DNA from: Bradyrhizobium sp. | GTDB taxonomy: Bacteria > Pseudomonadota > Alphaproteobacteria > Rhizobiales > Xanthobacteraceae | Reading direction: 5' to 3' | Assembly (NCBI RefSeq): GCF_027307225.1 | Contig: NZ_DAHUXJ010000086.1 | Location: forward strand, 1-64,000 | Length of the DNA: 64,000 nucleotides | Shown: piece after piece, positions 1-64,000 of the stretch | How the letters are laid out: each line of letters starts with the position of its first letter | Numbering within the stretch: the stretch's first letter is position 1 | Translations under genes and position numbers: made by a program | Notes under the pieces: model-generated | What the model was told of the DNA's origin: nothing | What the model saw: only the letters and a program-made list of their open reading frames with translations | Database searches by the model: none

Positions 1-183
1 GTTTCGCGGTAACCTCGTCATAGGAACTTCAAATTCTAAACCGCACTAGAATCATATAATTGGCTAGTGCTCCTTTGATTCCGAAGTTCGTAAACGTGGA
101 GCCGCAATATGATACGAACTTCGGAATCGGAGCACTAGTGCGGCGAATTTGAAGTTCCTATCAGTTTCGCCGTGAGTTCGTCG
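1..183 (-). repeat. Two-hairpin repeat module (copy R1, reverse, cut by window edge and truncated)
   Basis: Reading the reverse strand, this holds part of hairpin B (1-49), a short AT-rich linker, a complete hairpin A (64-138, CTAG at both ends, core GAAGTTC/GAACTTC) and then the first half of another hairpin B (135-181) that stops abruptly. Its reverse complement matches the R5/R6 array at about 38.51-38.70 kb almost base for base, differing at only a few positions. The stretch from 184 to 398 holds no gene I can support. Confidence 0.9.
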
Positions 184-413
184 GCGAGGCCATGGTGCCG
201 ATATCGCTTGTCGGTCCGAAGTCTCTCGAAGAGTTGGACGCGCGCTGGCCGCTCGAGAGCCAGTCGCCTGCTGCGATCCGATGGACTCTGGGGAAAATCA
301 CGGCGGTGGAGGGGGCGACCCGCACGGCAGCGTTAACCCGGCATTAGGGTTAACAGACTATTGCTGGGTCAATCTGGCGGGTTCCGCCGTCCACCCCCGT
401 GAGTCATATCCCC

Positions 414-1232
414 ATGCGTCAGCGATACCATGCCGCTCATTGTGCCCGGCTACTTGCATCCGTGGCCGTGACGGCGATTTTCGCGGCTGGGCTTGGCGGC
501 TGTCAGACCATGTCCGATATCACCGGATCGATATCGCCGAAGACCTCGGCCAGCGCCGGGGCTGATCCGCGTCAAGAGGCGGAAGTCACGGGCGAACGCT
601 ACCGTGCCGATCCCAAAAATGCCGAAGCCGCGCTGGCCTATGGCCAGGCGCTACGCGCCTCCGGACAACGCAGCCAGGCGGCGGCGGTGCTTGAGCAGGC
701 CACCATCGCCCATCCGAGCGACAAGGCGCTGCTTGCGGCGTGGGGCCGCGCGCTGGTCGACAACGGCAACTTCCAGGAGGGCTTTGACGTGCTCGGCCGC
801 GCCCACTCGCCCGCCAATCCCGACTGGCGCATTCTCTCGGTGCAGGGAACCGCACTCGATCAACTCGGCCGTCACGAGGACGCCCGCCGCTATTACGAGA
901 GCGCGCTCAAGATCGTGCCGGACGAGCCGACGGTGCTGTCGAATCTCGGCCTGTCCTACATGCTGTCGAAGAACCTGCCGCAAGCGGAGGAGGCGCTGCG
1001 CCGGGCCTATGCCAGCAGCCGGGCCGACGCGCGGGTGCGGCAGAATCTGGCGCTGGTGATCGGCCTGCAAGGCCGTTTTGCCGAGGCCGAGCAAATCGTG
1101 CGCGCCGATCTTCCTCCCGACGAGGCGACCGCCAACGTCGCCTATCTCAAGCAGATGCTGAACCGGAAGGGCGATCCGCGCGTCGGCAGCGCGGGCAAAA
1201 TGCCCGTGGCCTCGCTCAGCCGTCCGGAGTGA
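414..1232 (+). CDS. tadD: TadD-like Tad pilus assembly lipoprotein with TPR repeats
   Basis: Probable pilus assembly lipoprotein of the Tad (tight adherence) system, expected to sit in the inner leaflet of the outer membrane and help secretin assembly. The N-terminus has a hydrophobic segment ending in a lipobox (LGGC, Cys near residue 30). Most of the remaining 240 residues form tetratricopeptide repeats (for example AALAYGQALRASGQ and SNLGLSYMLSKN). It points towards the tad/cpa genes on the other strand, and the two transcription units converge at about 1.23-1.29 kb. A GTG at 399 is an alternative start; neither start has a strong ribosome-binding site. Naming as TadD rests on the lipobox, the TPRs and the neighbours. 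Confidence 0.85.
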   Translation: MRQRYHAAHCARLLASVAVTAIFAAGLGGCQTMSDITGSISPKTSASAGADPRQEAEVTGERYRADPKNAEAALAYGQALRASGQRSQAAAVLEQATIAHPSDKALLAAWGRALVDNGNFQEGFDVLGRAHSPANPDWRILSVQGTALDQLGRHEDARRYYESALKIVPDEPTVLSNLGLSYMLSKNLPQAEEALRRAYASSRADARVRQNLALVIGLQGRFAEAEQIVRADLPPDEATANVAYLKQMLNRKGDPRVGSAGKMPVASLSRPE

Positions 1233-1294
1233 CGGCGTCTCCCTTTTCGGATTTCTGACTGAACCGCCGGGACGCGTTCCGCGCCCCGATCGGC

Positions 1295-2269
1295 CTACTG
1301 CATCGCTGCGATCTTGATGCCGGTCGGTCCGAGAATGACCACGAACAGCACCGGCAGGAAGAACAGGATCATCGGCACCGTCAGCTTCGGCGGCAGTGCG
1401 GCGGCCTTCTTCTCGGCCTCGTTCATGCGCATGTCGCGATTTTCCTGCGCCATGACGCGCAGGCTCTGGCCGAGCGGCGTGCCGTAACGCTCCGACTGTT
1501 GCAACGCGAGGCAGACCGACTTGACGCCCTCGACGCCGGTACGCCGGGCCAGGTTTTCATAGGCGACCTTGCGGTCCTGCAAATAAGAAAGCTCGGCGGT
1601 GGTGAGTGTAAATTCCTCCGCCAGTGCGACCGACTGGGTCACGATCTCGATGCTGACCTTGCGAAAGGCGGCTTCGATCGACATGCCGGACTCGATGCAG
1701 ATCAGCAGCAGGTCAAGTGAATCCGGGAAGGCGCGGCGGATCGACAACTGACGCTTCGAGATCGCGTTCTTCAGGAAAAGCATCGGGGCCTGCAGGCCGA
1801 GCCAGGCCGCGCCGACGCAGATGCCGATCTTGACCGGGACTGATTTCTGCATATGCGAGATAACGAAAACGTACAGAATGGACGCAATGAACAGCACGAT
1901 CGGCGTTACCAGCCGGAAAAACAGGAACGTGATATAGGGGGCCTGACCGCGATAACCAGCCTGGGTAAGCTTGTCGCGCGCAGTCTCCTGCGCAAGATAT
2001 TTTGTGAGATTGAAGTCCTCGACTACCCTGGAGATGAGTTGTTTCGGCGTCTGGCGGAGCGTCACCTTCTCGGTCTTGTTGAGGCGCTCGCGCTCCCGCG
2101 CCCGGATCCGCTCGCGCTCGTTGGCGACCGCCTTCATGCGCTTGGCCAGTCCCTCGCCGGCAAACAGCGGCATAACCAGCGTATAGGCCGTGGCGCTTGC
2201 CGCGATGGCGGCGAGCAGCATGGTCATGAAATGAGCGTCGTGGAGTTTTTCGACCAGAAAGCTAATCAT
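1295..2269 (-). CDS. tadC: Tad pilus inner-membrane platform protein TadC
   Basis: Type II secretion F-family platform protein of 324 residues. Membrane segments are visible near residues 15-35, 110-160 and at the C-terminus (ILFFLPVLFVVIL). A T2SSF domain covers about 175-305, with the family's helical pattern around SLDLLLICIESGMSIEAAF. TadB and TadC form the inner-membrane platform on which the CpaF ATPase works to build Flp pili. The gene is the last of the run cpaB-C-D-E-F-tadB-tadC, 9 bp after tadB. Confidence 0.93.
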   Translation of the reverse strand: MISFLVEKLHDAHFMTMLLAAIAASATAYTLVMPLFAGEGLAKRMKAVANERERIRARERERLNKTEKVTLRQTPKQLISRVVEDFNLTKYLAQETARDKLTQAGYRGQAPYITFLFFRLVTPIVLFIASILYVFVISHMQKSVPVKIGICVGAAWLGLQAPMLFLKNAISKRQLSIRRAFPDSLDLLLICIESGMSIEAAFRKVSIEIVTQSVALAEEFTLTTAELSYLQDRKVAYENLARRTGVEGVKSVCLALQQSERYGTPLGQSLRVMAQENRDMRMNEAEKKAAALPPKLTVPMILFFLPVLFVVILGPTGIKIAAMQ

Positions 2270-2278
2270 GCGGCACCG

Positions 2279-3256
2279 TCAGAAATCGAAATTGATCATT
2301 TTTTTCATTACCAGGATGCCGATCGTCATCCAGACCGCGCAACCCACCAGCATCAGCTGGCCTGTCGGATGCGTCCACAGCAGCGAGATGTAGGCGGGCG
2401 TCGTCATGTAGACGAGCAGCATGACAATCGGCGGCAACGAGCCGATGATGCCGGCCGAGGCCTTCGCTTCCATCGACATCGCCTGAATCTTCTCGGCCAT
2501 CTTCTTGCGGTCGCGCAGCACCTTGGAGAGGTTGCCGAGCGCTTCGGAGAGATTGCCGCCGGACTTCTGCTGGATCGAAATGACGATGCCGAAGAAGTTT
2601 GCCTCCGGCACCGGCATACGTTCGAACAGGCGCCCGCAGGCATCGCCAAGCGGCATCCCGATCGCCTGGGTTTCGATGATGGCGTTGAATTCCGATCTCA
2701 GCGGCTCCGGCGAGTCGGCCGCAACCACCTTGAGCGATTCAAACAGCGGCAGGCCGGCCTTGATGCCGCGCACGATGACGTCAACGGCATCGGGCAGGGC
2801 GCGCAAAAAGGCCTTTTCGCGCCGCTTCTTCAGAAAGCTCAATAGCCAGCGAGGCAGCCCGAAACCGGCGGCAAAAGCCATGCCGACGGCGCCCAACAGG
2901 CCGCCCTTCACCAACATCACGCCGCCAAAGGCGACGACGGCAAGAACGCCGGATACAATCATGAATTTCTGCGGCGTCCAGTCGAGCCCGGCCTGGGTGA
3001 GGCGGGCGGTCAACGTGACCTTGGAGTCCTTCGCGCGCCGGGCTTCGGCTTCCTTGAGCGTTCCCTCAACCTGTTCGCGGCGGGATCGCTGTTCCTTTTG
3101 CGACTGGCGGGCGGCTACCGGCTCCGACTTGGCGACGGAGGCGCGCCGGCTCTCCGCCTTTCGCTCTCCTGACAGCAGCGGATAGATAAAGACCCAGGCG
3201 ATGCCGCCGATTGCGGCGGCAGCGAGAAAGGCCAGCGGCAGTACTTGCATTTTCAT
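2279..3256 (-). CDS. tadB: Tad pilus inner-membrane platform protein TadB
   Basis: Type II secretion F-family protein of 325 residues and partner of TadC. The N-terminus is one membrane helix (LAFLAAAAIGGIAWVFIYPLL), followed by a basic cytoplasmic stretch (about 30-85), two membrane helices, and the T2SSF domain at about 150-290 (FLRALPDAVDVIVRGIKAGL). The C-terminus is again membrane-embedded. It lies 10 bp after cpaF and 9 bp before tadC in one operon. Confidence 0.93.
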   Translation of the reverse strand: MKMQVLPLAFLAAAAIGGIAWVFIYPLLSGERKAESRRASVAKSEPVAARQSQKEQRSRREQVEGTLKEAEARRAKDSKVTLTARLTQAGLDWTPQKFMIVSGVLAVVAFGGVMLVKGGLLGAVGMAFAAGFGLPRWLLSFLKKRREKAFLRALPDAVDVIVRGIKAGLPLFESLKVVAADSPEPLRSEFNAIIETQAIGMPLGDACGRLFERMPVPEANFFGIVISIQQKSGGNLSEALGNLSKVLRDRKKMAEKIQAMSMEAKASAGIIGSLPPIVMLLVYMTTPAYISLLWTHPTGQLMLVGCAVWMTIGILVMKKMINFDF

Positions 3257-3266
3257 GGCGCTCTCC

Positions 3267-4733
3267 TCAGTTCGGCGGGGCGGCTTCGGCCGCGTCGATG
3301 GCGGCGGCGAGCCGTTTCTCTTCGCCGTAGTAACGCGCGCGCTCCCAGAAGCGCGGCCGGCCGATGCCGGTCGAGCGGTGACGGCCGATGATCTTGCCGT
3401 TCGCGTCTTCGCCGACCAAGTCGTACAGGAAAAGATCCTGGGTGATGATGGTTTCGCCTTCCATGCCCATCACCTCGGTGATGTGCGTGATGCGCCGCGA
3501 ACCGTCGCGCAGGCGGGCGGCCTGGATGATCACGTCGATCGAGGCGCAGATCATTTCGCGGATGGTTCGCGAGGGCAGCGAGAAGCCGCCCATGGTGATC
3601 ATGGATTCGCAGCGCGACAGGGCTTCGCGAGGATTGTTGGCGTGCAGCGTGCCCATCGATCCGTCGTGGCCCGTGTTCATGGCCTGCAGGAGGTCGAACG
3701 CCTCCGGTCCGCGGACTTCGCCGACGATAATGCGTTCGGGCCGCATGCGCAGACAGTTGCGGACCAGCTCGCGCATGGTGATCTGGCCTTCGCCTTCAAT
3801 GTTTGGCGGGCGTGTTTCCAGCCGCACCACATGCGGCTGCTGGAGCTGAAGTTCGGCGGCGTCTTCGCAGGTGATGACGCGTTCTTCGTCGTCGATATAG
3901 TTGGTCATGCAATTGAGAAGCGTCGTCTTGCCTGAACCGGTACCGCCGGAAATCAGCACATTGCAACGGACCCGGCCGATGATCTGGAGGATCTCCGCGC
4001 CCTCGGGCGAAATCGCGCCGAACTTGACCAACTGGTCGAGCGTCAGCTTGTCCTTCTTGAATTTGCGGATCGTGAGTGCGGGGCCGTCAAGGGAGAGCGG
4101 CGGCACGATGGCGTTGACGCGCGAGCCGTCGGCGAGGCGCGCGTCGCAGATCGGCGAGGATTCGTCGACGCGCCGGCCGACCTGGCTGACGATGCGCTGG
4201 CAGATATTGAGCAGCTGCTGATTGTCGCGGAAGCGGATTCCGGTGCGCTGGATCTTGCCCGCGACTTCGATGTAGACCGTGCCGGCGCCGTTGACCATGA
4301 TATCGGCGATATCGTCGCGGGCGAGAAGCGGCTCGAGAGGACCGTAACCCAGAACGTCGTTGCAGATGTCGTCGAGCAGCTCTTCCTGCTCTGCAATCGA
4401 CATCACGATGTTCTTGATCGCGATGATCTCGTTGACGATGTCGCGGATTTCCTCACGCGCCGATTCGCCGTCGAGCTTGGCCAGCTGGGCAAGGTCGATG
4501 GCTTCGATCAGCGCACCGAAGATCGTCGCCTTGACCTGGTAATAGTTGTCGGATTTCCGCGATTCCGCCGGTGGCGGCGGAGCCGATGGCTTGGCGGGGA
4601 CGATCGGCGGTGAAGCCACGGTGGGCGGCGTTGCAGCGCGCGGAGCCGCCGCTGCGACGGCCGGCGCCTCCGGCGCGGCCGCCGGGGCCCGCATGCTTCT
4701 CGGATCGTCTGTTCCGCTACGCTTACCAAACAC
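3267..4733 (-). CDS. cpaF: Tad pilus secretion ATPase CpaF/TadA
   Basis: Cytoplasmic VirB11/GspE-type ATPase of 488 residues that powers Flp pilus assembly. The first 60 or so residues are a low-complexity Ala/Pro linker. Then come the N-terminal domain and the ATPase core. Walker A is GGTGSGKTT at about 261-269. An Asp-box-like segment ITCEDAAELQLQQPHVVRLE follows, and a Walker B region IIVGEVRGPEAFDLL lies near 333-347. It sits between cpaE and tadB in the same operon. Confidence 0.96.
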   Translation of the reverse strand: MFGKRSGTDDPRSMRAPAAAPEAPAVAAAAPRAATPPTVASPPIVPAKPSAPPPPAESRKSDNYYQVKATIFGALIEAIDLAQLAKLDGESAREEIRDIVNEIIAIKNIVMSIAEQEELLDDICNDVLGYGPLEPLLARDDIADIMVNGAGTVYIEVAGKIQRTGIRFRDNQQLLNICQRIVSQVGRRVDESSPICDARLADGSRVNAIVPPLSLDGPALTIRKFKKDKLTLDQLVKFGAISPEGAEILQIIGRVRCNVLISGGTGSGKTTLLNCMTNYIDDEERVITCEDAAELQLQQPHVVRLETRPPNIEGEGQITMRELVRNCLRMRPERIIVGEVRGPEAFDLLQAMNTGHDGSMGTLHANNPREALSRCESMITMGGFSLPSRTIREMICASIDVIIQAARLRDGSRRITHITEVMGMEGETIITQDLFLYDLVGEDANGKIIGRHRSTGIGRPRFWERARYYGEEKRLAAAIDAAEAAPPN

Positions 4734-4756
4734 GACTGCACTCCAGACGGGTCAGA

Positions 4757-6022
4757 CTACTTTGCCCGCAATTTCTCGATCAGAGGTGACAGGAACGAAG
4801 TCCGCGGCTTCTTGGTCTCGCCGCGGCCGGTGAGCCGCTGCGCGATCTGCCGGAACATCTCGGTGCTGCGGTGATTTTCGGAAATTTCCGCGATCATCTG
4901 GCCGTTATTGGCGGCCGCGCCGAACATCTGGGGATCGAACGGGATCGACACGATCGCCTCGCTTTCGATCGCCTTGGCGAACTCACCAGCGTTGATCTCC
5001 GGCCGCTTCGGAACGCCGACCTGGTTGAGGCAATAAAGCGGCGCCCGGTCGTTGGGCCTTGCCGCCTTCAGGAGATCGAAGATGTTCTTGGTATTGCGCA
5101 GATTGGCGAGATCGGGTGCCGCGACGATCAGGATGTCGTCGGCGGCGATCAGCGCACGCCTGGTCCAGCCCGACCATTGATGCGGGATATCGAGCACGAT
5201 GCAAGGCATCGAGGTGCGGAGAGTGTCGAAGATGGCGTCGAAAGCTTCCGCGCCGAAATCATAGACCCGATCGAGCGTCGCCGGCGCCGCCAGCAGGCTG
5301 AGGTGGTCGGTGCATTTCGACAGCAGGCGGTCGAGAAAGGCCGTATCGACGCGGTCGGGCGAAAATACCGCGTCCGCGATGCCTTGCGGCGGATCCTGGT
5401 TGTAGTCGAGGCCGGCGGTGCCGAACGCAAGATCGAGATCCGCCACCACCGAGTCCAGCGCCAGGTCGCGCGCGATCGCCCAGGCCACGTTATGGGCGAC
5501 GGTCGAGGCACCGACGCCGCCCTTGGCGCCGACGACGGCAATGATTCGACCCACAGCCTTGGCTTCCGGCGAGGAAAACAGGCCGCAGACCGACCGCACC
5601 ACGTCCAGCGTATTGATGGGGGTGATCACATAGTCGCTGACGCCCCGGCGCACCAGCTCGCGATACAGCGTGACGTCGTTGATCCGGCCGATCACAACCA
5701 CTCGAGTGCCGGAATCGCATACGGAAGCAAGCTGGTCGAGGCCGGCGAGAATGTCGTTGCGGCCCTCGGTCTCCAGAATGATCACGTTCGGCGTCGGCGC
5801 AGTGCGATAGGCTTCGATCGCGGCCGCCATGCCGCCCATCTGGATCTTCAGATGCGCCTTGGCGAGCCGGCGATCCTCGCCCGCCGACTGCACCGCAGCC
5901 GCGGTCTCGACCGTCTCGCAAAAGGCCTGCACCGACACCCGTGGTGCGGGCGCGATGTGATCCTCCGCGAGCGGTGTTGCCTCTGGCTGTTCTTCTGGGG
6001 TCTGACGCGCGTAACTGATCAT
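4757..6022 (-). CDS. cpaE: Pilus assembly ATPase CpaE/TadZ (MinD/ParA-like)
   Basis: Protein of 421 residues combining a receiver-like N-terminal domain (about 28-140) with a MinD/ParA-type P-loop ATPase domain. The deviant Walker A reads GAKGGVGASTV near residue 164. In the Tad system this family localises the pilus machine at the pole. The gene start overlaps the cpaD stop by 4 bp, indicating translational coupling. Confidence 0.94.
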   Translation of the reverse strand: MISYARQTPEEQPEATPLAEDHIAPAPRVSVQAFCETVETAAAVQSAGEDRRLAKAHLKIQMGGMAAAIEAYRTAPTPNVIILETEGRNDILAGLDQLASVCDSGTRVVVIGRINDVTLYRELVRRGVSDYVITPINTLDVVRSVCGLFSSPEAKAVGRIIAVVGAKGGVGASTVAHNVAWAIARDLALDSVVADLDLAFGTAGLDYNQDPPQGIADAVFSPDRVDTAFLDRLLSKCTDHLSLLAAPATLDRVYDFGAEAFDAIFDTLRTSMPCIVLDIPHQWSGWTRRALIAADDILIVAAPDLANLRNTKNIFDLLKAARPNDRAPLYCLNQVGVPKRPEINAGEFAKAIESEAIVSIPFDPQMFGAAANNGQMIAEISENHRSTEMFRQIAQRLTGRGETKKPRTSFLSPLIEKLRAK

Positions 6023-6765
6023 TTGCCCGTGTCGCTGAGTTTGGCCTTATCTGCATCGGGATATTCGGTCGCGGTGCTCGTGCCCTTGCGGTATTTTTCA
6101 AAGCCTTCGGCGCGACGCGGCGCGTAAGCAGGCGTTTCCGGACGCGGCTGTACGAGGTCAGCGGGATTGTCGATCATCGCGGCCATGTTGCGCTGATAGG
6201 CGCAGCCGAAATTGTAGTAGGGTTTGTTCTCCAGATAGCCCCTGTCCTTGATCGAGGGGCCGAGGTCATCGGGCCACAATCCGCATGGGCCGGCCACTGC
6301 CGTGATCTTAGGATAGCTCAGGCGCAGCGTCGCCATCTGGCGCGGATCGCTCGGACGATAGTTGTGCATGACGATGCCGTGAGGCGGCACACCGGCGGCC
6401 GAAAGCAGCGACCGCGCTTCCCGGAACGCGTCGGCGGCGGCCCGCGCATTGGGCGTGCCGACCGGCACATCGGCCACGATCGCACCGGTGCTCTCCTGCA
6501 GCCAGACCTGGGCCAAGCCCATCACGTCGGCGCGTTGCTCTGCCGACAGGCCGCCGCGAGCCCGGCCGACGAAGATCACCACGGAGCGATTGGCTTCCTG
6601 GATCGCGATCGGATGCCTGAGACGATAGTCATCGGGGATACTCGACGTCGTCGAAGCAACCTCATCGGTGTGCATACAGGCGCCAAGCGAGGTTGCGATA
6701 CCCAGAAGCGCCGCAGCGATGCGGAGGGCGCGCCGGTATCCGACGGGTGTCCTGGCTGTGATCAT
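6019..6765 (-). CDS. cpaD: Pilus assembly lipoprotein CpaD
   Basis: CpaD-family protein of 248 residues. A hydrophobic signal ends in a lipobox (SLGAC, Cys near residue 30). Conserved family stretches follow, such as RHPIAIQEANRSVVIFVG and YNFGCAYQRNMAAMIDNPADL. It is expected at the outer membrane with the CpaC secretin. It lies 18 bp after cpaC and overlaps cpaE by 4 bp. Confidence 0.93.
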   Translation of the reverse strand: MITARTPVGYRRALRIAAALLGIATSLGACMHTDEVASTTSSIPDDYRLRHPIAIQEANRSVVIFVGRARGGLSAEQRADVMGLAQVWLQESTGAIVADVPVGTPNARAAADAFREARSLLSAAGVPPHGIVMHNYRPSDPRQMATLRLSYPKITAVAGPCGLWPDDLGPSIKDRGYLENKPYYNFGCAYQRNMAAMIDNPADLVQPRPETPAYAPRRAEGFEKYRKGTSTATEYPDADKAKLSDTGK

Positions 6766-6783
6766 CTTCGTCCTTGTCCCGCC

Positions 6784-8274
6784 TTAGTCCGTGATAAAGC
6801 CATAGGTGCCGCGATAGTTCTGGACGGGCTCGTTGCGGCCAGGAACGCCATAGATTCGGTTGATGTTGCCGAGCAGATCGGCCTGCGGATCGGACGCCGA
6901 GGCAAATCCGTCGTCCGGACGCGACAGATCTTTTTGCGCAACTGCGCGAACGATGTACGGCGTCACAATGACCATCAGCTCGGTCTGGTTGTTTTGGTAG
7001 TCCCGGCTGCGGAACAACGTGCCCAAGACGGGCAGCTGCGAAAGCCCCGGGAGGCCGTTAATCGCGTGTTTGGTCTGGTCCTGAATCAAACCAGCCATCG
7101 CCATCGAGCCACCCGAGGGAATTTCCAGCGTCGTTTCCGCGCGGCGGGTCTTGACCGAAGGAATCGTCGTACCGCCGGAGCCGCCCTGGAGCGCATTTTC
7201 GTTGGAGACTTCGGAAACTTCGGTCATCACTCGCAGGCTGATCCGCCCTTGGGTCAGCACAACGGGCGTGAAGTTCAGTGAAATGCCGAATTTCTTGAAG
7301 CTAACGGTCTGGACGCATTGTCCGATCGCGCCCGACGTTGTCGTTTGGCAGGTGACGCCGGTCGGAATTGGAAATTCGCCGCCCGAAATAAACGTCGCGG
7401 ATTCACCGGAGATCGCCGTCAAGTTCGGCTCCGCCAGCGTCCTCACCACGCCCGCGCTCTCCATCGCGTGAAGCGTCGCGGTGACCGAGGGAGTCCCTCC
7501 GAAAGAGGTCGTAATGGCATTGCCAGCAACGAGCGGCGCGTTGTTGGCGGTAAAGGGGTTGGCATTGTTGAAGTTCACGACCGCGGTGCCGTAGTTGAAC
7601 TGGCCGGAGAGATCGATGCCCAATTGCTTGATGATCGACCGAGCGACTTCGGCGACCGTCACTTTAAGCATCACCTGGTCGCGGCCGCGGACCACGATGG
7701 AGTTCACTACCTTGTCGGCTCCGCCCGCCAGCCGCGCGGCGAGATCGACGGCCTGCTGCGCCTCGATCGGGTTCGCCGCCGTGCCGCTGAGAATCACGCC
7801 GTCGGCAAGGCCGTCGATCTGAATGTCGGAATTCGGCAGCATCTGCCTGAGTGCGGCGCGTGCGCCGTTGAGGTCGCGTTTGACGGCGATGTCATAGGCA
7901 GCAATCTGCTGACCCGCCGAATCGAAGAACACGATGTTGGTCTGGCCGATCGCCGCACCGATGATGTAGGCGCGCTGCGCCGAACGTACGACGGCGTTGG
8001 CAATCTTCGGATCGGCGACGAGCACGTCCTTGATGTCGCGCGGCAGGTCGATCACGATCGACTTGCCAACGCCGAGCGAAAGAAACTTCGCGTTCATCTG
8101 CCCCTCGGCAGCGGAAACTTGCGGAATCGGGCGGGAGTCGGCGGCCACAGCCGGAATCAGCGCGGGATCGAGCACCATCGCCGCCGCGGCTGAAAACGAC
8201 AGGGCGCGGACCCAGACCGTTCGCATCCGAAGCTGATTTTCCCTGCATTTCATCTCGCCTGGTCCCTTGATCAC
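6784..8274 (-). CDS. cpaC: Tad pilus outer-membrane secretin CpaC
   Basis: Secretin of about 490 residues that forms the outer-membrane channel for Flp pili. After a signal peptide (cleavage around AVAADS) comes a pilus N-terminal domain with a BON-like region (about 55-200). The secretin core runs from about 265 to 440 and includes VRTLAEPNLTAISGESATF and SGGSMAMAGLIQDQ. The start shown is a GTG overlapping the cpaB stop (GTGA). An ATG at 8253 preceded by AGGCGAG is a good alternative start. Confidence 0.95.
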   Translation of the reverse strand: MIKGPGEMKCRENQLRMRTVWVRALSFSAAAAMVLDPALIPAVAADSRPIPQVSAAEGQMNAKFLSLGVGKSIVIDLPRDIKDVLVADPKIANAVVRSAQRAYIIGAAIGQTNIVFFDSAGQQIAAYDIAVKRDLNGARAALRQMLPNSDIQIDGLADGVILSGTAANPIEAQQAVDLAARLAGGADKVVNSIVVRGRDQVMLKVTVAEVARSIIKQLGIDLSGQFNYGTAVVNFNNANPFTANNAPLVAGNAITTSFGGTPSVTATLHAMESAGVVRTLAEPNLTAISGESATFISGGEFPIPTGVTCQTTTSGAIGQCVQTVSFKKFGISLNFTPVVLTQGRISLRVMTEVSEVSNENALQGGSGGTTIPSVKTRRAETTLEIPSGGSMAMAGLIQDQTKHAINGLPGLSQLPVLGTLFRSRDYQNNQTELMVIVTPYIVRAVAQKDLSRPDDGFASASDPQADLLGNINRIYGVPGRNEPVQNYRGTYGFITD

Positions 8275-9062
8275 TTTTCAACCGCCGTGTGGTTGCTCAC
8301 CCCGTAGCGAACCACATTGATGGTGCCGGTCCGGCGAAGGTCGTCGACGGCGACTGCAACCTGGTTGACGTCGGCGATGCTGCGCAGCGCCAGCGAGAGC
8401 GTGCCGGCCTGACGCGCGCCCGCCAGCAGCGTCGCCTGTTCGGGCTTCAGTTCGAGCGTGACGGTCTTGCCAATCACGGAATTCTGGCCGTCCTTTTCCT
8501 TCGGTGCCTGGTCGATGGCGAGAACGCGAACGTTTGAAAGAAGTATCGAAGGAACGATGAGGTCGCCGGTTGCTTTGGGATCCGGGTTTTTTTCGTGGCG
8601 GGTCAGGATCACGTCCACGCGGTCGTTAGGCAGGATGAAGCCGCCGGCGCCGGTCTCCGCCGAGATTTCGGTCGACACCGCGCGCATTCCCTGCGGCAGG
8701 ATCGCGGCCATGAAGCCTGATCCATCGGCCTTGATCAGTTTCGGTTCGCGGATCGGCTCGCCTGCGATGAAGGGCGATCGCGCGATCGAGCCGGTAATTT
8801 CCTTGGTTGCGTCGGGGCGCTCGTTGCGGCGGATAAAGGATTTGCTGGCCGTGGCTGCCGGCCAGGTTTGCCACGTCATGTCCTCAGGCGTGACTCTCTG
8901 GCCGAGGTTGATGTCGGCTTTGGCCACGAGAACATCGACGGTCGGAAGCTGCGCAGCCGGCGCGGCTACAGGCGGCTTGCTGTCCGATCCACTGGCGAGG
9001 TAGGCCGCCACTCCGCCGGCGCCAAGAGCGATGGTCAGGACAATTATGCGTGCCCTATTCAT
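8271..9062 (-). CDS. cpaB: Pilus assembly protein CpaB/RcpC
   Basis: Protein of 263 residues with one N-terminal membrane helix (IIVLTIALGAGGVAAYLASG), then an SAF/FlgA-like domain (about 45-110, VDVLVAKADINLGQRVTPED). The rest of the RcpC/CpaB domain ends in a stretch like LELKPEQATLLAGARQAGTL. It is a periplasmic partner of the secretin. An upstream in-frame ATG at 9080 exists, but the start at 9062 gives the normal membrane helix. It is the first gene of the cpaBCDEF-tadBC run. Confidence 0.93.
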   Translation of the reverse strand: MNRARIIVLTIALGAGGVAAYLASGSDSKPPVAAPAAQLPTVDVLVAKADINLGQRVTPEDMTWQTWPAATASKSFIRRNERPDATKEITGSIARSPFIAGEPIREPKLIKADGSGFMAAILPQGMRAVSTEISAETGAGGFILPNDRVDVILTRHEKNPDPKATGDLIVPSILLSNVRVLAIDQAPKEKDGQNSVIGKTVTLELKPEQATLLAGARQAGTLSLALRSIADVNQVAVAVDDLRRTGTINVVRYGVSNHTAVEK

Positions 9063-9189
9063 ACGCGTCACTTTCCACATTACACCGCGACGCTTCCGCC
9101 GCCGTGACGGGAGTTGACCAGTTATTCGTCAAAGCATGGTTAATGAGGCGTATCTAAATCGCGTTAATGAGAGTTTACCTCTCTGGCGA

Positions 9190-9714
9190 TCAGCCGATCA
9201 TCAGGCGCGCCAGGTCGACGGCCCTGATCCATTCGGTCTCGGGATAGACCACCAGCGCGCCAACGGCGAGTGCGATGCCGTAGGGAATTCCGCTCTCCTT
9301 GGCGTGCAGCTTGAGCAGCCAGGTCTGACCCGCGAGCGCATAGGGCAGAGGCCATTGCCTGAATTGAAGCAACAGCAGCGTCAGGGCGCCCCCGAAGAGT
9401 GAGGCATAGACCAGATAGTTGAGCAGATGGGCGAAGCCGAACCAGAGTGCGGCTGCGGCTGCCACCTTGGCATCGCCGCCGCCGATCCATCCGAACGCGA
9501 AACAGGCAAAGGCCGCGACCAGTATCAGGCTGCCCGCCGCCAAGTGCATCAGGATATCCGACGGCGCCATGCCGCTGGCGAACGCGAGCACAAGGAAACC
9601 GGCTGCGAGCGCGAGCGAGACGCGATTGGAAATCGTCATGGTGAAGAGGTCGCTTGCGGCTGCGAACGCCATCAGGGCCGGGAACAGCGTCAGGCGGGCG
9701 ATATCGATGATCAT
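9190..9714 (-). CDS. cpaA: Prepilin peptidase CpaA/TadV
   Basis: Small type IV prepilin peptidase (aspartic protease) of 174 residues, with about six membrane segments. The two catalytic aspartates are visible: D22 in the segment AASDLFTMTISN, and D81 in the GxGD motif (GWIGGGDAKV). It should process the Flp pilin encoded at 10.1-10.26 kb, whose Gly-Ala cleavage site is intact. It lies about 130 bp upstream of cpaB on the same strand. Confidence 0.94.
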   Translation of the reverse strand: MIIDIARLTLFPALMAFAAASDLFTMTISNRVSLALAAGFLVLAFASGMAPSDILMHLAAGSLILVAAFACFAFGWIGGGDAKVAAAAALWFGFAHLLNYLVYASLFGGALTLLLLQFRQWPLPYALAGQTWLLKLHAKESGIPYGIALAVGALVVYPETEWIRAVDLARLMIG

Positions 9715-9817
9715 GGATGGGGGTGGCCCGCGCTGATTTCAGGGGTCGGACAGCTGCCGCCGACGCTATCGCCGATAAATGAACAATCGGGAAACGCCGA
9801 AGGATTCGTGGCGCTTC

Positions 9818-9872
9818 GGATTTGGCATTCGCATCGCGAACGCGCATCTACAGCGTGGCGAATGTCAAATCC
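9818..9872. repeat. Single B-type hairpin of the dispersed repeat (S1)
   Basis: The left arm GGATTTGGCATTCGC (9818-9832) pairs with the right arm GCGAATGTCAAATCC (9858-9872) with one G-T mismatch across a 25-nt loop. This is the GACATTC version of hairpin B seen in copies R3 and R7, without the A hairpin and with degenerate outer stems. The right arm overlaps the stop codon of the small ORF at 9865-10023. Confidence 0.8.
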
Positions 9873-10023
9873 ACGCGACCAGCCCGCCGGCAATCTGGAA
9901 GGCGAGAAAGACGAGCGCCAGTATCAGCGCAGCACAGACAATCGCCGTTGGCGAAGCAAACCCGCTGCCCGGGCGAACCGATATCGGCCTTGCGGGAGCC
10001 GGCACGGCCGGAACGCTACGCAT
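9865..10023 (-). CDS. Possible 52-residue single-span membrane protein
   Basis: A short open frame with ATG at 10023 and TGA at 9865-9867, reading away from the pilin gene. The first 25 residues are Pro/Arg-rich. They are followed by one strongly hydrophobic helix (AIVCAALILALVFLAF then QIAGGLVAWI) ending at the C-terminus, and third codon positions are GC-rich as in real genes here. No good ribosome-binding site is visible. The stop codon lies inside repeat arm S1. I do not recognise a family. It could be a small Tad-associated membrane protein or a chance frame. Confidence 0.4.
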   Translation of the reverse strand: MRSVPAVPAPARPISVRPGSGFASPTAIVCAALILALVFLAFQIAGGLVAWI

Positions 10024-10048
10024 ATGTTACGCAACTACCTGTCAGACG

Positions 10049-10077
10049 AAAAAAAGGCCCCGGATCGACCGGGGCCT
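10049..10077 (-). terminator. Rho-independent terminator of the Flp pilin gene
   Basis: On the minus strand a perfect 9-bp stem AGGCCCCGG/CCGGGGCCT with a 5-nt loop is followed directly by a run of T. It lies 22 bp after the pilin stop codon. Confidence 0.85.
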
Positions 10078-10099
10078 GACGTTCAAAGTCAACCGACGC

Positions 10100-10264
10100 T
10101 TATTTCAGCGAGCTGTTGATCGAGCTGAACTTGGTGTTCAGGTTGCTGCCGAGGCCGTTGACGACGGCAATAATGGCCAGCGAAATGCCAGCGGCGATGA
10201 GGCCATACTCGATGGCGGTCGCGCCGGACTGGTCCTTCACAAAACGCGCAATCAGATTCTTCAT
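10100..10264 (-). CDS. flp: Flp family type IVb pilin
   Basis: Pilin precursor of 54 residues. A short charged leader (MKNLIARFVKDQSG) is followed by the Flp motif ATAIEYGLIAAG with Glu and Tyr at mature positions 5 and 6. A hydrophobic helix and a polar Ser/Asn-rich tail complete it. Cleavage by CpaA is expected after Gly14. The start at 10264 is chosen because GGAG lies 6 nt upstream and because family members start with this leader. A long apparently untranslated leader (10265-10500) and its own terminator suggest a separate, strongly expressed transcript. Confidence 0.93.
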   Translation of the reverse strand: MKNLIARFVKDQSGATAIEYGLIAAGISLAIIAVVNGLGSNLNTKFSSINSSLK

Positions 10265-10537
10265 AGATAACTCCATGTGACACGTGGCTGGTCGAACTAA
10301 CTGTGGTCTCGCCGGCGTTCTCAGCACCGTGACCGTGGGGCACGCTACGAGGGAACCGATTTCGGCACGGTTAATTCGACTGCGCAAAACGCCGCATACG
10401 GCGCTGTTCTTGAGCACAGTAAATTTGGCATTAAGCGGCCTGCAAAGTTTCGAACAAAATAGGCCTGCGCTGATCACACCTAATTAAAGAGAGAGTTGAA
10501 TGGACCAGACGCCTCATTTTACGGCTCCTTAAGCCGC

Positions 10538-10551
10538 AAGGCGTACGCCTT
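10538..10551. other. Perfect 14-bp palindrome upstream of the hydroxylase gene
   Basis: AAGGCGTACGCCTT is a perfect palindrome 25 bp before the ATG at 10577. It could be an operator or chance. The gap 10265-10576 otherwise shows only the pilin leader and the divergent promoter region. Confidence 0.3.
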
Positions 10552-10576
10552 GGACAGTTGATGAAATGAGGTCGTC

Positions 10577-11404
10577 ATGTTCAACCCAGCGATGGAAGTC
10601 GTCGAAATGCTTGGCCAGACGATCGCCAAGGTCGTTCCGATCACCATCGTTCTGGCGCTGGTGTTTTCGGTGTTGACGCATTTCTGGGCCTGCAATCCCG
10701 GAACGCCCTGGTGGCGCAAGCGGGAGATCGTCACCGACGTCTGCTACTGGTTCTTCGTGCCGATGTTTGCCCGGGTGCTGCGGATCGGCCTGCTTGTGCT
10801 CGGCGCGGGCGTGGTCTTCAACATTCATGACGCCGACGGTCTGATCGCGTTCTATGACAATGGGCACGGTCCGCTCGCGCAGCTGCCGCTCTGGATCCAG
10901 GGGCTGCTGTTTCTCGTGCTCTCGGACTTCATGCTGTACTGGCTGCACCGGCTATTTCACGGCGGCGCGTTCTGGAAGTACCACGCGATCCATCACTCGT
11001 CGGAGGAACTGGACTGGATTTCCGCGGCGCGCTTCCATCCGGTCAATCTGTTCCTGGGAACGATTGCGGTTGACGTCATCTTGCTGATGGCCGGCATCTC
11101 GCCGAACATCATGCTGTGGGTCGGCCCGTTCACCACCTTCCATTCTGCCTTCGTGCACGCCAACCTGAGCTGGACGTTGGGGCCGTTCAGATATGTGCTG
11201 GCGACACCAGTGTTTCACCGCTGGCATCACACGGCGCTCGAGGAAGGCGGCGATACCAACTTCGCGGGCACCTTTCCGATCTGGGATATTCTGTTCGGGA
11301 CGTTCCGGATGCCGGACGGCCGGCTGCCGCAGGACTACGGGCAGGACGATCCGCGCATTCCTAATGAAATTGTTGGGCAACTCGCTTACCCTTTTCGCCA
11401 GTAG
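10577..11404 (+). CDS. Sterol desaturase / fatty acid hydroxylase family membrane protein
   Basis: Integral membrane di-iron oxygenase of 275 residues. The histidine clusters of the family are all present: HRLFH at 124-128, HAIHH at 136-140 and HRWHH at 214-218. Four or so hydrophobic segments flank them. Members hydroxylate or desaturate lipids, carotenoids or sterol/hopanoid-type molecules; the substrate cannot be read from sequence. It is divergent from the pilin gene and followed by an unrelated-looking pilus N-domain gene. Confidence 0.88.
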   Translation: MFNPAMEVVEMLGQTIAKVVPITIVLALVFSVLTHFWACNPGTPWWRKREIVTDVCYWFFVPMFARVLRIGLLVLGAGVVFNIHDADGLIAFYDNGHGPLAQLPLWIQGLLFLVLSDFMLYWLHRLFHGGAFWKYHAIHHSSEELDWISAARFHPVNLFLGTIAVDVILLMAGISPNIMLWVGPFTTFHSAFVHANLSWTLGPFRYVLATPVFHRWHHTALEEGGDTNFAGTFPIWDILFGTFRMPDGRLPQDYGQDDPRIPNEIVGQLAYPFRQ

Positions 11405-11533
11405 GCGCGCGACGTCCGGCAAAGCCGGCCTCCATTTGCAGTTCATTCACTATTTGACGTCAGATTTGCCCTGTCGGGCGCCGGCTCCGCCGCGTGTCGC
11501 TTAAGCCGGCTCGTTCGTGTCCCGGGGTATCGT

Positions 11534-12031
11534 ATGTCGTCTCAGTTCTTGCGTTTTTCAATGCGTTCCGCGTTCCTCTCGCTTGCGGCGGGAACACTGA
11601 TGTGGCCGATGGCGGCCATGGCGGAGCCCTCAATCAATACCATCTCGGTGAATGTCGACCAGGCCAGGCTCGTGAAGCTGCCGGCCCGCGTCGCCACCAT
11701 CGTCGTCGGCAATCCGCTGATCGCGGATGTCGCGCTGCAACCCGGCGGCGTCCTGGTCGTCACTGGAAAAGGCTACGGCGCTACCAATTTCATTGCGATG
11801 GATCGCTCGGGCGAGGTTCTGGTGGATCGCCAGATCCAGGTCGAGGGACCGACCGATCAGCTCATCACCGTCTATCGCGGTGTGGACCGCGAGTCCTATA
11901 GCTGCATGCCGATCTGCCAGCGCCGCGTTACCCTTGGCGACGGCGATACCTTCTTCAAGACGGCGATCGACCAGGCCGGGAATCTGAGCGGCCAGGCCGC
12001 CGGCAGCGCCGCGCCAAAGCAATCGAATTGA
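11534..12031 (+). CDS. Secreted protein with pilus assembly N-terminal domain
   Basis: Protein of 165 residues with a signal peptide (cleavage near AAMAEPS, residue 30). It is followed by a domain like the N-terminal part of CpaC/RcpA (VDQARLVKLPARVATIVVGN, then VLVVTGKGYGATNFIAMD). It lacks the secretin core, so it is a stand-alone N-domain protein. It also carries two cysteines (SCMPIC) and a short Ala/Ser-rich tail. A role as an accessory Tad pilus component is plausible but not shown. Confidence 0.75.
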   Translation: MSSQFLRFSMRSAFLSLAAGTLMWPMAAMAEPSINTISVNVDQARLVKLPARVATIVVGNPLIADVALQPGGVLVVTGKGYGATNFIAMDRSGEVLVDRQIQVEGPTDQLITVYRGVDRESYSCMPICQRRVTLGDGDTFFKTAIDQAGNLSGQAAGSAAPKQSN

Positions 12032-12131
12032 GAATAGCGGGGGCGGACTGCGTCGCCTCGCTCAATGCGATGGGGTTACCGAAAGACTATAAGGTCGCGC
12101 CTGCCGGGCTCGGTGGCCCGTCGCGAAAACA

Positions 12132-12160
12132 AAAAGGCCGCGCAACGGGCGCGGCCTTTT
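12132..12160. terminator. Bidirectional terminator
   Basis: A 12-bp perfect stem AAAAGGCCGCGC/GCGCGGCCTTTT with a 5-nt loop. The A-run before and T-run after it let it work for both the plus-strand gene ending at 12031 and the minus-strand cold-shock gene ending at 12233. Confidence 0.8.
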
Positions 12161-12232
12161 CGTACAAGGTAGCTTCAACACACCGTGTCCGGCGGCAAGT
12201 CGTACCGCCGGGGTCTCGACGCAGGGCCGAAT

Positions 12233-12439
12233 TCAGCCGGCTGCGCGCAGGTTGTCGGCGGAAGACTTGCCGGAACGGCGATCGGCGACGATTTCGTAGC
12301 TGATCTTTTGGCCTTCACGCAGGGTGCCAAGGCCGGCGCGCTCGACAGCGCTGATGTGCACGAACACGTCATTGCCGCCGTCATCCGGTTGGATGAAGCC
12401 GTAACCCTTGGTTGCGTTAAACCACTTCACTGTTCCCAT
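12233..12439 (-). CDS. cspA: Cold shock protein, CspA family
   Basis: Single cold-shock domain protein of 68 residues that binds single-stranded RNA or DNA. RNP1 (KGYGFI, 11-16) and RNP2 (VFVHI, 25-29) are intact, as is the N-terminal [10 protein letters not shown]. The start at 12439 is chosen because family members begin there. About 260 bp of non-coding DNA upstream (12440-12703) may hold the long leader typical of these genes. It lies in the same direction as infA-like and rhlE-like genes. Confidence 0.93.
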
Positions 12440-12703
12440 GCTCACGGGATAGTCCCTTCTCAAGATAGACATAACGAAGCCCACTAACGCGGGCTGGTGA
12501 GATCGAATTTTTGGAAGGGTCGTCTCAGCGTCTAAACCGGCTGTACCGGTGGATAGCTAATGTCGTCCGGCCGAAAATCGATACGTCATATTATTCCAAA
12601 GTAGCGCCTCAAACAATCCTCAAGGCGCGATTTTTGACCGTGCCCGGGCAGGCGCTGGCTGGCGCGCGGCGCTGGCATGATGCTGTCAAAATTGCGGCAG
12701 GCG

Positions 12704-12994
12704 TTATCTGCGGCGGAACTGGCCACGCGGCGGCGCGCCGCGGGCACCTGCGCCAGGGCCAGCGCCGGGGCGCTCGTCCTTGTGGCGGAAGATCAGCCGG
12801 CCCTTTTCCAGATCGTAGGGCGACATTTCGATCGTGACACGGTCACCGGCCAGCGTCTTGATCCGGTTTTTCTTCATTTTGCCCGCGGTATAGGCAACGA
12901 TCTCGTGGCCCGCATCGAGCTGAACCCGGTAGCGGGCATCGGGGAGGATTTCGGTGACCAGTCCTTCGAACTGGATTAGCTCTTCTTTAGCCAT
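12704..12994 (-). CDS. infA: Translation initiation factor IF-1 homologue with C-terminal tail
   Basis: S1/OB-fold protein of 96 residues. The first 72 cover the whole IF-1 fold ([40 protein letters not shown]). The last 24 are a Gly/Pro/Arg-rich basic tail ([19 protein letters not shown]) not found in standard IF-1. It may be a second IF-1 copy. Its place between a cold-shock protein and a DEAD-box helicase suggests a role in translation at low temperature. It lies 23 bp after the helicase stop codon region on the same strand. Confidence 0.88.
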
Positions 12995-13017
12995 GTCTAT
13001 CTCCAGGTCGATCGGCG

Positions 13018-14442
<1,425 letters not shown>

Positions 14443-14927
14443 AATAGGGTACTTTCCATTGTGAGACGCCAGCTGCCCGGCCTTGCGGGGCCAGCAACGC
14501 GCCAATTGCCTAGAGACGCCCGCGTGCATGGGGCGTCGGTTTTAGGGGGTGAAGGGGCAAGCCTGAAGCCGTTGCAGTATCGCAAGGGCCAAAGAAACAC
14601 GCAGCTCGCGCAGGCCCGATGATTCGGGCTTCCTGACGCTGATATGGCCTATCGACGCGGCGCTTTCAAGGTCGATCGAGGCTGTTTCGCTGCATTGCCG
14701 AAAATCACCTCGAAAAAGGTTGATGAAGCCTGCCGTCCGAAAAGCAGCCATCTGCCAAAATTTTGTGCCAGTACCCGACCATGGCGCCAAGTATGCCTAT
14801 AAATTAATCAATTTGTAGAAAACGCATACATTTGTTCTGCATAAAACTTAGTCGCGGGTGGCACTTCCCGCGGACCGGAATGTCATATTTTCTAATGAAA
14901 CCATCAGTTTAACCCTCGAAAAGGGCG

Positions 14928-14942
14928 TGGCACGGTTCTTGC
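14928..14942 (+). promoter_or_regulatory. Sigma-54 (-24/-12) promoter of urtA
   Basis: TGGCAC-N5-TTGC matches the RpoN consensus exactly, 73 bp before the urtA ATG. Nitrogen-limited expression through NtrC would fit a urea uptake operon. The gap from 14443 to 15014 holds this site, an AT-rich stretch at 14800-14855 suitable for activator binding, and no gene I can support. Confidence 0.8.
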
Positions 14943-15014
14943 GATTCCCTTAACGCAGGCGGCCGTGGGGCCGTTTCGCAAGCGTCAACGCCTGCGTCAG
15001 GGAGATGACATTTC

Positions 15015-16334
15015 ATGCCTACACACTTTACGCACGATATCGCGACGCTGAGCCGTCGCCGGTGGCTCGCAGCAGCCGCGGGACTGGTTCTGGGTCTGGC
15101 TGGATTTTCCAACGCGAAAGCTGCCGACGACACCATCAAGGTCGGCATTCTTCATTCGCTCTCCGGTACCATGGCTATCAGCGAAACCACGCTGAAGGAC
15201 ACGATCCTCTTCTTGATCGACGAGCAGAACAAGAAGGGCGGCTTGCTCGGCAAGAAGCTCGAGCCCGTCGTCGTCGATCCCGCATCGAACTGGCCGCTGT
15301 TTGCGGAAAAGGCGCGCGAACTGATCACCAAGGACAAGGTTGCCGTCGTGTTCGGCTGCTGGACCTCGGTCTCGCGCAAATCCGTGCTCCCGGTGTTCAA
15401 GGAGCTGAACAACATCCTGTTCTATCCGGTGCAGTATGAGGGCGAAGAGAGCGAGCGCAACGTGTTCTACACCGGTGCGGCGCCGAACCAGCAGGCGATA
15501 CCGGCCGTCGATTACCTCATGAAGGAAGAGAAGGTGAAGCGCTGGGTGCTGGAAGGCACCGACTACGTTTATCCGCGCACCACCAACAAGATTCTCGAAG
15601 CCTATCTGAAGTCGAAAGGCGTCGCGCCCGAAGACATCATGATAAACTATACGCCGTTCGGCTTCTCCGACTGGCAGACCGAGGTTTCCAAGATCAAGAC
15701 CTTCGGCTCGGCCGGCAAGAAGACCGCGGTGGTCTCCACCATCAACGGCGACGCCAACGTTCCCTTCTACAAGGAGCTCGGCAACCAGGGCGTCAAGGCG
15801 ACCGATATTCCGGTTGTCGCATTCTCGGTCGGTGAGGAAGAACTCGCCGGCCTCGATACCAAGCCGCTGCTCGGCCATCTCGCGGCCTGGAACTACTTCG
15901 AATCGATCAAGACGCCGGCCAATGAGAAGTTCATCAAGGAATGGCAGGCCTACACCAAGAATCCGAAGCGCGTGACCAACGACCCGATGGAAGCCCACTA
16001 TATCGGCTTCAACATGTGGGTGAAGGCAGTTGAGAAGGCGAAGTCGACCGATCCTGACAAGGTGATCGACGCGCTGCCCGGCATCGAGACGCCGAACCTG
16101 ACCGGCGGCGTCGCCAAGATGCTGCCCAACCACCACATCACCAAGCCGGTGTTCATCGGGGAGATCAAGGGCAACGGCCAGTTCGACGTGGTGTGGAAGA
16201 CGCCTGGCCTCGTCGCTGGCGATGCCTGGTCGAAGGAGCTTCCGGGCTCCAAGGACCTGATCGGCGACTGGGTCGGCAAGAAGTGCGGCAACTTCAACAC
16301 CAAGACCAACAAGTGCCTCGGTTCGCAGTCTTGA
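15015..16334 (+). CDS. urtA: Urea ABC transporter substrate-binding protein UrtA
   Basis: Periplasmic urea-binding protein of 439 residues. A twin-arginine-like signal (SRRRWLAAAAGLVLGLAGF) is followed by the branched-chain amino-acid/urea binding fold starting at IKVGILHSLSGTMAISET, a sequence diagnostic for UrtA. The family stretch VFGCWTSVSRKSVLPVFKE is present. A sigma-54 promoter lies upstream. Unlike the tight packing of urtB-E, 625 bp with three repeat modules separate it from urtB. Confidence 0.97.
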   Translation: MPTHFTHDIATLSRRRWLAAAAGLVLGLAGFSNAKAADDTIKVGILHSLSGTMAISETTLKDTILFLIDEQNKKGGLLGKKLEPVVVDPASNWPLFAEKARELITKDKVAVVFGCWTSVSRKSVLPVFKELNNILFYPVQYEGEESERNVFYTGAAPNQQAIPAVDYLMKEEKVKRWVLEGTDYVYPRTTNKILEAYLKSKGVAPEDIMINYTPFGFSDWQTEVSKIKTFGSAGKKTAVVSTINGDANVPFYKELGNQGVKATDIPVVAFSVGEEELAGLDTKPLLGHLAAWNYFESIKTPANEKFIKEWQAYTKNPKRVTNDPMEAHYIGFNMWVKAVEKAKSTDPDKVIDALPGIETPNLTGGVAKMLPNHHITKPVFIGEIKGNGQFDVVWKTPGLVAGDAWSKELPGSKDLIGDWVGKKCGNFNTKTNKCLGSQS

Positions 16335-16443
16335 CCTCCGAGCGGTGATCTGACCGGGCGGCTTGCTCAAGAAGAGCGCGGCTCGCCCGGCCGATCATGC
16401 TGGTACCAGCGAGGCGGAAAGGCGGCGCCGCCGCCGCCTTTCA

Positions 16444-16611
16444 CTAGTGCTCCGATTCCGAAGTTCGTATCATATTGCGGCTCCACGTTTACGAACTTCG
16501 GAATCAAAGGAGCACTAGCCAATTGTATGATTTCTAGTGCGGTTTAGAATTTGAAGTTCCTATGACGAGGTTACCGCGAAACTGATAGGAACTTCAAATT
16601 CACCGCACTAG
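16444..16611 (+). repeat. Two-hairpin repeat module (copy R2)
   Basis: Hairpin A (16444-16518) has arms CTAGTGCTCC/GGAGCACTAG outside and GATTCCGAAGTTCGTA/ACGAACTTCGGAATC inside. A 15-nt AT-rich linker follows. Hairpin B (16534-16611) has arms CTAGTGCGG/CCGCACTAG outside and GAATTTGAAGTTCCTAT/ATAGGAACTTCAAATTC inside. Both share the core GAAGTTC. It is nearly identical to R1 and R6 elsewhere in the window. Confidence 0.95.
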
Positions 16612-16776
16612 TGTCCCGGTTCTGACATTCGTACGCTGTCGCGGCGGGTTTCCTTTACGAATGTCAGAACCAAAGGGACACTAGCAAATATAGATATGTA
16701 ATGCGGTTTTGGATTTGACATTCGCTTGGAGGAGTTGCGGCGCTGCTGAAGCGAATGTCAAATCCACCGTACAATT
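16608..16776 (+). repeat. Two-hairpin repeat module (copy R3, GACATTC type)
   Basis: It shares the CTAG of R2. Hairpin A (16608-16684) carries CTAGTGTCCC/GGGACACTAG and inner arms with TGACATTCG/CGAATGTCA. Hairpin B (about 16698-16776) carries GGATTTGACATTCGCTT/AAGCGAATGTCAAATCC with decayed outer stems. Both hairpins have switched from GAAGTTC to GACATTC. Confidence 0.92.
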
Positions 16777-16795
16777 TATTTTCTGCCGGGGTTGT

Positions 16796-16960
16796 CTAGT
16801 GCGGTGAATTTGAAGTTCCTATCAATGTCGCGGCAAGTTCGTAATAGGAACTTCAAATTCAAAGCAGCACTAGAATCATAAGTTGCTGGAGCTCCCTTGA
16901 TTCCGAAGTTCGCATCAGAGGCGCCGCGAAAGCTTGCGAACTTCGGAATCGGAGCTCCAG
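16796..16960 (-). repeat. Two-hairpin repeat module (copy R4, reverse)
   Basis: In reverse order, hairpin B (16796-16873) and hairpin A (16886-16960), both with core GAAGTTC. The A outer stem is CTGGAGCTCC/GGAGCTCCAG. The module's right edge touches the urtB GTG at 16960, and its GGAG (16951-16954) lies at ribosome-binding-site distance. Confidence 0.93.
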
Positions 16961-18570
16961 TGGCCGCTAACGCCTTCGACCGTCTTCGTTCGATCGTTCT
17001 CTCTGTCTTCCTGATTGTCGTCCTGACTTTGCCGGCATTCGCCGGCGCCTTCGACGATGCGGTCGCCAAATTCGCCAACGACGAGTTTTCCGATACCGAA
17101 GAGGCGATCGGCATGGTCGCGAGCTCCGGCAATCCGCTGGCCTTTCCCATCATCAGCGCGCTTCACGATGATCGGCTGTCGGCCGATCCGGACACCAAGA
17201 AGGTCTACATCACCCAGCAGGATGGCAAGATCATCGATGCGGCAACGGGGACTCCGGTCGCCAAGCTGCCGGACAACGCCGCCTCCGTTCGGCTCAATAA
17301 CCGTCTGCGACGCAGCGTCGAGGCCGCGCTCGGCAGCCTGACCTTGCTGTCACCCGATCCCGCCAAACGGATTGCGGCAGCACAAACCGTTTTCAAGTCG
17401 CACGAGGAAAGCGCTCTGCCGGTCGTCGAAGGGGCGCTGGCGAAAGAGACCAACAACGCGGTGAAGGCCGCGTTTGCCGAGGCGCGCGCGGCGATCCTGC
17501 TCAACAAGTCCGGCACCAGCGATGCCGACAGACTGGAGGCCATCGCCACGATCAAGGCGAGGGGCGATCAGGAAGCCCTTGCCTTGCTCACCGACCTTTC
17601 CGATCAGTCGCCATTGGTGGCCAAGGCGGCGGCGACCGCAGTGTCCTCGATCCAGAGCCGGCTTGCGATCTGGTCCGCGGTTCAGAACGCCTGGTACGGC
17701 CTGTCGCTTGGCTCGGTTCTGCTACTCGCTGCCATTGGCCTTGCCATCACCTTCGGCGTCATGGGCGTCATCAACATGGCGCATGGTGAGATGGTGATGC
17801 TCGGCGCCTACACCACCTTCGTGGTGCAGGACATCATCCGCACGAGTTTTCCTGGTCTGTTCGATTATTCGCTTTTCATCGCCGTGCCGCTGGCCTTTCT
17901 GGTAGCGGGCGCGATCGGCGTCTTGATCGAGCGGACGATCATTCGTTTTCTCTACGGACGGCCGCTCGAGACGTTGCTTGCGACCTGGGGCATTTCGCTG
18001 GTGCTGCAACAGGCGGTGCGCACGGCGTTCGGTCCCACCAACCGCGAAGTCGGCAATCCCTCCTGGATGAGCGGCGCGTTCGAGCTTGGCCAGATCACCA
18101 TCACCTATAACCGGCTATGGATTCTGTGTTTCACGCTTGCAGTGTTTGCAATCCTGCTGGCGATGCTGCGTTACACTGCCCTCGGGCTCGAGATGCGGGC
18201 GGTGACGCAGAACCGCCGCATGGCGGCCTCGATGGGGATCGCGACCTCGCGGGTCGATGCGCTGACCTTCGGACTTGGTTCAGGCATTGCCGGAATAGCC
18301 GGCGTGGCGCTGTCGCAGATCGACAACGTCAGTCCCAATCTCGGCCAGAGCTACATCATCGATTCCTTCATGGTCGTGGTGTTCGGCGGCGTCGGCAATT
18401 TGTGGGGCACGCTGGTCGGCGCCTTCACGCTCGGCATCGCCAACAAGTTCCTTGAGCCCGTTGCGGGCGCCGTGCTCGCCAAGATTGCCATTCTGGTCCT
18501 GATCATTCTCTTCATCCAGAAGCGGCCGCGCGGCCTGTTCGCGCTCAAGGGACGGGCGGTGGAAGCATGA
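16960..18570 (+). CDS. urtB: Urea ABC transporter permease UrtB
   Basis: Long-form UrtB of about 536 residues. A signal-like helix (LRSIVLSVFLIVVLTLPAFA) is followed by a roughly 200-residue periplasmic helical region. The LivH-type permease with about eight membrane segments starts near GLSLGSVLLLAAIGLAITFG. The EAA-like cytoplasmic loop MRAVTQNRRMAASMGI is present. The start chosen is the GTG at 16960, which gives the signal helix at once and has GGAG 5 nt upstream; a TTG at 16897 would translate through the repeat. The end overlaps urtC by 4 bp. Confidence 0.94.
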   Translation: MAANAFDRLRSIVLSVFLIVVLTLPAFAGAFDDAVAKFANDEFSDTEEAIGMVASSGNPLAFPIISALHDDRLSADPDTKKVYITQQDGKIIDAATGTPVAKLPDNAASVRLNNRLRRSVEAALGSLTLLSPDPAKRIAAAQTVFKSHEESALPVVEGALAKETNNAVKAAFAEARAAILLNKSGTSDADRLEAIATIKARGDQEALALLTDLSDQSPLVAKAAATAVSSIQSRLAIWSAVQNAWYGLSLGSVLLLAAIGLAITFGVMGVINMAHGEMVMLGAYTTFVVQDIIRTSFPGLFDYSLFIAVPLAFLVAGAIGVLIERTIIRFLYGRPLETLLATWGISLVLQQAVRTAFGPTNREVGNPSWMSGAFELGQITITYNRLWILCFTLAVFAILLAMLRYTALGLEMRAVTQNRRMAASMGIATSRVDALTFGLGSGIAGIAGVALSQIDNVSPNLGQSYIIDSFMVVVFGGVGNLWGTLVGAFTLGIANKFLEPVAGAVLAKIAILVLIILFIQKRPRGLFALKGRAVEA

Positions 18571-19736
18571 TGCCGCACGTCCTCACGCGCTCGCTGGATC
18601 GCGGCACGACGCTATTCGTCATCCTGGTCGCTGCTTGTGGCGTTCTGATTCCGCTGTCGAACCTGTTGTTGCCAACCGGCTCGATGCTGCAGGTGCCGAC
18701 CTATCTGGTGGCGTTGTTTGGCAAATATGCCTGCTACGCGGTACTCGCGCTCTCGATCGATTTGATCTGGGGCTATTGCGGCATTCTCTCACTCGGCCAC
18801 GGCGCATTCTTTGCACTTGGCGGCTACGCGATGGGCATGTACCTGATGCGCCAGATCGGCAGCCGCGGCGTATACGGCAATCCGGTCCTGCCCGACTTCA
18901 TGGTGTTTCTGAACTATCCGAAACTGCCTTGGTACTGGCACGGCTTCGACATGTTCTGGTTTGCCGCGTTAATGGTCGTTGTGGTGCCGGGGCTGCTCGC
19001 GTTCTGCTTCGGATGGCTGGCGTTCCGCTCCCGCGTCACCGGCGTATACCTCTCGATCATCACCCAGGCGATGACGTACGCCTTGCTGCTGGCGTTCTTC
19101 CGTAACGATTTCGGATTCGGCGGCAACAACGGACTGACCGACTTCAAGGATATCCTGGGTTTCAACGTGCAGGCGGAGGGCACCCGCGCTGCGTTGTTCG
19201 CGCTGAGCTGTCTCGCCATCATCGTCGCGTTCCTGACCTGCCGCGCCGTCGTCACCTCCAAGCTCGGCAAGGTGCTGATCGCGGTGCGCGATGCAGAATC
19301 TCGTACGCGGTTTCTCGGTTACCGTGTCGAGTCCTACAAGCTGTTCGTTTTCACCCTTTCGGCCTGCATGGCGGGCGTGGCGGGAGCGCTCTACGTGCCG
19401 CAGGTCGGCATCATCAACCCGTCAGAATTTGCGCCCGCCAACTCCATCGAGGCCGTGATCTGGGTCGCGGTCGGTGGTCGCGGCACGCTGATCGGCGCCG
19501 CGATCGGCGCGGTGGTGGTCAACTACGCCAAGACCTACTTCACATCCGGTCCGCTTGCGCCCTACTGGCTGTTCATGCTCGGCGCGCTTTTCATTCTGGT
19601 GACGTTGCTACTGCCCAAGGGCATCGTCGGCACCTTCAATCCGTGGTCGGAGCGGTGGAAGGCGGATCGCCTGACGGCGAATAGCGAAAGCGCGGCAGCC
19701 GAAGACGGCGTCAGCGAACCTCGTTTGGCGGAGTGA
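18567..19736 (+). CDS. urtC: Urea ABC transporter permease UrtC
   Basis: LivM-type permease of 389 residues with about nine membrane helices, partner of UrtB. Recognisable stretches are GHGAFFALGGYAMGMYLMRQIG and the cytoplasmic loop VLIAVRDAESRTRFLGYRVE. The C-terminal 30 residues are polar and acidic. It overlaps urtB and urtD by 4 bp each, so the genes are translationally coupled. Confidence 0.96.
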   Translation: MMPHVLTRSLDRGTTLFVILVAACGVLIPLSNLLLPTGSMLQVPTYLVALFGKYACYAVLALSIDLIWGYCGILSLGHGAFFALGGYAMGMYLMRQIGSRGVYGNPVLPDFMVFLNYPKLPWYWHGFDMFWFAALMVVVVPGLLAFCFGWLAFRSRVTGVYLSIITQAMTYALLLAFFRNDFGFGGNNGLTDFKDILGFNVQAEGTRAALFALSCLAIIVAFLTCRAVVTSKLGKVLIAVRDAESRTRFLGYRVESYKLFVFTLSACMAGVAGALYVPQVGIINPSEFAPANSIEAVIWVAVGGRGTLIGAAIGAVVVNYAKTYFTSGPLAPYWLFMLGALFILVTLLLPKGIVGTFNPWSERWKADRLTANSESAAAEDGVSEPRLAE

Positions 19737-19741
19737 GAGCG

Positions 19742-20494
19742 ATGGACGTCAGAGCCACTTCCGCATTGCTTTATCTCGACGGCGTGCACGTCTCTTTCGA
19801 CGGCTTTCACGCGATCAACAATCTATCGCTGACGCTCGAGCCCGGCGAAATGCGCGCGATCATCGGACCGAACGGCGCCGGCAAGACGACGATGATGGAT
19901 ATTATCACCGGCAAGACCAAGCCGGATGAAGGCACCGTGCTGTTCGACGGCGTGACGGATCTGACGCGACTCGACGAGACGCGAATTGCCGAACTCGGGA
20001 TCGGCCGCAAATTCCAGAAGCCGACTGTGTTCGAAAGCCAGTCCGTCGAAGACAATCTTCTGCTTGCACTCAATGTCGATCATAGCGTCAAGGGGACGCT
20101 GTTCTGGCGCGGCGGCAAGGCCGAGGCCGAACGGATCGAGCGTGTGCTCGAGACCATCCGCCTGAAGGACGCGCGCCGCCGATTGGCCGAAAGCCTGTCG
20201 CACGGCCAGAAGCAGTGGCTCGAGATCGGGATGCTGCTGGCGCAGGATCCGAAGCTGCTCCTGGTCGACGAGCCGGTGGCAGGCATGACGGATGTCGAAA
20301 CCCATCAGACCGCCGAGCTGCTCAAGGAAATCAACAAAGAGAAGACCGTGATGGTCGTCGAGCACGACATGACCTTTGTGCGCGAACTCGGCGTCAAGGT
20401 GACATGCCTGCACGAAGGCACGGTGCTCGCCGAAGGCACAATCGATCAGGTGTCGGCGAACGAACGCGTGGTCGAAGTGTATCTGGGACGATGA
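19742..20494 (+). CDS. urtD: Urea ABC transporter ATP-binding protein UrtD
   Basis: ABC ATPase of 250 residues (LivG type). Walker A is GPNGAGKTT at 42-50, the signature region is LSHGQKQWLEIG, Walker B is LLLVDEP, and the H-loop is VVEHD. The signature has SHGQ in place of SGGQ, common in UrtD. ATG at 19742 is preferred; a GTG at 19733 overlaps urtC. It precedes urtE by 3 bp. Confidence 0.95.
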   Translation: MDVRATSALLYLDGVHVSFDGFHAINNLSLTLEPGEMRAIIGPNGAGKTTMMDIITGKTKPDEGTVLFDGVTDLTRLDETRIAELGIGRKFQKPTVFESQSVEDNLLLALNVDHSVKGTLFWRGGKAEAERIERVLETIRLKDARRRLAESLSHGQKQWLEIGMLLAQDPKLLLVDEPVAGMTDVETHQTAELLKEINKEKTVMVVEHDMTFVRELGVKVTCLHEGTVLAEGTIDQVSANERVVEVYLGR

Positions 20495-20497
20495 GCC

Positions 20498-21193
20498 ATG
20501 CTGAAGGTCGACAACATCAATCTTTACTACGGCGCGGCGCAGGCGCTGCGCGGAGTCTCGATTTCGGCCGAGCCCGGCAAGGTAACCTGCGTGTTGGGGC
20601 GCAACGGCGTCGGCAAAACCAGCCTGTTGCGCGCGATGGTCGGCCAATATCCGATTTCGAGCGGATCGATCGTGTTCGACGGCGCCGACATCACCGCTCT
20701 CAAGCCCTATGAACGCGCGCGCAAGGGTATCGGCTTCGTGCCGCAGGGGCGCGAGATTTTTCCGCTGCTGACGGTGGAAGAGAACCTGAGAACCGGCTTC
20801 GGGCCGTTGAAACGCGAGGACCGCAACATACCCGACGACGTGTTCTCGCTGTTTCCGGTGCTGCAATCGATGCTCGGGCGCCGCGGCGGCGACCTTTCCG
20901 GTGGACAGCAGCAGCAACTGGCGATCGGCCGCGCACTGGTGATGCGGCCGAAGCTGTTGCTGCTCGACGAGCCGACCGAAGGTATCCAGCCGTCGATCAT
21001 CAAGGATATCGGGCGCGCGATCACCTATCTGCGCAGCCTCGGCAACATCGCGATCGTGCTGGTCGAGCAATATCTCGACTTTGCCTGCGATCTCGGCGAC
21101 AATTTTGCGGTCATGGACCGCGGCGCCGTGAAATATGCCTGTGATCGAGCCCATCTCGATCAAGGCGAAATCAGCCGTCAAATGGCCTTGTGA
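20498..21193 (+). CDS. urtE: Urea ABC transporter ATP-binding protein UrtE
   Basis: ABC ATPase of 231 residues (LivF type). Walker A is GRNGVGKTS near 33-41, the signature is LSGGQQQQLAIG, Walker B is LLLLDEPTEG, and the H-loop is VLVEQYLDF. The stretch QPSIIKDI after Walker B is typical of UrtE. It is the last urt gene, 41 bp before ureD, which points to one urt-ure transcription unit. Confidence 0.96.
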   Translation: MLKVDNINLYYGAAQALRGVSISAEPGKVTCVLGRNGVGKTSLLRAMVGQYPISSGSIVFDGADITALKPYERARKGIGFVPQGREIFPLLTVEENLRTGFGPLKREDRNIPDDVFSLFPVLQSMLGRRGGDLSGGQQQQLAIGRALVMRPKLLLLDEPTEGIQPSIIKDIGRAITYLRSLGNIAIVLVEQYLDFACDLGDNFAVMDRGAVKYACDRAHLDQGEISRQMAL

Positions 21194-21234
21194 GCGGGCT
21201 CGACGAAGCCGCCGTTGGTGTAGGGTGAAGGCGG

Positions 21235-22071
21235 ATGCAGATCGATACGACGGGCCAGAGCGCGGCGCTTTTTGCGGCCAACCGGGCCAGGGGCGTGGTG
21301 CGGTTCGATGTGGCTGATATCAACGGGGTGACCCGCCGCCGCGAACTGCACGAGGCAGGATCTTTGCGGGTGCGCTTTCCCTCGCCGGAAGATGACGGGC
21401 TTTCGGCCGTGCTGGTCAATACCGCGGGCGGTATCGCCGGCGGAGACCGCTTTGACATCGATATTGCAAGCAAGGCAGATGCGCGGCTGACCGTTACGAC
21501 GGCCGCGGCGGAAAAGATCTACCGGGCGGAAGGGGCCGCGGCCGAACTGAATGTCACGCTCAAGGCCGAAGGCCGTTCGCGTCTCGCGTGGCTGCCGCAG
21601 GAGACGATACTGTTTGACCGGGCGCGAATCCGCCGCCGGTTCGAGATCGACTTGTCCGATGCCGCTTCGCTTCTGCTCTGCGAAATCGTCGTGTTCGGCC
21701 GCATCGCCATGGGCGAGCGAATTCGAACCGGGGAATTTGTCGACCATTGGCGGCTACGCCGTGGCAGCCGGCTGGTCTTCGCCGAAAATATCAGGCTCGG
21801 CGGCGATATCGGCAGCAAGCTCGCAAGTCCTGCGATCGCCAAGGGCGGTGTCGCGATCGGCACCGCGCTGATCGTGCCCGGCGACGATGCGCTGGTGGAG
21901 CGGATCCGCGAGATTTCGCAGACGTTCGGCGGCGAGGTTGGCATCTCCGCATGGAATGGATTTGCAATGGCGCGCTTCTGTGCCCAAGATGCGGCCCGGC
22001 TGCGCGCCGATATGATGGCGGTGCTCCGCCGTGCCAGCGGCTCGGCCTTGCCGCGGCTATGGCTCAACTAA
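21235..22071 (+). CDS. ureD: Urease accessory protein UreD
   Basis: Urease maturation scaffold of 278 residues that joins UreF and UreG for nickel insertion into apo-urease. Family stretches visible are VLVNTAGGIAGGDRFDIDI, TTAAAEKIYRAEG and LAWLPQETILFDRARIRR. GAAGG lies 3 nt upstream of the ATG, as part of GAAGGCGG. It opens the ure cluster directly behind urtE. Confidence 0.95.
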   Translation: MQIDTTGQSAALFAANRARGVVRFDVADINGVTRRRELHEAGSLRVRFPSPEDDGLSAVLVNTAGGIAGGDRFDIDIASKADARLTVTTAAAEKIYRAEGAAAELNVTLKAEGRSRLAWLPQETILFDRARIRRRFEIDLSDAASLLLCEIVVFGRIAMGERIRTGEFVDHWRLRRGSRLVFAENIRLGGDIGSKLASPAIAKGGVAIGTALIVPGDDALVERIREISQTFGGEVGISAWNGFAMARFCAQDAARLRADMMAVLRRASGSALPRLWLN

Positions 22072-22112
22072 TCGGTGTGTTGGATCGGCTTTAAGACAAT
22101 CAGAGTGCTCGC

Positions 22113-22415
22113 ATGAATCTCTCTCCCCGCGAAAAGGACAAGCTGCTGATTTCCATGGCCGCGGTGGTGGCGCGGCGGCGCCTCGAACGCGGCGTCAAGC
22201 TCAATCACCCAGAAGCCGTGGCGATCATCTCGGATTTCATCGTCGAAGGCGCGCGCGACGGCCGCACGGTGGCCGAATTGATGCAGGCGGGTGCGCAGGT
22301 CCTCACCCGAGCGCAGGTGATGGATGGCATTCCGGAGATGATCCACGACATTCAGGTGGAAGCGACGTTTCCGGACGGCACCAAGCTTGTCACCGTGCAT
22401 GAGCCGATCCGGTGA
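22113..22415 (+). CDS. ureA: Urease gamma subunit UreA
   Basis: Small structural subunit of 100 residues, full family length. It opens [17 protein letters not shown] and contains the conserved stretches [20 protein letters not shown] and [19 protein letters not shown]. It is separated from ureB by 95 bp that hold a dispersed palindromic repeat. Confidence 0.97.
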
Positions 22416-22420
22416 CGTCA

Positions 22421-22496
22421 GTCATTCCGGGATGGCGCGAAGCGGCAGATGTCTCGAGATTCCGGGTTCAATGCTTTCGCAACGCCCCGGGATGAC
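22421..22496. repeat. Dispersed GTCATTCCGGG palindromic repeat
   Basis: Imperfect terminal inverted repeats GTCATTCCGGG and CCCGGGATGAC bracket an inner half-palindrome TCTCGAGATTCCGGG. It fills the ureA-ureB gap and is unrelated in sequence to the two-hairpin modules. Such repeats are common between bradyrhizobial genes. It might form an RNA hairpin inside the ure transcript. Confidence 0.7.
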
Positions 22497-22510
22497 GGAG
22501 GAGAGAAACG

Positions 22511-22816
22511 ATGATCCCCGGTGAACTCTTCATCAAGGCTGGCGAGATCGAGCTCAATGCCGGCCGCAAGACGGTGATGCTCTCGGTCGCCAATAGCGGC
22601 GACCGCCCGATTCAGGTTGGGTCGCACTACCATTTCTTCGAAACCAATCCGGCGCTGAAGTTCGATCGCAAAAAGGCGCGCGGCATGAGGCTCGATATCG
22701 CCGCCGGCACCGCCGTGCGGTTCGAGCCGGGCCAGACTCGCGAGGTGCAACTCGTTGCGCTGGCCGGCAAGAAGACCATCTACGGCTTCCGCGGCGACGT
22801 GATGGGCAAGCTTTAA
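22511..22816 (+). CDS. ureB: Urease beta subunit UreB
   Basis: Structural subunit of 101 residues. It opens [20 protein letters not shown] and contains the conserved [26 protein letters not shown] with [25 protein letters not shown] lies upstream of the ATG. UreA, UreB and UreC are separate genes, as usual in alphaproteobacteria. Confidence 0.97.
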
Positions 22817-22843
22817 GCATTTGGGAGTGTCGGGGGCCAGATC

Positions 22844-24559
<1,716 letters not shown>

Positions 24560-24607
24560 GGTCGGACGCTTGTGATCTGATTTTGAACGAGAACCGGGAG
24601 GACGTTC

Positions 24608-24904
24608 GTGATCTACGTTATTGCCACCACCCAGATGAAGCCGGAGGGGCGTGAGGCCTTTCTTGCGGGCCACAAGGCATGCATCGCCGAGACGCTGAAG
24701 GAAAAAGGCTGCCTGTCCTACGAGGGGCATATCAGCATTCATGATCCGAACGTCTATGTTGTCGTCGAGCGCTGGGAAGCCCGCGACGATCTCAATTCGC
24801 ATGCGCGCGCGCCGCACATGAAGAAGTGGCGGGAGATATCGACGCCGTTGAAGGTCTCGACCGTGATCGAGATCCTTAGCGACGCCAAGGTCGAGAAGTT
24901 TTAG
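24608..24904 (+). CDS. Antibiotic biosynthesis monooxygenase (ABM)-fold small protein
   Basis: Protein of 98 residues with the dimeric ferredoxin-like ABM fold pattern: MIYVIATTQMKPEGREAFL, then GCLSYEGHISIHDPNVYVVVERWE, then HMKKWREISTPL. Family members include quinol monooxygenases and haem-degrading enzymes, and many have no known substrate. It starts with GTG preceded by GGGAGG and lies between ureC and ureE, 12 bp before ureE. It must be co-transcribed with urease genes, but no link to urea metabolism is known to me. Confidence 0.8.
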   Translation: MIYVIATTQMKPEGREAFLAGHKACIAETLKEKGCLSYEGHISIHDPNVYVVVERWEARDDLNSHARAPHMKKWREISTPLKVSTVIEILSDAKVEKF

Positions 24905-24916
24905 GGGAACTGAAGA

Positions 24917-25501
24917 ATGATCCGCGCGACGCAGGTCAAGCCGCAGCATCGCTGGACGAACGCAGCCGCCGACACGGTCGTGCTCGATTTCGACGATCGC
25001 CACCGTCGGAGGTCGGCGATGACGGGCACGCGTGGACTGGAATTCCTGCTCGACCTCGAGAATGCGGTGGCCTTGCGCGGCGGCGATGCGCTGGTGCTCG
25101 ACGATGGCCGGCTGGTCGAGGTGGTGGCGGCGCCGGAGCCGCTTCTGGAAATCCGCGGCCACGACCCGCAGCATCTTGTTCGCCTCGCCTGGCACCTGGG
25201 CAATCGTCATCTGCCGACGCAGATCATGGGACGGGGCTTGCGAATTCGCCGCGACCACGTCATCGAGGCGATGGTCAGGGGATTGGGCGCGCGGGTGGTC
25301 GAAATCGAAGCGCCGTTCGACCCGGAGGGCGGCGCCTATGCCGGTGACGGTCACGCGCGCGCGGCCCGTGAATCGCACGATCACATCGTGCACGGCCACC
25401 CGTCGCACGATCATCACCACGACCACGACCATCGCCATCCCGATGAACATTGTGGTCACGACCATCATCACGGCCATCCCCATGCTCATGAAGACAAATG
25501 A
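24917..25501 (+). CDS. ureE: Urease nickel metallochaperone UreE
   Basis: Protein of 194 residues. Domains: N-terminal UreE domain (about 1-75), C-terminal metal-binding domain (about 80-145, [18 protein letters not shown] with the nickel-binding His), and a 45-residue tail with more than twenty His plus Asp and Glu ([15 protein letters not shown]). The tail should store or sequester nickel. It overlaps ureF, whose ATG at 25488 lies inside the tail codons. Confidence 0.95.
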
Positions 25502-26267
25502 GCCGCCGCGCGATGGTCGGAGCGCGCCGGTCCAAGCTGCCACGGCGAACGAGCCGGCCGCGTCCAGTTCGTCCGGTCTATCCGAAAGCGAGGCCGCGGC
25601 GCTTTACCGGTTGATGACGTGGCTGTCGCCGTCGTTTCCGGTCGGCGCCTTCTCCTATTCGAGCGGCATCGAATGGGCGGTCGAGGCCGGCGACGTCACG
25701 GATGCTCGATCGCTTCGGCGCTGGCTCGGTTCCATGCTGGCGGACGGCCCCGGCGTTTGCGACGGCATCTTTCTGGCGCATGCGCACCGGGCCGCGGCGT
25801 CAGGCGATGACGCACGGCTCGCAGAAATCGCCGAACTTGCTTCTGCTTTTGTCGCCTCGCGTGAGCGCCACCTCGAAACTACGGCGCAGGGCAGGGCGTT
25901 CATCGAGATCGCGCGCGCCGCATGGAATTCCCCATCGCTCGATCGGCTGGTCACGGCTTGCGGGGCGGTTATCGTCTATCCAGTTGCGGTCGGTCTGGTC
26001 AGCGCCGCGCACGCGGTTCCGCTTGTGCCGACGGTTCATGCGTTTTTGCATGCGGTGGTCTCGAACTGGATATCGGCCGGCGCGCGCCTGGTTCCGCTCG
26101 GACAAACCAACAGCCAGCGTGTGCTGGCGGAGCTTGAGCCGGCCGTGTCGGCGGCCGCGAAGCGCGCGCTCGGGGCTTCGGTCGATGATCTCGGCAGCGC
26201 AACCTTTCGCGCCGATATCGCCGGCATGCGGCATGAGACCCAGTACACGCGCTTGTTCCGGTCATGA
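25488..26267 (+). CDS. ureF: Urease accessory protein UreF
   Basis: Urease maturation factor of 259 residues that partners with UreD and UreG. The first 35 or so residues are a Pro/Ala/Ser-rich extension. The conserved UreF domain begins [20 protein letters not shown] and includes [15 protein letters not shown] and the C-terminal [13 protein letters not shown]. The ATG at 25488 overlaps the ureE stop by 14 bp; an ATG at 25482 is also in frame, and the frame stays open far upstream. Confidence 0.94.
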
Positions 26268-26291
26268 TATATCGAGGGGCGGAATTTAAGG

Positions 26292-26924
26292 ATGATCAAG
26301 ATGCCTAGTTCACACGGTCCGCTTCGCGTCGGCATCGGAGGGCCGGTTGGGTCGGGGAAAACCGCGCTGATGGATCTGCTCTGCAAGGCGATGCGCGAGC
26401 GCTACGACATCGCGGCGATCACCAACGACATCTATACAAAATGGGATGCCGAATTTCTCGTTCGGTCGGGATCGCTGACGGCGGATCGAATCGCAGGCGT
26501 CGAGACCGGCGGCTGCCCGCATACCGCCATTCGCGAGGACGCCTCGATGAACCTGGCGGCGGTGGCTGATATGCGCGCCAGGTTTCCCGGTCTCGACGTG
26601 GTGCTGATCGAATCCGGCGGCGACAACCTCGCCGCCACCTTCTCGCCGGAACTGGCTGACCTCACCATCTACGTGATCGATGTGGCCGCCGGCGACAAAA
26701 TCCCGTCCAAGGGCGGCCCAGGCATCACCCGTTCGGACCTTCTTGTGATCAACAAGATCGACCTCGCTCCTCATGTTGGCGCCTCGCTGGAAAAGATGGA
26801 TACCGATGCCAAGCGGATGCGTGGCGAGCGGCCCTTCGTGATGACGAACCTGAAGAAGAGCGAGGGCCTGGATCGCATCGTCGGCTTCATCGAGGCCAAG
26901 GGCGGTCTTAAGGCGGCGAATTAA
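26292..26924 (+). CDS. ureG: Urease accessory GTPase UreG
   Basis: SIMIBI-class GTPase of 210 residues that drives nickel delivery. P-loop GPVGSGKTA lies at 17-25, followed by [13 protein letters not shown], the metal-binding CPH within [30 protein letters not shown], and the guanine motif NKIDLAP. It is the last gene of the cluster, 25 bp after ureF. Confidence 0.97.
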
Positions 26925-26953
26925 GGTTAGCGCCCCAATCAGCGGCAGCCCAC

Positions 26954-26978
26954 GGAACAAAATCGGCTGGTGTCGGTT
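26954..26978 (+). promoter_or_regulatory. Near-consensus EcfG-type promoter before the sensor kinase
   Basis: GGAAC (26954-26958), 16 nt, GGTT (26975-26978). The known alphaproteobacterial EcfG consensus is GGAAC-N16/17-CGTT, so one base differs. It points towards the kinase gene next to phyR and ecfG, where control by EcfG would make sense. Confidence 0.55.
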
Positions 26979-27123
26979 AACTTCCTTCGACGCATTAACC
27001 TGTTTTGCGTGGTAGTCAGTTTGCCCGCCGTGTTAGACCCCGTTCGCGAACCGTTGTTACAATCGATGAATACGGCTTCTGTCACCGGATGGTTGGCTCG
27101 CACAACGTTCGGGTTTTTGGACC

Positions 27124-28839
27124 TTGCGGCCCGCCGTCAGACAGCCATTCAATTTATTTGCCAACGCTTTCTGTTTGAGTGAACGAGTGGTTCGGCTGGG
27201 TCTCATCACCGGTTTTATCGCGCTGATCGGAGTTCTGCTCTCCGGCCTTGCGGCCTATCGCGTCCATGATCAGGAGCTGACGGTCGATGGCATCGCGCTG
27301 GCGCGGGCGATCGATGTTCATGCGAGCCTCGTCCAGGAGCGCTTGACGGAGCGCGAGCTGTTGGCGCGCGTGGCGTCAGGCCTCTTTCGTTCGCCGTCGG
27401 TGATCAAGGCCAATATGCTGCAGCCGCTGCGCTCGTCGATCTATGCCTTCAAGACCGATTTCTTGGTGGCGTCCTGGGTCGCGCGGCTCAAACCGGAAGA
27501 GCTTTCCGCCGCGCATACCGAACTTGCCAATGCAGGATTCACAAACCCGACCATCCGCGGTAACGGCAACGTGCCGCTGCAAGCCTCGAACCTCACCCAG
27601 CCGGTTGACGTCGTGATGGATGTCGAGCCGCGCAACGCGGACACGATGGGCTTTCCGGGCCGCAGCCTGAATCAGGATCCCATCCTCGGGCCAATGCTGG
27701 ATCGCGCAATGTCCGATCTGACGCCAGTGGCGTCGGATCCGCTTCCGTTGTTGCGCAAGGATGGACCGGTCGGCGTCGTGCTCGCAGCACCGGTGCTCCA
27801 GGACAATGGCACGCAGCCTGCGGGATTCGTGACTTTCTCCTACGAGCTTGCTCCCTTGATGCTGACCAACAACGACCTGTCGCTGTTCTCGGTGGCGCTG
27901 AAGGATCCGCGCCGCGACAACAGCGAATTGATCGCAACCGAGCGGGGCAACGTCGTCTCGCGACCGCTCGCCTCGCAAGGCCCGATCTTTGTCCGCAAGG
28001 TCTTCTTTGGCGGGCAGGACTGGACGCTGACTTACCATGCCAAGACCAACACCATGAACCGCGCCATGCAGACGGCGGCGATCGTGGCGGCGATCGGTCT
28101 TGCGCTGACCGCGATCGTCTGCGGTCTGTTCGGTTACGTCGCCTATAACAACTTGCGCCTTAGTCGTGAAATCCAGGTGCGGATCGGCTTCGAGCGGCGC
28201 CTGACCGCGGTCATCGATGAGCTGAACCATCGCGTCAAGAACATTCTCGCGGTGATCCAGTCGATCGTGACGCGAACCCTTCGTCACGGTTCGGATATCG
28301 ATACCGCACGCGAACTGCTGATCGGCCGGATTCACGCGATGTCGAACGTGGTTTCGCTGCTGAGCGAAAGCCAGTGGCAGGGCGTCGACCTGAAGGGGTT
28401 GTTCGAAGCGCGCGCGATGCCGCATGCCGACCGGATTGCCATTTCCGGCCCGGAGATCGTCGTCAGCGCTCGCGCCGCGCAGTCGTTGTCGCTGTTGTTC
28501 TTTGAGCTGGCGTCACATTCCGACGAGGGTCTTTCCCTGGTCGGCAAGCATCCGCACATCGTTGCGCATTGGGAAATCACCGGCGAAGGGCCGGAGAGCG
28601 TGTTTCATTTCCGCTGGGAAGAATTCAATACCAGTGAGGCAACGCGCCGCCCGGACAGCGATTTCGGCCTCATCCTGCTCGACCGCGTGGCGCCCGAAGC
28701 GCTCGGTGGAACGTCCAAGCGATATTTCACCGAGGTGAGCTACGTCTACGAATTGACGGCGCCGATGGAGACCGTTGTCGACATGTCGGAAAGAGGCCGG
28801 ACCGAGCAGCTTTCAGCGCCGCTCAAGCCGATGCGCTAG
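27124..28839 (+). CDS. HWE-type sensor histidine kinase of the general stress response (degenerate ATP site)
   Basis: Membrane sensor of up to 571 residues: one N-terminal helix (LGLITGFIALIGVLLSGLAA), a CHASE-like periplasmic domain (about 45-310), a second helix (about 320-345), then an HWE kinase core. The phosphorylatable His is H369 in the intact box DELNHRVKNILAVIQSI. The usual N-box Asn is missing: ELATNAAKYGAL of relatives reads ELASHSDEGLSL here. It probably feeds PhyR, given the adjoining phyR-nepR-ecfG genes. The start is uncertain: 27124 and 27175 are both TTG, and a short frame ending at 27182 reads in another phase. Confidence 0.75.
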   Translation: MRPAVRQPFNLFANAFCLSERVVRLGLITGFIALIGVLLSGLAAYRVHDQELTVDGIALARAIDVHASLVQERLTERELLARVASGLFRSPSVIKANMLQPLRSSIYAFKTDFLVASWVARLKPEELSAAHTELANAGFTNPTIRGNGNVPLQASNLTQPVDVVMDVEPRNADTMGFPGRSLNQDPILGPMLDRAMSDLTPVASDPLPLLRKDGPVGVVLAAPVLQDNGTQPAGFVTFSYELAPLMLTNNDLSLFSVALKDPRRDNSELIATERGNVVSRPLASQGPIFVRKVFFGGQDWTLTYHAKTNTMNRAMQTAAIVAAIGLALTAIVCGLFGYVAYNNLRLSREIQVRIGFERRLTAVIDELNHRVKNILAVIQSIVTRTLRHGSDIDTARELLIGRIHAMSNVVSLLSESQWQGVDLKGLFEARAMPHADRIAISGPEIVVSARAAQSLSLLFFELASHSDEGLSLVGKHPHIVAHWEITGEGPESVFHFRWEEFNTSEATRRPDSDFGLILLDRVAPEALGGTSKRYFTEVSYVYELTAPMETVVDMSERGRTEQLSAPLKPMR

Positions 28840-28898
28840 CAGTCAAAAAACTCATTCCGATCCGGTGCTGACCGCCACCCCGGAATGTCGATATCCGC

Positions 28899-28930
28899 TG
28901 ACGACAAGTGTTAGTGACGACAAGCGCTAG
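28899..28930. repeat. Tandem 16-bp direct repeat at the ecfG 3' end
   Basis: TGACGACAAGTGTTAG is followed at once by TGACGACAAGCGCTAG (two differences). The second copy overlaps the ecfG stop codon. It is probably a small local duplication in the short gap between the convergent kinase and ecfG genes. Confidence 0.6.
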
Positions 28931-29472
28931 CCGCTGCCGCCAATCACGGCGCGTACGGTCTCGTCAGGACCAAAATCCTCGGCACCGTCGACATAGAGCA
29001 ACGCCGAGAGTTTTGAGCGAGCCCGATTAACCCGGCTCTTGATGGTGCCAACCGCGCAACCGCAGATCGCCGCCGCGTCTTCGTAGGAGAAGCCGGACGC
29101 GCCGACCAGTATCAACGCTTCGCGCTGATCCTGCGGCAACTTGTCGAGCGCAGCGCGGAATTCCTCGAACTCCAGATGAGCGCTTTGCGCCGGCTGCGTC
29201 TTCAGCGTCTTCGCATAACTGCCCTCGGCGTCCTCGACTTCGCGCCGCCGCTTCCGGTAGTCCGACCGGAACAGGTTGCGAAGAATCGTGAACAGCCACG
29301 CCGGCAGGTTCGAGCCCGGCTGGAAAGAATCGATGTTGGCGAGCGCGCGCAGCAACGTCTCCTGCACGAGGTCGTCGGCACGGTCACCGTTACCGGAGAG
29401 TGAAATTGCAAAGGCGCGCAGACTAGGTACCGACGCCAGGATGTCGTCGCGAAGTTGATCGGTGAGAGGCAT
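28927..29472 (-). CDS. ecfG: General stress response ECF sigma factor EcfG
   Basis: Sigma factor of 181 residues (ECF15 type). Region 2 covers about 15-85 (ADDLVQETLLRALANIDSFQ, WLFTILRNLFRSDYRKRRRE) and region 4 about 108-160 (LPQDQREALILVGASGFSYE, CAVGTIKSRVNRARSKL). Its ATG overlaps the nepR stop (TAATG), so the two are translationally coupled. NepR should hold it inactive until phosphorylated PhyR takes NepR away. Confidence 0.96.
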   Translation of the reverse strand: MPLTDQLRDDILASVPSLRAFAISLSGNGDRADDLVQETLLRALANIDSFQPGSNLPAWLFTILRNLFRSDYRKRRREVEDAEGSYAKTLKTQPAQSAHLEFEEFRAALDKLPQDQREALILVGASGFSYEDAAAICGCAVGTIKSRVNRARSKLSALLYVDGAEDFGPDETVRAVIGGSG

Positions 29473-29714
29473 TATTCCCCTCCGTCATTTTTTTCGCCCG
29501 CATTTCCCAATTGGGGGCTGCCCTCGGGAACATCAAGCCTGCGGATCAAGTCTACAAAACGGTCGGGGACGCCCTGGCGAACGACATCATCGTACATGGC
29601 GCGCAGCTGGTGGCCGATTCTGGACTGAATCTCGGCATTCAGCCCGCCTTGTTTTTTTGCTTCCTTCATGTCCTGTCCCGCGCTCCCCCGAGTGTTAAGC
29701 TTTTGTATTTTCAC
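29472..29714 (-). CDS. nepR: Anti-sigma factor NepR
   Basis: Small anti-sigma factor of 80 residues (65 if it starts at the internal ATG giving MKEAKKQGG). The conserved two-helix core is visible at about 28-63 (IGHQLRAMYDDVVRQGVPDR, FVDLIRRLD), with disordered ends. It binds EcfG and, under stress, the sigma-like domain of PhyR. It is the first gene of the nepR-ecfG unit, divergent from phyR. Confidence 0.93.
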   Translation of the reverse strand: MKIQKLNTRGSAGQDMKEAKKQGGLNAEIQSRIGHQLRAMYDDVVRQGVPDRFVDLIRRLDVPEGSPQLGNAGEKNDGGE

Positions 29715-29778
29715 GGCTAATCCTCGAAATCACTGAAGCGTTCGCCTTCTCTGCCAAAGGCCTAATTCCAACTCCGCA

Positions 29779-29823
29779 TAAAAGTTCCTTAAAGAGTGGG
29801 AACTTTTCGTTTGTCCAAGCGTA
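29779..29823. promoter_or_regulatory. Divergent EcfG-type promoter region between nepR and phyR
   Basis: AAAAGTTCC-N9-GGAACTTTT forms an inverted pair of GGAAC -35 boxes facing outward (minus 29788-29784, plus 29799-29803). On the plus strand GGAAC, 16 nt, CGTA (29820-29823) is one base from consensus and precedes phyR. On the minus strand the -35 box is clear but I see no good -10. The layout fits known autoregulation of this module. Confidence 0.65.
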
Positions 29824-29893
29824 GGTGTCGGACGTGGGGAGTGTCGGGTCGACCCCCATCACGAAGGTTCGACCCAGGAAAGATGGAGTGGGG

Positions 29894-30694
29894 ATGTCCC
29901 GTTCACAGCTTGTTGCCGAACACTTACCGTTGCTGCGCCGCTATGCTCGTGCGTTGACCGGAAATCAAGCCTCGGGCGACGCGTATGTTGGCGCCATGCT
30001 TGAGGCCCTGCTTCAGGACCAGTCTTTGCTCGACGAAAGCCACGGCGCGCGCGCCGGGCTCTTCCGGCTGTTCACGCAGATCTGGAATTCGGTCGCAATC
30101 AACGAAGATCCCGATGTCGCGACCTTGCCGATGCCACCGGAGCGACGGCTTTCAAACATCACGCCTCTGCCGCGGCAGGCTTTCCTGCTGCTGTCGCTGG
30201 AAGGTTTTTCCGAGGAGGAAGTCGCCTTCGTACTCGGCGTCGATGTGGCAGAGGCCCGCAAGCTCGCCGATACGGCCGGACGCGAAATGGCGGCCGAGAT
30301 CGCTACCGATGTGCTGATTATCGAAGATGAAACCTTCATCGCGATGGATCTCGAGAGCCTCGTGAAGAATCTTGGCCATCACGTCATCGGCGTTGCCCGC
30401 ACCCACACTGATGCGGTGGCGCTGGCCAAGAACAAGCGGCCGGGCCTGATTCTCGCCGACATTCAGCTCGCCGACGGCAGTTCGGGTCTCGACGCCGTCA
30501 ACGAACTGTTGCGCACCTTCGAAGTGCCGGTGGTGTTCATCACCGCTTATCCCGAGCGCTTCCTGACCGGTGAACGGCCGGAGCCGGCGTTCCTGATTTC
30601 GAAGCCGTTCCAGCCGGCGATGGTTTCTGCGGTCGCGAGCCAGGCGCTGTTCTTCCAGCGCAACTCACGCAACCGTTCTCCCAAGGTGGCCTGA
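29894..30694 (+). CDS. phyR: General stress response regulator PhyR
   Basis: Anti-anti-sigma factor of 266 residues. An N-terminal sigma-like domain (about 1-135) precedes a C-terminal receiver domain (about 140-262). The phospho-acceptor is about D189 in GLILADIQLADGSSG, the acid pocket is IIEDETFIAMD, and the switch Lys is in FLISKPF. The start is set at the ATG 29894 (MSRSQLVAEHLPLLRRYARA), because an upstream in-frame start at 29825 would lie at the transcription start. Phosphorylated PhyR captures NepR and frees EcfG. Confidence 0.95.
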   Translation: MSRSQLVAEHLPLLRRYARALTGNQASGDAYVGAMLEALLQDQSLLDESHGARAGLFRLFTQIWNSVAINEDPDVATLPMPPERRLSNITPLPRQAFLLLSLEGFSEEEVAFVLGVDVAEARKLADTAGREMAAEIATDVLIIEDETFIAMDLESLVKNLGHHVIGVARTHTDAVALAKNKRPGLILADIQLADGSSGLDAVNELLRTFEVPVVFITAYPERFLTGERPEPAFLISKPFQPAMVSAVASQALFFQRNSRNRSPKVA

Positions 30695-30727
30695 TAAGAA
30701 CTAACGATCCAAGGAAGGCAAGGCGGA

Positions 30728-30754
30728 CGGACGCGCCAGAAGCGCGTCCGTTTT
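30728..30754 (+). terminator. Rho-independent terminator of phyR
   Basis: A perfect 9-bp stem CGGACGCGC/GCGCGTCCG with a 5-nt loop is followed by TTTT, 34 bp after the phyR stop codon. Confidence 0.8.
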
Positions 30755-30790
30755 CGTGTGCGACCGATCGATTAGCTTACATGGATTGGC

Positions 30791-31732
30791 TTACTTCCGC
30801 GCGGAATGGCGTCCGACCAGAAGCAGGATCCCACCGATCTGCGGCAGCAGCGCCAGCAGGACAAGCCGAAGCATGGCGAAATCTTCCATGGTCGGCCGCA
30901 GCATGCCGCCGGAAACCCATGTCACCAGCTTGATGGCTGCGTCGCTCTGGGGGTCGGCGGTTCGCCCGACCGCGGCCGCCGCAGCATCGAGCATCTGGCG
31001 GCGCTCGACCACGGCGGCTTCGCGCTCGCGGCAGAACTTGCCGACACCGCTTTTGCATTCACGGTCGCGGGCGGTCATGGCGTCGGTTAGCGCCGCCTGC
31101 GCGTTCGCGATCGCCGGTGTGACACGCGATGCACGCGCCATCGTCACGTCGCTGATATTGATGGATGCAAAGCCGATCCCCGCCGTGACCGCGAACACGA
31201 ATGTCATGAGCCAGACGGCCCAGCCGACCGCCGCCGTCGCGCGCTGACCCGTTTGCCACAGGGAAGCGGCACAGGACGGCATCACCAGGGCGACCAGATC
31301 GGCGGCGACCCCAACGGCGAGGAAAAGCCATCCCGCGATATCGCTCGAACCCAACGAGCGTGCAAACCAGCCGTTGATCGTGAGGCCGACACTTGCCAGC
31401 GCAAGCGCGGCGATCGATAGCAGAACCGGCGCAAACTGTCTGCGCGGCGTTGGTGCGGCTTCGTCCGGCGGGCCTGCAGCCATCGATGGCGGGGCCACTG
31501 GCGGCTCAGCATCCACGTCGTTTGCTGGCAGGAATTCCGGCGGGATCAAGAACTCCGCCGGCAACAATGATGCGGATGACGAAGATTCGGCCTCACCAAT
31601 GGCAAGTGCTGCGGCCTTCGCCGCTCGCTTGCGCGGGCGGTTGGTCCTGGCGCGTCCGGATCCTTTTCTGTTGCGCTTTTTCAGCGGCGCATGGCGAAGA
31701 GGAATCACTGAAGCAAGGGTGTCGTCAGCCAT
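30791..31732 (-). CDS. Membrane protein of unknown function, four helices with a central coiled region
   Basis: Protein of 313 residues that I do not recognise. The first 95 residues are cytoplasmic-looking: a basic patch (KKRNRKGSGRARTNRPRKR) and a Pro/Ala-rich linker. Membrane helices lie near 101-120, 133-152, 168-188 and 287-307. Between the third and fourth is an Ala-rich helical stretch (about 195-255) with two cysteines (DRECKSGVGKFC). The ATG at 31732 is preferred over one at 31768. It is convergent with phyR and stands alone. Confidence 0.75.
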   Translation of the reverse strand: MADDTLASVIPLRHAPLKKRNRKGSGRARTNRPRKRAAKAAALAIGEAESSSSASLLPAEFLIPPEFLPANDVDAEPPVAPPSMAAGPPDEAAPTPRRQFAPVLLSIAALALASVGLTINGWFARSLGSSDIAGWLFLAVGVAADLVALVMPSCAASLWQTGQRATAAVGWAVWLMTFVFAVTAGIGFASINISDVTMARASRVTPAIANAQAALTDAMTARDRECKSGVGKFCREREAAVVERRQMLDAAAAAVGRTADPQSDAAIKLVTWVSGGMLRPTMEDFAMLRLVLLALLPQIGGILLLVGRHSARK

Positions 31733-31922
31733 GGAACCGCTCCTGCCGGTTGCAATGGAAAGGCGCAAGCGAGTCGTGCCGCCGCGCCGACACCTAAAGT
31801 CAAGAGTGAGTCATCGTCTAGGAAAGAGGCGCAACACTTGCAAATTCATTTTCGCGGTCGTTCATTTTAGGCCGCTTCGCGCGTTTTCGGGGACAGAAAA
31901 CGGTGGAAAACGCGCCTGGAAT

Positions 31923-32267
31923 TCATCGAGGCTTTTTGGAACCAGATTTCATCTCGTCTTGCATCTGGATGCAGGTGAGAAGATCGAGATAACTCGTCGT
32001 GCCTAACAAGCGGGCGTCGGATTGGCATCGGTTTCGTATTGCGGCGGAGGTCGATGCCCAGACGCCAACGAGCTGCTCTTTTGCGGTCTGCTCGTCGTGC
32101 TCGCAGTCCGCACGGCTCTGCGCCGGAGTTGAGCGCAACAACCTGGCGTCGACCTCCCTCGACTGACAGATCGCCTTGACGTTCAGCTTTGGCTCCCGGC
32201 CGAACGAGGGCGACGCAACGAGGGTGAGCAACACGGCGAAAGCGAGCGACGCTGGAGGCTCTTTCAT
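31923..32267 (-). CDS. Small secreted four-cysteine protein of unknown function
   Basis: Protein of 114 residues with a clear signal peptide (SLAFAVLLTLVASPSFG, cleavage near 23). The mature part has four cysteines (about 34, 55, 81, 99), likely two disulfides. It contains CEHDEQTAKEQLVGVWAS and TSYLDLLTCIQMQ, a pattern I associate with small periplasmic proteins of rhizobia with no known role. A near-consensus EcfG promoter lies just upstream, so it may be a stress protein. Confidence 0.75.
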   Translation of the reverse strand: MKEPPASLAFAVLLTLVASPSFGREPKLNVKAICQSREVDARLLRSTPAQSRADCEHDEQTAKEQLVGVWASTSAAIRNRCQSDARLLGTTSYLDLLTCIQMQDEMKSGSKKPR

Positions 32268-32297
32268 TTCAACCCCTCATGTATGAGGAATCCAGGA

Positions 32298-32322
32298 GAA
32301 CCGGCCGGCGGCTTTTCGGTTC
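32298..32322 (-). promoter_or_regulatory. Near-consensus EcfG-type promoter before the secreted protein gene
   Basis: On the minus strand GGAAC (32322-32318), 16 nt, GGTT (32301-32298). This is one base from GGAAC-N16-CGTT and ends about 30 bp before the ATG at 32267. The rest of the gap 32268-32601 holds only the inverted repeat at 32521. Confidence 0.55.
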
Positions 32323-32520
32323 CGCTGGCGACGAAAACGCCGGCAGCGGCGAGCGATGGTTTAAAGATTCCTAACCTGGCGAGCGGGGACGTGCCGCATC
32401 GCCCTGGAAAACGAACGATTGGTCTTGGTACGAAGTAAATGTCGCGTGTCATAAACCGGATCGACGGCCAAATTCGCCCGTTTCGCTTCAAATTCTAGTG
32501 TTTCCTCGAGAACGGTAGCA

Positions 32521-32537
32521 TTGCATCTACGATGCAA
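32521..32537. promoter_or_regulatory. Short perfect inverted repeat upstream of the GGDEF-EAL gene
   Basis: TTGCATC-TAC-GATGCAA is a perfect 7-bp inverted repeat 65 bp before the ATG at 32602. It could be an operator; no regulator can be named. Confidence 0.3.
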
Positions 32538-32601
32538 CCCCTCCCGAAAGGTCTCCTTAAGTCATTTGACCGATCATCCGCCGCCCAAGAGAGGATGGCA
32601 G

Positions 32602-35001
32602 ATGAGTGAGCTATCGCAGTTCTGGCGATTTGTACGGTCGCGATCCGGCCGTGGTTTTCTCGTGCACCTGGCCATTTGCGCGGCACTGTCGGTCGGGGTC
32701 GGTTGCAGCTACTACTATCTGAGCCTCAACTGGTTCATGCAGCACAAGAGCAGCGAAAAGATCACGGCGCTTCAGCTGGTCGACGCCTTTGTCACCAACT
32801 ACTCGGCCATCCGATCGCAGTTCGGAGATGCCGCACCCGTCCCAGCCTCGTTTCGCGCGCATGCGATCGCGGCGTTCAACAAGCAGAACCGCGACAATTC
32901 CGAATTTCGCCTGGCTTCGGTTGGCCGGCCCGGCCGCGAGATCGTAACGGCTCCGACTGACGCCCGCATGGCCGAAGTCATCGAGAAGCTCGCAAACAGC
33001 TCAAATCCAAAGCCCGTTTCGGAAATGCTTGACGCGAACGGCGCTCGGGTGTTCCGCACCATCTATCCGAGCCTTGCGCAGGAGCAGAGCTGCGTGAGCT
33101 GCCACAACTCCCTCCAGCCTGACCAGGCGCAGTGGCATCTCCACGATATGATGGGAGCTTTCGTCATCGATGTTCCGGTGTCGGCTTTCCTTCATACGAT
33201 CCTGTGGCAGGGCATCGGCATCGGATTGGGCCTGTTCCTGGCTCTTGCGCTGGCAGGCCTGACGATCTCCCTGATTCATTTCCACCAGCTTGAAGCGCTC
33301 GATGCGTCCGCGGCAAAACTCGGCCGCACCCAGAAATTCCTCGACACCATCATCGAGAACATGCCGGTTGCGGTTGCGGTCAAGGATGCCCGCGATCGGT
33401 GCTACATTCTCATCAACCGGACCGCAGAGGCAATTTTCGGAATCTCGCGCGGCGATTTGATCGGCAGAAATTCGCACGACGACAAGGAGACGGCGGAGAC
33501 GCTGTTTCCGCTCGCGGACGAGGCGTTGCACACAAGAGAGCTGCAGACCATTGCCGAGCAAACGGTCCACACGCCCCACAATGGCGCGCGCATCCTGACA
33601 ACGCGGAATCTTTCGATACCGGACGAGACCGGTGAGCAGCGTTATCTCTTGAGCCTTGCGGAAGATATCACGGAGCGCAAGGAGGCGCAGGCCCGCATCG
33701 AGCACATGGCGCATCATGATGCCTTGACGGACTTGCCCAACCGCGCCGCGTTCACGGAGCGCCTCGCCCGCGCCATCGATGCGGCGAGCGCGGGTAGGGA
33801 ATCGTTTGCGGTGCTGAGCCTCGATCTCGACCGCTTCAAGGAGATCAACGATACATTTGGCCACGCGATTGGCGACGATTTGCTGCGCGAGCTGGCTTCC
33901 CAGCTGAGCGCCCTGGCCGGCGAGGCTTATCTCGCGCGGCTGGGCGGCGACGAATTCTGCATGATCACGCCGACCGGCGATCAGCCGGCGCTTGCCGAAA
34001 GCCTTGCCAGACGCATGCATTCGGCCACTGCCATCGACCGCGAACTGGGCGGCGAGCATCTGCGCGTCGGCATCAGCGTCGGAATTGCGATTTTTCCCGC
34101 CGATGGATCAGACGCAACGACGCTCCTCAACAATGCCGATGCCGCTCTTTACCGCGCCAAGGCCGCCGGCCGCGGCAAGACGCGCTTTTTCGAAATCGAA
34201 ATGGACAACAAGCTCCGCGAGCGCAGGGCGATCCAGCACGAACTCGCTACCGCGATCGAGCAAAACCATCTCCGTCTGCACTATCAGCCGCTCGCCAAGA
34301 TCGATGGCGAGGTGGTCGGCTTCGAGGCGCTGATTCGCTGGCACAACCCGGCGCGCGGCATGGTCTCGCCCGGGACCTTCATTCCGGTTGCCGAGGAAAG
34401 CGGCCTGATCATGCGGATCGGCGAATGGGTGCTTCGCGAAGCCTGCCGCGAAGCGGCGGGTTGGGCCCACCCGCTCCACATCGCTGTCAACCTGTCGCCA
34501 ATTCAATTCCGCCACGGCGATCTCCCGGGACTGGTCCATGCGGTGCTGCTGGAAACCGGCCTTGCGTCGAACCGGCTCGAACTCGAGATCACCGAGGGCG
34601 TCATGATGGAGGATTTCGGCCGAAGCCTCTCGATCCTGCGCCGCTTAAAGGCTCTTGGCGTCCGTATTGCGATGGACGACTTCGGCACGGGCTACTCATC
34701 GTTGTCCTATCTGCAATCGTTTCCGTTCGACAAGATCAAGATCGATCAGTCGTTCATTTCCAACGTCAAAAGCAATCCGCAATCGGCGGCGATCGTGCGC
34801 GCCGTCATCGGCCTCGCGCACGGACTCAATCTGCCGGTGCTGGCGGAAGGGGTCGAGACCAGGGATCAGCTCGAGTTTCTCGCAGCCGAATCCTGTAACG
34901 AAGTGCAGGGCTATCTGATGGGACGGCCGCACCCGATCCTGGAATATTCGAAGCTCGTCGGCCGCCCCGACGCTGCGGCAGAACAACAGCTCATCGCCTG
35001 A
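32602..35001 (+). CDS. Membrane sensor with haem-type CxxCH domain, PAS, GGDEF and EAL (c-di-GMP enzyme)
   Basis: Protein of 799 residues. A membrane helix (about 18-40) is followed by a periplasmic Tll0287/DUF3365-like domain (about 45-195). That domain has a c-type haem motif CVSCH at 164-168, within SLAQEQSCVSCHNSLQPDQ. A second helix lies near 205-230, a PAS domain at about 240-365, a GGDEF domain with GGDEF at 448-452, and an EAL domain with EAL at 575-577. Both catalytic signatures are intact, so it may make or break cyclic di-GMP. The ATG at 32602 is chosen because the membrane helix follows at the normal distance. Confidence 0.92.
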   Translation: MSELSQFWRFVRSRSGRGFLVHLAICAALSVGVGCSYYYLSLNWFMQHKSSEKITALQLVDAFVTNYSAIRSQFGDAAPVPASFRAHAIAAFNKQNRDNSEFRLASVGRPGREIVTAPTDARMAEVIEKLANSSNPKPVSEMLDANGARVFRTIYPSLAQEQSCVSCHNSLQPDQAQWHLHDMMGAFVIDVPVSAFLHTILWQGIGIGLGLFLALALAGLTISLIHFHQLEALDASAAKLGRTQKFLDTIIENMPVAVAVKDARDRCYILINRTAEAIFGISRGDLIGRNSHDDKETAETLFPLADEALHTRELQTIAEQTVHTPHNGARILTTRNLSIPDETGEQRYLLSLAEDITERKEAQARIEHMAHHDALTDLPNRAAFTERLARAIDAASAGRESFAVLSLDLDRFKEINDTFGHAIGDDLLRELASQLSALAGEAYLARLGGDEFCMITPTGDQPALAESLARRMHSATAIDRELGGEHLRVGISVGIAIFPADGSDATTLLNNADAALYRAKAAGRGKTRFFEIEMDNKLRERRAIQHELATAIEQNHLRLHYQPLAKIDGEVVGFEALIRWHNPARGMVSPGTFIPVAEESGLIMRIGEWVLREACREAAGWAHPLHIAVNLSPIQFRHGDLPGLVHAVLLETGLASNRLELEITEGVMMEDFGRSLSILRRLKALGVRIAMDDFGTGYSSLSYLQSFPFDKIKIDQSFISNVKSNPQSAAIVRAVIGLAHGLNLPVLAEGVETRDQLEFLAAESCNEVQGYLMGRPHPILEYSKLVGRPDAAAEQQLIA

Positions 35002-35036
35002 TCGCCGGCCGAAGCGCCGCGATCCGTCTGACCCCA

Positions 35037-36914
35037 TCAGGGCCGAGTTGAGGCGAAACGGGGCTTCTCCCTGTCGCTGGCATCTGCGCCGGTTGCCGCG
35101 GCGACGGCTGTGATCTGCGACCGGAGCGTCACGATGTCCTCGTCTTCAAGCGTCTCTTGTTGCAGCAGCAGCGCCGCCGTTTTTTCATGGAGCGCGCGGT
35201 TGGCGGTGACGATCGCAACGGCCCGTTCCAGGGCGCGTCCGACCAGGTCGCGGACAGCATGGTCGATCAGCCGCTCCGTCTCGTCGCTTAGCTCGCGGCC
35301 CTGGCCGCTGCGAGGGTCCTGGCTTGCGAACATCGGCGGACGCTCGCGGTCGTAGGCGACGTGGCCGAGCTTCTGGTCCATTCCATAGCGCAACACCATG
35401 CTTCGCGCCGTGTCGGTTGCCTTCACGAGATCGTCGGCGGCGCCGGTCGACAGATGATGGAAGAACACCAGCTCGGCGGCGCGGCCGGCCAGCAGGACCG
35501 CCATGCGGTTGTCGAGTTCTTGTTGGGTCATCAGGAAACGGTCCTCGGTGGGACGCTGGATGGTGTAGCCGAGCGCGCCGATGCCGCGGGGGATGATCGA
35601 TACCTTGTGGACCGGGTCCTGGCCGGGCAGGCTCATCGCCACGATGGCGTGACCGAGTTCATGATAGGCAACGATCTGCCGCTCCTTCGGGATCAGGATT
35701 CGGTTTCTTTTTTCAAGGCCGGCCACGATCCGCTCGACCGCTGCGGTGAAGTCGCGAAGCTCGACGCTGTCGGCGCGCCGCCGCGTCGCGAGCAGCGCCG
35801 CCTCATTGACGAGATTGGCGAGATCGGCGCCGGTGAAACCTGGAGTGAGTTCCGCAACCTTTTCAGGGTCGGCGTTGGTCGCGAGCACGGCCCTCTTCAT
35901 ATGGACCCTTAATATGGCGATGCGGCCCTTCTTGTCCGGACGGTCGACCAGAACCTGGCGGTCGAAGCGTCCGGCCCGCAGCAAGGCGGGATCGAGAATT
36001 TCGGGCCGGTTGGTTGCACCTATGAGGATGACGCCGATCGACTGATCGAAGCCGTCCAGCTCCACCAGTAGCTGATTGAGCGTCTGCTCCTTCTCGGCGT
36101 GACTGCCGAATGCATAGGCTCCGCGGACCCCACCGAGCGCATCGAGCTCGTCGATGAAGATGATCGCCGGCGCTTCCTTGCGGGCCTGCTCGAACAGGTC
36201 TCGCACCCTGGCGGCACCGACGCCGACAAACATCTCGATGAATTCGGAACCGGAAATCGAAAAAAACTTGACACCGGCCTCTCCGGCGACGGCGCGCGCC
36301 AGCAGGGTCTTGCCCGTACCGGGCGGGCCCACGAGCAGCACGCCCTTAGGCACCCGGGCTCCCAGCCTGCCATAGGTCTTGGAATCGCGCAGGAAGTCGA
36401 CAACTTCCTTCAGCTCTTCCTTGGCCTCGTCGACGCCCGCGACGTCGGCGAAAGTGACCTTGGTATCCTTCTCGACGTAGATCTTGGCGCGGCTCTTGCC
36501 GATCGACATCAGTCCGCCGCCGCCCTGCCGCGCGAAGCGCCTTACGAACAGCATCCAGACGCCGAAGAACAGCAGCGTCGGGACGATCCAGGACAGAATG
36601 TCCGGCAGCCAGGTGTTCGGCGCCTCGCCGAAATAGGTCACCTTGTGCTTTTCGAGCTCGCCCGCCAAAGTCGGGTCGACCCGGGTCGTGTCGAAGCGCT
36701 TGTTGCCCTTCTTGTCCGGCTGCTTGAGAATTCCCTCGATCTTGTTTTGCGCGACCCAGACCTTGTCGATCTTGTTCGCATTGAGAAGTGCCTGAAACTC
36801 GCTGTAGGGAATCGCCGTGGTTTGCTTGCTCGCCTGATAGAAGGTTTGCAGCAGCGAGATCGCGATGAACGTGGCGATGATGTACCAGATGCTGATCTTG
36901 GTTCGCGGTTCCAT
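35037..36914 (-). CDS. ftsH: ATP-dependent zinc metalloprotease FtsH
   Basis: Membrane AAA+ protease of 625 residues. Two membrane helices flank a periplasmic domain (about 8-25 and 103-124). Walker A is GPPGTGKT at 196-203, Walker B is [11 protein letters not shown], the second region of homology is [18 protein letters not shown], and the zinc motif is HELGH at 418-422. It degrades unstable membrane and cytosolic proteins. Sequence details such as [20 protein letters not shown] with RGAYAFGSH suggest an extra paralogue rather than the essential housekeeping copy, but I cannot confirm this. Confidence 0.95.
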
Positions 36915-37252
36915 CTCGTTTGCCTTTCAGCCTCTCACCTGAAAGATCGAGCACCGATAATCTCGCGAGCTCGCTCAACGGCGTCCCGACCGCGCCTCTG
37001 GCTCGGGAAACAACCCGACGCAACAACCGGCTAATGGGGCGTATGTTGCATGCGCCGTGTCATTCAAGCCGAGGCTGGGTGGAAAATTTGCCTTTGGCCG
37101 CGTGCAGGCGAAAGCGGTAGCGATCCTCGCTGTAATCGCGAGCCCTGCGTGTGTGCAGTCCAATGAATTGAACGGGGGCAATGCGCCTCCGTTTCTAACG
37201 GGCCTGCCGGCCTCTCGTTTGGGACAACGTTCTCGGTCCGAGCGCGAAAGCC

Positions 37253-37294
37253 AAAAAATTGGGGGCGCGACTGGCATCACCACAGTCGCGCCCC
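37253..37294 (-). terminator. Strong minus-strand terminator with no assigned gene
   Basis: On the minus strand GGGGCGCGACT/AGTCGCGCCCC is a perfect 11-bp stem with an 11-nt loop, followed by CAA and six T. No protein gene reads into it from the right. A near-consensus EcfG motif lies 46 bp upstream at 37364-37340, so it may end a small RNA. The rest of 36915-37482 holds no gene I can support. Confidence 0.7.
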
Positions 37295-37333
37295 GCATCG
37301 CCGGTCAATGGGGCAGGGGGGATAACCGGCTGC
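37253..37333 (-). ncRNA. Candidate small RNA of about 80 nt
   Basis: A possible transcript starting near 37333 after the promoter-like motif GGAAC-N16-CGTC (37364-37340) and ending at the strong terminator (37253). Its 5' part could also fold (CCGGT ... ACCGG at about 37326-37301). There is no open frame of note. This is inferred from promoter and terminator spacing only. Confidence 0.35.
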
Positions 37334-37482
37334 GGTGATGACGCGCGGCCCGAAAGATCGTTCCAGGCGCACCCGACTTTTTTCGAATTTTTAGCTGACA
37401 TGGTTGCTGGAGCACGAAACCTTTTCGGGTGTGAACGGGTTGATAGGCTGCCATCAGGTCATTGAACCGCACGGGACAAGAA

Positions 37483-37929
37483 ATGTCGCGGCTTATCATG
37501 GGGATAACGAGCGTGGTCGCGCTCTCGCTGGTTTCGGGCGCGGCGGAATTTGCACGTGGTCGCGACCTGCCGCTGATCGCAGGTAATCTGGCTGCTGGTA
37601 GGCACGCACCAATCACGCAGGGAATATCCATCTCATCCAATGTATCCCGGGAAGGTGCGTCTCGGGTCAATCGCGCCTCCAAGGCGGACCGCGCGGCGAC
37701 GCAGGTTGGTGTAGTAGCATCGACGCGAACCGTTTCGTTGCAGCTCAACGGCTTCGCAGACACGAGCTTCCTCGTTCGCATTCCCGTGGCCATTGCCAGT
37801 CCGCCGGCAGCGGCTGCACCAACCGAGCCCGCCGCCATCCGCAGCAAGCTCGCGGTCGCGTGCGAGCCTGTCGTCAGCATCCTGACCGACGTCGCCAAGC
37901 GTCTTGGGCCCGGCCGCTGCATCACCTGA
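37483..37929 (+). CDS. Secreted protein of unknown function
   Basis: Protein of 148 residues. An N-terminal hydrophobic stretch (LIMGITSVVALSLVSGAAEF) looks like a signal peptide. The middle is Ser/Ala/Arg-rich and probably disordered. The C-terminus SKLAVACEPVVSILTDVAKR ending in GRCIT has two cysteines and seems the conserved part. I recall similar C-termini in bradyrhizobial hypothetical proteins, with no function. ATG 37483 is preferred over a TTG at 37462. The opposite strand also has a long frame, judged a shadow. Confidence 0.6.
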   Translation: MSRLIMGITSVVALSLVSGAAEFARGRDLPLIAGNLAAGRHAPITQGISISSNVSREGASRVNRASKADRAATQVGVVASTRTVSLQLNGFADTSFLVRIPVAIASPPAAAAPTEPAAIRSKLAVACEPVVSILTDVAKRLGPGRCIT

Positions 37930-37943
37930 CGCGAATAAATTAC

Positions 37944-38375
37944 CTATTCAGCCGGCGCCTGATGCGAGGACGGCCGCTTGGCGAGCAAACCCAGCGCCAG
38001 GCCGCCTACCGCCAGAAGCGGCACCAGCCGTTTCACGCCGATGGCGCGGGCCGCCTGGATTCCGGCGGCAAGCACCATGGGATCGGCGAGCGCCGTCTGC
38101 AGCCCGGATTTTGCCGTCTCCTCGGCGTGGTGCCGGTCCTGGCTTTTCCGGATCGCGTAAATCACGATACCGATCACGGCGAGCACGAAGAAAATGGCCG
38201 CGCCTGTGAGACAGGCTGCGATCAGCCCATGGGTTTGCAGGACGTAGACGAAGGCCGCCGCACAGAGAAATGAAATCGTGACGAACGCGGCCAACGCGAT
38301 CGCCGCGGCAAGCGACGTCATTCGGATCGCCACGCCCGTGGATTCCTTCAGGTCGTCGATCATGCGCACCAGCAT
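37944..38375 (-). CDS. Small membrane protein, YqjE/DUF1469-like
   Basis: Protein of 143 residues with two strong membrane helices (about 18-46 and 52-75), a charged stretch (RKSQDRHHAEETAKSG), and a third hydrophobic segment near the C-terminus (LVPLLAVGGLALGLLA). In many bacteria such proteins follow a DUF883/YqjD gene, and here one lies upstream on the same strand. Two repeat modules (38392-38720) separate them. Family assignment is tentative. Confidence 0.65.
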   Translation of the reverse strand: MLVRMIDDLKESTGVAIRMTSLAAAIALAAFVTISFLCAAAFVYVLQTHGLIAACLTGAAIFFVLAVIGIVIYAIRKSQDRHHAEETAKSGLQTALADPMVLAAGIQAARAIGVKRLVPLLAVGGLALGLLAKRPSSHQAPAE

Positions 38376-38391
38376 TGATTGCCCTCGCCGA

Positions 38392-38557
38392 CTAGAGCTC
38401 CGATTCCGAAGTTCGCAAGCTATTGCGGCCCCTCCGATGCGAACTTCGGAATCAAAGGAGCTCTAGCAACTTATTAATTCTAGTTCGGCTTCGAATTTGA
38501 AGTTCCAGTAACGAACTCACGGCGAAACTGATAGGAACTTCAAATTCGCCGCACTAG
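38392..38557 (+). repeat. Two-hairpin repeat module (copy R5)
   Basis: Hairpin A (38392-38466) has outer arms CTAGAGCTCC/GGAGCTCTAG. Hairpin B (38480-38557) has inner arms GAATTTGAAGTTCC/GGAACTTCAAATTC and a decayed outer left arm (CTAGTTCGG). Both hairpins carry GAAGTTC. It shares its last CTAG with R6. It sits 16 bp upstream of the ATG of the YqjE-like gene. Confidence 0.93.
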
Positions 38558-38720
38558 TGCTCCGATTCCGAAGTTCGTATCATATTGCGGCTCCACGTTT
38601 ACGAACTTCGGAATCAAAGGAGCACTAGCCAATTATGTGATTCTAGTGCGGTTTAGAATTTGAAGTTCCTATGACGAAGTTACCGCGACACTGATAGGAA
38701 CTTCAAATTCACCGCACTAG
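38554..38720 (+). repeat. Two-hairpin repeat module (copy R6)
   Basis: Hairpin A (38554-38628) and hairpin B (38643-38720) with the same arms as R2, core GAAGTTC. It differs from R2 at only a few loop and linker bases. It ends 13 bp before the stop codon of the DUF883 gene on the minus strand. Confidence 0.95.
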
Positions 38721-38733
38721 GCTGATCCTCGCT

Positions 38734-39084
38734 TTAGCGGCGCCACGTCATGCCAATCAGAAAACCAAGTCCGAGCGCAAGGCCCACCGTCGCCAGCGGG
38801 CGCTCCGCAATGACATCCTCCAGCGATTCCTCGGCCGACATGGCTGCGTCCTGGGCGGCGTTCAGCATCGCATTGCCGCGGTCGGAAAGATCGTCAACGG
38901 CCTGGTCGACACTGGCGCGGGCCTGCTTGTAGCCGCTGCGTGCCTGTTTGCGCGCAGAGCCTGCGATGGTGTTGAGCGCGTCGGTGATTTGTTCAGCAAG
39001 GTCGCTGATGTCATCCTTCACCTTCGCCACATCCTTCTCCAGGCGTTCGTAGCTTGCCTTATCCATCATGTCCTGCATTCCCAT
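38734..39084 (-). CDS. DUF883 family (ElaB/YqjD-like) membrane-anchored protein
   Basis: Protein of 116 residues. A long amphipathic helix (about 10-90, LEKDVAKVKDDISDLAEQIT) is followed by a C-terminal membrane helix of the family (PLATVGLALGLGFLIGMTWR) ending in Arg-Arg. E. coli relatives bind ribosomes at the inner membrane in stationary phase. An exact EcfG-type promoter lies 43 bp upstream, so it is probably a general stress gene. An in-frame ATG at 39078 is also possible. Confidence 0.88.
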   Translation of the reverse strand: MGMQDMMDKASYERLEKDVAKVKDDISDLAEQITDALNTIAGSARKQARSGYKQARASVDQAVDDLSDRGNAMLNAAQDAAMSAEESLEDVIAERPLATVGLALGLGFLIGMTWRR

Positions 39085-39126
39085 TTCTCCGTCGATGCTC
39101 CACCTTCGGATTGATCTCGAGATGAA

Positions 39127-39151
39127 AACGCTTCTCGCGTGACGAAGTTCC
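39127..39151 (-). promoter_or_regulatory. EcfG-type promoter of the DUF883 gene
   Basis: On the minus strand GGAAC (39151-39147), 16 nt, CGTT (39130-39127): an exact match to the EcfG consensus, 43 bp before the ATG at 39084. Confidence 0.75.
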
Positions 39152-39183
39152 CGTAACGAAACTTCGTATGCATTTATGTTGGC

Positions 39184-40296
39184 CTACGGCAGCTGCGGCG
39201 AGTTCGACGTCGACAAGTGATCGCGCAGGATCAGCGACACGATCAGAAGCGGAGACGACAGAAACGCGCCCATCGGCCCCCACAGCCAGGTCCAGAACGC
39301 CAGCGACACGAAGACGGCGAGCGCGTTCAACTCGAGCCTGCGACCGATGATGGTCGGCGTGACGAAATGGCCTTCGAGAAACGTGATCCCTGCAAAAGCG
39401 AGCGGCGCAATCAAGCCCGCCCCTATCGTCGGCATGGCCATCACGCCCACCAGCGCCAGGACCGCAAACATCGCGACCGGCCCGAGGATTGGAAGATAAT
39501 TTAGCGTTGCAGCGAGCGCGCCGAGCCCGGCCGGATTCGGCATGCCGGTCACCCAGCAGATCAATCCGGTCGTTGCGCCGACGCCCATATTGATCAGCGT
39601 CACCGTCAAAAGATAGCCACCGAGATGCTCTTCGATGGCGTTGAGAACGCGAAGCGCGCGCAGCCGCGACTCGTGGCTGGTGAAGGTCATGACCAGAGCC
39701 CGCCGCAGGTCCGGCCAACTCGCGATGAAGAGAATGAGGGTTGCGATGAACAGCAGGAATTCCGTGAAAGTCGGCGGCAGGAATTCCACTGCCGATTGCA
39801 TCCATTCGAGTTTGGGCATCTGAAATGGCGCCGTCGAGAACGTATCCGTCACGCCGAGCATGCCCTGAAACTCGTGCCAGAGCGCGAGCGGACGGTCGAA
39901 GATGTGGAGCTTGTCCTTGAGCAGGTTGGCGAGTTCGGGCAGCCGCCCGGTCCATTGCATCACCGGCGACGAAATCAGTCCGACGATGAAGGAGACGCCG
40001 GCACCGACGGCGCCCACGATCAGAACGGCCGACAAGGCGCGGGGCATTCGACGCCGTTCGAGGAAGCTAGCCGCCGGCGACAACATGGTGCCGACCACGA
40101 ACGCCGCCACCAGAGGCAGGAAGAACGCCTTGGCGACGTAAAGGACGGCCACGACGCTGATGACGAGCAGCGCGACCAGAACAAATGCAATGACGTCGGT
40201 GCGTCGAATTCTCGGCGACGGCTCGGTGTCGTGATCCGGCCCAGATGGGCGCGCGGCGTCGCTGGCCGGCGCACGTTCGTTGGGAAGCACACGCAA
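39184..40296 (-). CDS. AI-2E family transporter (PerM-like permease)
   Basis: Polytopic membrane protein of 370 residues with about eight helices. Family stretches include FLPLVAAFVVGTMLSPAASF, the central LGGYLLTVTLINMGVGATTG, and PIIG-type motif TPTIIGRRLELNALAVFVSL near the C-terminus. Members include the AI-2 exporter TqsA and other transporters of unknown substrate. A weaker EcfG-like motif (GGAAC-N16-CTTT at 40359-40335) lies upstream. Confidence 0.9.
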   Translation of the reverse strand: MRVLPNERAPASDAARPSGPDHDTEPSPRIRRTDVIAFVLVALLVISVVAVLYVAKAFFLPLVAAFVVGTMLSPAASFLERRRMPRALSAVLIVGAVGAGVSFIVGLISSPVMQWTGRLPELANLLKDKLHIFDRPLALWHEFQGMLGVTDTFSTAPFQMPKLEWMQSAVEFLPPTFTEFLLFIATLILFIASWPDLRRALVMTFTSHESRLRALRVLNAIEEHLGGYLLTVTLINMGVGATTGLICWVTGMPNPAGLGALAATLNYLPILGPVAMFAVLALVGVMAMPTIGAGLIAPLAFAGITFLEGHFVTPTIIGRRLELNALAVFVSLAFWTWLWGPMGAFLSSPLLIVSLILRDHLSTSNSPQLP

Positions 40297-40334
40297 CTAC
40301 AGCTCCGATCCCGCACGCAGCGTTTGAGCGAGAC

Positions 40335-40359
40335 AAAGCGTCCGCCGGCTAAAAGTTCC
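40335..40359 (-). promoter_or_regulatory. Weak EcfG-like promoter before the AI-2E transporter
   Basis: On the minus strand GGAAC, 16 nt, CTTT. The -35 box is exact, but only two of four -10 bases match. It is listed because the neighbouring genes have exact sites. Confidence 0.35.
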
Positions 40360-40417
40360 ATCGCGCAGATGTGAGCCGTCGAATTCTTGACAGCGGCATC
40401 TGGCCATGATCGGCGGC

Positions 40418-40442
40418 GGAACCGGACTTCGCGATCCGCGTT
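40418..40442 (+). promoter_or_regulatory. EcfG-type promoter of the L,D-transpeptidase gene
   Basis: GGAAC (40418-40422), 16 nt, CGTT (40439-40442): an exact consensus match ending 50 bp before the ATG at 40493. Confidence 0.75.
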
Positions 40443-40492
40443 TGTTGAGGCGAACAATATCTGCGCGACACGCGCCACAGCGGGGGCAAATC

Positions 40493-41311
40493 ATGACACA
40501 GCGATCCGAACGGACCCGTCGGCCGATGCCCGAGCCGCGGCTTCGAATTTCCAGCTTGCTTCTGATCGCAGGCGCGCTTGCATGCGCGCCGTCGCTTCTC
40601 GTGAGCAGGGCCGATGCCCAGGTGCTGAACTATGCGCCGCCGTCTTCATCGGCTTTTCCGTCGGATGATGTCTCGGCTGGAGTTGTGGCAGCGCCGGACG
40701 ATTTTGCAGAAGCTGGCCCCTCCGCGCTTCCGGAGCGGCTGCGCCGAACGACGGTGGATCTCAATACCAGAGAGGCGCCGGGCACGATCGTCATCGATAC
40801 CGGCAACACCGTGCTCTATTACGTCCTTGGGCAAGGTCGCGCGATCCGCTACGGGGTCGGCGTCGGCCGCGAAGGATTCACCTGGTCTGGCGTGCAGACC
40901 ATTTCCAACAAGGCGGAATGGCCGGACTGGCATCCGCCGGCGCAGATGATTGCCCGCCAACCCTATTTGCCGCGCTTCATGGCCGGCGGCCCCGGCAATC
41001 CGCTCGGCGCCCGTGCCATGTATCTCGGCGCCAGCGAATACCGCATCCACGGCACCAACGATCCCACGACCATCGGAAAGTTCGTCTCCAGCGGCTGCAT
41101 CCGCCTGACCAATGAGGATGTGACCGATCTGTTCAATCGCGTCAGCGTCGGCACCAAGGTGGTGGTGATGCCGAAAAACGCCATCCATCTCGTATCCAGG
41201 CCGCTCGCCGGCCGCAATGCGGCCTCGTTCGCTTCGCAGCCTCGGGCGGAGGTGACGACCTTGCGCACCGGGCGCCAGGCGCTGAACCTTTCGACGGCCA
41301 CCATCTACTGA
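40493..41311 (+). CDS. L,D-transpeptidase (YkuD domain)
   Basis: Periplasmic enzyme of 272 residues that forms 3-3 peptidoglycan cross-links or attaches proteins to the wall. A signal helix (SLLLIAGALACAPSLLVS) precedes the YkuD domain at about 95-225, with the catalytic HGTND (His about 186) and SSGCIRL (Cys about 202). The start at 40493 places the EcfG promoter upstream; the frame is open back to 40406. It is followed after 28 bp by the DUF2865 gene. Confidence 0.94.
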   Translation: MTQRSERTRRPMPEPRLRISSLLLIAGALACAPSLLVSRADAQVLNYAPPSSSAFPSDDVSAGVVAAPDDFAEAGPSALPERLRRTTVDLNTREAPGTIVIDTGNTVLYYVLGQGRAIRYGVGVGREGFTWSGVQTISNKAEWPDWHPPAQMIARQPYLPRFMAGGPGNPLGARAMYLGASEYRIHGTNDPTTIGKFVSSGCIRLTNEDVTDLFNRVSVGTKVVVMPKNAIHLVSRPLAGRNAASFASQPRAEVTTLRTGRQALNLSTATIY

Positions 41312-41339
41312 AGACGGGCCCGCACTCGGAGGCGAACCC

Positions 41340-41918
41340 ATGAGCAAGCGGAAGATGGCATTGGGCGGCGCGGTCGCTCTGGTCGCAGTGACTGCTGCGC
41401 CGGCAGCGCTGGCACAGGACTTTTTCTCGGCTCTGTTCGGCGCGTTCGGCGTTCAACGTCCGCAGCCGCGAGTCCAGAGCTATGGTGGCACGCAGGCCTA
41501 TTGCGTGCGGACTTGCGACGGACGCTATTTTCCGATTTCGAGCACTGGCAACCAGAGCCGTGCAGCTTCATGCAAGAGCTTCTGTCCGGCCAGCGAGACC
41601 AAGGTGGCTTATGGCGGCACTATCGACAATGCCGTCACCGAAGACGGCAAGCCCTATTCCGAACTGCCCAATGCCTTCCGTTATCGCGAGGAGTTCGTCG
41701 CCGGCTGTACCTGCAACGGCAAGGATACGGTCGGTCTTGCCAAGGTAGAGATCGAGGACGATACGACCCTGCGCAAGGGCGACTTTGTCGCCGGTCCGGA
41801 CGGGCTGATGGTGGCAGGACACGGCCCTGACCGGCGCGGCGCCTCGCTCAGCTTCTCACCTGCGCCGGACTCGATCAGGTCGCATTATCAGCGCATGCCG
41901 GTGGTCGCGAGACAGTAG
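41340..41918 (+). CDS. DUF2865 family secreted protein
   Basis: Protein of 192 residues with a signal peptide (MALGGAVALVAVTAAPAALA, cleavage near 25). The cysteine-rich pattern of the family is present: CVRTCDGRYFPIS, CKSFCPASETKVAYGG, then CTCNG, six cysteines in all. Function is unknown. It is probably co-transcribed with the L,D-transpeptidase under the EcfG-type promoter, which hints at a cell-envelope role under stress. Confidence 0.85.
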   Translation: MSKRKMALGGAVALVAVTAAPAALAQDFFSALFGAFGVQRPQPRVQSYGGTQAYCVRTCDGRYFPISSTGNQSRAASCKSFCPASETKVAYGGTIDNAVTEDGKPYSELPNAFRYREEFVAGCTCNGKDTVGLAKVEIEDDTTLRKGDFVAGPDGLMVAGHGPDRRGASLSFSPAPDSIRSHYQRMPVVARQ

Positions 41919-42019
41919 CGTCGTTCAAGCCGCGCGGACCGCCTTCTGGCGCAATGCAGCGCCTTCGTTGCGCTCATGCGACTGATCCTGCTGGCATATT
42001 CGTATGCTGTTCCAGGCGC

Positions 42020-42045
42020 GGAACCGGTCAACTGGCTTGCGCGTT
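42020..42045 (+). promoter_or_regulatory. EcfG-type promoter of the tiny membrane protein gene
   Basis: GGAAC (42020-42024), 17 nt, CGTT (42042-42045): exact boxes with 17-nt spacing, 49 bp before the ATG at 42095. Confidence 0.7.
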
Positions 42046-42094
42046 GAAGCCGGCGACCGACGTCTTCATCTCGCGTGTATCCAGGGGAACTTAC

Positions 42095-42250
42095 ATGCTC
42101 ATCAGTGCGCTTGTGACCTTCGTTGTCATCATTCTGATCCTGTATCTCGTCAACCTCTTGCCGCTCGATGGCCGCGCCAAGCAGATTGTGCGCGTCATCG
42201 TGGTGATTATCGGCATCCTGTCGCTGCTCAAATATATTGCGGTGTTCTAG
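42095..42250 (+). CDS. Tiny two-helix membrane protein (Thivi_2564-like)
   Basis: Protein of 51 residues, almost all membrane: LISALVTFVVIILILYLVNL, a short loop with LDGRAKQ, then VRVIVVIIGILSLLKYI. It resembles the Thivi_2564 family of small membrane proteins, whose role is unknown. The ATG at 42095 follows AGGGGAAC and an exact EcfG-type promoter. The stop codon TAG is part of the CTAG that opens repeat module R7. Confidence 0.75.
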   Translation: MLISALVTFVVIILILYLVNLLPLDGRAKQIVRVIVVIIGILSLLKYIAVF

Positions 42251-42414
42251 CGGTCCGATTCTAACATTCGCATTCCTTCTCAGCGGGCACCATTGCGAAT
42301 GTTAGAATCAAAGGACCACTAGCAAATTCAACATGCTAGTGGAGTTTAGGATTTGACATTCGCTATGCGGGTTCGCGGCAAGGCGGGTAGCGAATGTCAA
42401 ATCCACTCCACTAG
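42247..42414 (+). repeat. Two-hairpin repeat module (copy R7, ACATTC type)
   Basis: Hairpin A (42247-42322) has inner arms GATTCTAACATTCGCA/TGCGAATGTTAGAATC. Hairpin B (42336-42414) has GGATTTGACATTCGCT/AGCGAATGTCAAATCC and outer arms CTAGTGGAG/CTCCACTAG. Both carry ACATTCG instead of GAAGTTC. The opening CTAG supplies the stop codon of the preceding gene. Confidence 0.93.
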
Positions 42415-42444
42415 CGTTTTTGCTTCGACGGATATGCCATGACC

Positions 42445-42474
42445 AAAAGCCCCGGTGAGGACCGGGGCTTTTTC
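42445..42474. terminator. Bidirectional terminator
   Basis: AGCCCCGGT-GAGG-ACCGGGGCT, a perfect 9-bp stem with A-run before and T-run after, between the plus-strand membrane gene and the minus-strand csbD gene. Confidence 0.85.
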
Positions 42475-42509
42475 GTGGGCTCTTCAAGCAGGCCGGCTTG
42501 CAACGAGCG

Positions 42510-42716
42510 CTACTTCAGCGTCCTGAACCAGTCGTCGACGTCCTTGTGGATCTGTTCTTTGGCGAAGCCATAGCGTTGCTGCAACTTGCCTTCGAGTTGT
42601 TCGCGGCGGCCTTCTATGACGTTGAGATCGTCATCGGTGAGCTTGCCCCACTTTTCCTTCGCCATCCCTCTGATCTGCTTCCAGTTACCCTGGACCTGGT
42701 TCCAATCCATCGCCAT
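42510..42716 (-). CDS. csbD: CsbD family stress protein
   Basis: Small helical protein of 68 residues with the full CsbD pattern: MDWNQVQGNWKQIRGMAKEK, WGKLTDDDLNVIEGRREQLE, then GKLQQRYGFAKEQIHKDVDD. In Bacillus CsbD is a sigma-B general stress protein. Here an exact EcfG-type promoter 29 bp upstream suggests the same logic. Confidence 0.94.
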   Translation of the reverse strand: MAMDWNQVQGNWKQIRGMAKEKWGKLTDDDLNVIEGRREQLEGKLQQRYGFAKEQIHKDVDDWFRTLK

Positions 42717-42744
42717 CCTCCGCTGTTGTCTGGGATGGCATCTA

Positions 42745-42769
42745 AACGAATATGGGTGTCACTCGTTCC
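42745..42769 (-). promoter_or_regulatory. EcfG-type promoter of csbD
   Basis: On the minus strand GGAAC (42769-42765), 16 nt, CGTT (42748-42745): an exact consensus match, 29 bp before the ATG. Confidence 0.78.
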
Positions 42770-42809
42770 ACTTTGCTATTCCAGGCCATGTTCGGCCAGT
42801 TATTGAATC

Positions 42810-44972
42810 TCAGCCCGCCGCCTTGGCCTCGCGCCGCCGCGCGGTGAGAATGTATTCGGTGTAGCCGTTCGGCTGTTCGCGGCCCTTGAAGACGAGATCG
42901 CATGCCGCCTTGAAGGCGACACCATCGAAGCCGGGCGCCATCGGCTTGTAGAGCGCATCGCCCTTGTTCTGACCGTCCACGACCACCGCCATGCGCTTGA
43001 GCGAATCCATCACCTGCTCGCTGGTGACGACGCCGTGACGCAGCCAGTTTGCCAAATGCTGGCTCGAGATGCGCAAGGTCGCGCGATCTTCCATCAGGCC
43101 GATGTCGTGAATGTCCGGCACCTTCGAGCAGCCGACGCCTTGATCGATCCAGCGCACGACGTAACCGAGAATGCCCTGGCAATTGTTGTCGATCTCCTGC
43201 CGGACGTCATCGGGCGCCCAGTTCGATTTCGAAACCGGGATGGTGAGGATATCGGATAGCCTGGCGCGCGGGCCGCCCTTGGTGAGCTCCTGCTGGCGCG
43301 CCAGCACGTTGACCTGATGGTAATGCAGCGCATGCAGCGTCGCCGCCGTCGGCGAAGGCACCCACGCCGTGGTCGCGCCGGCCTGCGGATGGCCGATCTT
43401 CTGCGCCAGCATGTCCGCCATCTTGTCGGGCGCCGCCCACATGCCCTTGCCGATCTGGGCGTGGCCGGGCAAGCCGTCGATCAATCCATTGTCGACGTTC
43501 CAGTCCTCATAGGCCTTGATCCAGGGCTGCGCCTTCATCTCGTTCTTGCGGATCATCGGACCCGCTTCCATCGAGGTATGGATCTCGTCGCCGGTGCGGT
43601 CGAGGAAGCCGGTGTTGATGAAGACGATGCGCTTTGACGCCTGCTGAATGCAGCCCTTGAGGTTGATCGTGGTGCGGCGCTCCTCGTCCATGATGCCGAC
43701 CTTCAGGGTGTTTTCCGGCAAGGACAGCATTTTCTCGACGCGCGCGAACAGTTCGCACGTAAATGCGACCTCGTCCGGCCCGTGCATCTTCGGCTTGACG
43801 ATATAGACCGAGCCGGTGCGGCTGTTGCGCAGTTTGGAAAAGCCCTTGAGATCGTGGATCGCAAGCAGGCCGGAGACGGCGGCATCCAGCATGCCTTCGG
43901 GAATTTCCGCGCCCGACGCATCGAGGACCGCATCGGTAAACATGTGGTGGCCGACATTGCGCATCAGCAGCAGGCTGCGGCCGTGGAGCTTGAGCTCTTT
44001 GCCGTCGCCCGTCGTGTAGACCCGGTCGGCGTTGAGCGAACGCGTCAGTTTCTTGCCGCCTTTTTCAAACTCAGCCGACAGCGAGCCATTCATCAGGCCG
44101 AGCGTGTTGCGATAGACCTCTACCTTGTCCTCGGCGTCGACGGTGGCAACGCTGTCTTCCATATCGAGAATGGTGCTGACCGCAGCTTCCATCATCACGT
44201 CGGCGACGCCTGCAGGATCGCCCTTGCCGATCATGTGGCTGCGATCGATCTGGAGCTCGATGTGCAGGCCGTTGTTGACCAGCAGGATCGCCGAAGGCGA
44301 AGCGGCATCGCCGCGATAGCCGGCGAACTGAGCATTGGACTTCAGCGTGGTGGCGTTGCCGTCTTTCAGCTTGGCCGAAAGTTTGCCGCCGGCGACAGAA
44401 TAGGCGACGATGTCGGCGTGGCGGCCGGCCGCGAGCGGGGCGGCCTGGTCAAGGAAGGTCTTGGCCTTCGCCACCACCTTGTCGCCGCGCGCCTGGTCGT
44501 AGCCCTTTCCGCTTTCGCTTGCGTCATGCGGAATCGCGTCGGTGCCGTAGAACGCGTCGTAAAGGCTGCCCCAGCGCGCGTTGGCGGCGTTCAGCGCATA
44601 GCGCGCATTGGTGAGCGGCACCACGAGCTGCGGTCCGCAGATCTTGCCGATTTCCTCGTCGACATCAGTGGTCTCGACCTTGTGCGTCGCCGGTTCCGGC
44701 CGAAGGTAGCCGATCTCCTTCAGGAATGCCGTGTAAGCGTTGAGGTCGAGCGGTTTGCCCTTGTGGGCGCGGTGCCAGTCGTCGATCTTCGCCTGCAATC
44801 CGTTGCGGATTGCGAGAAGTTCGCGATTTTTCGGCGCCAGACCGCGAACGATGGCGGCAAGCCCGGCCCAGAACGCATCGGCTGCGACACCGGTTTTCGG
44901 GGCGGCCTCTTTGGCGATGAAATCGAACAGAACGGGGGCAATCTTCAGGCCGTGGGCGTCGATACGCGTCAT
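42810..44972 (-). CDS. glcB: Malate synthase G
   Basis: Single-chain malate synthase of 720 residues that condenses glyoxylate with acetyl-CoA in the glyoxylate cycle. Clear family stretches: [80 protein letters not shown] and [20 protein letters not shown]. The ATG at 44972 ([15 protein letters not shown]) is preferred over one at 44987. It stands alone between csbD and the cysNC terminator. Confidence 0.97.
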
Positions 44973-45044
44973 GGATTTTTCCCGCAAGAGACCGCGCCGG
45001 GAAGCGCCGTCGATTTTGTTAATTTCAGGAACAAAAAAACGCGC

Positions 45045-45071
45045 AAAAAGGCGCGAAGTTCGACGCCTTTT
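45045..45071 (-). terminator. Rho-independent terminator of the cysD-cysNC operon
   Basis: On the minus strand AAAAGGCG, a 10-nt loop, CGCCTTTTT. It lies about 60 bp after the cysNC stop. The loop happens to contain GAACTTC, but it lacks the arms of the repeat modules. Confidence 0.7.
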
Positions 45072-45132
45072 AGCGCTAAAGCAGGTCTAAAGAAAAGCCT
45101 TTCGGCGGCTTCTCAGGCCGATCCTGGCGGGC

Positions 45133-47049
45133 TCAAATATTAGCAGCCAGATCAATGACTTCGTCAAACAGGACGCCGGTCTCCAGCAACATGCGCTCGA
45201 CCGTCTCGGCCGCTTCGGCTATCGCCTGGCCGGAGGTATCGATGACAAGCTCGCATTGGGCCGGTGGCTCATAGTCGTTGGTAATGCCGGTGAATGCCGG
45301 CAAATTGCCCGCTCGCGCCTTGGCATAGTGGCCCTTCGGATCGCGGCTTTCGCAGACCTCGGCCGGCGTCGCGACGTGAATTTCGCGAAACGCGGTGTCG
45401 GCGATCCGGCGCGCAGCGTCGCGGTCCTCGCGCGAGGGCGAGACGGCGGCGACGATCGCGATGTGCCCATTGCGGGCGAGATGGGTGGCAACCTCGGCGA
45501 GCCGTCGGATATTCTCGCTGCGGTCCTGTGCCGAGAAGCCGAGGTCGCGGTTGAGGCTGGCGCGCACGGTATCGCCATCCAGCAGAATCGGCGAGCCGCC
45601 GCGGTCGAACAGTCGCCGCTCCAGCGCGCGCGCCAGCGTCGATTTTCCGGAAGCCGGCAGGCCTGTCAGCCAGACCACCGCGCCGTGGTGGCGATAGCGG
45701 GCCGAGCGCTCGTCCGGCCTGAGAGCCGATTCCACCGGCACGATATCGACCGGCACCGCGCGCTGTCCGGCATCCACCGACAGCACCAGTCCGCCGCCAG
45801 CGATGCGGCCGTTGACCTCGATCACGAGGCGGCCGGTCCGTGGATTGTCGGCATAGGCGTCGGCGGCGACCGGTTGCGCCAGCGCGATATCGATCTCGCC
45901 GACATGGTTGCGCGCAATCGAGGTGTTCTCGACGCTCGACAACGCGCCGGGATCGACCGCCTTGTCGATCGCCACGACGCTTGCGCGGCTTTCGCGCGTG
46001 TTCAGCCGCACCAGGATCTGGTCGCCTTTGCCAAGCGGCTTGTCGTGCAGCCAGAAGATGCGCGCATGAATTCGCCGTGTGTCGCGCGGGGCCGATGCGG
46101 TGTGCGCGATGACATCGCCTCGCTCGAGGAACAGTTCACGATCGAGCGTGATGCCGACCGAGCGGCCCGCGGTCTGGACGCCTTTGACGGGCGTCACCGG
46201 CCAGCTTTCGACGGTCTTGATCTTGGCGATCTTTCCCGCCGGCATGATGACGATCTCGTCGCCGCTCGCCAGCCGCCCGGATTCAATCCGTCCCGCCACG
46301 ATGCGGCGGTCGTCGAATTTGTAGATCGCCTGGACAGGCAGCCGCAGCGCCAGTTGTTCCGGCGGCTGGGCGGGCTGAAGCGCGTCGAGCGCCTCGACCA
46401 CGGTGGGCCCGCGATACCAGCGGATTCGCGGCGACAATGTCGCTACGCCATCGCCGTCGCGCGCGGAGATCGGGATGACCGCAAGCGGTGTGACGCCAAG
46501 GCCGGTCAGATGCGCGGAAATCTCGTCGCGGATCTCACCAAACCGTGCCTCGCTGAAATCGACCCGGTCCATCTTGTTGACGACGACGGCGACCTGTTTG
46601 ACGCCGAGAAGATGCAGGAGGTAGCCGTGGCGCCGGGTCTGGTCGCGCACGCCTTCCAGCGCATCGATGATCAGGACCGCGCCGTCTGCCTGCGAGGCAC
46701 CGGTGATCATGTTGCGCAGGAATTCGGCGTGGCCGGGGGCATCGATCAGCACCACATCGCGCGAGCGCGTGCGGAAGCGGATCTGCGTGGTGTCGATGGT
46801 GATGCCCTGGTCGCGCTCGGTTTGCAATGCGTCGAGCAGGAACGACCATTCGAACGGCATGCCGCGCCGCGCGCTGACTTCCTTCAGCATCTCGAGCTTG
46901 CCGTCCGGCAGGCTGCCGGTTTCGTGCAGCAGCCTTCCGACCAGCGTCGACTTGCCATGATCGACATGGCCGACAATGACGATGCGCACCTGCGCACGGG
47001 TGATGCTGTTCGGAAGCGTCGACAACTCGGCAAGGGCGGGCATATTCAT
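45133..47049 (-). CDS. cysNC: Fused sulfate adenylyltransferase large subunit / APS kinase CysNC
   Basis: Bifunctional protein of 638 residues. The N-terminal two thirds are CysN, an EF-Tu-like GTPase: GHVDHGKST near 26-34, DAPGHAEFLRNM, NKMDRVDF, then two beta-barrel domains. The C-terminal 200 residues are APS kinase: P-loop GLPASGKST near 460-468, LDGDTVRASLNRDLGFS, and REDRDAARRI. With CysD it makes APS, and the kinase part makes PAPS. The start at 47049 (MNMPALAELS) follows the cysD stop by 20 bp; the frame is open much further upstream inside cysD. Confidence 0.96.
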   Translation of the reverse strand: MNMPALAELSTLPNSITRAQVRIVIVGHVDHGKSTLVGRLLHETGSLPDGKLEMLKEVSARRGMPFEWSFLLDALQTERDQGITIDTTQIRFRTRSRDVVLIDAPGHAEFLRNMITGASQADGAVLIIDALEGVRDQTRRHGYLLHLLGVKQVAVVVNKMDRVDFSEARFGEIRDEISAHLTGLGVTPLAVIPISARDGDGVATLSPRIRWYRGPTVVEALDALQPAQPPEQLALRLPVQAIYKFDDRRIVAGRIESGRLASGDEIVIMPAGKIAKIKTVESWPVTPVKGVQTAGRSVGITLDRELFLERGDVIAHTASAPRDTRRIHARIFWLHDKPLGKGDQILVRLNTRESRASVVAIDKAVDPGALSSVENTSIARNHVGEIDIALAQPVAADAYADNPRTGRLVIEVNGRIAGGGLVLSVDAGQRAVPVDIVPVESALRPDERSARYRHHGAVVWLTGLPASGKSTLARALERRLFDRGGSPILLDGDTVRASLNRDLGFSAQDRSENIRRLAEVATHLARNGHIAIVAAVSPSREDRDAARRIADTAFREIHVATPAEVCESRDPKGHYAKARAGNLPAFTGITNDYEPPAQCELVIDTSGQAIAEAAETVERMLLETGVLFDEVIDLAANI

Positions 47050-47069
47050 GGCAAATCCAGCGTAAGATT

Positions 47070-47975
47070 CTACAGATAGCCGGCGACGCGCAGCCGCTCG
47101 AAGGCGTCCTCGGTCTCGTGGTCGAGCGAGCGGCCCGCGCGCTCCGGCACCTTGGTGCTTTCGAGTTCGAGCAGGATTTCCTCGATGCTCGACGCAGTCG
47201 AAGCCACCGGAAAGGTGATGTCGGCATCGCCGAGCGAGCGATAGCGCTTGCCGCCTTTGGCGAGATAAAGCGGAATGATCGGAATGTTTTCGCGCTTCGT
47301 GTAGGCCCAGATATCGGCCTCGGTCCACTGCAGGATGGGATGGATGCGCAAGTGTGCGCCCGGCGGCGGCGAGGCGTTGAACTGGTCCCAGAATTCCGGC
47401 GGCTGGTCGCGCACGTCCCATCCGCCTTCAGTGCCGCGCGGCGAAAACACGCGCTCCTTGGCGCGCGTCGCTTCCTCGTCGCGGCGAATGCCGGCGATCA
47501 ATCCATCGAAGCCATACTTGGCGAGCGCAAGCTTGAGGCCTTCGGTCTTGCGGGCGGCTGATCGCGCTGCCGGCGGCAGCGTCGGATCGACGGCATCGAT
47601 CGGCGGGCAGGGCTCGATTTTAAGATCAAGTCCCCATTCCTTGCCGTAGATGTCGCGGAAGGCGTACATCTCCGGAAACTTCTTGCCGGTATCGACGTGG
47701 AGCGCTGGAAACGGCACGCGGCCGAAGAACGCCTTCCGTGCAAGCCAGATCATCACGTTTGAATCTTTACCGAGCGACCACAGCAGCGCGAGCTTCTTCA
47801 GCCGTGCAAAAGCCTCACGGAAGATGTAGATGCTCTGCGCTTCGAGCGCGTCGAGGTGATCCATGGAGGGCGCCAGAGCCGGCTTTTGGCTCGAATTTTG
47901 CGTGAGCGAGAGGGCGTTGGCCGGGAGCTCGCGATGCACCCTGTTTTGCACGTAACTGTCTTCGAGAAGATGCAT
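47070..47975 (-). CDS. cysD: Sulfate adenylyltransferase small subunit CysD
   Basis: PP-loop ATP sulfurylase subunit of 301 residues. Motifs: LWSLGKDSNVMIWLARKAF (SGGKDS-type loop), FPALHVDTGKKFPEMYAFRD, GLIAGIRRDEEATRAKERVF, and RSLGDADITFPVASTASSIE. The first 37 residues are an extension; MDHLDALEAQSIYIFREAF would be the usual start region, and an ATG there (47864) is possible. It is the first gene of the cysD-cysNC unit, divergent from cysG. Confidence 0.96.
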   Translation of the reverse strand: MHLLEDSYVQNRVHRELPANALSLTQNSSQKPALAPSMDHLDALEAQSIYIFREAFARLKKLALLWSLGKDSNVMIWLARKAFFGRVPFPALHVDTGKKFPEMYAFRDIYGKEWGLDLKIEPCPPIDAVDPTLPPAARSAARKTEGLKLALAKYGFDGLIAGIRRDEEATRAKERVFSPRGTEGGWDVRDQPPEFWDQFNASPPPGAHLRIHPILQWTEADIWAYTKRENIPIIPLYLAKGGKRYRSLGDADITFPVASTASSIEEILLELESTKVPERAGRSLDHETEDAFERLRVAGYL

Positions 47976-48026
47976 CTACGAACCCTTGGCCTTACGAAGT
48001 GAAAATTCTATAGTGGCGTTGCTCAA

Positions 48027-48049
48027 GAGAAGAAAAAATCTTCTCTTTG
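48027..48049. promoter_or_regulatory. Perfect inverted repeat between the two divergent cys operons
   Basis: AAGAGAAGA-AAAAA-TCTTCTCTT, nine paired bases around five A, midway in the 143-bp gap between cysD and cysG. AT-rich promoter-like DNA (TATATATAG near 48068) follows. It is a good candidate operator for a shared sulfur regulator; the regulator is not identified. Confidence 0.5.
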
Positions 48050-48118
48050 CGAGCCGTAGATGACACATATATAGAAAATAATTCCAGTCAACCGGGAAGT
48101 TCCGGAAGCGGGCACAGC

Positions 48119-49555
48119 ATGCGATTTCTGCCGGTCTTTCTCGATGTGCAACGCGGCGTGGTTTTGCTCGCAGGCGCGGGCGACCTGGCGCGCGCCAAGC
48201 TGCGTGTGCTGGCGTCTGCCGGCGCGCAAGTTCGCTGGTACACGACCGATGGCAACCATGACCTCGGCGGTCTTGGCGCGGACGAGGCCGCGCGGGTTGA
48301 ACTCGCGGCGGGTGATCCGCTGACCGCCGAATTGAGCGGCGTTGTGGCTATCGTTTGCGCCGGCGCGGGCGATACGGGTGCGGCGTTGTCGTCGCGGGCC
48401 CAGGCTTTGGGGCTGCCCGTCAACGTAATGGACGATCTCGAACATTCCACTTTCATTTTTCCGGCGATCGTCGATCGCGGCGATGTCGTGGTCGCGGTCG
48501 GCACCGGTGGCACTTCGCCGGTGGTGGCGCGCCGCGTGCGCGAGCGTATCGAAGCGCTGCTGCCTGCCCGTCTCGGTGAACTCGCTTCCTTCGTTGGCCG
48601 CTGGCGCAAGGCGATCCATGATGTGATTCCGGAGTTCGGGCTGCGCCGCCGATTCTGGGAGCGCGTCGTCGACGGCCCGATCGGCGCGCTTGTTCTTTCC
48701 GGACGCGCGGACGAGGCGGAAAGCGCGCTGAAGAATATTAGCGATGCGTCTGCGTTCACCGGCCGTCTGGCGTCGGGTGACGCGGCGGGAAGCGTGACGC
48801 TGGTTGGTGCTGGTCCCGGCGACCCCGATCTGCTCACCGTCAAGGCGCTGCGGGCGCTGCAGGATGCAGACGTCATTTTCTACGACGAACTGGTCAACCC
48901 GGAAATTCTCGACCGTGCCCGCCGCGATGCAGGCCGTATCCCGGTAGGCCGGCGCGTCGGCAAACCGGGAATTGGCCAGGACGCCATCAACCAGCTTCTG
49001 ATCGAAGCGGCGCGCGCAGGTAAGCGCGCGGTGCGGCTGAAGGGCGGCGACTCTTTCATCTTCGGCCGCGGCGGCGAGGAGGTCGAGGCACTGCGCCAGG
49101 CGAACGTCGCCTATTCGGTCATTCCAGGAATCACCGCCGGTCTTGGCGCTGCCGCGCAATTCGAAGTGCCGCTCACCTTCCGTCACGAAGCGCTGCGCGT
49201 CACCTTCCTGACCGCGCACAAGGCCAGCGACGCCGAGATGGTTGATTGGTCGACCTTAACCGATGTCGCGATGACCATCGTGGTCTATATGGGCATGACA
49301 GCGGCGCCGTCGGTGCGCGCTGGACTGCTGGCCGCCGGACGCTCGCCGCAGACCCCGGTCGGGGTGTTCGCGCGCGCCACCCGCAGCGACGCCGCGGCCG
49401 CGATCGGCACCCTTGATGAATTGCCAGGCCTCATCGAAAAGGTCGTCGGCGGTCCCGCCATCCTCATCATCGGCGACGTGGTTGCGCATTCGGCGCCCGC
49501 ACGTCGTCAACAACTCACCCAACTTGCCTCCTTTTTTCAGGTTGCCGCCGAATGA
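48119..49555 (+). CDS. cysG: Siroheme synthase CysG
   Basis: Protein of 478 residues. The N-terminal third is the precorrin-2 dehydrogenase/ferrochelatase part (MRFLPVFLDVQRGVVLLAGA). The C-terminal part (from about 218, GSVTLVGAGPGDPDLLTVKA) is the uroporphyrinogen-III methyltransferase, with RLKGGDSFIFGRGGEE and IPGITAGLGAAAQFEVPLTF. It makes siroheme for the sulfite reductase encoded two genes downstream. The start at 48119 is preferred over 48047, which would overlap the intergenic inverted repeat. It overlaps the next gene by 4 bp. Confidence 0.95.
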   Translation: MRFLPVFLDVQRGVVLLAGAGDLARAKLRVLASAGAQVRWYTTDGNHDLGGLGADEAARVELAAGDPLTAELSGVVAIVCAGAGDTGAALSSRAQALGLPVNVMDDLEHSTFIFPAIVDRGDVVVAVGTGGTSPVVARRVRERIEALLPARLGELASFVGRWRKAIHDVIPEFGLRRRFWERVVDGPIGALVLSGRADEAESALKNISDASAFTGRLASGDAAGSVTLVGAGPGDPDLLTVKALRALQDADVIFYDELVNPEILDRARRDAGRIPVGRRVGKPGIGQDAINQLLIEAARAGKRAVRLKGGDSFIFGRGGEEVEALRQANVAYSVIPGITAGLGAAAQFEVPLTFRHEALRVTFLTAHKASDAEMVDWSTLTDVAMTIVVYMGMTAAPSVRAGLLAAGRSPQTPVGVFARATRSDAAAAIGTLDELPGLIEKVVGGPAILIIGDVVAHSAPARRQQLTQLASFFQVAAE

Positions 49556-49869
49556 CATCTCCGCTTGAACAAAAAATCCGGATCACCGGACCCTCGATGG
49601 TCACCGCCAACCGCACTGCTGACGGCGCGGTGATTTATCGCAACGCTGCCCAAGGCTGGTCGACCGACCTGTCGGATGCCGCGATCGTGCGTAACGTCGA
49701 CGAGGCGCGGGCGTTGCTGGCCGAGGCGGTCGCCGACGACGTCGGTGCGGTCGGGCCCTATATCGCACCCGTCAGCGTCAAGGACGGCGAGACCGTCAAG
49801 CCCGGCAATTTGCGCGAACATATCCGGCAGAGCGGCCTCACCATCGATCTGCTTCCGGTTTCGGCATAG
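49552..49869 (+). CDS. DUF2849 protein of the sulfite reductase cluster
   Basis: Protein of 105 residues, DUF2849 family, always or nearly always found between cysG and cysI in alphaproteobacteria. Visible family parts: MVTANRTADGAVIYRNAAQG, DEARALLAEAVADD and VGPYIAPV. It may help sulfite reductase assembly or electron supply; no activity is known. It overlaps cysG and ends 12 bp before cysI. Confidence 0.88.
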   Translation: MTSPLEQKIRITGPSMVTANRTADGAVIYRNAAQGWSTDLSDAAIVRNVDEARALLAEAVADDVGAVGPYIAPVSVKDGETVKPGNLREHIRQSGLTIDLLPVSA

Positions 49870-49881
49870 GACCCGTCTGTC

Positions 49882-51537
49882 ATGTACGCGTATGACGAAC
49901 TCGACCGAACGCTGCTCAACGAACGTGTTGAGGAGTTTCGCGACCAGGTGAAGCGGCGCCTGTCGGGCGAACTCACCGAGGACGAATTCAAGATGCTGCG
50001 GTTGCAGAACGGCGTCTATCTGCAATTGCACGCCTATATGTTCCGCGTTGCGATTCCCTACGGCACCCTGTCCTCAAAGCAGTTGCGGGGCCTGGCGCAT
50101 GTGGCGCGAACCTACGACCGCGGGTACGGCCACTTCACCACGCGGCAGAACATCCAGTACAACTGGATCAAGCTCGCCGAACTGCCGGATGCGCTCGCCT
50201 CTCTTGCCGAAGTCGGCATTCATTCGATGCAGACCTCGGGCAACAACACGCGCAACGTCACGTCCGATCAGTGGGCGGGCGTGGCGCCGGGCGAGATCGA
50301 GGATCCTCGCATCTGGTCGGAATTGCTGCGGCAATATACGACGTTGCATCCCGAGTTCTCGTTCCTGCCGCGCAAGTTCAAGTTTGCGATCACGGCTTCG
50401 GCACACGACCGCGCCGCGATCAAGATTCACGATATCGGGCTGCGCCTGCATCGCAATGCGCAAGGCGAGATCGGATTCGAGGTTCTGGTCGGCGGCGGAT
50501 TGGGCCGCACGCCGTTCATTGCCAAGACGATCAGGCCGTTCGTCCACGGCCGCGATCTGCTCAGCTACGTCGAGGCGATCCTGCGCGTCTACAATCAATA
50601 CGGGCGACGCGACAACATCTACAAGGCGCGCATCAAGATCCTGGTGCACGAGCTTGGTGTCGAGAAATTCGCCGCCGAAGTCGAGGAAGAATGGCGCGCG
50701 ATGGGCGAGAGTGCGCTGACGCTGGACGATGGCGTCATCGAGGAAATCCGCTCGCGTTTCAGTTATCCGGCTTATGAGAAACTGCCGCACATGCCGGAAG
50801 AGCTGAAGAAGGCCGCGCAGGTTCCGCCGTTCGAGCGCTGGCGGCGCAATTCCGTGTTCACGCACAAAGTGCAGGGCTATTCGATCGTAACGATATCGCT
50901 CAAGCCGGTGGGCGCGCCACCCGGCGATGCCACGGCCGAGCAAATGGACGCATTGGCCGACCTTGCCGACAAATACTCGTTCGGCGAGATTCGTGTTGGC
51001 CATGAGCAGAATCTGGCGCTGCCCCATGTCGCCAAACGCGACCTGCCGGCCTTGTGGAAGGCGCTGGACAAGCTCGGGCTGGCGACGCCGAACGTCAACC
51101 TCGTCTCCGACATCATCGCCTGTCCGGGCCTGGATTACTGCTCGCTGGCGAATGCGCGCTCGATTCCGATTGCGCAGGAACTGACGCGCCGTTTCGCCAA
51201 TCCCGACACTGCCGAGCTGATCGGCCGGCTGCACATCAACATTTCCGGCTGCATCAATGCCTGCGGCCATCATCACGTCGGCCATATCGGCATCCTTGGC
51301 GTCGAGAAGAACGGCGAGGAATTTTATCAGATCACGATCGGCGGCCGTGCCGACGAGCATGCCGAACTCGGCATGCTGATTGGTCCCGCGGTGCCTTACG
51401 GCGAAGTCGCCGACGTGGTCGAGGACATTGTCGAAGCTTATCTCGCGCTGCGCGAACGCCCCGACGAGCTTTTTGTCGATACGGTGAAACGGCTCGGCGT
51501 CGAACCTTTCAAGGAGCGGGTCTATGCCACTCGTTAA
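49882..51537 (+). CDS. cysI: Ferredoxin-type sulfite reductase (nitrite/sulfite reductase family) CysI
   Basis: Siroheme-[4Fe-4S] enzyme of 551 residues that reduces sulfite to sulfide. Duplicated ferredoxin-like and reductase domains are present. The cluster/siroheme cysteines are C414 and C420 (CPGLDYC) and C457 and C461 (NISGCINACGHHHVG). Substrate-pocket arginines are in the GHFTTRQNIQYNW region. The cys context favours sulfite over nitrite. It overlaps the DUF934 gene by 14 bp. Confidence 0.95.
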   Translation: MYAYDELDRTLLNERVEEFRDQVKRRLSGELTEDEFKMLRLQNGVYLQLHAYMFRVAIPYGTLSSKQLRGLAHVARTYDRGYGHFTTRQNIQYNWIKLAELPDALASLAEVGIHSMQTSGNNTRNVTSDQWAGVAPGEIEDPRIWSELLRQYTTLHPEFSFLPRKFKFAITASAHDRAAIKIHDIGLRLHRNAQGEIGFEVLVGGGLGRTPFIAKTIRPFVHGRDLLSYVEAILRVYNQYGRRDNIYKARIKILVHELGVEKFAAEVEEEWRAMGESALTLDDGVIEEIRSRFSYPAYEKLPHMPEELKKAAQVPPFERWRRNSVFTHKVQGYSIVTISLKPVGAPPGDATAEQMDALADLADKYSFGEIRVGHEQNLALPHVAKRDLPALWKALDKLGLATPNVNLVSDIIACPGLDYCSLANARSIPIAQELTRRFANPDTAELIGRLHINISGCINACGHHHVGHIGILGVEKNGEEFYQITIGGRADEHAELGMLIGPAVPYGEVADVVEDIVEAYLALRERPDELFVDTVKRLGVEPFKERVYATR

Positions 51538-52036
51538 GAACGGAAAAACCGCAACTGACATCTTTGTCCATGTCGCTGACGGTGCGCAATTGCCGGGCGA
51601 CGGTGCCGTCCTGGTTTCGGCCGCGCGGTTTCTCGAGGACCCGGAAGGGATGTTGAAGCGCGCCGGCAAACTCGGCGTTATCTGGCCGAACAATCGCGAC
51701 GTCGACGATCTCGTGCCCTATCTCGACCGGCTTGCGGTGGTCGCGCTGGTATTTCCGACTTTCCGCGATGGCCGTGCCTACAGCCAGGCCCGCCTCCTGC
51801 GCGAGCGCTATGGCTATGACGGCGAGTTGCGCGCCACTGGACAGGTGCTGCGCGACCAGTTCATGTTCATGCTGCGCGCGGGCTTTGACGCGCTCGAAGC
51901 CAAAAAGCAAAGCGACGTCGAGGCGTTCGCGCTCACATCGAAGCGTTACTCGGTATTCTATCAGCCGACCGGCGACGGCAGGCTCACCGCGCTGCACCGG
52001 CGGATGCAGCAGCGTCACTCGGAGAGCGCGCGCTAA
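51524..52036 (+). CDS. DUF934 protein of the sulfate assimilation cluster
   Basis: Protein of 170 residues, DUF934 family, typical of proteobacterial sulfite reductase operons. Conserved stretches: LGVIWPNNRDVDDLVPYLDR, ALVFPTFRDGRAYSQARLLR and ERYGYDGELRATGQVLRDQ. No catalytic function is known; an accessory role to CysI or CysH is assumed. It overlaps cysI and cysH at both ends. Confidence 0.9.
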   Translation: MPLVKNGKTATDIFVHVADGAQLPGDGAVLVSAARFLEDPEGMLKRAGKLGVIWPNNRDVDDLVPYLDRLAVVALVFPTFRDGRAYSQARLLRERYGYDGELRATGQVLRDQFMFMLRAGFDALEAKKQSDVEAFALTSKRYSVFYQPTGDGRLTALHRRMQQRHSESAR

Positions 52037-52776
52037 TGGCGATGACGGTGAGTGAGCTTGCGGAGCCCATCATGGACGAGACTGCGGCGGCAAAAAAGGC
52101 CGCGACGCTCGACGAGGCGCTGCATCGCGCGACCCCCTCGGAAGTGATTGAGGGCGCGCTCCGCATCGTCGGCCGCGAGCGCCTGGCGGTGGTATCCTCG
52201 TTCGGCACGGAATCGGCGGCGCTCCTTAAGGTCATGGCCGATGTCGACCCGGCGATCCCCGTGATCTTTCTCGACACCGGGTGGCTGTTCGAGGAGACGC
52301 TCGCCTATCGCGATACGCTGATTGAAAAGCTCGGCTTACGCGACGTCCGTTCAATCAAGCCGCTGGAAGAAACCTTGCATCGCGAGGATCCGGACAAAGA
52401 ACTATGGTTTTCCGATCCCGATGCATGCTGCCGGATTCGCAAAGTAGAACCGCTGCAGCGCGCGCTGGCGCCGTTCGATGCCTGGATCAGCGGCCGCAAG
52501 CGTTTTCAGGGCGGCCTGCGCGCGGCCATGCCGATGGTCGAGGCCGATGGCGTCAGGCTCAAATTCAATCCGTTTGCCACGATCTCGCCGGCTGAGATCG
52601 AGGCGATCTACGCTGGGGCGAAGCTGCCGCCGCATCCGCTGGTGGCTTCCGGCTTCCGATCCATGGGGTGCATGCCCTGCACCAGCCGGACGCTGCCGGG
52701 CGAGGACGGCCGCGATGGGCGCTGGCGTGGCAGGTCCAAGACCGAATGCGGGATCCATACCGTCACGACGGGCTGA
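52036..52776 (+). CDS. cysH: Assimilatory adenylylsulfate (APS) reductase CysH
   Basis: Thiol-dependent reductase of 246 residues producing sulfite. Core elements are SSFGTESAALLKVMADVDPA and FLDTGWLF. It has the paired cysteines of the 4Fe-4S APS-reductase type: C131-C132 (DACCRIRK) and C212/C215 (GCMPCTSR), plus the catalytic Cys238 in TECGIH. PAPS-specific enzymes lack the cluster cysteines, so APS is the likely substrate. It is the last gene of the operon. Confidence 0.95.
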   Translation: MAMTVSELAEPIMDETAAAKKAATLDEALHRATPSEVIEGALRIVGRERLAVVSSFGTESAALLKVMADVDPAIPVIFLDTGWLFEETLAYRDTLIEKLGLRDVRSIKPLEETLHREDPDKELWFSDPDACCRIRKVEPLQRALAPFDAWISGRKRFQGGLRAAMPMVEADGVRLKFNPFATISPAEIEAIYAGAKLPPHPLVASGFRSMGCMPCTSRTLPGEDGRDGRWRGRSKTECGIHTVTTG

Positions 52777-52890
52777 AGCTCGCATTGCAGCCCAGCTAAC
52801 CGCAAAAAGGCCGCGCCGTTCACCTTTCAGCCACGGTTGGCATGCAACAACCCCCGAAACCTTTGGGGGATTCTTAAGAGAATGCGCGTG

Positions 52891-53059
52891 CCAGCGCCCA
52901 CTTTCCGAAGTTCTTGTTATACCTCAGCACCCACCTTCCACGAACTTCGGAAAGTTATGGGCTCTGGCATATCTGTGATCCCGGTGCCGCTTTCCCATTT
53001 GAAGTTCCTGGACGGAATTCGCCGCTTGTTCTGCAGCAACTTCAAATGGACGGCACCGG
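52891..53059 (+). repeat. Two-hairpin repeat module (copy R8, overlapping a coding region)
   Basis: Hairpin A (52891-52967) has arms CCAGCGCCC/GGGCTCTGG outside and TTTCCGAAGTTC/GAACTTCGGAAA inside. Hairpin B (52981-53059) has CCGGTGCCG/CGGCACCGG outside and CCATTTGAAGTTCCTG/CAGCAACTTCAAATGG inside. The core is GAAGTTC in both, but the outer stems differ wholly from other copies and lack CTAG. It runs into the N-terminal codons of the CAP lipoprotein gene. Confidence 0.88.
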
Positions 53060-53586
53060 CCGCGGTGATCGGATTATTGGTGCTTGGCGGCTGCGCATCG
53101 GAGGCTCCGGTGGAGCAGCCGAGCATGTATCTCAACATGACCGAACCCGGTGCGAAGCTCGACGCCGAGGCCGCAGCGACGATGATTTCGCTCTATCGCA
53201 AGAACAACGGCGTCGGCGCCGTCGTCATCGATCCCGAGTTGATGAGGATCGCGGAAGCCCAGTCCGACGCCATGGCAAGCCGCAACAAGCTTGATCATGA
53301 CGTCAAGGCACCGTTGCCGAAACGCCTGCAAGCGGCCGGATATCCCTCGACGCTTGCGGTCGAAAATGTGTCAGCCGGTTACCATACGCTGGCCGAGGCT
53401 TTTTCGGGTTGGCGGGATTCGCCGCCGCACCGGGCCAATATGCTGCAAAACGGTGTCACAAAGATGGGCATCGCGGCGAGCTATGCTCCGAATACCAAAT
53501 ACAAGGTGTTCTGGACGCTCATCCTTGCAACCACTGAGCCGCGCGAACAGGTTGGCATACCAATTCCTACCCGCCGCGCCAATTGA
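52957..53586 (+). CDS. CAP-domain (SCP-like) lipoprotein with repeat-derived N-terminus
   Basis: Protein of 209 residues from the ATG shown. A hydrophobic signal ends in a lipobox (VIGLLVLGGCASE). The CAP domain follows (about 65-195): SLYRKNNGVGAVVIDPELMR, RNKLDHDVKA, AVENVSAGYHTLAEAFSGWR, SPPHRANMLQNG. Bacterial CAP proteins are extracytoplasmic; some are proteases or ligand binders. The ATG 52957 lies in repeat hairpin A. A TTG at 52999 inside hairpin B gives a shorter and perhaps better signal peptide (MKFLDGIRRLF...). Confidence 0.82.
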   Translation: MGSGISVIPVPLSHLKFLDGIRRLFCSNFKWTAPAAVIGLLVLGGCASEAPVEQPSMYLNMTEPGAKLDAEAAATMISLYRKNNGVGAVVIDPELMRIAEAQSDAMASRNKLDHDVKAPLPKRLQAAGYPSTLAVENVSAGYHTLAEAFSGWRDSPPHRANMLQNGVTKMGIAASYAPNTKYKVFWTLILATTEPREQVGIPIPTRRAN

Positions 53587-53633
53587 CGCGGTCGCGAACT
53601 GACGGTACGCCGCAGTTCTCCGGATGACCCAAT

Positions 53634-53654
53634 GGAGTGGATTTGACATTCGCT
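53634..53654 (+). repeat. Half of a B-type hairpin (S2) at the patatin gene start
   Basis: GGAGTGGATTTGACATTCGCT matches the left arm of hairpin B in copy R7 (GGAG, then GGATTTGACATTCGCT). The pairing right arm is absent. Its GGAG and TTG fall at ribosome-binding-site and start-codon positions of the next gene. Confidence 0.7.
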
Positions 53655-54827
53655 TCTGATGCAACGTCGGCAGCAACGCCCGCTAAGGCCCAGCGCGTGC
53701 TGGTCCTGCAAGGCGGCGGCGCGCTCGGTTCTTATCAGGCCGGGGCGTATCAGGCGCTCAGTCATTTCGATTTCGAGCCGGACTGGATCGCAGGCATCTC
53801 GATCGGCGCGGTCAATGCTGCGCTGATTGCCGGCAACGAGCCCGCAAAGCGGATCGAAAGGCTCAAGGAGTTTTGGCAGACGGTATCCTCCGCCGCGCCG
53901 TGGGTTCCAGTTCCGATCACAAAAGGCGAGCAGGAGCGATCGTTCTATAATGAAACCAGCGCAGCGCTGGTTGCGACCTTCGGCGCGCCCGGCTTCTTTG
54001 CGCCGCGAATACCGCCGGCGCCGCTATGGCCGAAGGGGAGCCCGGAATCGGAGAGCTATTACGACACCTCGCCCTTGCGCAGGACGCTGGAGCGGCTGGT
54101 CGATTTCGACCGCATCAACGATTTGAAATGCCGGCTCAGTGTCGGCGCGGTCGGCGTGACCTCGGGCAATCTCCGGTATTTCGACAATGTCGAATTCAAG
54201 AGGGTCGGGAAACGGATCGGCCCGGAACATATCATGGCTTCCGGCGCGTTGCCGCCGGGCTTTCCGTCTATCGTCGTCGATGGCGAGCATTACTGGGACG
54301 GCGGCATCGCCTCCAACACACCGCTCGACTTTGTGCTGGACACCGAGACCGACGACGATCTCCTGATTTTCCAGCTCGATCTGTTCAGCGCCCGCGGGCC
54401 ATTGCCGCAATCCATGCTGGAAGCCGCCGAGCGCGAAAAGGACATTCGCTTTTCCAGCCGCACGCGCATGTCCACCGACAAGAATCGCGAGCTTCATAAC
54501 ACGCGCAAGGCGGTGCGCGACCTGATCGACAAGTTGCCGGACGATCTGAAAAGCGATCCTTCCGCGGTCTACTTGCGTGAAACGACGCGCGAGAACGCCG
54601 TCACGGTGGTCCACCTGATCTACCGGAGCAAGAATTACGAGACTTCCTCGAAGGATTACGATTTCTCTCACGTCGCCATGGTCGAGCATTGGGAAGCGGG
54701 CGTGCGCGACGTCCATCGCTCGATGCAGCACAAGGATTGGCTGGAGTGGCCGCAAAACGGCGAGACCATGGTGACTTACGATCTCTTGGGCGATGAAAGT
54801 CCCCCCAAAAAGGAGCAAGCGAAATGA
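53643..54827 (+). CDS. Patatin-like phospholipase with DUF3734 C-terminal domain
   Basis: Serine lipid hydrolase of about 394 residues. Patatin motifs: oxyanion loop VLQGGGALGSYQAGAYQALS, nucleophile GISIGAVNAA (Ser near 53), and catalytic Asp in YWDGGIASNTPLDFV. The C-terminal part (HLIYRSKNYETSSKDYDFSH, VRDVHRSMQHKDWL) fits DUF3734. The start is a TTG at 53643 with GGAG 5 nt upstream; a GTG at 53637 is the alternative. Both lie in repeat arm S2. It overlaps the hydroxybutyrate dehydrogenase gene by 4 bp, suggesting a link to lipid or polyhydroxybutyrate turnover. Confidence 0.93.
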   Translation: MTFASDATSAATPAKAQRVLVLQGGGALGSYQAGAYQALSHFDFEPDWIAGISIGAVNAALIAGNEPAKRIERLKEFWQTVSSAAPWVPVPITKGEQERSFYNETSAALVATFGAPGFFAPRIPPAPLWPKGSPESESYYDTSPLRRTLERLVDFDRINDLKCRLSVGAVGVTSGNLRYFDNVEFKRVGKRIGPEHIMASGALPPGFPSIVVDGEHYWDGGIASNTPLDFVLDTETDDDLLIFQLDLFSARGPLPQSMLEAAEREKDIRFSSRTRMSTDKNRELHNTRKAVRDLIDKLPDDLKSDPSAVYLRETTRENAVTVVHLIYRSKNYETSSKDYDFSHVAMVEHWEAGVRDVHRSMQHKDWLEWPQNGETMVTYDLLGDESPPKKEQAK

Positions 54828-55612
54828 CCAATCTGAAAGGCAAGACGGCGGTAGTGACCGGTTCGACTTCCGGCATCGGGCTCGCTTATGCGCGCGCATT
54901 CGCGGGCGCCGGCGCCAATGTCGTGATCAACGGTTTTGGCGCGCCGGCCGATATCGAAAAGGAACGCTCCGCCATCGAGGCCGATTACAAGGTCAAGGCG
55001 GCCTATTCGCCGGCCGATATGACCAAGCCGGGTGAGATCGCCGACATGGTTGCGCTCGGCGAAAAGACCTTCGGTTCGGTCGACATCCTCGTCAACAATG
55101 CCGGCATCCAGTTCGTCTCGCCGATCGAGGAGTTTCCGATCGAGAAATGGGACGCGATCATCGCGATCAACCTGTCGTCGGCGTTTCACGGCATTCGCGC
55201 CGCCGTGCCGGGCATGAAGAAGCGCGGCTGGGGCCGCATCATCAACACGGCGTCCGCCCATTCGCTGGTGGCCTCGCCTTTCAAGTCGGCTTACGTCTCG
55301 GCCAAGCATGGCATCGCCGGCCTCACCAAGACGGTGGCGCTCGAGGTCGCGACCTTCAAGATCACCTGCAACTGCATCAGCCCCGGTTACGTCTGGACGC
55401 CGCTGGTCGAGCGCCAGATTCCGGATACCATGAAGGCGCGCAACATGACCAAGGAGCAGGTCATCAAGGACGTCTTGCTGGATGCGCAGCCGACGAAAGA
55501 GTTCGTGACTTCGGAGCAGGTCGCGGCACTGGCGCTGTTCTTGTGCGGCGACGATGCCGCGCAGATCACGGGCGCCAATCTCTCGATCGACGGCGGCTGG
55601 ACGGCGGAGTGA
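54824..55612 (+). CDS. bdhA: 3-hydroxybutyrate dehydrogenase
   Basis: Short-chain dehydrogenase of 262 residues that interconverts 3-hydroxybutyrate and acetoacetate with NAD. The cofactor loop is VTGSTSGIG, then NNAGIQFVSPIEEFP; catalytic Ser in NTASAHSLVASP, Tyr157 and Lys161 in SAYVSAKHG. The stretches NCISPGYVWTPLVERQIPD and ITGANLSIDGGWTAE are typical of this enzyme. It is coupled to the patatin gene. Confidence 0.95.
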   Translation: MTNLKGKTAVVTGSTSGIGLAYARAFAGAGANVVINGFGAPADIEKERSAIEADYKVKAAYSPADMTKPGEIADMVALGEKTFGSVDILVNNAGIQFVSPIEEFPIEKWDAIIAINLSSAFHGIRAAVPGMKKRGWGRIINTASAHSLVASPFKSAYVSAKHGIAGLTKTVALEVATFKITCNCISPGYVWTPLVERQIPDTMKARNMTKEQVIKDVLLDAQPTKEFVTSEQVAALALFLCGDDAAQITGANLSIDGGWTAE

Positions 55613-55624
55613 TCGGCTCTTCGT

Positions 55625-55741
55625 GTCATGCCCGCACTTGATCCGACTTGATCCGGGCATCCATCCATATTGATGCGTTTTCGATGGATTGCCGTGTCAT
55701 CTAGCGCGAAGACGCGCTTCGCGCTTTTGCCCGGCAATGAC
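55625..55741. repeat. Dispersed GTCATGCCCG repeat
   Basis: Non-coding stretch between convergent genes with imperfect inverted parts: GATCCGGGCATCCATC against CGATGGATTGCC, a short hairpin GCGCGAAGACGCGCTTCGCGC, and the end GCCCGGCAATGAC. It resembles repeats that are very common in bradyrhizobial genomes and is unrelated to the two-hairpin modules. Confidence 0.6.
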
Positions 55742-55745
55742 AAGT

Positions 55746-57128
55746 TCAGGACCGTTTCCCAAACGCCAGCACGTGCAGCCCGAGCCGTTGGCGCACGATG
55801 TAGAACAACAGCACCGTCTCGAAGGCAAGCGAGATCGAAGTTGCCGCCGCAGCCCCATAGCCGCCGAAGCGCGGCACCAGCGCGACGCAGGCCACGACGT
55901 TCAAGACAAATGACAGGCCATAGGCCAGCGCGCACACATATTGGTGGCCCAGCATGTTGAGCAGTCGCTCGACCGGGCCGACCGCAGCTCGCACCACGAG
56001 GCCGATTGCGGCTACGAACATGATGTCGTAGCCGACGACGAATTTCGGTCCGAACAGCCAGAGCAGCGGCTTGCCGAGCGCGAGCAGCAGGATGGTCGCG
56101 GCGAGCGAAGGCCAGAACGTCCATTGGATGGCGTGCGCGACATAGGCCGAGAGCCTCTCGCGATCGCCGAGCGCGTGATATTCGGCAAAGCGATGTGCTG
56201 TCGTCGCCGACATCGCGTAGTGGATGAAGGAAACCAGCGCCAGCGTCTTCACGACCGCAAAGTAGACGCCAACCTCTTCCGAGGAACGGAATTGCTGCAG
56301 CACCAGCACGTCGGTGTAGGACAACAGCAGATAGAAACCTTCGACCATCAGGATCGGCAACGAAATCGAAAGCCAGGAGCCGATGTCATAGGCCTTGGGA
56401 CCGGGCGGGATGTGGCCGGCGAGGCGCCGGTTCAGCATCACCATCTGGCCGATCATCGCGATCCAGACTGCAGCCGCGCTGGCCAGCATCGCGGTCGTCG
56501 CGCCAAGACGGAAGCCGAGTACGAATATCCCGGTGGTGACGCCGATGATCAGCGCCTGACGAACGATGAACTGCGGCATCAGACCGAGCTGCATCCAGTC
56601 GTGCGAGCGTGAGATGCCGTCCTGCGTGTTGGCGACAACAAAAGGAGGCAGCGTGGCGCAGCCTATGTAGAGCGGAACGATCTCGCTTGCTTCGAGCCAA
56701 GGCGAGATCAGCTTGACGAGCCCGGCCAGGAGCAGGGAGACAATCGAGGAAACGGCAAACGTGATCCAGCGGCTGCCGGCCAGAAAGCCGCGCAGCAGCG
56801 CATGCTCGCCGCGCGCACGGTATTCCGGAATGATCTTCTGGGCCGAGGAGGAAATGCCGAAATCCATCATGCTGCCGAGCAGCAGCACCCAGGTCCAGAC
56901 ATAGACATAGACGCCGTAGTCGGAGCCGCCCATCCAGCGCGCGAGCAGAACCTGCGCGAGATAGGCCAGCGCTGCGCTGAGCACGCGGATGATGAAGATC
57001 GTGCCCGCCAGGCGCCGGGTCAGCGAGGCTTCGCCGGAGCCGCCAAGCAAATTGCCCGGCAGCGATCGCAGGCGCGCGATCGGGCCGTTCGGCACGTTGG
57101 ATGCGGTTTGGGTCTCAATGGCCGCCAC
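55746..57128 (-). CDS. Oligosaccharide flippase family (Wzx/MATE-like) membrane protein
   Basis: Polytopic protein of 460 residues with about twelve to fourteen helices and the polysaccharide-export fold: RLAGTIFIIRVLSAALAYLA, VLLARWMGGSDYGVYVYVWT, then EEVGVYFAVVKTLALVSFIH and VERLLNMLGHQYVCALAYGL. It likely flips lipid-linked sugars for envelope polysaccharide. The start is set at a GTG (57128); the frame is open far upstream through the DsbD-like gene, which must be a shadow. No glycosyltransferases lie beside it. Confidence 0.88.
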   Translation of the reverse strand: MAAIETQTASNVPNGPIARLRSLPGNLLGGSGEASLTRRLAGTIFIIRVLSAALAYLAQVLLARWMGGSDYGVYVYVWTWVLLLGSMMDFGISSSAQKIIPEYRARGEHALLRGFLAGSRWITFAVSSIVSLLLAGLVKLISPWLEASEIVPLYIGCATLPPFVVANTQDGISRSHDWMQLGLMPQFIVRQALIIGVTTGIFVLGFRLGATTAMLASAAAVWIAMIGQMVMLNRRLAGHIPPGPKAYDIGSWLSISLPILMVEGFYLLLSYTDVLVLQQFRSSEEVGVYFAVVKTLALVSFIHYAMSATTAHRFAEYHALGDRERLSAYVAHAIQWTFWPSLAATILLLALGKPLLWLFGPKFVVGYDIMFVAAIGLVVRAAVGPVERLLNMLGHQYVCALAYGLSFVLNVVACVALVPRFGGYGAAAATSISLAFETVLLFYIVRQRLGLHVLAFGKRS

Positions 57129-57208
57129 GAGGAATCCGGAAGTAAGAGCCGCAGAGCAGCGGCCATGCTCCCCTATCAACACTTCGTTAAGATTCGGTTG
57201 GGCGAAAC

Positions 57209-58081
57209 CTAATCCAGATTGATATTGAACTCGTAGGAACGATCGCTGCCGACCAGCGTCAATTTGAGCGCCGCGCCTTCCGGGTTGGTTCCCGGCGGCA
57301 CGCCGTCGAGGGCGAAGGCAAAGCGTTTGACGCCTGCCGGTCCGTGTTCGAGAAGTTTCGGCACCGGCAATCCCCAGTCCGGCGTGGGACCTTCGACAAA
57401 CAGATTGACCGGCTTGTTGTCGGGCGAGACCACGTCGACCAGAACCTTCGACTTGCCCTCGCGCTCGATGTCGCGAATGGTGAGCGGGTTTGGATCGCCA
57501 ACCGATGCGGGCTTCGGAACCGTATCGAGCGCAGCAAACAAGACGCTGTCTTCGGTAGAAGCGACACTTGCGAATGTAAGCTCCGTGCTTGCCTCGACCG
57601 GAATGCAGATCTTTTCGCATATCGCGTAATTGATGTTGGCGCGAAGCGTTACGGGCTTGTCGTTGCTTTTCGGCACGATGCGTAGCGGCAGCACCACCTG
57701 GCCGTGATAGCCGAGCGAGAAGCCGCCGGCGCCGTCGTCGAATTTCGTGGGTGCCGGCCATAGTACGGTCACAGCTTCGATATTCTCCGACTTGGAAAAA
57801 TCGAAGCGTGGCGGAACGCCGGAATCGCCAGAGGTACGCCAGTAAGTTTTCCAGCCAGGATCGAGCTGAACCGCGATGCCGCCGAGCAGCACCGATCCGC
57901 TGCGCGATCCCGCGAGCAGCCGCACCGCTGCGTGCGGTCCCTTCTGCCAGGGCGAAGCGTCCTGGGCCTGTGCCTCGATCGGCGAAAGCGAACTCAGCGC
58001 AGCCAGGGCAAAGAGAGCCGCTGACCGTGAACTTCGGCGCGCCAGCGCGCGCCCGATGCGGGTGGGAACCATCGCGTCCAT
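57209..58081 (-). CDS. Periplasmic DsbD N-domain-like (thiol:disulfide) protein
   Basis: Protein of 290 residues with a signal peptide (SAALFALAALSSLSPIEAQA). A DsbD alpha-like immunoglobulin domain follows: GIAVQLDPGWKTYWRTSGDS, GYHGQVVLPLRI, and the cysteine pair NYAICEKICIPVEA. It lacks the membrane and C-terminal thioredoxin domains of DsbD, so it is a stand-alone electron acceptor or donor domain. It is divergent from yqgE. Confidence 0.87.
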   Translation of the reverse strand: MDAMVPTRIGRALARRSSRSAALFALAALSSLSPIEAQAQDASPWQKGPHAAVRLLAGSRSGSVLLGGIAVQLDPGWKTYWRTSGDSGVPPRFDFSKSENIEAVTVLWPAPTKFDDGAGGFSLGYHGQVVLPLRIVPKSNDKPVTLRANINYAICEKICIPVEASTELTFASVASTEDSVLFAALDTVPKPASVGDPNPLTIRDIEREGKSKVLVDVVSPDNKPVNLFVEGPTPDWGLPVPKLLEHGPAGVKRFAFALDGVPPGTNPEGAALKLTLVGSDRSYEFNINLD

Positions 58082-58186
58082 AAAGCGTCCTTAACCCCAA
58101 GCGTGATTGCAAGCCATTGAATTGCTTGTGATGCAGGCTGAAATGCGGCCTGAGCTTGATTGACAGCGCCGGGCCCCAATATCAGG

Positions 58187-58882
58187 ATGGACGGTAAAGG
58201 CGAGTCTTTGCGGATGAGTTCTGAAGGCAAAAAAGCCAGCTTTCGGCCCAGAACTGTTCGTCGCGACGTGGTTGGCGGCGGCACCGGCGAAAGCGAAGGC
58301 GAAGGCGGCTATCTCGACGGCCGGTTGTTGATCGCCATGCCTGTGATGGGTGACCCGCGCTTCGAGCGTTCCGTGATTTATCTCTGCGCGCATTCGGCGG
58401 AAGGGGCGATGGGCATCATCGTCAACCGTCCGGCAGGCAGCATCGATTTTCCCGGTCTTCTGGTGCAGCTCGACATCATCAAGAAAGCCGATCAGATCAA
58501 GCTGCCCGAAAATGCCGAGACCCTGAAGGTGCTGAGGGGAGGGCCGGTCGAGACCGGCCGCGGCTTCGTGCTGCATTCGGCCGATTTCTTTATCCAGGAT
58601 GCGACGCTGCGCATCGACCACGATATCTGTCTCACCGCTACCGTAGATATTCTCAAGGCGATCGCCAAGGGTTCCGGACCGAAGCATGCGATCCTGGCGC
58701 TCGGCTATGCCGGCTGGGCCGCAGGCCAGCTCGAAAGCGAAATTCAGGACAATGGCTGGCTGCATTGCGACGCCGACCCGGATTTGATTTTTGGTGGCGA
58801 CGTCGGTGAAAAATATACCCGCGCGCTGCGCAAGATCGGGATCGATCCCGGCATGCTTTCGAACGATGCCGGCCACGCCTGA
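58187..58882 (+). CDS. YqgE/AlgH family protein
   Basis: Cytoplasmic protein of 231 residues, UPF0301 family. Conserved stretches: [56 protein letters not shown] and [20 protein letters not shown]. It has a 40-residue Gly/Glu/Arg-rich N-terminal extension. The biochemical role of the family is not known. Alternative starts are the TTG at 58160 and an ATG at 58214. Confidence 0.92.
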
Positions 58883-58968
58883 CTTGCTGGATGCGCGGGA
58901 AAGGCGAGCGGAAGCGACGCCGTTCTTCGAACGGCTATGCCCGCGCATGACGAGTTCAATTACAAAAA

Positions 58969-59856
58969 TTACTCCGCCGCCTGTTGGGCGACGGTGGGCT
59001 CGGTGCCGGCCACCGTGGCGCGGCGCATGTCGCGCGGTTGCGACTGGTCGTAACGGCGCACGCGATGCATCGTCTGCCGGTTGTCCCACATCACGAGGTC
59101 GTGCAGCGTCCACTTGTGGACGTAGACGAACTCGGCTTGCGTGGCGTGCTCGGTGAGGTCGCGCAGCAACAGCCGTGCCTCCGGCACGCTCATGCCGACG
59201 ATCGCGCCGGCATGCGAGGACAGATACAGCGATTTGCGGCGATGCACCGGATGAGTGCGCACCAGCCGCTGCCGGACCGGCTTGAACATCTGCTTTTCTT
59301 CCTCGCTGTAATCGAGGAAGCCGAGCGAGCCGCGCGAATACATCAGCGAGTGCTCGCAGATCATGTCATCGATCTCGGCCTTGGTGTCGTCGTCGAGCGC
59401 GTCGTAGGCCGCGCGCATGTCGGCAAATTCGGTGTTGCCGCCCTTGGGATTGACGACGCGCGCCGAAAGCAGGGAAAACTTGGCCGGGATCGGCCGGAAC
59501 GAGCTGTCGGAATGCCAAAGGCAGTTGCCGAGATTGAACAGGTGGGTGCGGTGATCTCGCGGCAGCGGCTTGCCGTCCTTGCCGAGATTGGAGACATCGT
59601 TGAGGCCTGAGGTGAGGCGGTAGTCTTCGCGCTTGGTGACGGTGCCGCCACGCGCATTCTCGCGTTCACCAAAATTGCGGGCAAATATCAGTTGCTGGTC
59701 GTCCGTGATGTCCTGGTTGCGGAACAGGAGCACGGCGTATTTGTCCATGCCCGCTTCGATATCGCGGGCTTCTTCTGCCGTGAGGGGTTTTCGCAGATCG
59801 ACGCCGGAAACCTCGCCGAAAAAGTGCGGGTGAAGCTGGCGGATCGTCACGGTCAT
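58969..59856 (-). CDS. TauD/TfdA family 2-oxoglutarate dioxygenase, TfdA-alpha-like
   Basis: Iron(II)/2-oxoglutarate oxygenase of 295 residues. Iron ligands H115 and D117 (LWHSDSSF) and distal H264 (WDNRQTMHRVRRYD) are present, with the 2-oxoglutarate Arg near 275-279. Stretches such as GGNTEFADMRAAYDAL, LLLRDLTEHATQAEFVYVHK and LVMWDNR match what I remember of 2,4-dichlorophenoxyacetate dioxygenase TfdA, and bradyrhizobia carry TfdA-alpha copies. The natural substrate is unknown. ATG 59856 has AGGGAGG upstream. Confidence 0.88.
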   Translation of the reverse strand: MTVTIRQLHPHFFGEVSGVDLRKPLTAEEARDIEAGMDKYAVLLFRNQDITDDQQLIFARNFGERENARGGTVTKREDYRLTSGLNDVSNLGKDGKPLPRDHRTHLFNLGNCLWHSDSSFRPIPAKFSLLSARVVNPKGGNTEFADMRAAYDALDDDTKAEIDDMICEHSLMYSRGSLGFLDYSEEEKQMFKPVRQRLVRTHPVHRRKSLYLSSHAGAIVGMSVPEARLLLRDLTEHATQAEFVYVHKWTLHDLVMWDNRQTMHRVRRYDQSQPRDMRRATVAGTEPTVAQQAAE

Positions 59857-59881
59857 GGTGGTGCCTCCCTGAATCGCGGCT

Positions 59882-59912
59882 GGCGGGTAGCGAATGCCAA
59901 ATCCACTCCACT
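59882..59912 (-). repeat. Half of a B-type hairpin (S3) upstream of the dioxygenase gene
   Basis: GGCGGGTAGCGAATGCCAAATCCACTCCACT is the right half of hairpin B of copy R7, including part of its loop, with one base change (given here by position: core at 59889-59908). The left half is missing. It lies 26 bp upstream of the dioxygenase ATG. The remaining gap to 60009 shows nothing else. Confidence 0.7.
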
Positions 59913-60009
59913 CTGCAGCTTCGCTGCCGTCTTTCAGGAGAAGGCTACTCGCGGTCGGCACGAAGTCAACGCACGGCCCTCGCGCAGATCGCGGGACAGG
60001 CAAGCGAAT

Positions 60010-61677
60010 TTATTGCGCGATGCTGCGCGGCGGTACGGATGCAGACCGGCCCACATTCGCCGGTGGCCGCGGCGCGTTCGGACCGGGGGCGGTGCGGGGC
60101 GCCGGCTGGACTTGCCGCGGCTGCGGCCGGCCGCCAAGGCCGAAGAAATTGCGCAACGACGGCGACGCCGCTTGCGGGTTAGACTGAGCGTTCGCCGGCC
60201 GCTTCTGCTTCGGTGACGGCGCGGGCTGCGCGGCGGCAGGCGCGCCTTCCGGAGCGGTCGAGGCCACCGGCGTGTCCCCCTTGGCCGGTTCGCGCGCGAT
60301 TTCCCGGCGCGGCCAGGCGAAGTCGTCGGCGCGTCCAGCGGGGGGTGACAGCGGTTCGCCCTTTACCAGGGTGCGCGCCACGAGCGCATCGACCGCCGCG
60401 GGGCGAGATCCCGGGCCGCCCAGCAACTGGTCGGTGCCCACCGACGAGGCGACCAGCGGTATAATAGGTCCGGCCAAGGGGCGCGGCGCCGGCTGGCCGG
60501 GCTGTGCATTGGCGTCGGGTGTTGCCGGTTCGCTCGGCAGGGAAACCGGTGCGGCGCGCGATGCCATGAGGCGCGTGATTTCACGCTCGGCATAATGCGC
60601 AAGCTTTCGCGCGCCGGCCTTGGTGAAATAGACGCCGTCATAGGAACGCAGGCGCCGGATCTGGCCTTCGAAGTCAGGGCCCTGTTGCAGGAAGCGCCCG
60701 GCCTCATCGACGAAGCCATCCCAGACGTCGACATAGGTGATGCCGGCCTTGGCCGCGGCGTCGCGATAGAGCGAATCCAGGAACAGCGCATCCGAGGTTG
60801 CTTTCGCGCCGCGCACGGCGGGCAGGCCAACCCAGATCACCGGCACGCCCTTGGTCTTCAGGACGGCGATCATCTCGTCGATCTTCTTGTTGTAGAGTTC
60901 GGTCCAGCGATCGTCGCGGAATTCGACCAAGCCATTCGCGGTGCGTCCGCTTCTTTCCGGCGCGGCGACCGACGGAGTTTCGCTGTTCTCCTCATCCTGC
61001 GGCAATTCAGCGTCGAGTGTTTTCTCTTGAGGCTTGTTCTCCTGGGGCTTGCCGGCGTCGGGTGCCTCGCCGGGTCTGCGCGCTTCTTTCTTGTCGTTCT
61101 TCTTTTCGGCCGCCTTGTCGCCGCCTTTGGCGTCGGATTTTTCCGCGGCCGGTTCTCGCATCGCAATGCGGTCGTTGAGGCCGAGCATGACGACGATCAC
61201 ATCGGGCTTCTCGGTAGCGAGAATCGTTTTCGCCGCCGCCGCCCAGTCGGCCGGTTCGCCCTTGGGCTGGTAACGGATCAGGCCGGAGACCGTCTTGTGC
61301 CGACGGATCACGCCCATGTCCGGCTGCTCGTTGTAGGCGTCCTCAAGCCCATAGGCGAGCCAGTCTGCCATGGCATCGCCCAGCACCAGCACGTTGTGTT
61401 CGGGCACCGTCTCGCGCTTTTCCGCCGGCGGCGCCCTGGAGTAATTCTCGACGCGCTTGGGCGCCTCGTGCTGGAAGGGGGCGAAGAAGTCACCGCCGAA
61501 CCAGCCACCAGGTCCGCGCTGCGCCGGCGCGGCCTGCCGCGGCGGGCCGCCGAAATTGAAGAAAAACTGCGCCGATGCTGGCGCGGTGATGGCGACGAGA
61601 AAGCCGAGCACCACGGCCAGCACGGTCCACGGACCGGCATCGGCAAACAGCCGCAACAGGGGTCGTTTCTCTCGCAT
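60010..61677 (-). CDS. DUF459 SGNH-hydrolase-fold membrane-anchored protein
   Basis: Protein of 555 residues. An N-terminal membrane helix (WTVLAVVLGFLVAITAPASA) is followed by an SGNH fold at about 90-380: VLVLGDAMADWLAYGLEDAY, VVMLGLNDRIAM, and YDGVYFTKAGARKLAHYAER. The position of the usual GDS serine is Ala, and the usual His before FT is Tyr, so hydrolase activity is doubtful. An insert of Lys/Glu/Pro-rich low complexity lies near 175-245, and the last 170 residues are a Pro/Ala-rich tail. The neighbour on the same strand is a lytic transglycosylase. Confidence 0.85.
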   Translation of the reverse strand: MREKRPLLRLFADAGPWTVLAVVLGFLVAITAPASAQFFFNFGGPPRQAAPAQRGPGGWFGGDFFAPFQHEAPKRVENYSRAPPAEKRETVPEHNVLVLGDAMADWLAYGLEDAYNEQPDMGVIRRHKTVSGLIRYQPKGEPADWAAAAKTILATEKPDVIVVMLGLNDRIAMREPAAEKSDAKGGDKAAEKKNDKKEARRPGEAPDAGKPQENKPQEKTLDAELPQDEENSETPSVAAPERSGRTANGLVEFRDDRWTELYNKKIDEMIAVLKTKGVPVIWVGLPAVRGAKATSDALFLDSLYRDAAAKAGITYVDVWDGFVDEAGRFLQQGPDFEGQIRRLRSYDGVYFTKAGARKLAHYAEREITRLMASRAAPVSLPSEPATPDANAQPGQPAPRPLAGPIIPLVASSVGTDQLLGGPGSRPAAVDALVARTLVKGEPLSPPAGRADDFAWPRREIAREPAKGDTPVASTAPEGAPAAAQPAPSPKQKRPANAQSNPQAASPSLRNFFGLGGRPQPRQVQPAPRTAPGPNAPRPPANVGRSASVPPRSIAQ

Positions 61678-61890
61678 CAGGCTCGGCCGGAAATCGGTGC
61701 TTCAGTCAACGTGGATAATAACAAAATCGGGCTGCACGCGGGCAGATTTCGAATAGCCCCGGCCCACCCCAGGCTACCATTCAAGGTTCGAAGACAAGAC
61801 GGTAGAGCACGATCCAGTTCCTGGGGGAACCGGTTTTCCCGCTGCTATCCCGTGAAAGGGCCAAACAGGGTTATTTGTGAGTCGGAAAGA

Positions 61891-63279
61891 TCAGTTCCTG
61901 CGCAGCCGATCGAGCATTTCCGCGGAAGCAAATCCATCGGCTGGGGCCCCGATCGAGGCCTGGAAGCTGCGCAGCGCCTCCCGGGTCTCGCCGCCGAATT
62001 GGCCGTCGGGCGTCCCGCGATAAAATCCGCGCTGCGCCAGCAGTTGCTGCAATTCCAGCCGTTCGGCGCGCGACAATTCGCGTTCCTGCCGCGGCCAGGC
62101 CTGCACGAAGGGCTGTCCGCCGCGAAGCCGGTCGGCGAAGTGGCCGATCGCGAGCGCATAGGCCTCCGCGGGGTTGTATTTCATGATCACGCGGAAATTC
62201 GGCAGCATCAGAAAGCCAGGGCCTTCGGCGCCGGCCGGCGCCAGCAGGTAGGCCTTTTCGCTCGACACCGGGAAGGCCTGGCCGGTGGCGCGCTTGAGGC
62301 CGAGATGCTCCCATTGGGCGAGCGGCATCATCTTGGCGCGGTCGGCCAACATGTAGTTGAAGTCCTTCGGCACCACGACCTCGTAGCCCCAGGTCTGGCC
62401 GGTCTGCCAGCCATCCTTTTTCAGGTTGTTGGCAGTCGAGGCGATCAGATCGGCCGGATCGTCGACGACGTTGCGGCGGCCGTCACCGTCGGCATCGACC
62501 GCATATCGCTTGAACGCGGTCGGCATGAATTGCGTCGGCCCGAATGCGCCGGCCCATGAGCCGCGCATCTGGTCGACGCTGAGATCGCCGTGGTGCAGGA
62601 TTTCCAGCGCCGAGAGAAACTCGTTGCGGAAATAGTTCTGGCGTCGGCCGATGCAGGCCAGCGTCGCGGTCGATTGCAGCACGCTGCGATCGCCCATCTG
62701 GGTCGAATAATTCGATTCGATGCCCCAGATCGCGGCGACGATGTAGCGGTCGACGCCGTAAGCCCGTTCCGTTGCGTCGAACTGCGGCTTGTACGTGGCG
62801 AGAATTTCGCGGCCCTTGGCGAGTCGGGCATCGTTGACCAGGATGTCGAGATAGTCCCAGACCGACTTGGTGAATTCCGGCTGCGAGTCCAGGAGATCCA
62901 TGATGCGCAGATCGGGGGTGAGCCCGGCCGTGAAGCGCTGAAAACTCTCTTGCGGGATGTTGCGCCGCGCGGCGTCCGGCCACATCGAGGCGATGCAATT
63001 GTCGAAATTCGCGGCCGCCTCGCGGATGGCGCTCGCGGTCATCAGCGGATGGCCCGAGGCGCCGTCCTCTCCGCTCCACGGCAGCGCACCGCCGCTCGAA
63101 ACGGACTGACCCGGCGCGGTCGAGCCGGTCTGATCCGCTTTTGAAGACTTGAAGATATTGCCAAGAAAATCGAGTGGGCCGCTGGCCGACTGGGCGGTTG
63201 CCGGCGCCGACCAGAGCAGTGCGGCGGCGAAAATCGCGGCGTCGGCTTGTCGCACCGGCCGTTTCACTTGTCGTGTCAT
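61891..63279 (-). CDS. Lytic murein transglycosylase (MltB family) with peptidoglycan-binding domain
   Basis: Periplasmic peptidoglycan lytic enzyme of 462 residues. A signal peptide (AAIFAAALLWSAPATAQ) is followed by a linker and an MltB-type SLT domain (about 90-380): catalytic Glu in AAIWGIESNYSTQMGDRSVL, then GSWAGAFGPTQFMPTAFKRY and the DADGDGRRNV motif. A C-terminal PG_binding_1 domain (about 400-460, LLAQRGFYRGTPDGQFGGET) anchors it to the wall. The start at 63279 (MTRQVKRP) is preferred over 63303. Confidence 0.94.
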   Translation of the reverse strand: MTRQVKRPVRQADAAIFAAALLWSAPATAQSASGPLDFLGNIFKSSKADQTGSTAPGQSVSSGGALPWSGEDGASGHPLMTASAIREAAANFDNCIASMWPDAARRNIPQESFQRFTAGLTPDLRIMDLLDSQPEFTKSVWDYLDILVNDARLAKGREILATYKPQFDATERAYGVDRYIVAAIWGIESNYSTQMGDRSVLQSTATLACIGRRQNYFRNEFLSALEILHHGDLSVDQMRGSWAGAFGPTQFMPTAFKRYAVDADGDGRRNVVDDPADLIASTANNLKKDGWQTGQTWGYEVVVPKDFNYMLADRAKMMPLAQWEHLGLKRATGQAFPVSSEKAYLLAPAGAEGPGFLMLPNFRVIMKYNPAEAYALAIGHFADRLRGGQPFVQAWPRQERELSRAERLELQQLLAQRGFYRGTPDGQFGGETREALRSFQASIGAPADGFASAEMLDRLRRN

Positions 63280-63389
63280 GTCCCACTCGCAACAGCCGTC
63301 CAACCGCTTTCAGGAGGCCCGGCCACCGTTTCGAATAGCTTAACAAAAGCGCTTTTTTTGCGTCAGTGTCCGGATTCCGACCGGAACCG

Positions 63390-63409
63390 AAAGGCCCATA
63401 TCGGCCTTT
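63390..63409 (+). promoter_or_regulatory. Inverted repeat in the galU leader
   Basis: AAAGGCC-CATATC-GGCCTTT, a perfect 7-bp stem followed by GTTCT, 64 bp before the galU ATG. It could be a weak terminator, an attenuator or an operator. Confidence 0.3.
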
Positions 63410-63472
63410 GTTCTCGGCTGCAAACCAGCTACCAAGCGTTGTTCCCTCAGCTTTCAAGGCAGTGCCATCCCT

Positions 63473-64000
63473 ATGAAAATCCGCAAAGCCGTCTTCCCCG
63501 TCGCCGGCCTCGGTACCCGCGTGCTGCCCGCCACCAAGGCGATGCCGAAGGAGATGCTGACCATCGTCGACAAGCCGCTGATCCAGCATGTGGTCGACGA
63601 AGCCAGGGAAGCCGGGATCGAGCACTTCGTCTTCGTCACCGGCCGCAACAAGGGCGTGATCGAGGATCATTTCGATCGCATGTACGAGCTGGATGCGACG
63701 CTCGCCGCCCGGGGCAAGAAGGCGGAAATGGAAATTCTGGCCCGCGACCAGCCGGAGGCGGGCGCCATGAGCTTCACGCGCCAGCAGGCGCCGCTCGGCC
63801 TTGGCCATGCGGTGTGGTGCGCGCGCGATATCGTGGGCGATGAGCCGTTCGCCGTGGTGTTGCCCGACGAACTTGTGCTGCACACGCCCGGATGTCTGGC
63901 GCAGATGATCGAGGCCGCAAGCAAGCTCGGCGCGAAATCCAACCTGATCGCGGTGGAAGCCGTGCCTGACGAGCTCACGCATCAATACGGCATTTGCGGC
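63473..64000 (+). CDS. galU: UTP-glucose-1-phosphate uridylyltransferase GalU (5' part, runs off the window)
   Basis: The first 176 codons are present, starting MKIRKAVFPVAGLGTRVLPA and continuing TKAMPKEMLTIVDKPLIQHV. The nucleotidyltransferase loop (GLGTR), FVTGRNKGVIEDHFD, QQAPLGLGHAVWCARD and VLPDELVL are all typical of bacterial GalU. It makes UDP-glucose for polysaccharide and glycolipid synthesis. No stop codon occurs before the window end. Confidence 0.96.
   Translation, partial: MKIRKAVFPVAGLGTRVLPATKAMPKEMLTIVDKPLIQHVVDEAREAGIEHFVFVTGRNKGVIEDHFDRMYELDATLAARGKKAEMEILARDQPEAGAMSFTRQQAPLGLGHAVWCARDIVGDEPFAVVLPDELVLHTPGCLAQMIEAASKLGAKSNLIAVEAVPDELTHQYGICG

Follow-up and report, generated by a model that had tools for sequence, protein, structure and literature searches.

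What are the paired hairpins that recur through a 64,000-nucleotide stretch of Bradyrhizobium sp. DNA (hereafter the window), and why should two unlike hairpins carry one and the same core? The original prediction, made from the letters of the window, described dispersed modules R1-R8, each with a hairpin A, a short AT-rich linker and a hairpin B, whose inner cores carry AG or CA and agree within a module. It took this agreement as a sign of one sequence-specific partner, such as a REP/IS200-type HUH nuclease. We report here that the modules are copies of a small mobile DNA element built from two hairpins, and we consider what may move it and what its settled copies may do.

Structure of the modules

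Seven complete two-hairpin modules were found in the window, and an eighth is truncated at the window start (Table 1). Their hairpin arms are perfect or almost perfect, and the modules R1-R8 proved real. Each reads, in order, CTAG (or a related tetranucleotide, hereafter tetrad), hairpin A, a tetrad, an AT-rich linker of ~13-16 nt, a tetrad, hairpin B and a tetrad. The bounding of both hairpins on both sides by CTAG or a related tetrad is a feature that the original prediction did not contain. From tetrad to tetrad the modules span ~163-170 bp, most often 167, which was the CTAG-to-CTAG length in 41 of 92 modules. The sequence of hairpin A is similar to the reverse complement of B, and the bulges point inward. 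Indeed, an unpaired AAA usually lies on the inner side of A and an unpaired TTT(A) on the inner side of B, which makes the module an inverted pair. The array at 16444-16960 consists of two modules with one common CTAG and a third, inverted module. The first of these (16444) gave an RNA fold of -83.4 kcal/mol, as compared with -38.3 +/- 4.1 for shuffled sequences (z -11.0).

Table 1. Two-hairpin modules and a related hairpin in the window
Feature	Position	Strand	Remarks
Partial module cut by window start	1..138	-	B incomplete, A complete; inverted repeats 21-160 and 77-128; CTAG 135-138 common to truncated next hairpin
Degenerate solo B-like hairpin	9819..9871	.	GGCATTC/GACATTC
Complete module, AG/AG cores	16444..16611	+	CTAG both ends; between urtA-like and urtB-like genes
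Complete module, CA/CA cores	16608..16775	+	CTAG 16608-16611 common with preceding module; right tetrad CAAT
Complete module, AG/AG cores, inverted	16796..16960	-	Outer tetrads CTAG left, CCAG right (CTGG in module orientation)
Complete module, AG/AG cores	38392..38557	+	CTAG 38554-38557 common with next module
Complete module, AG/AG cores	38554..38720	+	97% identical to module at 16444
Complete module, CA/CA cores	42247..42414	+	Hairpin A is AACATTCG
Older complete module, AG/AG cores	52891..53061	+	Outer tetrads CCAG, CCGG; ends approximate; orientation by eye

A search of the window modules against Rfam 15 gave no match at gathering score, and a known Rfam RNA family was set aside; at E<=1, the region 16400-17000 gave sub-threshold matches only, mostly to miRNA models. 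Incidentally, the Rfam 5' ureB sRNA model matched the minus strand at 22994-23284, inside the urease alpha-subunit gene, probably as coding-sequence homology only.

The pairing of A with B was also seen when the core motif was left unused. We analysed 825 kb of the source genome (G000), on contigs taken from hit lists and hence non-random, so that densities in this sample are biased, and extracted 76 modules. Neighbouring hairpins peaked at 90-99 nt centre to centre (75 pairs), as compared with at most 5 pairs in any other 5-nt spacing bin below 300 nt. This single sharp peak indicated that the A/B module is not a product of chance.

Linkage of the A and B cores

A and B cores were equal, as predicted, in every complete module of the window (AG/AG in five, CA/CA in two). 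To measure the link, 304 candidate modules were aligned and 35 were dropped for a gap or unequal arms. The remaining 269, which retain a few false or mis-joined modules, comprised 143 CA/CA, 88 AG/AG, 14 CA/CG, 11 CA/AG, 7 AG/CA, 3 AG/CG and 3 CG/CA pairs. The core dinucleotides proved to be linked, since they were equal in 231/269 modules against 131.7 +/- 7.5 after shuffling. When each 80%-identity cluster was represented by one module, 55/70 were equal against 36.0 +/- 3.6, a value that none of 20000 shuffles reached. With one representative per 70%-identity cluster, 10/20 were equal against 8.7 +/- 2.1, and 7094 of 20000 shuffles reached this value. Such chance-level agreement among 20 clusters indicates that most of the linkage is shared descent in two large subfamilies. 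Mixed-core modules were also found, at C151:77364 in G000, at L326, and upstream of cysS and of ftsY in several Bradyrhizobium species. The linkage is genuine and mostly inherited within subfamilies: the predicted association held statistically, but its strictness did not. A and B cores change together mainly because each subfamily was copied as one unit.

Copy number and spread

An exact B-hairpin pattern had 323 matches in the source genome (5.6 Mb, 160 contigs), and the reversed-pattern control had none. The 264 other genomes of the genus held 0-124 exact B hairpins each, and 126/265 genomes of the genus had at least one. The five richest held 323 (G000), 124 (G090), 77 (G252), 27 (G236) and 11 copies, and the others 0-7. 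Across the family, 149/391 genomes and 23/47 genera were positive, including one genome with 198 copies, and 24 genomes from elsewhere in the order, outside the family, had no match to the exact pattern. Full-length homologues with 71-74% identity were present on plasmids of Martelella, Aminobacter, Rhizobium and Roseibium/Labrenzia. They keep the CTAG-linker-CTAG layout, with altered cores in some, and the element thus occurs in other Hyphomicrobiales families with changed cores. No homologue was found in phage records. The hosts among the matches listed were Afipia massiliensis, other Afipia, Bradyrhizobium and Xanthobacteraceae MAGs; the same matches included a few records titled Rhodospirillaceae, Betaproteobacteria and Marinimicrobia MAGs, which are perhaps misnamed.

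Many copies at different loci of one genome are 95-99% identical. Some variants were also seen. The module L438 in G406 has the usual geometry and ends of CTAG type, but its A and B cores are wholly different and unrelated; C20:24508 and C20:30022 in G000 are chimeric single hairpins with the left arm of A and the right arm of B; and C26:26615 in G000 is a solo A hairpin with CTAG on both sides.

Filled and empty sites

The modules are mobile. At eight sites, whose gene names were read by eye from translated starts, filled alleles faced module-free alleles in relatives. Three of these sites were in Bradyrhizobium. A ubiA-like site was filled at 9 loci while the best 30 matches to the joined flanks were all empty, and a site upstream of ftsY was filled in 5 genomes with 30 matches to the joined flanks all empty, a query that favours empty alleles at both sites. 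The third, fliQ-fliR, was empty in L073. In Afipia, murJ-trpS was filled in G372 and G509 and module-free in the 12 relatives with anchors found, and four more sites (S1-S4) had filled and empty alleles. Both hairpins were together at filled sites. For the module at 42247, no match among those listed from 265 genomes covered its intergenic stretch. Incidentally, the fliQ-fliR and upstream-ftsY gaps hold what appear by eye to be independent insertions in different lineages, differing in orientation or slightly in point (L323 vs L106; G000 C13:74167 vs L112).

Where the flanks aligned fully in the closest relatives, the empty allele had 4 nt and the filled allele one tetrad per end, and the net gain at recent sites was 163-164 bp. 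At S1, filled CTAG/CTAG, the empty allele was GCTT in one relative (51/52 flank bases shown identical) and GCTG in two. Exactly 4 nt were thus present in 3/12 module-free relatives, the other nine having other gap lengths or diverged flanks. At S3, filled CTAG/CTAG in two species and TTAG/CTAG in a third, the empty alleles were CGCG, CCCG, TCCT and TCCT in 4/7 module-free relatives, and 3, 6 or 7 nt long in the other three. The empty 4-mers of S1 and S3 are absent from both filled CTAG ends, indicating that no target duplication took place there. CTAG was in the empty allele of S2 in 6/9 relatives (exactly 4 nt in 2/9). At S4, one relative had CTTG with a flank change and three others differed more, and the empty murJ-trpS site read CTGG or CCGG in most close relatives. 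At these last three sites, an ordinary duplication of a 4-bp CTAG target would also fit. The insertions at the three Bradyrhizobium sites are old: their empty alleles read GCGA, CCGC and GCCC (with variants), their filled tetrads differ between ends, and 4/30 empty alleles at ftsY are 3 nt shorter. It is on the two clean recent sites, S1 and S3, that the exchange model discussed below rests.

Terminal tetrads

Of the 304 modules, 12 lacked a full tetrad set and 25 of the remaining 292 were dropped as spurious or orthologous. In the 267 left, CTAG stood at each of the four tetrad positions in 165-194 modules. GTAG was a rare tetrad (for example, 2 outer-left and 5 inner-right among 304). When the outer-left tetrad was not CTAG, it was complementary to the inner-left one in 28/73 cases, as compared with 7.2 +/- 2.2 after shuffling; on the right side, the figures were 39/99 and 6.1 +/- 2.3. 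In contrast, a non-CTAG outer-left tetrad equalled the outer-right one in 3/73 cases (shuffle 2.3 +/- 1.4). Outer tetrads that pair with inner ones and leave the two outer ends unmatched behave as part of the hairpin and not as a duplicated target. Insertion into palindromic targets was considered as well and rejected, flank complementarity beyond the tetrads being that of shuffles over 130 flank pairs. CTAG is rare outside modules. The 825-kb sample contains 555, against 2872 expected from base composition (~fivefold depletion), and 223 of these 555 (~40%) are in modules. Some copies also adjoin another copy at its CTAG, in tandem or nested.

Search for a mobilizing gene

Searches with PF01797 over 41 and 18 genomes found no mobilizing gene for the modules, and the presence of this family showed no clear relation to module copy number. 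G090, with its 124 exact B hairpins on a single contig, had no match at E<=1e-3, nor had G234, G175 and G174 (11, 7 and 6 hairpins). G030 and G211 combined strong IS200-type matches with a lack of exact hairpins, a strong IS200-type match was also present in G000 and G236, and G252 had RAYT-like matches only. G000 has two RAYT-like genes; the hairpin finder, run on 14 kb around one and 18 kb around the other, detected other palindromes and no A-B module. One gene, L113 (~10277-10906), lies near a CCCATCCTACGG palindrome, and the other, L114 (~8465-9244), near a GATTTGCCCGTCG...CGGGCAAATC palindrome; by eye, these look like GTAG/CGTC-type REPs. Incidentally, an intact IS200-type element, uncommon among the genus genomes checked, adjoins the B end of an A-B module on contig C85 of G000 (L115, 9180-9840), and by eye it appears to have its own, different end hairpins. 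Solo hairpins, viewed by eye within the ~15% of the genome read, showed no A-gene-B arrangement.

RAYT or IS200 as the partner was not supported, given the copy-rich G090 without a Y1 match and RAYT-like genes that stand beside other repeats. The HUH nuclease that the original prediction offered as one candidate thus found no support, and neither did a RAYT/TnpA-REP family matching the element, since Y1 genes do not track copy number. What remains of the prediction is a sequence-specific factor acting in trans, plausible because the modules move and their A and B cores are statistically linked; its HUH identity and a strict linkage were not supported.

Genomic placement and fixed copies

On one side of the array at 16444-16960 stands a substrate-binding gene (PF13433) and on the other a permease gene (PF02653); UreD and urease alpha genes belong to the same cluster, for which reason we call the two neighbours urtA-like and urtB-like. 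By gene models that simply take the longest ORF, and that fail at least at urtA, 2/66 placed modules were inside an ORF model, and divergent-gene (promoter) gaps were under-used (10/64 intergenic modules, as compared with 82/309 gaps of at least 120 bp). In-frame or gene-disrupting insertion was not retained, as no convincing interrupted gene was seen among those viewed. Nor was an enrichment of modules behind any gene class shown. The same held for substrate-binding genes: Peripla_BP_6 accounted for 2/43 genes ending before modules, one of them (urtA) added by hand, and was absent from the 25 families listed, of 95, in a control of 91 proteins, drawn from 140 random gene models and mainly from the longer ones.

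On plasmids, two homologues separate a substrate-binding gene from the remaining genes of an ABC operon. In E. coli, a REP between malE and malF acts as an intercistronic RNA hairpin, and the urtA-/urtB-like placement, together with the two plasmid cases, would by analogy fit such a role. At four orthologous fixed loci, each in 5-9 species, variable columns numbered 20/266 in stems and 63/191 in loops (p=6e-12), 12/22 in linkers and 429/1840 in flanks. Double-sided pair changes amounted to 6 cells, all at one locus, which speaks for purifying selection more than for covariation. Alternatively, the stems may be kept alike by palindrome correction during replication.

Discussion

The modules share features with several known repeats. 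Like REPINs and REP doublets with their RAYT, they have two inverted hairpin units as the mobile unit, a short spacer, many copies, an intergenic location and a tetranucleotide at the hairpin foot. Yet their stems are ~26-29 bp and their loops ~20-29 nt, whereas the stems of GTAG REP families measure 6-13 bp (PMC3733652). GTAG REPs have GTAG on one side, whereas the modules have tetrads, mostly CTAG and not GTAG/GTRG, on both sides of both hairpins. No linked RAYT was found, no copy was seen in the stretches around the two RAYT-like genes of G000, and copy number does not vary with Y1 genes. Bacterial MITEs, such as those of IS5 or IS630, are similar in being short, without a gene, with related ends (here CTAGTGx plus core), at high copy number, polymorphic in insertion and directed to a CTAG-like target, and the modules are indeed short non-coding elements (~167 bp) with polymorphic insertion at eight sites. 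Unlike MITEs, each of their ends is itself a full hairpin, and their outer and inner tetrads covary. The modules thus differ from REPs in the features that define these, a GTAG foot and a linked RAYT, and two clean sites lack the duplicated target expected of ordinary MITEs.

IS200/IS605 elements are not known to duplicate their target on insertion. Their ends also resemble the modules in having a hairpin and a tetranucleotide that pairs with another at the end (PMC6006769, PMC8266576). In the modules, however, the pairing closes the hairpin foot, both sides become CTAG, and the Y1 transposase does not accompany multiplication, being absent in G090 and present in G030 and G211 with zero copies. 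RIME elements of rhizobia are intergenic mosaic elements with two palindromes. They are named in PMC2573895 and were compared with the modules by description. Bradyrhizobium itself has palindromic intergenic repeats, the CGTC REPs, Br-REP1 and Br-REP2 (PMC5082802), whose sequences differ by eye from those of the modules (Br-REP1 is CCGGAATCTCGAGATTCCGG). Palindromes that look by eye like CGTC or GTAG types occur separately from the modules in G000.

We think it probable that the module is a non-autonomous mobile element, MITE- or REPIN-like, moved by a trans-acting enzyme and with some copies kept as intercistronic hairpins. Each end would be a complete hairpin, with a tetranucleotide, usually the self-complementary CTAG, as terminus. 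The enzyme would recognise the hairpin arms and tetrads, and insertion would add the element with one tetrad per end, four target bases being lost or overwritten at the clearest sites. CTAG targets, including those of older copies, may also be used, giving tandem or nested arrays with a common CTAG. The need for both ends to be recognised probably keeps the cores together. Fixed copies, mostly intergenic and conserved in stems, not in loops, would probably act at the RNA level, as hairpins between cistrons or in 3' regions. Solo A hairpins with CTAG on either side count against this explanation, as they show that one hairpin can be lost or stand alone. Much more tentatively, insertion may swap four target bases for the element's own terminal tetrad at both ends, with the outer tetrad specified by the inner one, paired or copied, and an enzyme outside HUH/RAYT; we regard such an exchange as possible. 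If true, it would differ from target-duplicating transposition and from the known guide-type single-strand transposition.

More conventional origins were weighed against these proposals. An ordinary MITE of a DDE insertion sequence would duplicate a 4-bp CTAG-like target, and outer tetrads that differ would later be matched to the inner ones by (quasi-)palindrome correction or pairing selection. This would suit ends that read CTAG-TG...CA-CTAG, empty alleles at S2, S4 and murJ-trpS that are CTAG or 1-2 changes away, and nested and tandem copies at CTAG, the scarcity of which outside modules would make older copies favoured targets. Yet the target 4-mers of S1 and S3 are unlike CTAG while both filled ends are CTAG, left equals right at the level of chance among non-CTAG outer-left ends, and no DDE element with the module's ends was met incidentally, so that we consider the DDE origin rather unlikely. 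A REPIN-like element moved on single-stranded hairpins by a RAYT or an IS200/IS605 HUH transposase, with the inner tetrad guiding the outer one, would likewise account for two inverted hairpins with inward bulges, intergenic location and lack of target duplication at two sites. The tetrad-tetrad pairing is reminiscent of the guide sequences of IS200/IS605 (PMC6006769, PMC8266576), an intact IS200-type gene lies beside one module, and G000 and G236 have strong IS200-type matches. Nonetheless, such a transposase seems improbable to us. Four module-bearing genomes had no PF01797 match and two genomes with strong IS200-type matches had no exact hairpin, the IS200 copy at C85 seems by eye to carry different end hairpins and the RAYT-like genes lie near other palindromes, and the left target tetrad that an IS200-type insertion keeps was not seen at S1 or S3.

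A last reading, to which we give hardly any credence, takes the modules as hairpins with a regulatory or structural task in the host (terminators, RNA processing or nucleoid-protein sites), present in numbers set by selection and not by mobility. In its favour are the conserved stems at four fixed loci, intergenic placement, the position of the window array between urtA-like and urtB-like genes, and that of the two plasmid homologues next to a substrate-binding gene of an ABC operon. As the sole explanation, however, it is refuted by the empty alleles. Presence or absence at eight sites, near-identical copies at different loci of one genome, and a range of 0 to 323 copies within one genus call for more than host selection.

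A literature search restricted to open-licence papers found no published description of this element; of 37 papers that matched its motif, the 30 listed bear titles that suggest no connection. As far as that literature goes, and with RIMEs compared by description only, the modules are novel as a family, and their insertion reaction is possibly novel too. They apparently form a large family of elements in the Bradyrhizobium-Afipia group and its relatives, with up to hundreds of copies per genome. A reaction with a 4-nt exchange, no duplication and paired inner and outer tetrads would be unusual, and the filled and empty pairs make it directly testable. Fixed copies such as those at fliQ-fliR and upstream of ftsY are natural cases in which an intercistronic hairpin function can be tested.
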